A DNA stretch of 26,958 bases from a virus, in IMG/VR virus record IMGVR_UViG_3300030099_005191, positions 1 through 26,958 of that record; one strand, written 5' to 3'. The notes beneath the pieces were generated by a model. It was given only the letters and a program-made list of their open reading frames with translations. It ran no database searches and was not told the DNA's origin. Positions 1 to 26,958 of this stretch are shown here, piece by piece. The position numbers and the translations under genes are program-made. Each line of letters starts with the position of its first letter. Position 1 is the first letter of the stretch.

Positions 1-1131
1 AACTAACTCATCTTCTTTAGTAACTGTGTCTGTACCTTTTCTAACCTCAACGTGTTGAACTTCTCTGTTATCAATTCTAAAACCTCTAACATATGCTAAA
101 CCTGGACCTATATCTACTGAAAGTAAATCATTATTACCTCCAGATCCAGAAGCAAACACACCATTATTATTTCCTGATTTTAAATGTTCTCTAACTCTTA
201 TTTTATTACCAGTTACAATGTAGTCACCACTCTCTTCAAATGTTCTATTTGCCATAGCATCACCAAGAATATTATACTTTGGCTCATTTCCTAACATAGT
301 TAAGAAACCATTTTTAATTCTTAGAATCTCAACAAAATCTGTTGTAGCAGTATCTGTTAATGCAAATTTAGTTATTGTCGGAGTAATAGTTAATCTGTTT
401 GCACCAGGAGCTGTAAAATTGTAAGCACCTTGTGCTGGATCCAATAATGTAGTATCTGTATTACTTGTTGTAATACTTTCTGTTAAATTAAAACCTATTT
501 TAAAGTTAGCTGTATTTGAATTATATTCTCCAACTATTATACTTGATTCTGGAGTCTTAATAAAGTGATCTTTAGCATATATAATACCTTCACCTAGTGT
601 TACTCTACTACCAATACCAAATGCAGCAGATGAAATAACATTAGCTGTCTGTCCGTTATTAGCTGTTAATTTTTCTCCAAGTGTAAATGTTTTACTTGTT
701 TTATTTGTACCAGAACCTGTATACTGAACATATAATGTTTTTGTTCCTGGAGTATTAGCTTCACTACCAAACTTTGTTCCAACTACAACAGCTTTAACTC
801 CACTAGTACCACCAGTTAGTTCTGTACTGTTTAACAATGTTAAGTTAGCAGTAGCACCATTAGATTGGTTATCTCTAATTCTTACAAATGGTACATCTTC
901 ATCATAGTTTAAATCAACTCCTCTAACAACAGTACCTTCTTTGAAAACATGTTCTGCAAATCTATCTATTTGGTTTTGCAACATAGATTGCATTTGAGTT
1001 AATTCTCTAGCTTGTACAGCTAGACCTGGTCTATAAAGTAATCTGTAAAAATTCTTACTTTCATCAAAATCGTCGTAGTATGGATCTACATTTAAACTTG
1101 TTTTTAATGATTGTGTATTTGCTATTGCCAT
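1..1131 (-). CDS. DUF4815-type tail/baseplate structural protein (partial)
   Basis: The frame is open from an ATG at 1131 to the window edge, giving 377 codons with the C terminus missing. The N-terminal part, with ESKNFYRLLYRPG followed by VQARELTQMQ, has the hallmark of the DUF4815 family of marine phage virion proteins (recognised from memory). These are usually encoded next to baseplate wedge genes and annotated as tail-fibre or baseplate-associated. The visible remainder is beta-rich and Asn/Thr/Gly-rich, as in neighbouring tail proteins. It starts one base after the stop of the gp8-like gene, so it is the last visible cistron of the leftward baseplate operon. A role in fibre attachment or the outer baseplate is inferred from family and position. 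No enzymatic motif is seen. Confidence 0.75.
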   Translation of the reverse strand, partial: MAIANTQSLKTSLNVDPYYDDFDESKNFYRLLYRPGLAVQARELTQMQSMLQNQIDRFAEHVFKEGTVVRGVDLNYDEDVPFVRIRDNQSNGATANLTLLNSTELTGGTSGVKAVVVGTKFGSEANTPGTKTLYVQYTGSGTNKTSKTFTLGEKLTANNGQTANVISSAAFGIGSRVTLGEGIIYAKDHFIKTPESSIIVGEYNSNTANFKIGFNLTESITTSNTDTTLLDPAQGAYNFTAPGANRLTITPTITKFALTDTATTDFVEILRIKNGFLTMLGNEPKYNILGDAMANRTFEESGDYIVTGNKIRVREHLKSGNNNGVFASGSGGNNDLLSVDIGPGLAYVRGFRIDNREVQHVEVRKGTDTVTKEDELV

Positions 1132-2673
1132 CTAAAATCCTATTATTATCTTGTAATTCTCAATTTGTTCTGTTGCTCTTGTAATTGGTGATCTATTTTC
1201 AATATACAAAACATCTCCGTTATAAAATAATAAGTCACTATTAGCCGAAGGTTTAATAGTAGCTTTTTTACCAGAAGTAGATCCAGTTATTTGTTCATTA
1301 TTCTGGAACCTTCCTGTTATATTTATCACTCTAAGCGTGCCTGCCGTGTTAGCTGCATTACTATTTGCAAAACTAACTACATTACCAGTAGCACCACTTG
1401 TACCACCAGTTATTAATTCATCTGCATTAAAGTCTCCAGTTGCACCAGTAAGAGTCATTCTTGTTGTCATATCAAAATTAATTGTATTAGCAACTGATCC
1501 ATTAGCTAATATTGGATCCTTAATAAGACCAAAAGTTCTTATATTGTTCTCTAAAGGAAGTGTACCTGATTCTGTTCCACTAAATTCAGAAGTAAGCATA
1601 ACAAAACTTCCACCTAATTCTTCTCTTGCATTCTTTCCATGTCCATTTCTTGGACTTATAATTGCTCTTGCAGTTGCACTATTACCATGGGAAGAGTTAG
1701 CTGTAATAGTTACAGTAGCGTTAGAATAATTAACTCCAGAACTAATAATATTAACATAATTAACAGCTCCATTACTAGCTACTACATTAGAGTAAGCAAG
1801 TGTTCCTGTTCCATCACCAGTTACTGTGACTTTTGGACTTACAATATATCCACTTGATGTATTAGGAGCGGTTGTAAATGCATTATTTACTGTTACAGTT
1901 CTTGATACTCCTGCATATCTAGTTATTTCTCTAATCAATCCAGCACCTTTACCTGAAGTAATATAAATTGTACTTCCTACATAAACTGAATCGTTAGCAC
2001 TTGCCGTGTTAGCTAAAGAAAATGAAGCTCCATTTGATACACTAGCAAACTGACCATTAGTAGTAAAGTAACCTCTACCTCCAGCTGTTACTTTTACAAT
2101 ATTGATTGCACCATTTACAGATGCTTGTTGAGTTGAAAATTGAGCTGATCCATCATTAGCTGTTAATACTTTTACTGGAATATATTGATCAGTAACAAAC
2201 TTACCATCATCTGCACCCGATACTGTATACATATACTTCCACTGATAGCCATCAGCTGTTTCTGTTATTCCTGTCGAAGTACCTGTTGGTTGAACTGTTG
2301 AGTTTGCATTTTTATTATTAAATAAACATTTATATACGTTTCTATCAGTTGTATAAACATAAAAAGTATTAGCATACAAGTTAGAATCTTCGTTATCATA
2401 TGCTGCATACAATACATTATTAGACCAGTTGTATCTTTTCAATGCATATGTAATATCAGTTTCAGCTAGTTTTTTAGCAGCTAACATTTGTTTGTAAATA
2501 TTATAGTCGTCGTTTTGAGTATCACTAACAGGTGCTGTTACAACTGAATCATTTGCATAAGGACCAGGTCTTCCAACAAACATATAAAGTCTAGATGGTG
2601 ATGCTTCACTTACCGATTCAAATATTTGATCCGCAATGTAATAAGCAAATCTTTTGGTCACATGTGCAGTCAT
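1132..2673 (-). CDS. gp8-like baseplate wedge subunit
   Basis: A 513-aa protein. Its N-terminal ~170 residues resemble the gp8 baseplate wedge family of marine T4-like phages: a conserved start (FAYYIADQIFE), then SRLYMFVGRPGPY, then a YAAYDNED / FYVYTTDRNVYKCLFNN / DGYQWKYMYTVSG series. It is longer than T4 gp8 (about 334 aa). The extra C-terminal part is made of Gly/Thr/Asn-rich beta repeats, including recurring ITGGTSGATG/ITGSTSGKKA-type units, which probably form an elaborated outer domain. It lies between a fibre-like gene (9-bp gap) and the DUF4815 gene (adjacent), in the order expected after gp25, gp6 and the gp7-position gene. The family call rests on N-terminal motifs and synteny. 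The C-terminal half could instead be a fibre-docking domain. Confidence 0.65.
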   Translation of the reverse strand: MTAHVTKRFAYYIADQIFESVSEASPSRLYMFVGRPGPYANDSVVTAPVSDTQNDDYNIYKQMLAAKKLAETDITYALKRYNWSNNVLYAAYDNEDSNLYANTFYVYTTDRNVYKCLFNNKNANSTVQPTGTSTGITETADGYQWKYMYTVSGADDGKFVTDQYIPVKVLTANDGSAQFSTQQASVNGAINIVKVTAGGRGYFTTNGQFASVSNGASFSLANTASANDSVYVGSTIYITSGKGAGLIREITRYAGVSRTVTVNNAFTTAPNTSSGYIVSPKVTVTGDGTGTLAYSNVVASNGAVNYVNIISSGVNYSNATVTITANSSHGNSATARAIISPRNGHGKNAREELGGSFVMLTSEFSGTESGTLPLENNIRTFGLIKDPILANGSVANTINFDMTTRMTLTGATGDFNADELITGGTSGATGNVVSFANSNAANTAGTLRVINITGRFQNNEQITGSTSGKKATIKPSANSDLLFYNGDVLYIENRSPITRATEQIENYKIIIGF

Positions 2674-2682
2674 TTAATCTCC

Positions 2683-3561
2683 TTAGATAGCGCCACTATC
2701 TTTAATAACAATGTTACCCTTCATGTTTGAAGGATGTGATGAACAAACATATGTGTATGAGTTATTAGCAGAAGAAGATATTGTATGTGGTATTTGCCAA
2801 TATAACACACCTTCCATTTTACCCAATGCACTTGCTCCTGTACTTATTGTACCTGTTTTTGAAACATGAATCAACGTATTAGAATAATAATTTGTTCCTG
2901 AACTGCCACTTCTTATATGAAAAGGATGCCCTCCATTCAAACCATTCAAATCAAAAGCAATAGTTGTTTCATTTCTAACTGTAAGTTGAGGATTATTTCC
3001 AGCAGCACCTCCAATACCAAATCCCATGTTAGAAACAAGATATGCTTGAGATCCATTTGCAGAAATATCATATGTTACTGCTGCACCATAATTTGGAACT
3101 GTATCATAACTCTTACCACTATTAACTATAGAATATGCATTAGATACTTGAGCTCTATCAGAAACTAAAGTTCTTATAGCGTTATTAGTCTGTATTAAAT
3201 TTGTGTTTATTAAAGCTAATCTTGTGTTGTTATTAGCTAATGCAGCTAAAGAAACAACATTGGCAACTTCAGCTCTTTTTGCTATTGCACTATTTGTATT
3301 AGCTAAAGCAGCAAGTGAAGCAACATTAGCAACTTTTGCATATAAATTTAGTCTAGTATTGATATCAGAATTAGCTGCATATGTTGCTATTGCATAAGCA
3401 TTTGAAACCAGTGTTCCTGTATTAGCAGCTATGGTTGTTCCATCACCTAATGCGTTATATACTTCTGTAAAATTATCATTGACTTTATCACCACCTGCAC
3501 GAATCGTGTCACCACTTCCATCATTAGCACTTGAGCCTAATCCTATCGATTGTTTTGCCAT
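2683..3561 (-). CDS. Tail-fibre-like virion protein with cupredoxin-like C-terminal domain
   Basis: A 292-aa protein. Residues 5-40 carry the motif IGLGSSANDGSGDTIRAGG followed by KVNDNFTEVYNALG, a common N terminus of marine phage fibre/appendage proteins. Residues 75-125 contain two copies of a VANV-x-SLAALAN repeat, likely a coiled or trimeric rod. The C-terminal ~90 residues look like a cupredoxin: His212/His215 in GGHPFHI, then C273-x2-H276-x3-M280 followed by KGNIVI, matching the His/Cys/His/Met pattern of a type 1 copper site. Such CxxH-containing C-terminal domains recur in marine phage structural proteins. Whether this one binds copper is not shown. It has its own TATAAATA late promoter and an AAGG Shine-Dalgarno sequence 5' of the ATG. 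It sits between the gp7-position and gp8-like genes, so it is probably an attached fibre or spike. Confidence 0.65.
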   Translation of the reverse strand: MAKQSIGLGSSANDGSGDTIRAGGDKVNDNFTEVYNALGDGTTIAANTGTLVSNAYAIATYAANSDINTRLNLYAKVANVASLAALANTNSAIAKRAEVANVVSLAALANNNTRLALINTNLIQTNNAIRTLVSDRAQVSNAYSIVNSGKSYDTVPNYGAAVTYDISANGSQAYLVSNMGFGIGGAAGNNPQLTVRNETTIAFDLNGLNGGHPFHIRSGSSGTNYYSNTLIHVSKTGTISTGASALGKMEGVLYWQIPHTISSSANNSYTYVCSSHPSNMKGNIVIKDSGAI

Positions 3562-3577
3562 CTTTTTTCCTTAATCC

Positions 3578-3585
3578 TATTTATA
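3578..3585 (-). promoter_or_regulatory. T4-type late promoter, TATAAATA
   Basis: A perfect TATAAATA octamer on the minus strand, 16 nt before the ATG of the fibre-like gene (2683..3561). The expected start, about 6 nt downstream, leaves a short leader containing an AAGG Shine-Dalgarno sequence. It overlaps the terminal codons of the preceding gene by about 1 bp at the spacer edge, so it allows internal late transcription within the baseplate operon. Confidence 0.7.
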
Positions 3586-5289
3586 TTAAATTACATCAAA
3601 AGTTGTATTAGCTGTATCAAACGTTAATGCAGTACTATCAAAATTAACAGATATACTTGAAGTTGTTGAAACATTACTTGTTACAGCTGTGACTTGTGTA
3701 ATAACACTTTTTTGACTTACTTCACCAAATAATTTAGTTCCAGCAGGATGTACTAAATCGTCAACAAATTGTTTGTATTGTCTTACCATATTGTTAGATC
3801 TAATAACATAACTATACACTTGGTAAAAGAAATTATCTTGTAATCTGTTATTCCATGATAAGAAACCTTTTGTATCTATGTACTTACCTTCATATGATCT
3901 AAGACCAGTGATTTCTGCTGTACCAGTTGCATTAGATGTAGGTACTCTACTATTATTAAGTAACTGTAATGTCTCATACTTGTTAAAACCTGAACCTTTG
4001 TTAGATCCAACTGTAACTGTTTTAACACCACCAGGTAAATGTTCAACAGTAAATACTGCATTTTCACCTTTGATACCACCAGCACCATCAGATATTCCTT
4101 CACTAGCAACATCTCTATTAAATGCAGAAACAGATGGTAGTGGATTATAATTATAACCAAATGAAGTTTGATATATTGAATTAATAGTTCCAACAGTTAC
4201 ATTAGCTAAAGTTAAAGCATCAACTAATCTACTAAAACAATTAGCTTGTGCTAAGTTAGCATTCAATGCCGTAGTATTTCCACCTAAAGCTGCAAAGGCT
4301 GTGTTAGTTGTAGAATTAGAAACTCCACCTGTAACATTCAATGGTACATCTCTTAATGAATTTATTTTTTCTGTGTTAATCCTTAACACTTCTGTATTCT
4401 TAATTGTTTGAACATATGCACCAGCACCTATACCTCCTGATGATGTATTAGGTGTTACAGATATTGGAGTATTTGCAAAATAACCAGACCCTCCGTTTGC
4501 TAAATTTATTCTTATAGCACTAAAGTTATCAGTTTCAGCTACTATACCTTCTGCATCAGTTAAGTTAACATCACTTGTTAAATTTAAACTATCTCCTAAT
4601 TGATATCCAGCTCCTTTATTAATCACTTCAACACTAAGTAAAGGACCTGTAACATTATAAATTGTAGCATTTACTGAGTTCGCCGTATTTCTGACTAATT
4701 CTAAATCTTCAAATGTTCCATCAATATTACTAAGAAACATTTCTTTAACTAAAAATCCAGATTCAAACGTCTGTGTAATTCTTTCAACTTTAGCCGTAGC
4801 TCCTGAAGAAATTCCAGTTATATTTTGTCCTAATAATAATTCTGTATTACCTACAACTGGATCACCAACTCTAATACTATTTTCTTGGATCCATCTACCA
4901 TCTGAAGCTCTAAGAATACTATCACCTGGATCATAAATTGTAATGTCTTCGTTATATAGTGCTCTAAATAATAACTGATAACTTTTTTCACTTCCTCTTG
5001 ATCTATAAAAATCTTTAGCTCTCTTAACTAATATTTTTTGATCTGCTGTTAATGTTTTTGGAAAAGATGGTAATAGTTCTCTTTTAATATATTCAATATA
5101 TTTTTCAACTGAAGTATCAATATCTTGATAGCTTTCAAGACTTCTTGTAACTTCAATTACATTATTACCTTGTTCTAAAAACTCGTAATAACCTTCAATA
5201 AATTTTTGGAAAAGAGGAGCATCCTCTCTGATAAAATCAGGTAGTTGAGTCTTTACTAAAGGTGAGACTTTTTTTGAGATAGAAGACAT
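3586..5289 (-). CDS. Baseplate wedge protein in the gp7 position
   Basis: A 567-aa protein with a recognisable marine T4-like virion N terminus: SPLVKTQLPDFIRED, then FQKFIEGYYEFLEQ, and KRAKDFYRSRGSEKSYQLLFRALYNEDITIYDPG around residues 90-125. The rest is beta-rich with repeated Gly-Gly/Asn-Thr elements. In T4 the order is 6-7-8. Here the gene follows gp6 with a TAATG overlap and precedes the fibre-like and gp8-like genes, so it occupies the gp7 slot, although it is about half the length of T4 gp7 (about 1032 aa). I cannot confirm gp7 homology from motifs alone. A structural baseplate role is well supported by context and by similarity to unnamed cyanophage/pelagiphage virion proteins. Confidence 0.6.
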   Translation of the reverse strand: MSSISKKVSPLVKTQLPDFIREDAPLFQKFIEGYYEFLEQGNNVIEVTRSLESYQDIDTSVEKYIEYIKRELLPSFPKTLTADQKILVKRAKDFYRSRGSEKSYQLLFRALYNEDITIYDPGDSILRASDGRWIQENSIRVGDPVVGNTELLLGQNITGISSGATAKVERITQTFESGFLVKEMFLSNIDGTFEDLELVRNTANSVNATIYNVTGPLLSVEVINKGAGYQLGDSLNLTSDVNLTDAEGIVAETDNFSAIRINLANGGSGYFANTPISVTPNTSSGGIGAGAYVQTIKNTEVLRINTEKINSLRDVPLNVTGGVSNSTTNTAFAALGGNTTALNANLAQANCFSRLVDALTLANVTVGTINSIYQTSFGYNYNPLPSVSAFNRDVASEGISDGAGGIKGENAVFTVEHLPGGVKTVTVGSNKGSGFNKYETLQLLNNSRVPTSNATGTAEITGLRSYEGKYIDTKGFLSWNNRLQDNFFYQVYSYVIRSNNMVRQYKQFVDDLVHPAGTKLFGEVSQKSVITQVTAVTSNVSTTSSISVNFDSTALTFDTANTTFDVI

Positions 5290-7169
5290 TAGTAATATGT
5301 TCCTGATACACCTGAAGTTGTTCCTGTTGAAGTTGTTCCAGTAAAGGCAGTAGTAATAGTTGTTGTAGATCCTGATGTAGTTGCAGTTGTAACTCTACTT
5401 TCTACTGCTCCAGTTTCGTTATTAATTACAGTAACACTGGTACCAGATAATAAAATAATATTATTTCTAACTGTATTAATATCATTAATATCAGGCTTTG
5501 CAGTTAATTCTATGCTTGATGTGCTTGTTATGTTAACATTGTTTAATGTAATTAATCCTGTTGCATAATTTACTGTTCCAGCATCATTACTTACATATTG
5601 TCTAATATTATTGTCTCCAAGATAGTAAAGCCTTAATACACCAAATCCATTATCATCTATAAATGTTGTTTGATTATTAAATGTAAATCCTGTACTGTTT
5701 ACTGCATTTAAATGACCAGCATGTGGATGATGTATTGCATTATTAAAAGCAAAGTTATATGTTGTTGCTGTTCCGGTATTAGGAGTAAATCTTTTCATCA
5801 TAGTATATGTTGATCTAGAACTAACTATACTTACATCTGCTTCAGATACAGCTTTAACAAATACACTTTCTCTAAACCCTTTATCAAATAAACTTAGTTC
5901 TTTAGTTTCAAAATTAGTGATTGCATTTTGTACTTTAGTGTTTATAGCTCCAGCATCTAGATTAGTTGCTGCTACATTATAATTAACAGATACATTTGGT
6001 ATAACATATAAAAATGAAGCATCAACAAATTCTGGTTCAACTGAAACCATATTTCTAGTTCTTAAAATATCTTTAAGTTCACTTTTTCTTTGATCAGATA
6101 ATAAATTACCTTCATTTGGTTTTGCTGCAATATAAACTTTACCATATATTGGAGGATTATTTTCTTCACCACCCCAAACATTTACAGCTTGTAAATCTGG
6201 TGCTTCAGCTAATAATAATCTTGAATAGTCATTTCTAACTACAGCTCTACCTTGTCTTTGGAAATTCTTTGGAGCATTAAATTTAATATTATCAATACTT
6301 TCAGCATTAGATCCTTGTCTAGCTGCTGTAGCAACAGTTACAGTAAAATTGGATTGTCCTCCTAAAGTAGGTGGAGATACAAAATTGTTAGCTCCATTTG
6401 TTATTGATCCGTTTACTACTCTATAATTTACTATAACTATATTTCCGTTATCTAATTGTTTTCCAAGTACATCATCTCCAAAAAGTAATTCATATTTTCC
6501 ATCTTCATTTTCTTGTATAAAGTAAACAGTACTTGTTGCTGAAACATCTGTTAAATCACTTGCTTGTGAAAAAGTTCTTAGTGATGAATTTGAACTACTT
6601 GTTTGTATACTTACTTTCAAACTTCTAGTATCAATATTATCATTTCCTAAAATATATCTTTGATTTGTTGTAGTATCAACCGTAATTCTTTCTTGTACTG
6701 GTTCACCTTCTTTAATTAAAATAGTATTTGCTTGATATCCTTCTGATTGAAGAAGTGTGTATGCTCTATCAGTTGTAAATTTGTATTCGATACCATCCAA
6801 AGACGAAGTAAATAAAGTATTAGATGCAATAGTAACACTTGCAACATTAGTAGATGGAGTTATAGTTATATCTAATGTAGCTTCAGCTCCTTTTGCAGAT
6901 GTTGGAGTATATCCTAACATTTTGGCTCTTGCTACAACGTTGTTTCTTAATTGTGCACTGTCTAAAAACATTTCATTAGTTGTCATATTAGTATAGACAG
7001 CATTGTAATATGTATTGTAAGCAAGAAGGTCTACTAAATGATTTAAACCACTACCTTCAAAATCATAATCTGTAAACTCAGGCTTAGCTTTCATAAAAGT
7101 AATTAAGTTACTTTTAATTGTGTTAAAATTTAATTCTGTAGCTCTTAAAACACTATTTGCAACAGCCAT
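5289..7169 (-). CDS. 6: Baseplate wedge subunit gp6-like
   Basis: A 626-aa protein. The N-terminal region (residues 10-95) has the conserved gp6/J-like series: LNFNTIKSNLITFMK, then DYDFEGSGLNHLVDLLAYNTYYNAVY, then NEMFLDSAQLRNNVVARAKMLGYTPTSAKGAEA. The middle part around residues 295-335 includes the FQRQGRAVVRNDYSRLLLAEAP stretch seen in this family. Family members form the inner baseplate ring that dimerises around the hub. The length is close to T4 gp6 (660 aa). The last ~45 residues are a Thr/Ser/Gly-rich low-complexity tail. It is coupled to gp25 upstream and the gp7-position gene downstream by one-base TAATG overlaps, which suggests stoichiometric translation. Confidence 0.88.
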   Translation of the reverse strand: MAVANSVLRATELNFNTIKSNLITFMKAKPEFTDYDFEGSGLNHLVDLLAYNTYYNAVYTNMTTNEMFLDSAQLRNNVVARAKMLGYTPTSAKGAEATLDITITPSTNVASVTIASNTLFTSSLDGIEYKFTTDRAYTLLQSEGYQANTILIKEGEPVQERITVDTTTNQRYILGNDNIDTRSLKVSIQTSSSNSSLRTFSQASDLTDVSATSTVYFIQENEDGKYELLFGDDVLGKQLDNGNIVIVNYRVVNGSITNGANNFVSPPTLGGQSNFTVTVATAARQGSNAESIDNIKFNAPKNFQRQGRAVVRNDYSRLLLAEAPDLQAVNVWGGEENNPPIYGKVYIAAKPNEGNLLSDQRKSELKDILRTRNMVSVEPEFVDASFLYVIPNVSVNYNVAATNLDAGAINTKVQNAITNFETKELSLFDKGFRESVFVKAVSEADVSIVSSRSTYTMMKRFTPNTGTATTYNFAFNNAIHHPHAGHLNAVNSTGFTFNNQTTFIDDNGFGVLRLYYLGDNNIRQYVSNDAGTVNYATGLITLNNVNITSTSSIELTAKPDINDINTVRNNIILLSGTSVTVINNETGAVESRVTTATTSGSTTTITTAFTGTTSTGTTSGVSGTYY

Positions 7170-7564
7170 TATCTTACTCTTTCTACAAATAAATCAAGCT
7201 GATCAACGTCAACTTGATTTCTTGCTCTAAATTTAATTGTTATTTCAATACCATGTTGATCTGGTACTTCTCTCACTAACACATCTATTAATTGAACCCT
7301 AGGCTCATGATTAGCTACTGCAAACTCTATATCATTTGCTATATCATCAGCAATATTTGTATCAAACTGTTCAAACAATCTTGATTTGATATCACTACCA
7401 AAATTTGGACTGTATGCTCTTTCAAATTTGTTAGTAAGTATAATATTTTTTAAGGACCTTTTAACTGCATCATTGTTAGTAAGAGTATTTAATTTTCTAG
7501 TCACTGGGTGTCTATCGAAAATTATATCAAAGTCTTTATATACTAAACTCTTTGGTACTGGCAT
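7169..7564 (-). CDS. 25: Baseplate wedge subunit gp25-like (GPW/gp25 family)
   Basis: A 131-aa protein, the same size as T4 gp25 (132 aa). It shows the gp25 signature: DFDIIFDRHPVT near the N terminus, DAVKRSLKNIILTNKFERAYSPNFG in the middle, then a helix and a beta-strand ending in IEITIKFRARNQ. gp25 is the sheath-like wedge component that nucleates the contractile sheath on the baseplate. It is followed by gp6 with a TAATG overlap. A good AGAGGA Shine-Dalgarno sequence precedes the ATG, and a late-promoter-like AATAAATA lies just upstream, so gp25 probably starts a late transcript covering the wedge genes. Confidence 0.9.
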   Translation of the reverse strand: MPVPKSLVYKDFDIIFDRHPVTRKLNTLTNNDAVKRSLKNIILTNKFERAYSPNFGSDIKSRLFEQFDTNIADDIANDIEFAVANHEPRVQLIDVLVREVPDQHGIEITIKFRARNQVDVDQLDLFVERVR

Positions 7565-7578
7565 TTTGTCCTCTTATC

Positions 7579-7586
7579 TATTTATT
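7579..7586 (-). promoter_or_regulatory. Late-promoter-like octamer AATAAATA
   Basis: A 7/8 match to TATAAATA on the minus strand, overlapping the stop of the 56-aa gene and 14 nt before the gp25 ATG, with the Shine-Dalgarno AGAGGA in between. A single octamer in an AT-rich genome can occur by chance; position is the main support. Confidence 0.45.
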
Positions 7587-7755
7587 AGCTATTTTTTAAT
7601 TCTTGTAGCTCTTTACGTCTTTCCTTACACAATTTAGATATTTCACTTAATGCTTTTCTAGCCCTTGTGCCAGCACTTTTATTACCAGCAACAGCTTTTT
7701 CATTTTCATTAGCATAAGTGTTGAAAAGACTTGTCAAAGTTTCATGTATATCCAT
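7585..7755 (-). CDS. Small histone H1/Hc1-like protein
   Basis: A 56-aa frame with ATG at 7755 and TAA at 7585. The sequence begins MDIHETLTSLFNTYANENEK, continues with the basic core GNKSAGTRARKALSEISKL and ends in a Lys/Arg-rich helix (KERRKELQELKNS). The pattern 'GNK-A-G-x-R-x-R-x-x-x-x-E-I/L-x-K-L' followed by a basic helix resembles the short N-terminal domain of Hc1-type bacterial histone H1-like proteins, and similar small proteins occur in marine T4-like phages (from memory). It may bind DNA or act as a virion or assembly factor; neither is shown. It lies between a lipoprotein and gp25 in the late tail operon. The Shine-Dalgarno sequence is weak (AGGATTG). Confidence 0.6.
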   Translation of the reverse strand: MDIHETLTSLFNTYANENEKAVAGNKSAGTRARKALSEISKLCKERRKELQELKNS

Positions 7756-7764
7756 TTTCAATCC

Positions 7765-7905
7765 TTATTTTAATTTAATATCACATTTACCTATACATTC
7801 AATATGATCATGATTAGGTAAGTCTTTGTATTCGTCATTAGACATTAATGATGAGCAACTTGATAATACAAGTGCTAATAATCCTAATATAAATCCTTTT
7901 ATCAT
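7765..7905 (-). CDS. Small predicted lipoprotein
   Basis: A 46-aa protein with a lipoprotein signal: a short basic start (MIKG), the hydrophobic stretch FILGLLALVL, then the lipobox L-S-S-C. The mature part is about 29 residues, with two more cysteines (IECIGKC). The ATG at 7905 is chosen because an AAGGA Shine-Dalgarno sequence lies directly upstream and the signal peptide starts there; an upstream in-frame ATG at 7968 would add 21 unrelated residues and overlap the PAAR gene. A CATAAATA late element precedes it. It could be an outer-membrane spanin (Rz1-like) or a superinfection-exclusion lipoprotein. No i-spanin partner is evident next to it, so the role is unassigned. Confidence 0.6.
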   Translation of the reverse strand: MIKGFILGLLALVLSSCSSLMSNDEYKDLPNHDHIECIGKCDIKLK

Positions 7906-7922
7906 TTTTTTTTCCTTTCTGT

Positions 7923-7930
7923 TATTTATG
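7923..7930 (-). promoter_or_regulatory. Late-promoter-like octamer CATAAATA
   Basis: A 7/8 match to TATAAATA in the 28-bp gap between the PAAR stop and the lipoprotein ATG (7905), followed by the AAGGA Shine-Dalgarno sequence. Position and spacing fit a late promoter for the lipoprotein/Hc1-like/gp25 genes. Confidence 0.5.
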
Positions 7931-7933
7931 TTA

Positions 7934-8224
7934 TTATCCCGCAAAAACGTTTTCACTACCTTGAGCAATAGATGTACATTTTATCAACCCATCTCCAACT
8001 CTTCCAGCTCCTAATCCATTAATAAAAACTGAACTTGAACCTGACTTAACAGGACCTACATGTGCTGGACACAAATCTCCTTTAGGAAATAAATGGACGG
8101 TGTTTATATCGCCTTGTCTTACTGCTGGTCTTGTATTTACAAAAACATCTGAAGAGCCTGTTGCTCTCACCATACCACTACAGTGTGGTACATCTAAATC
8201 TCCTATTCTTGATATTGCTGGCAT
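7934..8224 (-). CDS. PAAR-domain spike tip protein
   Basis: A 96-aa PAAR-repeat protein that caps the central spike of contractile tails. Visible features are the opening AISRIGDLDVPHCSGMV, the PAAR-type GDINTVHLFPKGDLCPAHVG segment, and the second half SGSSSVFINGLGAGRVGDGL ending ..TSIAQGSENVFAG. The His and Cys residues (His and Cys near residues 13-14, plus C and H in LCPAH, and C in KCTS) are the usual metal ligands at the tip. The ATG at 8224 is preferred because AGGAG lies 8 nt upstream and the domain starts immediately; the longer frame from 8269 overlaps the preceding gene. T4 gp5.4 is the functional counterpart, attached to the gp5 beta-helix encoded upstream here. Confidence 0.88.
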   Translation of the reverse strand: MPAISRIGDLDVPHCSGMVRATGSSDVFVNTRPAVRQGDINTVHLFPKGDLCPAHVGPVKSGSSSVFINGLGAGRVGDGLIKCTSIAQGSENVFAG

Positions 8225-8234
8225 TTTTTTTCTC

Positions 8235-8789
8235 CTATGCTGTGTTACTAAAAAATGGTCTATTTTCATAATATTGTTGAACGAATACTCTCATTCTTTC
8301 AAAATCATTAATTACATCTTGTTCTACTACAAATATAAAACTATTAGCGTATGAATTACTTGTATTACCATCTGGTTTTGAATTTGTATAATTTACTGTT
8401 ACTCTATATTGTTTAGTTATTTTTTCTCTCAAATCTTGATCCAAATCAAAAAAGTCTTGGTCACGTGGTAAAAATGTAGTACCTACAACTGATTTAGCAC
8501 TTTCATAATTGGTACTTCTTCCTATAGTTACAAATTGAAATGTATCTATAAAAGGTGTAACATATACACCATTTGCTTGACATTGTGTATTTGATAAAAC
8601 TGTATTAGAAACACTTAAAAAACCACTGTTTGCTAAAAATATAGATCTAGTATTAGCAGATATAACTTCAATAGTTGTATTAGAAATAGTAATAGATGAA
8701 TTAGATCCAGAAGCAGTTATTATTTGTGAAAAAGTAACATCTGGACGAGCATCAGGCAATTTATCTGGTGAAATACTGATATCAGGCAT
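8235..8789 (-). CDS. Uncharacterised tail-region protein, 184 aa
   Basis: A 184-aa protein of unknown function. Residues 20-90 are Ser/Thr/Asn-rich and probably beta-structured (many ITISNTTIEV-like strands). The C-terminal third is more helical (DLDQDLREKITKQYRVTVNYTNS, then VEQDVINDFERMRVFVQQYYENRPFF). There is no signal peptide or membrane segment. It overlaps the 70-aa gene by one base (TAATG-type junction) and precedes the PAAR gene by 10 bp, so it is co-translated with hub/spike genes and is likely a minor virion or assembly component. I do not recognise the family. Confidence 0.55.
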   Translation of the reverse strand: MPDISISPDKLPDARPDVTFSQIITASGSNSSITISNTTIEVISANTRSIFLANSGFLSVSNTVLSNTQCQANGVYVTPFIDTFQFVTIGRSTNYESAKSVVGTTFLPRDQDFFDLDQDLREKITKQYRVTVNYTNSKPDGNTSNSYANSFIFVVEQDVINDFERMRVFVQQYYENRPFFSNTA

Positions 8790-9001
8790 TATTTTTTCTC
8801 TCTTTTTAGTAGTTCTTGAAAAACTAAATTAAACGAATCATAATATTTGTGTTGTTCTTCAGTATGTGGTCCTTCCTGCCAATCTGGTTGGAATAAAATC
8901 ATATTATCAAATTCTGGTGGTATATCTTTCCAATTATTATAAACTTGTATTTTACTACCAATTAAAATTTTGTATGTACCTTTACCTTCAACGAAAGACA
9001 T
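8789..9001 (-). CDS. Uncharacterised small protein, 70 aa
   Basis: A 70-aa soluble protein, rich in aromatic and acidic residues (WKDIPPEFDNMILFQPDWQEG), ending in a helix with FQELLKREKK. It starts one base after the gp5-like stop and overlaps the next gene by one base. The tight packing between the hub and PAAR genes implies co-expression with the spike complex. No family is recognised and no function is proposed. Confidence 0.5.
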   Translation of the reverse strand: MSFVEGKGTYKILIGSKIQVYNNWKDIPPEFDNMILFQPDWQEGPHTEEQHKYYDSFNLVFQELLKREKK

Positions 9002-11185
9002 TTAAGCTCCATTTTTATCTGCTGCTCTAGCTATCTCTAAGAAGTTTGCAATTCCTTCTCTAATGTTACTAGGAGTTATAGGAGTGCCATCACTAGTTTC
9101 TAATCCTGTTCTAAATACTTGTACAGTTTGTCCATTACGATTAGCAAATAATCCATCTGCTGTATCTATTGGGGAAACTCTTTCTGTTGCTTCTTTTAAA
9201 ATATCTAAATTCCCAGCTGAATCTGTAACACCTTTAATTAAATTAGGCGTATCTACACTTCTTATACTATTAAATACTCTATTCTCTAAATCAAACAATG
9301 CTTGTTGTTTTAATCCATCAGTTGATAATAATTGTTTACTGGAAAAATTTTCTACAAAACTTTCTTGTTTTCCTAATGTATTTTCTACAATATTTTCTAA
9401 TTCTAATGCACTTGAAATCTTATCAGTTAATTCTAAATTAGCAAAATCAGGTTGAGCAACAGATTTAATTAGTGATTTTGCATTAAATAATTCTTGTACA
9501 TTTACATCAAATTGTTTGTTAATTAAATTAGCTGGAACTAACTCAGAATCAGCAAATAGTTTTTGTTTTACATCACCTAATGTATTCCCAGCAAATATAT
9601 CTTCTTTAAAACCATTTAAATCATTAGCAGGATCAAACATATTACCCACTGCTTTACTTACTACATCAGCTCCAGCACTACCTAATACTTTTTGAATATT
9701 AATATTACTTGTTAATGTTTTTTGAAAATCACCAATACTATCAAATGATTTACTAAGATCTCCTACACCAGCTTGTACTTGACCTGCAATTTGAGTACCA
9801 ACATTTCCAAGAAAACTACTTGGATCCAAATTACTACTAGCAAAACTGATAATAGGTTTTATACTAGATTTAACAACATTAGTTATATCTAATCCTCTTG
9901 ATACAGTTGAAAGTCCTACATCTGACAAGCTACTAAGAGAAACAGATGGAACTGATTCAAAAACGGATGAAGCAGCACTAGAAAAAGCATCACCAAAAGC
10001 ACTACCAACATCAAATCCAGATGATACAGTAGACCTTAATGAATCAGTAATTCCCATAAATTTTGGACCTCCAGGTAAATAACCAGTTCCAAGTGGACCT
10101 ATTTCGCTTATAGCATCAACACTAATAACTTCACCTATATTACCAATCTCCTCCATTAAACTTCCAGCTAGATCGCTAAGAATACCACCTGCAACAAAAC
10201 CAGCTACACTACCTAATAAACCTCCAAATAATCCACCAGCTCCTTTGTTTAGATCAATTCTTGCACCTAATAAATCCATATTACCACCAGCCTTCATATT
10301 AATATCACCACCAGTTGTTAGTTCTAAGTCTTGACCAATCATTTGAGTTAAATTTCCTCCAATAACTTCTTTCTTATAACCTCCAACAAATACATCCCAG
10401 TTACCTTTAATATAAGTATGACAGTTACCATCTACAGTTAAGTTGGCATCTCCTTTAATATAAACAAAATCTTTACCAGCCACGATAGTAAAATTATTGT
10501 TAGCTACTCTTTGATGATGATTACCTAATGCATTATATTCTGCAAAACTTCCTGATGGATGATAATGATGTATTCTTTCGTTTCCTGGTGTATTATCATA
10601 TTCTCTTATCACACCACCTGATCCTTCATAAACATCATTTTGAGGATATTCAGCAGAATATGCAGAAGAAGGTTCGTCCCATGAAGTTGATTTATTAGCT
10701 ATCAAAACATCAGTTTTTTTAGAATCATTTTTAGTTTGTATATTTGGATGTTGATACTTTTCATCATTTCTAGCTAACCTGTTTGTATCTGGTTGTTTTG
10801 GAAGTGTTGGATATTTTCCATCTGGATCGTTAAAACCAAGTTTTGGATTTGCATCTGTCATTGGTATACCTGGAATTGTTCCCATAACCATTGGGCGTTG
10901 TCCATGTCTACCATCTAAGAAAAATCCAACTACCCAACTACCATTTTGAATACCAGTAGGTGATTGTCCAACACCTGAATTACTTGAACTGTTTACTGGC
11001 ATCATAACTTGAGCCCATGGTAAATGATCTGTAGGAACTTCATTCTTATCCTCGGTATGCCATTCTAAACATCTAACTTTTACTCTACCAGTTTTAAGTG
11101 GATCATTGATGTCTTCTACAACTCCCATCCACCATATAAATCCATTAAAACCAAGATATTCTTTATTAAAAGTTGTATTTGACAT
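9002..11185 (-). CDS. 5: Baseplate hub/central spike protein gp5-like, without lysozyme domain
   Basis: A 727-aa protein. Residues 13-115 form a gp5/VgrG-type OB-fold: FIWWMGVVEDINDPLKTGRVKVRCLEWH, then LPWAQVMMPV, GSWVVGFFLDG and GQRPMVMGTIPG. Residues ~195-315 carry short beta-helix-like repeats (IKGDANLTVDGN, IKGNWDVFVGG, IGGNLTQMIGQ, LTTGGDINMKAGG), consistent with the trimeric spike. The remaining ~410 residues are Ser/Asp/Leu-rich, helical or disordered, and are absent from T4 gp5. T4's lysozyme domain between OB-fold and spike is missing. It follows the gp27-like hub gene with a TAATG overlap, as expected for the hub-spike pair, and the PAAR tip is three genes downstream. Confidence 0.85.
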   Translation of the reverse strand: MSNTTFNKEYLGFNGFIWWMGVVEDINDPLKTGRVKVRCLEWHTEDKNEVPTDHLPWAQVMMPVNSSSNSGVGQSPTGIQNGSWVVGFFLDGRHGQRPMVMGTIPGIPMTDANPKLGFNDPDGKYPTLPKQPDTNRLARNDEKYQHPNIQTKNDSKKTDVLIANKSTSWDEPSSAYSAEYPQNDVYEGSGGVIREYDNTPGNERIHHYHPSGSFAEYNALGNHHQRVANNNFTIVAGKDFVYIKGDANLTVDGNCHTYIKGNWDVFVGGYKKEVIGGNLTQMIGQDLELTTGGDINMKAGGNMDLLGARIDLNKGAGGLFGGLLGSVAGFVAGGILSDLAGSLMEEIGNIGEVISVDAISEIGPLGTGYLPGGPKFMGITDSLRSTVSSGFDVGSAFGDAFSSAASSVFESVPSVSLSSLSDVGLSTVSRGLDITNVVKSSIKPIISFASSNLDPSSFLGNVGTQIAGQVQAGVGDLSKSFDSIGDFQKTLTSNINIQKVLGSAGADVVSKAVGNMFDPANDLNGFKEDIFAGNTLGDVKQKLFADSELVPANLINKQFDVNVQELFNAKSLIKSVAQPDFANLELTDKISSALELENIVENTLGKQESFVENFSSKQLLSTDGLKQQALFDLENRVFNSIRSVDTPNLIKGVTDSAGNLDILKEATERVSPIDTADGLFANRNGQTVQVFRTGLETSDGTPITPSNIREGIANFLEIARAADKNGA

Positions 11186-12705
11186 TATTGCATATCTCCT
11201 CTACTTCTTTCAAAGACTTGTTCAACTTCTTGAGCATATGAGTCCTTCATTAATTCAAGTCCTGTTGTATAGTTTTGTGTTTCATTATCATAATTTTGTC
11301 TTACTGATGTAACTAAAAATCTTGGTGTAAATCTTTTATCTTCTTCACTTTTACCATAAAATAAATTAAAGTTAAATTTTTCACTTTCTGTAGAAGTTGT
11401 TTGAGGAACATAAATCTCAACCATATCACCAGGTTTAATTACACTATTACCAGGAATAAGAGCATCTAATATTATTGCATCCATAGTTGCTCTCTCTGCT
11501 ATTCTTCTACCAAGTTTTCTTTGTTTAATTTGTGGGTTACTTACTAAAGGATCTTTATCCAATAAAGTTTGTTTATCAACTTCATTAATATATGCATGAT
11601 CCATATAACTACTTACATCACCATGTAATATTCCAGATTGTCTTTCGCCTGGTCTTGGAGAAAATGCAGGTGGTACTGTTGTGTTTAAACTTGTTGTATT
11701 TAATTCAGCAGCAAAATATCTTGTATGAGTTGAGCTATCAACAAATCTGTATTGACTATTTCTAGCTATTACTCTTGCACCAAACTCATGAATTTTATTT
11801 AGAAGTCCAAACTCATTATAATATATAAATGTTCTTGAATCAAATTTTTTTGTTAATGGATCGACAACAGCTACTCTATTTCTAAATAGACCAGTTCCTA
11901 AATCTTGAATTCTATCAAACGTTTTTTTTGCTTTAAGAGTAGTAATAATTTGCGACTCTCCAAACTCAGCTTGGTCTTTAACAAATGCTTGATCACCAAG
12001 TAAGAATTTTTGACTAGTTTCTTGATCCTTAAGCTCTTTCATAGTAGTAAAATGAAAACCATTATAGTCTTCAAAAAAAACATAGTCTGAATTATTATTT
12101 GTATCAGGATGTCTACATTCATCCATCAAATATGATATACATTCAAAAGGACTAATTCCAGGAGGAATAAAACTTGTTGTAGATTCAGATTCAACTATAC
12201 TATCTTTATTCAAACCATATAAGATTTTTGCTCCAAGTATAGAAGCACCATCTGCTCCACCTGTAGCTCTAAAACCATTAGCAAACGCATCTTGTACAGC
12301 ATCTGATGTTTTTCTACCACTAAAACTTTTGTCTATACTTCTCATTTCATTAAAAATAGAATATTCACTTATACCATGAATAATGTAGTTCTCTTGTCTT
12401 TGAGCTCCTTCTACTCTTTTTCCTATTTTGTATAATTTAAATGATCTTGAAATTATTATGTCGGAAGTATTTGATCTGTAAGAAATAATTAAGTGTTCAT
12501 CACCAACTAGTGGTACCCTTTGTGTAAAACCAACTGCATCTGCTATAACTATATCACAGCTTGATGTCAATGTGAATATACTTTCATATATATTCATAGC
12601 GCTTACTAATGGAGTTATAGGTGTAATCTCACCAGAAAAGTTTCTAAAAAAAACTTGGTAATCAATTATTTGTTGTGGGTTTTTTGTTGATTCGGGTTCT
12701 GCCAT
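11185..12705 (-). CDS. 27: Baseplate hub subunit gp27-like
   Basis: A 506-aa protein with the layout of gp27/gpD-type hub proteins. The first tube-like domain (YQVFFRNFSG, MNIYESIFTLTSSCDIVI, LVGDEHLIISYRS) is followed by KLYKIGKRVEGAQRQENYIIHGISEYSIFNE and by the IPPGISPFECISYLMDECRHP / DYVFFEDYNGFHF segment typical of the second barrel region. The C terminus contains GNSVIKPGDMVEIYVP and FLVTSVRQNYD. It is longer than T4 gp27 (391 aa). The trimeric hub would connect the tail tube with the gp5-like spike, which is encoded directly after it with a one-base overlap. gp53 lies upstream. Confidence 0.78.
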   Translation of the reverse strand: MAEPESTKNPQQIIDYQVFFRNFSGEITPITPLVSAMNIYESIFTLTSSCDIVIADAVGFTQRVPLVGDEHLIISYRSNTSDIIISRSFKLYKIGKRVEGAQRQENYIIHGISEYSIFNEMRSIDKSFSGRKTSDAVQDAFANGFRATGGADGASILGAKILYGLNKDSIVESESTTSFIPPGISPFECISYLMDECRHPDTNNNSDYVFFEDYNGFHFTTMKELKDQETSQKFLLGDQAFVKDQAEFGESQIITTLKAKKTFDRIQDLGTGLFRNRVAVVDPLTKKFDSRTFIYYNEFGLLNKIHEFGARVIARNSQYRFVDSSTHTRYFAAELNTTSLNTTVPPAFSPRPGERQSGILHGDVSSYMDHAYINEVDKQTLLDKDPLVSNPQIKQRKLGRRIAERATMDAIILDALIPGNSVIKPGDMVEIYVPQTTSTESEKFNFNLFYGKSEEDKRFTPRFLVTSVRQNYDNETQNYTTGLELMKDSYAQEVEQVFERSRGDMQ

Positions 12706-12706
12706 T

Positions 12707-13282
12707 TTAATTTAAATCACTAAAAATAAGATCAACTTCTCTTACTAATGAAGAAACAAATTGTTTATCTAAAATTTTTATTTTTCTTTTTTCAACATTT
12801 TGTTCAAAATAATAATCATATGCACTTATCTGTTCTCTATCAGTAGCTGGTAAACTGTTGTAAGTATTTAAATCAACAACAACTGTTCTCTTAGGAATAA
12901 TCTTACCATCAAATCTTACTGATTGATTATTAATAATCTTTCTATATTCAAATACAGTTGATTTAGCTTCAGCAGTGCTTCCATATAATGTTCTCATATA
13001 ACTATCAAAACTTTCATCACTTAAAGGCCAATCATAATATGGATCAACTATATCATTTACTAAAAAGATAATCCAGTCGAGAGTTGGATCATCATAATAT
13101 TTTGAAGCTATTATATCTGGTCTATCACTATCCTTAACAACATAATCAAAGTAGATAGCAGTTCTATTTTTAATTATATCTCTTACTTTAAACCTTAATG
13201 TAATATTAGTCAACAGTTCAAAGTTTTTATTTTTTTTAAGACTGTAGTTAACTTTTGGAAAGGATCTAAACAAATAAGGCAT
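12707..13282 (-). CDS. 53: Baseplate wedge subunit gp53-like
   Basis: A 191-aa protein, close to T4 gp53 (196 aa). The family pattern is clear: PYLFRSFPKVNY at the N terminus, IIKNRTAIYFDYVVKDSDRPDIIASKYYDDP, then LDWIIFLVNDIVDPYYDWPLS with the aromatic-rich LysM-like wedge segment. gp53 ties adjacent wedges together around the hub. It overlaps gp48 by one base (TAATG) and is followed by the gp27-like gene after 1 bp. Confidence 0.88.
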   Translation of the reverse strand: MPYLFRSFPKVNYSLKKNKNFELLTNITLRFKVRDIIKNRTAIYFDYVVKDSDRPDIIASKYYDDPTLDWIIFLVNDIVDPYYDWPLSDESFDSYMRTLYGSTAEAKSTVFEYRKIINNQSVRFDGKIIPKRTVVVDLNTYNSLPATDREQISAYDYYFEQNVEKRKIKILDKQFVSSLVREVDLIFSDLN

Positions 13283-14361
13283 TACATACCATCCTGTATA
13301 TCGCTCTTAGTAAGTATTTTAGTTTCTGTAAATGTAAGATCTAATCTAACAGCAGCTGGTGCTTTTTGTGAATTACCAGTTCCTCCTGCATCATAATATA
13401 ATGGTGTTCCTTCTCCATGATATTCAACATTCATATTTGTTAATACTAAACTTCTTGTTCTAAATAAATATCCATCTTTTTGAAATCTTATACCCATTTG
13501 TTCTGGATAATTAAAGAAATGTTCTTTTTCAGTTTTTGAAGGATGAGAATGAAACTTTAATTTATGTATGATCTCATTTATAATTAAACTTTCTCTTAGA
13601 TTTTTAGGTTTTAAATCAAATGAGAATTGAAAACTTCTAAAGTTTGGAGCCTCGTATAAAACAGCCATATGTGGGTTTCTAGCTAAACCAGCAGATGCAG
13701 CTGCTCCTTGAACTACTTTACCTAAACTATCTCCAACTACTGCACCAGCTATTCCACCTATCTTTGCTCCAGCTAACCCAATAATATCATCAGCAGCTCC
13801 TAAGCCAAGTGAAGCAAGACCTTCTACACCAACTCTGTCTGATACTTTTTTTAATGAATCTACTAACTGATCTTTATTTGGAACATTTCCCGCTGCTATA
13901 TCTTTAGCAAGACCAGACACTTCAGTTGCTGCAGCAGCTCCAATTGGTCCAAGTCCTTCTTGTTTATAACCTTGAGCATAAGCTGTTTGTAAAGATGAAG
14001 GTAGTGGAAGTTTTATAGTTAATAATTTTTCTCTATTCTTTTTTCTTTGTACACCTAAAGCAGCTTCAAATATTCTTTCTTTAAATATATCTATATTCAT
14101 ATAATTTCCAATATTCTCAATCTTTTCTGGAAAAGAAAGATTTTTAAGACCAGCTGCTTGCTGTAATTCCTTTAAAGGACCAGATATATCTAAATTATTT
14201 AAATCAATACCAATTCTAGCTCCTACAGTTGAAGCAACATCTTGTATTGACATATCAAGATATCCTGAGGCAGCTAATTTACCTCTTACATTTTGAACCT
14301 CTTCAACTATTGGATTGGATCCATTAAAGTTGAAATCAGGAAATTTTGGAAACGCTACCAT
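13282..14361 (-). CDS. 48: Baseplate tail tube cap gp48-like
   Basis: A 359-aa protein from the ATG at 14361, near T4 gp48 (364 aa). The C-terminal ~150 residues have the tube-cap fold signature: NPHMAVLYEAPNFRSFQFSFDLKP, INEIIHKLKFHSHPS, then FNYPEQMGIRF and AAVRLDLTFTETKILTKSD. The middle is Ala/Gly-rich and includes the hydrophobic stretch IGGAVVGDSLGKVV-like repeats, probably lining the tube contact. The longer frame from 14406 is rejected: it would overlap the divergent gp4 start, and AAGGAT lies upstream of 14361. It is the first gene of the leftward baseplate operon, divergent from gp4 across a 34-bp promoter region. Confidence 0.85.
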   Translation of the reverse strand: MVAFPKFPDFNFNGSNPIVEEVQNVRGKLAASGYLDMSIQDVASTVGARIGIDLNNLDISGPLKELQQAAGLKNLSFPEKIENIGNYMNIDIFKERIFEAALGVQRKKNREKLLTIKLPLPSSLQTAYAQGYKQEGLGPIGAAAATEVSGLAKDIAAGNVPNKDQLVDSLKKVSDRVGVEGLASLGLGAADDIIGLAGAKIGGIAGAVVGDSLGKVVQGAAASAGLARNPHMAVLYEAPNFRSFQFSFDLKPKNLRESLIINEIIHKLKFHSHPSKTEKEHFFNYPEQMGIRFQKDGYLFRTRSLVLTNMNVEYHGEGTPLYYDAGGTGNSQKAPAAVRLDLTFTETKILTKSDIQDGM

Positions 14362-14395
14362 TGACTTTTTTATCCTTTGTTGTATAATTACAAGT
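14362..14395. promoter_or_regulatory. Divergent promoter region between gp48 and gp4
   Basis: This 34-bp gap separates the leftward and rightward tail operons. It contains TTGTATAATTACAA (14380-14393), arms TTGTA/TACAA around a 4-bp centre, which reads as -10-like TATAAT and late-like TATAATTA (14383-14390) on the plus strand and TAATTATA on the minus strand. On the plus side the octamer is only 5 nt before the gp4 ATG, so a start there would give a leaderless gp4 mRNA. On the minus side AAGGAT follows as the gp48 Shine-Dalgarno sequence. Confidence 0.55.
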
Positions 14396-14848
14396 ATGAC
14401 CTTCAAAAGCTACAAAGGTTTCTTTAAACCTAAGAACCCATCTAAGTATAAGGGCGATCCTACTAATATTATTTATCGTAGTTCGTGGGAAAAACAGTGT
14501 ATGATATATTTTGATAATAAAACAGAGATATATCAATGGCAAAGTGAAGAGTTGTTTATACCATATAAACATCCAATCACTGGTAAGTATCATAGATATT
14601 ATCCAGATTTTAAGATATGGAGTAAAACAAAAGATGGTAAAGAAGAAGTATCTATTATAGAGGTTAAACCATTTAATCAAACACAAGAACCAAAAGTACA
14701 AACAAGAAAGACTAGAAAGTATATCAATGAAGTTAAAACTTATGCAATAAATACTTATAAATGGAAGTTTGCTAAACAATATTGTGAAGATAGAGATTGG
14801 CGATTTATTTTAATCACAGAAAAAGAATTAGGAATTAAAAGTTGGTAG
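14396..14848 (+). CDS. 4: Head completion protein gp4-like
   Basis: A 150-aa protein, exactly the size of T4 gp4. It has the nuclease-like head-completion family pattern: YRSSWEKQCMIYFDNKTEIYQWQSEELFIPYKHPITGKYHRYYPDF, then a charged stretch with SIIEVKP and a C-terminal KWKFAKQYCEDRDWRFILITEKELG. The E-x-K motif within IIEVKP, together with the PDF Asp, resembles a PD-(D/E)xK active site, so a nuclease or end-processing role at the packaged head is plausible. The ATG at 14396 is chosen over 14315 because the longer frame runs through the divergent gp48 start. No Shine-Dalgarno sequence is visible; the late-like octamer lies 5 nt upstream. Confidence 0.82.
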   Translation: MTFKSYKGFFKPKNPSKYKGDPTNIIYRSSWEKQCMIYFDNKTEIYQWQSEELFIPYKHPITGKYHRYYPDFKIWSKTKDGKEEVSIIEVKPFNQTQEPKVQTRKTRKYINEVKTYAINTYKWKFAKQYCEDRDWRFILITEKELGIKSW

Positions 14849-15465
14849 CTTATATATTTAATCAAATGCTCGAGGAAGGTGTCAAGGCTGGAAAGGTTCC
14901 TGCTTTAACCAGAACTTCAAGAAATTGGTTTAGGGATCTTGCTAAAAATAAAAGATCTGTTACTCCTCAAAAAATATTTTCAACTGCTCCAAAAGCTCAA
15001 TTTACAAGATTTCCTCAAATAGGTTTTATGTATCATTTTTTTTATAATCCCAAGACAAAAGATAAGTTACCATATTATGATACCTTTCCATTAATCTTTC
15101 CATTACAGGATGTATTTAATAGAAAAAGAGCTACTAGAGGTGGTAAGTTTTATGGAATTAATTTACATTATCTTCATCCAAGATTAAGAGCTAGATTGAT
15201 GGATGCATTATATACTGTAACTACTGATCGTAATTATGATGAAGAGACTAGAGTAAAAGCTGGTTTTAAACTACTAAATAGGGCTAGCAAGTTTAGATTT
15301 TTCAAACCATGTGTTAAGAGTTATTTAATGACTAATGTAAGAGGTAGACTTGTTAAGATTAATGCTAATGCTTGGGACTTAGCTTTATTCTTACCAACAG
15401 AAAGATTTAGAAAGGCAACTAAACAAAAAGTGTTTAGAGAGAGTAGGAAACAGATCGGTGTTTAA
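14842..15465 (+). CDS. Conserved T4-like morphogenesis-region protein, TTG start
   Basis: A 207-aa, very basic protein. It begins at TTG 14842, overlapping the gp4 stop by 7 bp, with AGGA about 9 nt upstream; the next ATG (14866) lacks a Shine-Dalgarno sequence and would trim the conserved start. Recognisable conserved segments are RTSRNWFRDLAKN, FMYHFFYNPKTKDKLPYYDTFPLIFPL, FYGINLHYLHPRLRARLMDALY and LALFLPTERFRKATKQKVFRESRK. I remember similar proteins beside gp4/gp53 genes in marine T4-like phages, but cannot name the family securely. In T4 the neighbours of gene 4 include gene 2 (DNA end protector), a possible but unproven counterpart. The high Arg/Lys content fits nucleic acid contact or assembly. 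Confidence 0.65.
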   Translation: MVAYIFNQMLEEGVKAGKVPALTRTSRNWFRDLAKNKRSVTPQKIFSTAPKAQFTRFPQIGFMYHFFYNPKTKDKLPYYDTFPLIFPLQDVFNRKRATRGGKFYGINLHYLHPRLRARLMDALYTVTTDRNYDEETRVKAGFKLLNRASKFRFFKPCVKSYLMTNVRGRLVKINANAWDLALFLPTERFRKATKQKVFRESRKQIGV

Positions 15466-16414
15466 TATAGAAAACTTTGCAGCTTCGATTGGAAGAACTG
15501 GTGTAGCCAAGGCTTCACATTTTATGTTTATAATTAATGTCCCATCAGTTCAAAATAAACCTGGTCTTGAGAACAATTTAATTGGACAAACATTTCTTAA
15601 TGAAGTTCAAAAACTTGGAACTACTTGGGAGACATATGGTACTACTCATATAGCATTTAGATGTGATAGAGTTAGTATGCCTGGTAGAATTGTAATTAGT
15701 TCTCCATATAAAGAAGGCAACTATGGACTACTTAGAGAGTATCCTACTAATGTTGTTTACCAACCAGTAGATGCTTCTATTATACTTTCTAAAAACTTGC
15801 AAGAAAAAGTATTTTTTGAATTATGGCAAGATCTTATAGTTGGTCATCATAGAACTCAAGGAGATGATTTTGACAGTGCTCAACATACTAAGGATTTAAA
15901 TTATCTTTCTAATTATACTACTAGCTGCACTATCATGCAATTTGAAGAACTACCTAGATCTGAAACAAGTGGATCTGGTGGAGATGCAACTGGATTAAAT
16001 CCAATATATTCGCAAGAATTAATTGAATGTTATCCTAGAACTATACAAGATATGCAAGCAGATTGGGGTTCTCAAGAAATACAAAGATTAAATATTGTGT
16101 TTGATTACAAATATTATAAAGATAAAATCCATTATGAAGTTGATAAAAGATTTGCTACTGATGGAAGAAGAAGATTTGGAAGATCAACTGCTAGAACTGG
16201 TATAGAGCAAGGAGCCGCTGTATTAGCTGGTCAAGTAGCAGCAAGATCTGGTTTAACACAAAGACAACAAGCATTTTTAACTGGAGCTACTACAGCTGCT
16301 TTAAATATATTTAAAGTTGGTGGTAATTTAGCAGGTGGTGGTGGAGCAGTTAGTAGATCTAAAATTACCAGAGATGCTATTAACAGAAACAGGGTTGACG
16401 TTTTTACAGTTTAA
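15458..16414 (+). CDS. 54: Baseplate tail tube initiator gp54-like
   Basis: A 318-aa protein, matching T4 gp54 (320 aa). It belongs to the tube/gp19-like fold family: SHFMFIINVP near the N terminus, IAFRCDRVSMPGR, then YGLLREYPTNVVYQPVDASIIL, FFELWQDLIVG, and the C-terminal IQRLNIVFDYKYYKD. It caps the baseplate and initiates tube polymerisation together with gp48. The start is GTG at 15458 with AGGAAA upstream, overlapping the previous stop by 8 bp. The last ~90 residues are Gly/Ala/Arg-rich (FGRSTARTG, GGNLAGGGGAVSRSK), probably flexible before assembly. Confidence 0.82.
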   Translation: MFNIENFAASIGRTGVAKASHFMFIINVPSVQNKPGLENNLIGQTFLNEVQKLGTTWETYGTTHIAFRCDRVSMPGRIVISSPYKEGNYGLLREYPTNVVYQPVDASIILSKNLQEKVFFELWQDLIVGHHRTQGDDFDSAQHTKDLNYLSNYTTSCTIMQFEELPRSETSGSGGDATGLNPIYSQELIECYPRTIQDMQADWGSQEIQRLNIVFDYKYYKDKIHYEVDKRFATDGRRRFGRSTARTGIEQGAAVLAGQVAARSGLTQRQQAFLTGATTAALNIFKVGGNLAGGGGAVSRSKITRDAINRNRVDVFTV

Positions 16415-16427
16415 ACATATATATAAT
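16395..16427 (+). promoter_or_regulatory. Promoter candidate upstream of gp26
   Basis: TTGACG (16395-16400), a 17-nt spacer and TATATA (16418-16423) form a sigma70-like arrangement. An overlapping TATAAT (16422-16427) also resembles a late octamer. The -35 is inside the end of gp54. AGGA follows at 16431, before the gp26 ATG. Moderate support only. Confidence 0.4.
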
Positions 16428-16441
16428 AGTAGGATTTTATT

Positions 16442-17149
16442 ATGGCTTTACCGAATATAGTAACACCTGAATTTGAAACCAAGTTACCTTCAAATAATCA
16501 GACAATTAAATTTAGACCTTTTTTAGTTAAAGAAGAAAAAGTACTTCTTATGGCTGGAGAAGGAAAAGATCAAAAAGAAATATTAGCTACAGTTGTTAAC
16601 ATACTTCAAAACTGTATAATTACATCTGGAGTTAATGTTTTAAATTTACCATTGTTTGATATTGAGTGGTTATTTTTACAATTGAGAGCGAAGAGTGTTG
16701 GTGAAGTTATTGAAGTAAGAATGAGGCATATTCAAGATTCAGAATGTAAGGGTGAGACTGATATACAAGTTAATGTTGAAGATGTTCAAGTAACTAGACA
16801 TAAAGATCATAATACAGTAATAAATTTAGATAGTAATATTGGTATTACTATGAAGTATCCTTCATTATCTGAAGTTGGAAATAATTTAGAAGATGTAACA
16901 ACTGAACAAACATTTGCAATTATTGAAAAATGTGTTAAGAATGTATTTGATAGTGATAAAGTTTATAATGACTTTACACCTAATGAATTAAAAGAGTTTA
17001 TAGGTAAGTTAGATCAAAAACAATTCAAACAAATAATTGGATTCTTTAATACTTTTCCCAAACTCGAACACAAGGTCAAATATAAATGTGCCAAGTGTGG
17101 TAAAGAAGTTGAATATACATTAACAGGGTTGATGGATTTTTTTTTATAA
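16442..17149 (+). CDS. 26: Baseplate hub assembly protein gp26-like (T4_baseplate family)
   Basis: A 235-aa protein of the T4 gp26 family. Conserved pieces are VTPEFETKLPS, IKFRPFLVKEEKVLLMAGE, ILQNCI, FDIEWLFLQLRAKSVGE and the C-terminal YKCAKCGKEVEYTLTGLMDFF with a CxxC metal knuckle (C216, C219). In T4, gp26 acts in hub assembly. Here, with gp51-like and the tape measure next, it occupies the place of a tail assembly chaperone G. The 3' end is a run of nine Ts ending in T-TTT-TTA-TAA, a canonical -1 slippery heptamer that would fuse it to the gp51-like frame (about 303 aa). An AGGA Shine-Dalgarno sequence precedes the ATG. Confidence 0.85.
   Translation: MALPNIVTPEFETKLPSNNQTIKFRPFLVKEEKVLLMAGEGKDQKEILATVVNILQNCIITSGVNVLNLPLFDIEWLFLQLRAKSVGEVIEVRMRHIQDSECKGETDIQVNVEDVQVTRHKDHNTVINLDSNIGITMKYPSLSEVGNNLEDVTTEQTFAIIEKCVKNVFDSDKVYNDFTPNELKEFIGKLDQKQFKQIIGFFNTFPKLEHKVKYKCAKCGKEVEYTLTGLMDFFL
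17140..17146 (+). promoter_or_regulatory. Candidate -1 ribosomal frameshift site T-TTT-TTA
   Basis: Read in the gp26 frame the bases are GAT TTT TTT TTA TAA. The heptamer T TTT TTA is in the correct phase for tandem -1 slippage, and it is the same heptamer as the HIV-1 gag-pol site. After slipping, translation continues ATA AGC ATG and straight into the gp51-like frame. A short stem (TGTC-CCAT-GACA, 17154-17165, with flanking GC/GC pairs) follows 3-5 nt downstream and could stimulate pausing. Confidence 0.6.
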
Positions 17150-17151
17150 GC

Positions 17152-17352
17152 ATGTCCCATGACACGCTAAAAAACTATTATACAACTAACTTTGCACTGA
17201 TGCAACACCATAAATATTCATTAGAAGAGCTTGAAAATATGATTCGCTTTGAAAGAGACATTTATATTTCATTATTAGCAGAACATATTGAAAAAGAAAA
17301 TGAAAAAATAAGGCAACAAAATGCCAAAAGTCAAATGAGGAAGCATGGATAA
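17152..17352 (+). CDS. 51: gp51-like hub assembly protein; likely made as gp26 frameshift extension
   Basis: A 66-aa segment with helix-rich QHHKYSLEELENMIRFERDIYISLLAEHIEKENEK, the pattern of the short gp51 (hub assembly catalyst) of marine T4-like phages. The M-x3-ER-x2-Y element recalls the downstream part of G-T/E-E' tail assembly chaperones. The ATG at 17152 has no Shine-Dalgarno sequence (T-run and TAAGC upstream), the frame is -1 relative to gp26, and it is open through the gp26 slippery site. Expression as a gp26-gp51 fusion is therefore as likely as independent initiation. Its end overlaps the two-TM gene by 8 bp. It is much shorter than T4 gp51 (249 aa). Confidence 0.65.
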   Translation: MSHDTLKNYYTTNFALMQHHKYSLEELENMIRFERDIYISLLAEHIEKENEKIRQQNAKSQMRKHG

Positions 17353-17584
17353 AAATAAATTTGATTGGTTAATAGATTTAGCAAAAGCGGTTGATTCTTG
17401 GAGAATCTTCCCCAGAATATTCATAACAGTATACATTGTATTATTATATGAAGTAGTACATTGGTTTATGGGTTTGAGTGATCCAAATACTCAACAAGCT
17501 GGGCTAGTAAGTATTGTTGTAGGTGCAGGTGCTGCATGGTTTGGATTGTATACTGGATCAAGTAAAAAGTTTGATAAAAAATGA
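17345..17584 (+). CDS. Small two-TM membrane protein (holin candidate)
   Basis: A 79-aa protein with two hydrophobic segments: residues ~22-41 (IFPRIFITVYIVLLYEVVHWF) and ~52-69 (AGLVSIVVGAGAAWFGLY). Charged ends (MDKNKFDW at the start, SSKKFDKK at the tail) predict an N-in/C-in hairpin. It overlaps gp51 (8 bp) and the tape measure (ATGA, 4 bp). Size and topology fit a class II-type holin, but its place beside the tape measure could equally mean a virion or injection-associated membrane protein. No homologue is named. Confidence 0.5.
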   Translation: MDKNKFDWLIDLAKAVDSWRIFPRIFITVYIVLLYEVVHWFMGLSDPNTQQAGLVSIVVGAGAAWFGLYTGSSKKFDKK

Positions 17585-19188
17585 GTATAGGAGAGTTACA
17601 AGTTCAAACTTCAGGTCCACCAGTTGGATTAAACACTTTAAGTGGAGAAGATAAAGGATCTATTTTAATGAAAGCATTAACAGATGCTTTTATAAATGCT
17701 ATTTCTCCATTACAAAATTCTTTACAACAAATGGTTGGATTACTTCAAGGAATACTTGATGTAAATGTTGAACATCTTAATATTGTAAAAGGTCAGATAG
17801 AAGGAAATGAAGCACGATCAGCTGAGGCTGCTGCAGAAGGAGCTAGATCAGCTAGTACTAGCGCTGCTGGTTTACCTGAAGAAGATGAGTTTGATTTTTC
17901 TAAAATTGATGGTGGTGGTTTAGGTGGTCTTTTAAAAGCTGCTTTGTTAGGACTTGGGTTGTACTTTCAAGATACTGTTCAAGGAATAATTCGATCAGTT
18001 AAACTTCCTGCTATACTTAGAGTATTAAATAAATCATTAAGAATTTTTACTTTAGGCTTTGTAAATTTAGGTAAAACTTTAAGAGGTTTTGGATCAAGAT
18101 TAATAGGAAAAGATTCGCCTATCAGAAAATTTTTTACAAGAATAAAAGAGTTTTTTGGTAAGTTTCCTATACTTTCTAAAGTATTGAGAGTAGCTTTAAG
18201 ATTTATAGCATTACCTCTCACAGTTTTATTTGGGATAGTAGATGCTGTCAAAGGATTTATGGAAGGATATAAAGATCGTGGTTTTATAGATGGTATACTT
18301 ACTGCAATAGGAAATGTACTTGGAGGTTTGTTTGGAACAGTATTAGACTTAATAAAAGATATAGCTGCTTTTGTATTAGAAAAACTTGGTTTTGAAAATG
18401 CAGCTGAAGCTTTGAAAGATTTTAGTTTTAAAGAATTAATTAAAAATGCTTTTGGAGGCATAGTTAATTTTTTTGAAAACTTACCTGAAATAATAAATTC
18501 AGCCATAAGATCTTTACCAGGAGGAGACTTTCTAGCTGATAAATTTGGACTAGGTACTACTGAACAAAAAAGAGAAGCTATACTTGGTGAAAGTGGAACG
18601 AAAAGTATACAAAAAGATGTAATTGATCAACTTGCTGAAGAAGGACAAGCAAGCGGTGATCGTTCTTTTGAAAAGAAAGTAGGAGGTGTTCAAACAAAAT
18701 TTAACAAAAGTTTTGAAGATTTAACTCCAGAACAACAAGCACAAGTTATGAATAGAGTTAAAGAAATACAAGCTGAAAAACTTGAGGCTGCAGGATTAAC
18801 AGAGACTGAAAAAGCAGTTGTTGCAACTGATAGAAGTATCCCAGGTGAAACATCTGCAGAACAAGTAAAAGAACTTATTAAACAGGGTGTATTACCTCCT
18901 ACTGGAGAACTTGCAGTTGAAAAGGAAATAGTTGATGGTAAAGTTGCAACCGTATCTGCTAAAGGTGATGTTGTAATTCCAGAAAAAAAATTAGGTGATT
19001 TACTCAACCAAGAAGGAGCTCAAAACATGGCTCCAGTAGTTGCTCCAACAATTAATAAAGGTGGTGATAATAACAGCACTACTAATATTACCAATGTAAA
19101 TGGAGGATCCGGTGGTGGAGGAGATTTCTCAATGCACAACCAAGATCCTTCATCATTCAGACTACAATCTGCTCAAGCTGAGCTTTAA
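17581..19188 (+). CDS. 29: Tape measure / hub protein gp29-like
   Basis: A 535-aa protein (T4 gp29 is 590 aa) in the tape-measure position after the gp26/gp51 pair. Residues ~30-100 are helical (MKALTDAFINAISPLQNSLQQMVGLLQGIL..) with an Ala-rich linker. Residues ~115-310 form strongly hydrophobic/amphipathic segments (GGLLKAALLGLGLYF, LRVALRFIALPLTVLFGIVDAV, ILTAIGNVLGGLFGTVLDLIKDIAAFVLEKLGF), characteristic of tape measures that may cross the membrane at injection. The C-terminal part is charged helix, then Gly/Asn-rich (NNSTTNITNVNGGSGGGG). ATG overlaps the upstream stop by ATGA. Its stop overlaps the convergent gp32 stop by 3 bases. Confidence 0.72.
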   Translation: MSIGELQVQTSGPPVGLNTLSGEDKGSILMKALTDAFINAISPLQNSLQQMVGLLQGILDVNVEHLNIVKGQIEGNEARSAEAAAEGARSASTSAAGLPEEDEFDFSKIDGGGLGGLLKAALLGLGLYFQDTVQGIIRSVKLPAILRVLNKSLRIFTLGFVNLGKTLRGFGSRLIGKDSPIRKFFTRIKEFFGKFPILSKVLRVALRFIALPLTVLFGIVDAVKGFMEGYKDRGFIDGILTAIGNVLGGLFGTVLDLIKDIAAFVLEKLGFENAAEALKDFSFKELIKNAFGGIVNFFENLPEIINSAIRSLPGGDFLADKFGLGTTEQKREAILGESGTKSIQKDVIDQLAEEGQASGDRSFEKKVGGVQTKFNKSFEDLTPEQQAQVMNRVKEIQAEKLEAAGLTETEKAVVATDRSIPGETSAEQVKELIKQGVLPPTGELAVEKEIVDGKVATVSAKGDVVIPEKKLGDLLNQEGAQNMAPVVAPTINKGGDNNSTTNITNVNGGSGGGGDFSMHNQDPSSFRLQSAQAEL

Positions 19189-20075
19189 TCCTCATCAGCT
19201 AACTTCTGAAAGAAGTCTAAGTTATCATCATCATCCGCTTTAGGTGGAGGAGATGATTTACCAGCACTTGGTGCTGGAGCTGTTTCTAATTGAGTTTGTT
19301 CAGCTGTAGAAGAAGGCTGGCTGCCCCCGGATAAAGCTAACACCTTATCTAGCTTTTGTTTAAGTTCGTCATACGTCTTAAACTTAGATGGATCAATAAA
19401 TTCATTTAATTTATATTCACTATTCCATATACCTTCCATTTTACTATCATCATCAAGTAATGGACCTGGTTCACCAAACTCACTCTTGTCATAGTTTCTA
19501 TAACCATCAAGATTACGAATCTTTAACATAAAGTTAGCACCTTCCCATAAATCAAATGGGTTCAAAGGTTTCTCATCTTCAAACTGAGGATTCATAGCTT
19601 CATTAAGTTTATCAAAGATCTTTTTACCAAATCTATATAACTTAACTTGACCTTCATTTTCAGGATGTAGTTGATCCTTAACAATATAAACATTAGCAAT
19701 ATAAAGTAATCTTCTCTTTTGTTTACGAGCTTGTTCTTTACCAGCATCATCACCTCTATTCCATAATGTACTATTATATTCAGATACAGGATCCTTTTTA
19801 TTTAATGTTGTTAAAGAGTTCTCAATATACCATCCACCTGGACCTTGAAATCCATGATTGAATAATCTAACCCAAGGAATATCTTCTCCTTGTGGTGCTG
19901 GTAAGAATCTTACAATAGCATAACCGTTTCCAGCTTTGTCAACTTCTGGTTGCCAAAACCTTGTATCAGCTCCGCCTTTATTACCTTCGTTATTTGTTAA
20001 TTTATTTGTCTCTTGCAGAAGTGCATCAAGACTTGTTTTACCTGAGCGCTTAAGCTCAGCAAATGATTGTGACAT
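19185..20075 (-). CDS. 32: Single-stranded DNA-binding protein gp32-like
   Basis: A 296-aa protein, near T4 gp32 (301 aa). N terminus: FAELKRSGKTSLDALLQET, with the basic 'LAST'-type KRSGKTS element. Core OB-fold: RFWQPEVDKAGNGYAIVRFLPAP, PWVRLFNHGFQGPGGWYIENSLTTL and KQKRRLLYIANVYIVKD. C terminus: Ala/Pro/Ser linker and the acidic tail DDDDNLDFFQKLADED that recruits replication partners. The protein has no cysteine at all, so the His/Cys zinc site of T4 gp32 is absent. A strong AAGGAG precedes the ATG, with the palindromic TACATTGCAATACA just upstream. gp59 and gp33, its functional partners, lie nearby on the same strand. Confidence 0.92.
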   Translation of the reverse strand: MSQSFAELKRSGKTSLDALLQETNKLTNNEGNKGGADTRFWQPEVDKAGNGYAIVRFLPAPQGEDIPWVRLFNHGFQGPGGWYIENSLTTLNKKDPVSEYNSTLWNRGDDAGKEQARKQKRRLLYIANVYIVKDQLHPENEGQVKLYRFGKKIFDKLNEAMNPQFEDEKPLNPFDLWEGANFMLKIRNLDGYRNYDKSEFGEPGPLLDDDSKMEGIWNSEYKLNEFIDPSKFKTYDELKQKLDKVLALSGGSQPSSTAEQTQLETAPAPSAGKSSPPPKADDDDNLDFFQKLADED

Positions 20076-20143
20076 TGTATCTCCTTGTATTGCAATGTAT
20101 TATTATTGTCCACAAAATGCATAATATAAAAACTTAGTATATC

Positions 20144-20281
20144 TTATTTAGCTGTTTCAGTCAACAGTCTTTTATTTTCATTTACAGCAGTTTGAAGCTC
20201 GTTAATAATCCTTTTCTGTTTCTTAACTAAAGCTCTTAACTCCTGCAACTCGCCCACATAGGCTTCAACTTCATTATTCAT
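20144..20281 (-). CDS. Small coiled-coil protein, 45 aa
   Basis: A 45-aa frame with ATG at 20281, a clear GAGGTG Shine-Dalgarno sequence and TAA at 20144. The sequence is almost wholly a heptad-type helix: VEAYVGELQELRALVKKQKR, then IINELQTAVNENKRLL. It sits between the phosphate permease (22-bp gap) and gp32 (68-bp gap) on the same strand. Possibly a small regulator or assembly partner. No family is recognised. Confidence 0.55.
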   Translation of the reverse strand: MNNEVEAYVGELQELRALVKKQKRIINELQTAVNENKRLLTETAK

Positions 20282-20296
20282 TTTTCACCTCGTTTT

Positions 20297-20304
20297 TATT
20301 TATT
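20297..20304 (-). promoter_or_regulatory. Late-promoter-like octamer AATAAATA
   Basis: A 7/8 match to TATAAATA on the minus strand, overlapping the permease stop and 15 nt before the ATG of the 45-aa coiled-coil gene, with GAGGTG between. Low specificity in AT-rich DNA. Confidence 0.35.
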
Positions 20305-21263
20305 TAGTATCCATTAGGAACTATTACATAATGTATAGCTAAAACTATTCCTACTGATACACCTAAACCAATCATCATTTTAAAAAAGTCTTTTGCAATA
20401 AAAGGAAACACTCCTTTAAATTTTGTTCTAGCTGTAAATGTTGCAATAGCTAATTCTCTTCCTGTTAATAATCCAACAAACACCCAAGTAGTTGACATTG
20501 GTATATCGTTTAGTTCTTTAAAGAAAAATAATACTAACCAATAAACTAAGTCAATTAAACAAGCACTTCTTACATACTTTGTATGATGTTTTTCTAATAC
20601 TATCTTTTGGATCCTACCACCACGTTCTTTAAACATATATGCTAAACCACATACAAAGATTAAAGATATAATCATCATCCAATCAAATGGAACTTGCCTT
20701 GGTAAGAACACAGCTATGTTTGCCATATCATGACTCAACCAAGTCATCCATAAGAACCCTGTAGTAAACCATTGAGCTACTCGCCAATATTTCTTATGAT
20801 GTTCTTCTGGGTGTTTAGATTCATCTAATATTTTTGTTATACCAAACCAAATACAATATGCAGCCATTCCAGCTAATGCATATCCCATCATAGATTTCAT
20901 TAACATTTTTTCTAAAACAAATGTACTTGCAAAAGCTGATAATACTAGAAATGAAGTACTAACAGGAACACCTAGTCGTGTTAACAATATTAGTATGGCT
21001 GGTGCCATAGCATGATACCATTGTATCTCTACATAAGGTATTTTATTTAATCTTCCATATGATATATCACCATAGTTAGTTGTCCAGCCATACCACAATG
21101 TCCATAATAGAACACCTGATGCAGCTAACCATAAAGTCTTCCAATGAAATCTTTCTTTATTAGATGCTATGAATGTACCTAATGTTTGTACTGAATCGTT
21201 TGCAATAACTGAATAAGCAGCAAATAAAAATCCTAGTGCCATCCATAAACTCAAACCTTCCAT
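20304..21263 (-). CDS. PiT-family-like inorganic phosphate permease
   Basis: A 319-aa polytopic membrane protein, roughly nine to ten hydrophobic segments. PiT-type inverted-repeat signatures are visible: repeat 1 has IANDSVQTLGTFIAS (residues 20-34) and later GVPVSTSFLVLSAF (98-111); repeat 2 has WLSHDMANIAVFLP (175-188) and NDIPMSTTWVFVGLLTGREL (252-271). ND near the first helix and P-x-ST-[ST] before a pore loop match the phosphate/cation site layout of PiT/Pho-4 carriers. Bacterial PiT proteins are usually 400-500 aa, so this is a compact version. It would let the infected cell import phosphate for DNA synthesis. Strong AGGAGG Shine-Dalgarno sequence. It follows the outer-membrane barrel gene by 9 bp. 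Substrate is inferred from family. Confidence 0.8.
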   Translation of the reverse strand: MEGLSLWMALGFLFAAYSVIANDSVQTLGTFIASNKERFHWKTLWLAASGVLLWTLWYGWTTNYGDISYGRLNKIPYVEIQWYHAMAPAILILLTRLGVPVSTSFLVLSAFASTFVLEKMLMKSMMGYALAGMAAYCIWFGITKILDESKHPEEHHKKYWRVAQWFTTGFLWMTWLSHDMANIAVFLPRQVPFDWMMIISLIFVCGLAYMFKERGGRIQKIVLEKHHTKYVRSACLIDLVYWLVLFFFKELNDIPMSTTWVFVGLLTGRELAIATFTARTKFKGVFPFIAKDFFKMMIGLGVSVGIVLAIHYVIVPNGY

Positions 21264-21272
21264 AACTACCTC

Positions 21273-21812
21273 CTAGAATTTATACTTGTAACCAATACCA
21301 ATACTATTGTATTGACTATCGCCTCTTTTGAATTTTGAATTGATTGATATTGAATTGTTGTCGTTTAGTTTTTTACTAAACCCAAACTTATATGTGATGT
21401 CAGATTGTTCATAGATAGGATCAAAACTATCTCTAAATCTAACTCCTGTTTTGAAACTCCATGTATCTGTTAACTTAAATTTAACACCTGGCTCTGCATG
21501 CCAATATCCATGGTCTTTATTTCTTTCAAACTTTCTACCTGCACCAGCTCTTAAATAAAACATATCTAAGGATCCAATCAAAGCAAACTCTGCTCTTTGA
21601 TCATTACTGGTACTATTATCTTTGATCTTTGTTCTTGTTTTTATTTCACCTGCAAAGAAATCATTAAACTTTTTACCTACAGTAAGTCCATATTCTTTTG
21701 CATCTTTACCACCATTTAATCCATCTTGAATACCCATACCTAATCCAATATACGTATCTTTAGATTGTAATGGGAATGCTAATAAAATTAAAACTGGTAT
21801 TATATATTTCAT
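21273..21812 (-). CDS. Predicted outer-membrane beta-barrel protein
   Basis: A 179-aa protein with a signal peptide (MKYIIPVLILLAFPLQS, cut before KDTYIG) and about eight amphipathic strands (YGLTVGKKFNDFFAGEIKTR, FYLRAGAGRKFE, WHAEPGVKFKL, WSFKTGVRFRDSF, DITYKFGFSKKL, SIGIGYKYKF). It ends in aromatic F, the classic BAM recognition end. The ATG at 21812 is chosen because the signal starts there; a TTG at 21830 would add six residues. A TATAAATT octamer lies 5 nt upstream, suggesting a leaderless late transcript. It is followed by the phosphate permease. A phage-made small barrel could alter the receptor surface (superinfection exclusion) or permeability. Function unknown. Confidence 0.65.
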   Translation of the reverse strand: MKYIIPVLILLAFPLQSKDTYIGLGMGIQDGLNGGKDAKEYGLTVGKKFNDFFAGEIKTRTKIKDNSTSNDQRAEFALIGSLDMFYLRAGAGRKFERNKDHGYWHAEPGVKFKLTDTWSFKTGVRFRDSFDPIYEQSDITYKFGFSKKLNDNNSISINSKFKRGDSQYNSIGIGYKYKF

Positions 21813-21817
21813 GCTAT

Positions 21818-21825
21818 AATTTATA
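21818..21825 (-). promoter_or_regulatory. Late-promoter-like octamer TATAAATT, 5 nt before ATG
   Basis: A 7/8 match to TATAAATA, followed by ATAGC and then the ATG of the barrel gene. No Shine-Dalgarno sequence is present. T4 late starts fall about 6 nt after the octamer, i.e. on the A of ATG. Confidence 0.5.
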
Positions 21826-21866
21826 TCCAAAAATCAAATGGTCATAAAAACTTCATAATTCTTTTA

Positions 21867-22472
21867 TTACAAAAATACTTTTCTTAATATTTCTTTACCT
21901 TTTTTACGATCAAAGTTAACAAAAGGACGATATTTATCCATTCGTTTCTTAAACTCAATCCAAACTGGATCAGTTAACACTTTATTCCATTTCTTAGTAT
22001 AATTTAAAACAGTATCAATTATAACCATTGATTCTACATAGATATCATTTCGTAGAACACATTGTAAAAGAATAGGATGTCCATTCTCCATAACAAAAAG
22101 ACTTTGAAAATTAAGTTTTCTTTCATCATAATAATCTTTCAAAAAAATAAGATCTTGCTCAAAAACATAACTCATACTATCTTGTCTTTTCTTCCAATTA
22201 TTATATACTTCTTCAGCCTTCATTGTTAATACATTTCCAACCCAGAAGTCTTCACCATCTGCAAAATTAGAAACAAACAATTCTTTTATTTGTTCAGATG
22301 AATATTTTCTTTCTAGTTTAGTGAAAAAGAATTTATCTCTTCTCTTCAAAAAGCTATCAGTCTTAGCATTAACTTTTCCTTTATATTTGAAGTAATCGTA
22401 ACTTGTAGTAAAATGATTCTTTACTGCTAGGTAGGTTTTGTATGCATCAAATCCTTCGTAAATATTATTCAT
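21867..22472 (-). CDS. 59: Helicase loader gp59-like
   Basis: A 201-aa protein, close to T4 gp59 (217 aa). The family N terminus is clear: EGFDAYKTYLAVKNHFTTSYDYFKYKGKVNAK, then SFLKRRDKFFFTKLERKYSSEQIKELFVSNFADGEDFWVGN. The C-terminal part contains VWIEFKKRMDKYRPFVNFDRKKGK. gp59 loads the gp41 helicase onto gp32-covered DNA at forks. It overlaps gp33 by 8 bp, mirroring the linked gp33-gp59-gp32 arrangement of T4-like phages, with the barrel, permease and coiled-coil genes inserted between gp59 and gp32. Confidence 0.88.
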   Translation of the reverse strand: MNNIYEGFDAYKTYLAVKNHFTTSYDYFKYKGKVNAKTDSFLKRRDKFFFTKLERKYSSEQIKELFVSNFADGEDFWVGNVLTMKAEEVYNNWKKRQDSMSYVFEQDLIFLKDYYDERKLNFQSLFVMENGHPILLQCVLRNDIYVESMVIIDTVLNYTKKWNKVLTDPVWIEFKKRMDKYRPFVNFDRKKGKEILRKVFL

Positions 22473-22674
22473 TGGGCTTGATAAGTTTCAATTCAGTTGC
22501 CTCTACTCTTAACTGAGCCTTAATCTTTTGATTAACTAACTTAGCAGCAGATTCAACTTCTAAATTATTTTTCTGACAATAATCCATTATTGCATCCAAA
22601 TATGTTATCTCTTTTGTTTCTACTATTTCTATAATTATCTTACTAAATTTAGAAGTAGTTAATACATTTATCAT
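22465..22674 (-). CDS. 33: Late transcription coactivator gp33-like
   Basis: A 69-aa protein resembling the short gp33 of marine T4-like phages: KFSKIIIEIVETKEITYLDAIMDYCQKNNLEVESAAKLVNQKIKAQLRVEATELKLI. T4 gp33 (112 aa) bridges RNA polymerase with the sliding clamp at TATAAATA late promoters, so its presence agrees with the late octamers seen in this window. The ATGA junction couples it to the cupin gene upstream, and it overlaps gp59 by 8 bp. The family call depends on the helical pattern and gp59 linkage. Confidence 0.72.
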   Translation of the reverse strand: MINVLTTSKFSKIIIEIVETKEITYLDAIMDYCQKNNLEVESAAKLVNQKIKAQLRVEATELKLIKPNE

Positions 22675-23018
22675 TTGTTCATTTTCCCTACGCTTTTTCT
22701 TTGAATATCTTCAGATAAAAGCTCGGGCCAATAAATCTCAAATGCTATTGTGTCTTTATTTGCTTTGAACAAATGATACTCTCCTGGTTTAACAGACATA
22801 AAGTCTCCTTTGACTAATACTGTTTTATCAACTAAATCATAATCATTTTTAAATACATGGATTTCTAGCTCACCTTCTTCAATAAAAAATCCATTCCATT
22901 TGTGTGAATGTTTATGTGTACTACATTCGCCACCTTTATTAACTTCAATTCTATGAAACTCTACCACAGGATTCTGTAGTAGAGCTTCGGTTACCCCCCA
23001 TACTTTACCAGCCTTCAA
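22671..23018 (-). CDS. Cupin-domain protein
   Basis: A 115-aa single-domain cupin. Motif 1: GGECSTHKHSHKWNGFFIEEG, giving two His ligands (H-K-H), with Asn at the usual Glu position. Motif 2: VKPGEYHLFKAN with the third His. The rest is the small beta-barrel (ELEIHVF, TIAFEIYWPEL). It starts with TTG at 23018, with AAGGA about 8 nt upstream, 2 bp after the hydrolase stop, and ends in an ATGA overlap with gp33. Cupins of this type bind metal and may act as isomerases, dioxygenases or regulators. Nothing in the sequence decides between these. Its place in a hydrolase/replication operon is typical of marine T4-like accessory genes. Confidence 0.75.
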   Translation of the reverse strand: MKAGKVWGVTEALLQNPVVEFHRIEVNKGGECSTHKHSHKWNGFFIEEGELEIHVFKNDYDLVDKTVLVKGDFMSVKPGEYHLFKANKDTIAFEIYWPELLSEDIQRKSVGKMNK

Positions 23019-23020
23019 AT

Positions 23021-23689
23021 TTATTTCCTTTCTGTATAAAAGATGTGGTCTTCATGTTTAACTGTATACAACTTTTCTTTAGCCCAATAAGGCTTAACAT
23101 AAGTTGCATGATACCATAAAGCACCATCTGTTACATCATACATATCATACCCTGATAATACTTGATGGGCAACAGCTAATGCTAATTCGTAAGCATCTTG
23201 GTCTCTAATGATATCAGCTTTACCATCACAGTACCAACTAAACTGACATCTGTCTTTTAATGGTACTTCTTTATTAAGTTTCTCTTTATACCATTTACTA
23301 AGTTGTGCCTCATACACAACTCCGCAAACTGTATTTGGAAAATCATCATGTTGTACTCTATTCATAACAACTTGACTTACAGCTATCTGAGCTAGAATAG
23401 ATTGATTTCTAGCTTCAAAATAAGCATTCTTTGCTAAACAGACTATACTTTCTATATCTTTTTTAGCAGTAGTATCTCCTGAGTAAAACTCATTCATTAC
23501 TCTAAGACGTGTTTCTAATGGAACGCCAGGCTTTCCAAGTTCATCTGTAGTACTTAATAATCTTGGCATTCCTTCGTCTAATTTCTCTTTTACCTCATCT
23601 GGAGCTTCCAAAGTAGCTATTGAATAAACAATATAAATTAATCCTGCTATCAAAAACCACGTTGGGATTCTAAAGTTTGGTAATCTCAT
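23021..23689 (-). CDS. Membrane-anchored SleB-type cell wall hydrolase (endolysin candidate)
   Basis: A 222-aa protein. Residues 10-26 (TWFLIAGLIYIVYSIAT) form an N-terminal membrane/signal-anchor segment. Residues ~80-220 match the Hydrolase_2/SleB family: VCLAKNAYFEARNQ with the likely catalytic Glu92, IAVSQVVMNRV, DFPNTVCGVVY, CQFSWYCDG, LWYHATYVKPYW and HIFYTE. Family members cleave peptidoglycan glycan strands. The weak N-terminal anchor suggests a SAR-type or secreted endolysin; four cysteines (84, 122, 148, 154) could support disulphide control. AAGGAGG Shine-Dalgarno sequence. Driven by a strong sigma70-type promoter and first gene of the cupin/gp33/gp59 operon. Confidence 0.85.
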   Translation of the reverse strand: MRLPNFRIPTWFLIAGLIYIVYSIATLEAPDEVKEKLDEGMPRLLSTTDELGKPGVPLETRLRVMNEFYSGDTTAKKDIESIVCLAKNAYFEARNQSILAQIAVSQVVMNRVQHDDFPNTVCGVVYEAQLSKWYKEKLNKEVPLKDRCQFSWYCDGKADIIRDQDAYELALAVAHQVLSGYDMYDVTDGALWYHATYVKPYWAKEKLYTVKHEDHIFYTERK

Positions 23690-23718
23690 AAAACCTCCTT
23701 CTTAGACGTTAAATATAA

Positions 23719-23747
23719 ATTATAATGGAATAGTTTAAATAAGTCAA
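23719..23747 (-). promoter_or_regulatory. Near-consensus sigma70-type promoter for hydrolase operon
   Basis: On the minus strand TTGACT (23742-23747), a 17-nt spacer and TATAAT (23719-23724), followed by a ~30-nt leader and the AAGGAGG Shine-Dalgarno sequence of the hydrolase. The match to host housekeeping consensus suggests early, gp33-independent transcription of hydrolase, cupin, gp33 and gp59. Confidence 0.8.
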
Positions 23748-23775
23748 CTAACTTTATAGATTGAAAACGTAATAA

Positions 23776-23783
23776 TATTTATG
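23776..23783 (-). promoter_or_regulatory. Late-promoter-like octamer CATAAATA
   Basis: A 7/8 match to TATAAATA, 4 nt after the iscU stop and 87 nt before the hydrolase ATG. It could add late expression of the hydrolase operon, useful for a lysis gene. Weak evidence. Confidence 0.35.
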
Positions 23784-23787
23784 ATAT

Positions 23788-24180
23788 CTATTCTTTGCAA
23801 CCACACTTTACTTCATAATCTTTAATCGCAGCTTTGATAGCGTCTTCTGCAAGAACAGAACAATGGATCTTAACTGGTGGTAACGCCAAAGTTGTTGCAA
23901 TGTCAGTATTCTTAATTCCTCGTGCTTCATTTGTCGGTTTTCCTTTTACCATTTCAGTTATTAATGAACTGGATGCAATTGCTGAACCACATCCAAAAGT
24001 TTTAAATTTAGCATCAGTAATAGTATTAGTTTCTGGATCTACTTTGATTTGTAACTTCATTACATCACCACAAGCAGGTGCTCCTACTAAACCAGTACCT
24101 ACATTAGGATCATTCTTATCCATGGATCCAACATTTCTTGGATTCTCATAATGATCTATTAATTGTTTACTATATGCCAT
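23788..24180 (-). CDS. iscU: Fe-S cluster scaffold protein IscU
   Basis: A 130-aa, complete IscU, very close to the bacterial protein (E. coli 128 aa): AYSKQLIDHYENPRNVGSMD at the start, GAPACGDVMKLQIKV with C37 and D39, KTFGCGSAIASSS with C64, and LPPVKIHCSVLAEDAIKAAI with H106 and C107. The LPPVK motif (100-104) recognised by the HscA chaperone is intact, so it should engage the host ISC machinery. Two extra cysteines end the protein (C126, C128 in KCGCKE). A perfect TATAAATA lies 5 nt before the ATG with no Shine-Dalgarno sequence, so it is probably a leaderless late gene. The A-type carrier is encoded 1.4 kb upstream. Confidence 0.95.
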   Translation of the reverse strand: MAYSKQLIDHYENPRNVGSMDKNDPNVGTGLVGAPACGDVMKLQIKVDPETNTITDAKFKTFGCGSAIASSSLITEMVKGKPTNEARGIKNTDIATTLALPPVKIHCSVLAEDAIKAAIKDYEVKCGCKE

Positions 24181-24185
24181 ACTAT

Positions 24186-24193
24186 TATTTATA
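24186..24193 (-). promoter_or_regulatory. T4-type late promoter TATAAATA, 5 nt before iscU ATG
   Basis: A perfect octamer followed by ATAGT and the ATG at 24180. It overlaps the stop codon of the 312-aa gene. The predicted start coincides with the A of ATG, giving a leaderless transcript. Confidence 0.75.
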
Positions 24194-25127
24194 TAAGTTT
24201 AAGTTGTTCCGTTATTCTATTAACATAATCATCTCTAACCATATCACCTTCATGTACAAATAACATACAAGAACAATATGCACAGTTTCTTCCTTGTAAA
24301 AGATAATCTAATATTATATGTTTATAATCTTTAATTTTATCTTCATATTTAATTAAAGGAATAGTATCAATGTTATTTCTATCTAATAATTCAACAGAGT
24401 TATATATAAAATCTGTTGTATCTTTATGTGTCAAGTTATTAATTTTTAAAAACTCAGCATATTTGTTTCTATCTCTATTATATAAACTAAACAATAAAGA
24501 ATATACTGTACCTAATTGATGTTTCAATTCATCAGATTCAAATAGATCTGCTGTATCACTTATTAGTCCATCAGGAGTAACATCACTAATAGCTGCTTTG
24601 TCCCATAAGAAGTTCCATTCACTATCTAACATATATTCTAATAACTCAGTTAACTTTTTTGGATCACCATTATCTTCAATGTATTCTTTTCTATTACATT
24701 TATAATTCATAATAAAATAATATTGTTTATTAAATGGATCATAATTAACCATGTCTATTATATCTACTGAAGATCTTTTAAATATTCTTGAGTTCTCAAC
24801 TATAGTTTTTTCTTTGACACTACAACCACCAATATAATCAGGAAAGAATGGTTGATATCTTGATTGAAATATTCCTGTCTTATTCTTCCATACTTTTTTA
24901 GTTACTCTATAACCCATATAAAAGATATCTGTCTTTATAACATCTTCATAATCAATATAACTTTCAACATTTAATTGATGATGGAATTTATATGGTATAC
25001 CAGTACCCTTATAGTAATGTTTGGATCCTTTCCATACACGACCTCTAACATAAGTTAAATCATCTTTGATAAGTATCTGATCTGTTTTATTACCTTGTTC
25101 ATTGTAGATTGGTACGACTGTATGCAT
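24189..25127 (-). CDS. Orphan protein, 312 aa
   Basis: I do not recognise this family. The protein is soluble and rich in Tyr, Asp and Lys. Residues 1-110 are probably beta-rich (DQILIKDDLTYVRGRVWKG, YIDYEDVIKTDIFYMGYRVTKKVW). It has a scattered GGC (GGCSVKEK) and Cys in YKCNRKEY. The C-terminal half is helical and ends with a compact cysteine group C282-x2-C285-x-C287 (NCAYCSC), a possible metal site. This is not a CxxxCxxC radical-SAM motif. It has its own TTGACT-N17-TACAAT promoter just upstream and lies between pqqA and iscU on the same strand, so it may be part of the same metabolic block; its role is unknown. Confidence 0.6.
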   Translation of the reverse strand: MHTVVPIYNEQGNKTDQILIKDDLTYVRGRVWKGSKHYYKGTGIPYKFHHQLNVESYIDYEDVIKTDIFYMGYRVTKKVWKNKTGIFQSRYQPFFPDYIGGCSVKEKTIVENSRIFKRSSVDIIDMVNYDPFNKQYYFIMNYKCNRKEYIEDNGDPKKLTELLEYMLDSEWNFLWDKAAISDVTPDGLISDTADLFESDELKHQLGTVYSLLFSLYNRDRNKYAEFLKINNLTHKDTTDFIYNSVELLDRNNIDTIPLIKYEDKIKDYKHIILDYLLQGRNCAYCSCMLFVHEGDMVRDDYVNRITEQLKLI

Positions 25128-25132
25128 GATGC

Positions 25133-25161
25133 ATTGTACCTTAATTGTTAAGAAAAGTCAA
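25133..25161 (-). promoter_or_regulatory. Sigma70-type promoter for the 312-aa gene
   Basis: On the minus strand TTGACT (25156-25161), 17-nt spacer, TACAAT (25133-25138), then GCATC and the ATG at 25127. It shares its -35 and spacing with the hydrolase promoter. The start would lie at or next to the ATG. It begins 1 bp after the hairpin that follows pqqA. Confidence 0.7.
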
Positions 25162-25162
25162 T

Positions 25163-25200
25163 GGGCAGATTCAATCCTCTATGGGAATTATACTCTGCCC
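25163..25200 (-). terminator. Stem-loop after pqqA (terminator or mRNA-stabilising hairpin)
   Basis: Perfect 7-bp arms GGGCAGA/TCTGCCC, with inner pairing AATTCC/GGATT (one bulge) around CATAGA. It begins 10 nt after the pqqA stop on the minus strand. The following bases (ATTGACTTTTCTT) are only moderately U-rich, so termination may be partial. A promoter for the next gene starts right behind it, separating pqqA from the downstream gene. Confidence 0.65.
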
Positions 25201-25210
25201 AAACTTTGAT

Positions 25211-25288
25211 TTACTGCTCAGCGCAGGCGTAGGAATTGATTTCCAGACCAACTGAGATTTCAGTAATTTGAGGTTTTGTCCAAGCCAT
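25211..25288 (-). CDS. pqqA: PqqA, peptide precursor of pyrroloquinoline quinone
   Basis: A 25-aa frame with ATG at 25288, strong AAGGAG Shine-Dalgarno sequence 7 nt upstream and TAA at 25211. It begins MAWTKP and continues with TEISVGLEINSYACAE. The E-x3-Y pair (E16, Y20) is the invariant Glu/Tyr that PqqE crosslinks to build PQQ. Length (PqqA 22-29 aa) and the G-x-E-I-N-S-Y core match alphaproteobacterial PqqA, as in acetic-acid bacteria and Methylobacterium. GC is 44% (34/78), above the AT-rich surroundings, with CTG, GCC and TGC codons, suggesting recent transfer. No pqqB-E is visible, so maturation would rely on host PqqB-E. A GC-rich structured leader precedes it and a hairpin follows. 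Confidence 0.88.
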   Translation of the reverse strand: MAWTKPQITEISVGLEINSYACAEQ

Positions 25289-25322
25289 GTTTTGCTCCTT
25301 ATATTAATATTAATATTTGTGT

Positions 25323-25351
25323 GAGCCGGTTGCCGAACGACCGCGGTCCTC
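25323..25351 (-). promoter_or_regulatory. GC-rich structured element in pqqA leader
   Basis: A 29-nt patch with 21 G/C bases in an otherwise AT-rich region, 35 nt 5' of the pqqA ATG. It contains the self-complementary GACCGCGGTC (25339-25348) and closing arms GAG/CTC with CCG/CGG inside. It could be an RNA hairpin in the pqqA 5' UTR or a dyad operator. An AT-only stretch (ATATTAATATTAATATT) separates it from the Shine-Dalgarno sequence. Confidence 0.5.
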
Positions 25352-25384
25352 ATACATTATGTATATAACTATACAACATTGTAT
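25352..25384. repeat. Two adjacent ATACA/TGTAT inverted repeats
   Basis: ATACATTATGTAT (25352-25364) and ATACAACATTGTAT (25371-25384) are two dyads sharing half-site ATACA with centres 19-20 bp apart, about two helical turns. A weak TTAAGA-N16-TATATA promoter reading toward pqqA overlaps them, so they may be paired operator sites. No regulator is identified. Confidence 0.45.
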
Positions 25385-25449
25385 CTTAACCTACGATTAA
25401 TAACTTGTTTAGAAAACCCAGAAAATCGTTAAGAAACATATTTTTTTTT
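25384..25449. repeat. Long inverted repeat followed by T-tract
   Basis: Arms TCTTAA (25384-25389) / TTAAGA (25429-25434) and CGATT (25394-25398) / AATCG (25424-25428) can pair around a 25-nt loop. On the plus strand nine Ts (25441-25449) follow, like an intrinsic terminator, though no plus-strand gene reads in. On the minus strand it is part of the region 5' of pqqA. The 110 bp from 25354 to 25463 hold no gene otherwise. Confidence 0.4.
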
Positions 25450-25463
25450 ATTATAATTATGAA

Positions 25464-25607
25464 TTAGAACCATTCACGTAATTTATCGAGTGGTTTTCTA
25501 AGAGGTCTATATGCGTTCATAATAAGTTCAATATGCTCGTCAAGTTTCTTTTCTATACGATCAATCTTCTTTTCAATTTTATCAATTTTGTTTTCAAGAT
25601 CAGACAC
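25464..25607 (-). CDS. Small coiled-coil protein, 47 aa
   Basis: A 47-aa frame beginning GTG at 25607 with GGAG 9 nt upstream and overlapping the A-type carrier stop by 8 bp. The sequence is a heptad coil (DLENKIDKIEKKIDRIEKKL, then DEHIELIMNAYRPL) followed by a basic amphipathic tail (RKPLDKLREWF). Coding is supported by the clean heptads, overlap with the upstream gene and Shine-Dalgarno sequence. It is the last gene before the pqqA leader. Function unknown; tail-end WF suggests protein or membrane contact. Confidence 0.55.
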   Translation of the reverse strand: MSDLENKIDKIEKKIDRIEKKLDEHIELIMNAYRPLRKPLDKLREWF

Positions 25608-25923
25608 CAAATGATTCTCCACAACCACAAGACGATTTAGTTAATGGATTATTAATTTTAAGAAAACTACCCATAAGTTCTTGTACATAATCTATTTCAC
25701 TACCCATAATATACATCTCTGATACTTTATCTATAGCAAGTACAACATTATCTTTGATTGGGTGTATAGCATAAGAATTATCGTAACTATCAAGATAATC
25801 CCACTTATAACTAAATCCTGCACAGCCTCCTCCTGATACTCCAAACGATACTATATCTTTATTGTTCTTTTTTGCTATAGAATAAATATATTCTTTTGCA
25901 CTATCTGTCAGTGTAACTATCAT
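25600..25923 (-). CDS. A-type Fe-S carrier (IscA/ErpA/SufA-like)
   Basis: A 107-aa A-type carrier: early VTLTDSAKEYIYSIAKKN, then FGVSGGGCAGFSYKW with C34, and the terminal NNPLTKSSCGCGESFGV with C99 and C101. These three cysteines are the invariant cluster ligands, and the length is that of IscA (107 aa). It delivers Fe-S clusters from IscU-type scaffolds to apo-enzymes. Which A-type subfamily (IscA, ErpA or SufA) cannot be decided by eye. The ATG at 25923 lies inside the end of the SoxYZ-like gene (23-bp overlap) with no nearby Shine-Dalgarno sequence, so it is translationally coupled to it. IscU is encoded downstream on the same strand. Confidence 0.92.
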   Translation of the reverse strand: MIVTLTDSAKEYIYSIAKKNNKDIVSFGVSGGGCAGFSYKWDYLDSYDNSYAIHPIKDNVVLAIDKVSEMYIMGSEIDYVQELMGSFLKINNPLTKSSCGCGESFGV

Positions 25924-26671
25924 ATTTAAACATATTCCCTAAATTATCAACTGCTTCTATATAAACATTTCTATTATTAGTATTTATTGGCATCATAAAA
26001 AAAACATCTTGTGCTATACCAATAGTTCCACTATATTCCCAAACCATTACTCCATCAACCCACATCTTTACATTTTCAATATACTCAGCTGGTATTTCAG
26101 CTCTAGTTAATTGATTAAACTGCATACCTGAATAATTAGGATGCCATATTTTTATTTTTGTCCAACCATTTGATTGTAGTAAATTTATTGTACCAAAAGG
26201 TTTATCTGTTGTAGTAGCTGGTGGTGCTGAACAACCTCCAGCAGCTTTTATAAATTGTTTATTATATCTTATGGATCCATAATTATTTTCAGATACTAAT
26301 GTTAAATGGGTATAAGCATTGACTCTTACATTGGTTAATATGTGTGGTTCTATATTATAAAATTCAAACACAGCGCAACATGGTGTAGGGTTCTCATCAA
26401 TGATTAATGTTAATTTGGTGTAGTGTTGAATTCCGACACCTATATCTCTTAATGATAGTTCCACACCAGCAGGATCTATAGCTCTGTATGGTGCTTGAAT
26501 ATCTATACTATCATCATAATATAGTTGCTCATCACCATAAAGGTCTTGTTTAAGATATTCATCCCATGAATTAGTATTAGCATATACTGAAGCTGCTAAC
26601 CACATTATTAATCCAAACACAACAAACAACATATACATAAACCATCTTAGAAACCAATCTGGATCTCTCAT
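25901..26671 (-). CDS. Quinoprotein dehydrogenase-associated SoxYZ-like carrier
   Basis: A 256-aa periplasmic fusion of SoxY-like and SoxZ-like domains. Residues 11-31 are a signal peptide (FMYMLFVVFGLIMWLAASVYA). The SoxY-like part contains VRVNAYTHLTLV (115-126) and KAAGGCSAP (142-150), where C147 corresponds to the SoxY carrier cysteine. The SoxZ-like part has IWHPNYSGMQFNQLTR (175-190), AEIPAEYIENVKMWVDG and VYIEAVDNLGN. This combination (NAYTH, GGCSAP, HPN-SGMQ-x-QLTR) is typical of TIGR04557, the fused carrier found with PQQ-dependent alcohol dehydrogenases in proteobacteria (from memory). ATGA overlap with the upstream gene. pqqA lies 0.6 kb downstream. An extra C98-C99 pair is present. 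Confidence 0.85.
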   Translation of the reverse strand: MRDPDWFLRWFMYMLFVVFGLIMWLAASVYANTNSWDEYLKQDLYGDEQLYYDDSIDIQAPYRAIDPAGVELSLRDIGVGIQHYTKLTLIIDENPTPCCAVFEFYNIEPHILTNVRVNAYTHLTLVSENNYGSIRYNKQFIKAAGGCSAPPATTTDKPFGTINLLQSNGWTKIKIWHPNYSGMQFNQLTRAEIPAEYIENVKMWVDGVMVWEYSGTIGIAQDVFFMMPINTNNRNVYIEAVDNLGNMFKYDSYTDR

Positions 26672-26958
26672 CTATTTCTCCAATCTCTTTTATCGCCTCT
26701 CGGCTGTTTAATTGTTTTGACACATATATGATCACTATGTGTTGTTATCACAAATTCATCTCTTATTTCTTTGTAGTCTTGACATCTGTAGTGACATTTA
26801 ACAGAGTCTTCACCAAAGAAAGGTTCAACTCTTTTTTCTTTTACCAATCTACAGTCCACTGTGTATTGGTTTCTTTGATCATAAAGTTTGCCTTTACCAG
26901 ACCATTTATAGTTTTTAGAATCTGATATAGTTGGGTATAAAATTATAAGTGCTATAAG
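26668..26958 (-). CDS. Secreted Cys-containing protein (5' end beyond window)
   Basis: The frame is open from the window edge to the TGA-type stop at 26668; an internal GTG at 26859 is not needed. The visible start, LIALIILYPTISDS, reads like the end of a signal-peptide core, so the protein is probably exported. The following ~80 residues contain KWSGKGKLYDQRNQYTVDC and four cysteines (in VDCRL, VKCHYRC and HICVK), which could form two disulphides or a haem/metal site; no CxxCH is present. It ends basic (KQPRGDKRDWRNR). It overlaps the SoxYZ-like gene by ATGA, so the two exported proteins are co-translated. No family recognised. Confidence 0.6.
   Translation of the reverse strand, partial: LIALIILYPTISDSKNYKWSGKGKLYDQRNQYTVDCRLVKEKRVEPFFGEDSVKCHYRCQDYKEIRDEFVITTHSDHICVKTIKQPRGDKRDWRNR

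Follow-up and report, generated by a model that had tools for sequence, protein, structure and literature searches.

Background

The closest described counterpart of the locus presented here is the Lake Baikal virus VP_266, in which a lone PqqA was reported in 2020 and read as an aid to PQQ-dependent methanol oxidation (PMC7678222). Viral pqqA also appears as a list item in PMC13188868, and in PMC9004378 PQQ is mentioned only as a medium vitamin. The bacterial gene for this PQQ precursor peptide is captured by the families PF08042 and TIGR02107, and PqqE is a radical SAM enzyme of the Fe-S type (PMC5715301). The SoxYZ-like carriers of the family TIGR04557 are represented in P. putida by PP_2677 of the ped cluster, where the family is listed among the proteins that go with PQQ-dependent alcohol dehydrogenases (PMC12997753).

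In this study I describe a pqqA gene in a virus fragment of 26,958 bases, the whole of which is called the window. It carries T4-type genes, among them gp32, gp59 and the gp6 baseplate wedge, the latter with its best isolate matches in the Methylophilales phage Melnitz (41%) and the Pelagibacter phage HTVC008M (41%); the PF07068 profile (T4 gp23), used for phage typing, matched nowhere and was uninformative. The window and VP_266 both belong to T4-like phages whose hosts use PQQ, and in both PqqA stands alone. However, the Baikal population also has a methanol dehydrogenase and was assigned to Methylophilaceae, and no leader RNA is described for it (PMC7678222). Phage pqqA itself has been reported already; what appears to be new is the leader RNA, together with its exclusive link to pqqA, and the genes in isolate phages.

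Results

The first-pass annotation had placed a pqqA gene at positions 25211-25288, and its identity stands, but the strand had been missed, as had the SoxYZ-like neighbour, the leader RNA, the spread of the gene across other phages and the earlier account in PMC7678222. The gene lies on the minus strand (25211..25288), from an ATG at 25288-25286 to a TAA at 25213-25211, i.e. 25 codons and a stop, and the plus-strand reading of the same interval is ruled out by an internal stop. The product, MAWTKPQITEISVGLEINSYACAEQ, scores 36.3 bits against the PF08042 PqqA profile (cut-off 21.1, E 5.3e-9) and 39.6 bits against the NCBIfam equivalog TIGR02107 (cut-off 20, E 3.1e-10), and a PqqA-shaped DNA pattern matches once in the window vs. 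never in 100 shuffles. Judged by sequence, the identity of this open reading frame as PqqA is near certain. The features earlier claimed for the peptide, its PqqA length, the Glu-x3-Tyr pair used for PQQ building (E16-x3-Y20) and a G-x-E-I-N-S-Y core (here G-L-E-I-N-S-Y), are all found in the minus-strand frame of 25 residues, and the strong Shine-Dalgarno sequence (SD) can be read as AAGGAG (25295..25300, minus strand), 6 nt before the ATG.

Absence of the frame from related phages had been named as grounds for rejecting the gene; instead, relatives keep the frame, purifying selection acts on it, and it turns up again in phages that are not related to the window. It is found in the same place in L241 and L242, close relatives with 89-92% identity on a neighbouring gene, and in the more distant L016, and in the window as in these three it is bracketed by IscA-like and IscU-like genes. 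Within the window clade, pqqA differs by 9-12 synonymous vs. 0-3.5 nonsynonymous changes (9 and 0, respectively, over 22 codons between the window and L242), with a pN/pS of 0.053, and for 63 distinct phage copies pN/pS is 0.173. The residues W3, P6, G14, L15, E16, I17, N18, Y20, A21, C22 and A23 never change in 63 of 63 distinct copies, a set of which the first part was fetched by a pattern fixing W, P, G, E and Y and the others via the leader motif, which does not fix them. The low pN/pS and the invariant residues suggest that phage PqqA is a functional substrate rather than a relic. Being a host-type metabolic gene in a phage genome, conserved and under selection, phage pqqA is a putative auxiliary metabolic gene.

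A PqqA pattern scan of 2.9 million viral contigs gave at least 120 matches; every match listed translates to a PqqA-like peptide, and among the matches listed an SD precedes nearly all pqqA genes. Several phage types can be told apart, namely GFEVTMY, as in methylotroph phages, the window's GLEINSYACAEK, and GLEINCYACAEI. Among GenBank phages the GFEVTMY type occurs in all four Melnitz strains, Venkman, MEP301, MEP401, MEP402 and P19250A, and an unannotated PqqA is encoded in 6 of 6 matched isolate species of Methylophilales phage, i.e. the LD28 phage P19250A and five OM43 phages, which are all the OM43 isolates listed by PMC10580990. The complete, unannotated genes of these cultured phages are located on the minus strand of KX815270.1 (28085-28153), MW452941.1 (3316-3384), MT375522.1 (9977-10045), OP830906.1 (41902-41970) and OP830907.1 (43050-43118), and on the plus strand of MZ577097.1 (76134-76205). 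All of them have an SD, and in Melnitz an annotated open reading frame on the opposite strand covers pqqA. While PMC7678222 states that phage P19250A has none of the reported genes, it does encode a complete PqqA. PHROGs has no PqqA family for the window type or for four other phage PqqA types, so that annotation tools miss the gene; together with the isolate records that leave it unannotated, this agrees with the earlier remark that pqqA is too small for usual gene calling. Two contigs deposited in GenBank as 'Acinetobacter phage MD-2021a' (CAKLQF020000010.1 and CAKLQH020000055.1) also matched the PqqA search; the inspected one, CAKLQF020000010.1, is a bacterial ppk-pqqABC region that looks like chromosome mislabelled as phage, and the match was discarded.

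The closest cellular PqqA peptides are MAWTKPMISEISVGLEINSYACAEK and its variants, from genomes of the HIMB59/AEGEAN-169 type. In the alignment with host sequences that had been proposed as a check, the PqqA of these bacteria is of the same length as the window's, is identical at 22 of 25 positions (88%) and has both E16 and Y20. The host is thus most likely an AEGEAN-169/HIMB59 alphaproteobacterium, as judged mainly from this peptide of 25 residues. The 20 HIMB59-type genomes (G001-G020) have 2-5 pqqA copies each, and as these genomes are small, the host seems to invest in precursor dosage. PqqE is present in 17 of the 20, and a TIGR04557 carrier likewise in 17, within about 10 kb of pqqA-pqqE; in G002, pqqA, pqqE and the carrier all lie within about 8 kb, and the pieces of this region that were examined encode PqqC, PqqD, PqqE and XoxF. 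A placement of the extra host copies beside quinoprotein dehydrogenases is not supported (4 of 76 within the loci examined). Several host copies are far from pqqB-E, and some form convergent or tandem pairs (L126, L148, L238).

The window has the precursor gene without pqqB-E, as first noted, and for PqqE the same holds in 50 related phage records (0 of 50, about 1.7 Mb, all fragments, with L288, later shown to be a chance match, among them). A PQQ_2 (quinoprotein) dehydrogenase is likewise found in 0 of these 50 fragmentary records. As all the phage records are fragments, absence of pqqB-E may not extend to the whole genomes. The companion suggestion, that host enzymes do the rest, gains in part, since the likely host clade has PqqE and several pqqA copies.

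Upstream of pqqA, the window encodes a quinoprotein dehydrogenase-associated SoxYZ-like carrier (25901..26671, minus strand) with an N-terminal hydrophobic, signal-like segment and a GGC motif. It matches TIGR04557 over the full length with 135.8 bits, 4 bits below the cut-off of 140, which five relatives of the window clade pass (140.2-143.3 bits). The phage protein resembles PP_2677 and the other carriers of the family in this full-length match and in the GGC carrier motif, and the longer motif KAAGGCSAP is common to the phage and host proteins; it differs in being phage-encoded, with about 29-35% identity to the proteins of the likely host. The carrier is present in 6 of the 50 related records, including all 5 window-clade records of the set.

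The flanking genes encode an IscA/ErpA-like Fe-S cluster protein (25600..25923, minus strand; PF01521, TIGR00049 86.3 bits) and an IscU-type Fe-S scaffold (23788..24180, minus strand; TIGR01999 213 bits, cut-off 192.4). Fe-S genes occur in other marine phages as well. As PqqE is an Fe-S enzyme, these two genes may act with pqqA, and it is a speculation that their products aid PqqE. Between iscA and pqqA, a small coiled-coil-like frame with a GTG start can be read (25464..25607, minus strand), with counterparts in L242 and L016. Further upstream, a frame of 63 amino acids (26668..26859, minus strand) is also found near pqqA, with 62-70% identity, in podovirus-like contigs (L014, L023, L031, L079, L111, L124). 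Just 3' of pqqA, a hairpin GGGCAGA..TCTGCCC (25158..25204, minus strand; fold z = -3.2) is a possible terminator, and similar hairpins follow pqqA in L242, L241, L016 and L023. The downstream gene (24189..25127, minus strand), of no known family, adjoins pqqA in L241 and L242 also, and is preceded by a promoter-like TTGACT-17-TACAAT (25133..25161, minus strand), a consensus match only, which makes pqqA look like a transcription unit of its own.

A side-by-side comparison of leaders brought out a GC-rich motif shared by these AT-rich phages. In the window it forms a structured leader RNA of ~43 nt, the pqqA leader element (25316..25358, minus strand), which scores 46.3 bits with the covariance model and still 19.9 bits with a model from which its own class had been left out. 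Its layout in the window is P1 - GN - CCG/CGG - C bulge - GGUC..GGC - AA bulge, and the aligned consensus reads P1 - G(N) - CYG - C - GGUC - loop 3-7 - GRC - AA - C - CRG - P1'. Among 44 distinct leader sequences, 9 pairs show changes on both sides; the Y-R pair is C-G in 19 and U-A in 25, and P1 occurs as GTG/CAC, GAG/CTC and GAA/TTC. The covariation score is 0.330 vs. 0.153 (sd 0.013) in shuffled alignments, is reached by 0 of 500 shuffles, and collapses once the strands are slid. Most of the A2 sequences are pattern hits with fixed inner bases; P1 is unconstrained by the class A pattern, and the class B pattern fixes only its 3' side, so that the P1 pairs are the fairest covariation evidence. 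The C bulge and the AA bulge are invariant in 44 of 44 distinct leaders, with these bases fixed by the search pattern itself. The leader RNA is a real element, and its conserved structure with covariation in the 5' leader is one of the marks of a riboswitch. Like the translational riboswitches and leader RNAs of Rfam, it is a small, conserved hairpin whose bulges do not vary, and it lies 5' of an SD that could be masked. However, no Rfam family matches it at gathering score, and relaxed searches gave chance matches only; a likeness to the P3 stem of SAM-I riboswitches likewise found no support in Rfam.

The association of this RNA with pqqA is exclusive in phages. A complete scan of all 2.9 million viral contigs for class B (CTG/CAG) gave 100 stretches, 98 of which have pqqA 22-45 nt downstream; of the others, L287 is cut by the contig end just after the pqqA start and L288 is a GC-rich chance match. 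The equally complete scan for class A with a GTG stem gave 31 stretches, 30 with pqqA and 1 cut by the locus end. Taken together, pqqA is downstream in 146 of 146 readable placements in AT-rich phages and other genes in 0, where some placements are one contig fetched twice and about 140 contigs are independent. A re-paired control (CAG/CTG instead of CYG/CRG) gave 120 matches, none of them before pqqA. In 461 kb, a covariance model made from class B alone recovers the leaders of class A, that of the window and the one before rpoH described below, and nothing else. Leader and pqqA occur together in T4-like phages (the window, L242, L016, and L256 with gp32) and in the podovirus-like L014 and L063, which have T7-type primase/helicase, PolA and ribonucleotide reductase, and the cassette has probably been exchanged between the two kinds of phage. 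The leader RNA is missing from many phage pqqA genes, among them every one from the methylotroph phage isolates.

A derivation from a host pqqA leader was rejected, as the element is absent from 94 host pqqA loci; two hits among host loci (L124, L159) carry phage-type pqqA and look like mis-binned phage contigs. A single cellular case was found in the HIMB59-type single-cell genome G014, where the leader RNA (45.6 bits; L470 1501-1546, which is contig 2, 10940-10985, minus strand) precedes chromosomal rpoH, the gene of the heat-shock sigma factor. It was not found before 18 other HIMB59-type rpoH genes, in the other 31 genomes of the order, or, with strict filters, in 384 of 385 alphaproteobacterial genomes sampled. 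Either a transfer from phage to host or an origin in the host may account for this case.

The best folds computed for these leaders frequently leave the conserved element unformed and pair its 3' strand with the SD. For the window, the predicted alternative pairing is between GCUC, the 3' strand of P1 (25323..25326, minus strand), and GAGC in the SD (25294-25297); for L258 the prediction is CUUCU/AGGAG, and for L245 and rpoH it is CAGC with GUUG 3' of the SD, plus CU/GG. Over 18 clusters the predicted pairing of the SD to the 3' strand of the element averages 0.39, vs. 0.13 in shuffled sequences (p 0.0008) and 0.21 in linker-only shuffles (p 0.027), although 2 of the 18 (L247, L344) show almost none and several others do not exceed a control. 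The predicted openness of the SD is 0.31 in phage leaders vs. 0.40-0.41 in controls and 0.68 in the pqqA leaders of HIMB59/AEGEAN-169 hosts, which have no leader RNA. Since stabilising the element would free the SD, the pqqA leader looks, in these folding models, like a translational ON switch.

Discussion

The explanation that I consider probable as a whole is that a T4-like phage supplies a leader-controlled pqqA for PQQ synthesis by its host. The working phage gene would give the infected cell more precursor, which host PqqD/PqqE and the later enzymes would turn into PQQ by crosslinking Glu16 to Tyr20, excising the peptide and completing the cofactor. That host enzymes use the phage peptide as a PQQ precursor is likely, and the added peptide may in this way boost PQQ, which would keep periplasmic quinoprotein (XoxF-type) dehydrogenases of the host supplied and pass electrons to respiration during infection. 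With the SoxYZ-like carrier, the phage would contribute one more component of this host system. The leader would set the output of peptide: folded, it would leave the SD free, and unfolded, its own 3' strand would pair with the SD and keep translation low.

Two other accounts of pqqA itself have to be weighed. As a lone substrate, phage PqqA could compete with the precursor of the host, and so act as a decoy, keeping PqqD/PqqE occupied and reducing the PQQ of the host; however, a decoy would not need both of the crosslinked residues, E16 and Y20, that are kept in 63 of 63 distinct copies, and the phage also encodes a quinoprotein-associated carrier, so that I regard this as very unlikely. The 88% identity to host copies would also suit a recent passenger of host DNA or a mis-binned host fragment without function, but the T4-like genes on the same contig, the conserved position in relatives, the low pN/pS of 0.053 and a phage-type leader that is missing from host pqqA genes make this exceedingly improbable.

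That the leader acts as a riboswitch is a good working hypothesis. In its most specific form, the RNA would be a new, almost phage-only riboswitch class that senses PQQ, an intermediate of the PQQ pathway or a sign of host state, turns on translation of the phage-supplied precursor, and has been passed, along with pqqA, between phages of the T4-like and podovirus-like kinds; this is a tentative proposal, less likely than not. The rpoH case in G014, where the same RNA including the SD hairpin is found, implies that the signal need not concern PQQ, and the leader might instead signal the state of infection or stress, as a riboswitch or another kind of RNA regulator that the phage acquired from, or has in common with, host genes such as rpoH, with pqqA as just one beneficiary. 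Yet the RNA occurs in just 1 of 32 genomes of the order and 1 of 385 alphaproteobacterial genomes, in phages pqqA alone follows it, and the rpoH case may itself be a phage-to-host transfer, and I hold this reading to be rather unlikely. Phages often shield abundant short mRNAs by 5' hairpins, and the leader is near promoter-like sequences in many contigs, which would fit a hairpin for stability or enhanced translation, or a site bound by some protein of phage or host, without a small-molecule ligand. The invariant unpaired C and AA bulges of the 44 sequences, even if fixed by the search pattern, exceed the needs of a plain hairpin, though, while one T4-like group has the leader directly after the upstream gene with no evident promoter, and the predicted SD pairing is above the controls; a role of this kind is doubtful to a similar degree.

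The leader is a previously undescribed regulatory element of phages, and its single clear target gene makes it a good candidate for an orphan riboswitch. To supply only the peptide that is consumed would be an unusually cheap form of metabolic help for cofactor supply, and the recurrence of pqqA in phages of separate kinds points to a shortage of PqqA in infected cells that depend on PQQ. Since the gene escapes annotation tools, any part that it plays in the oxidation of C1 compounds and sugars in infected marine cells has been underrated, and the six cultured species of methylotroph phage with unannotated pqqA open the idea to testing now.

Elsewhere in the window, a membrane protein (20304-21263, minus strand) has a weak similarity, below cut-off, to PHO4 phosphate transporters, and similar N-termini are found in L385 and L437, both of which have pqqA and the leader.
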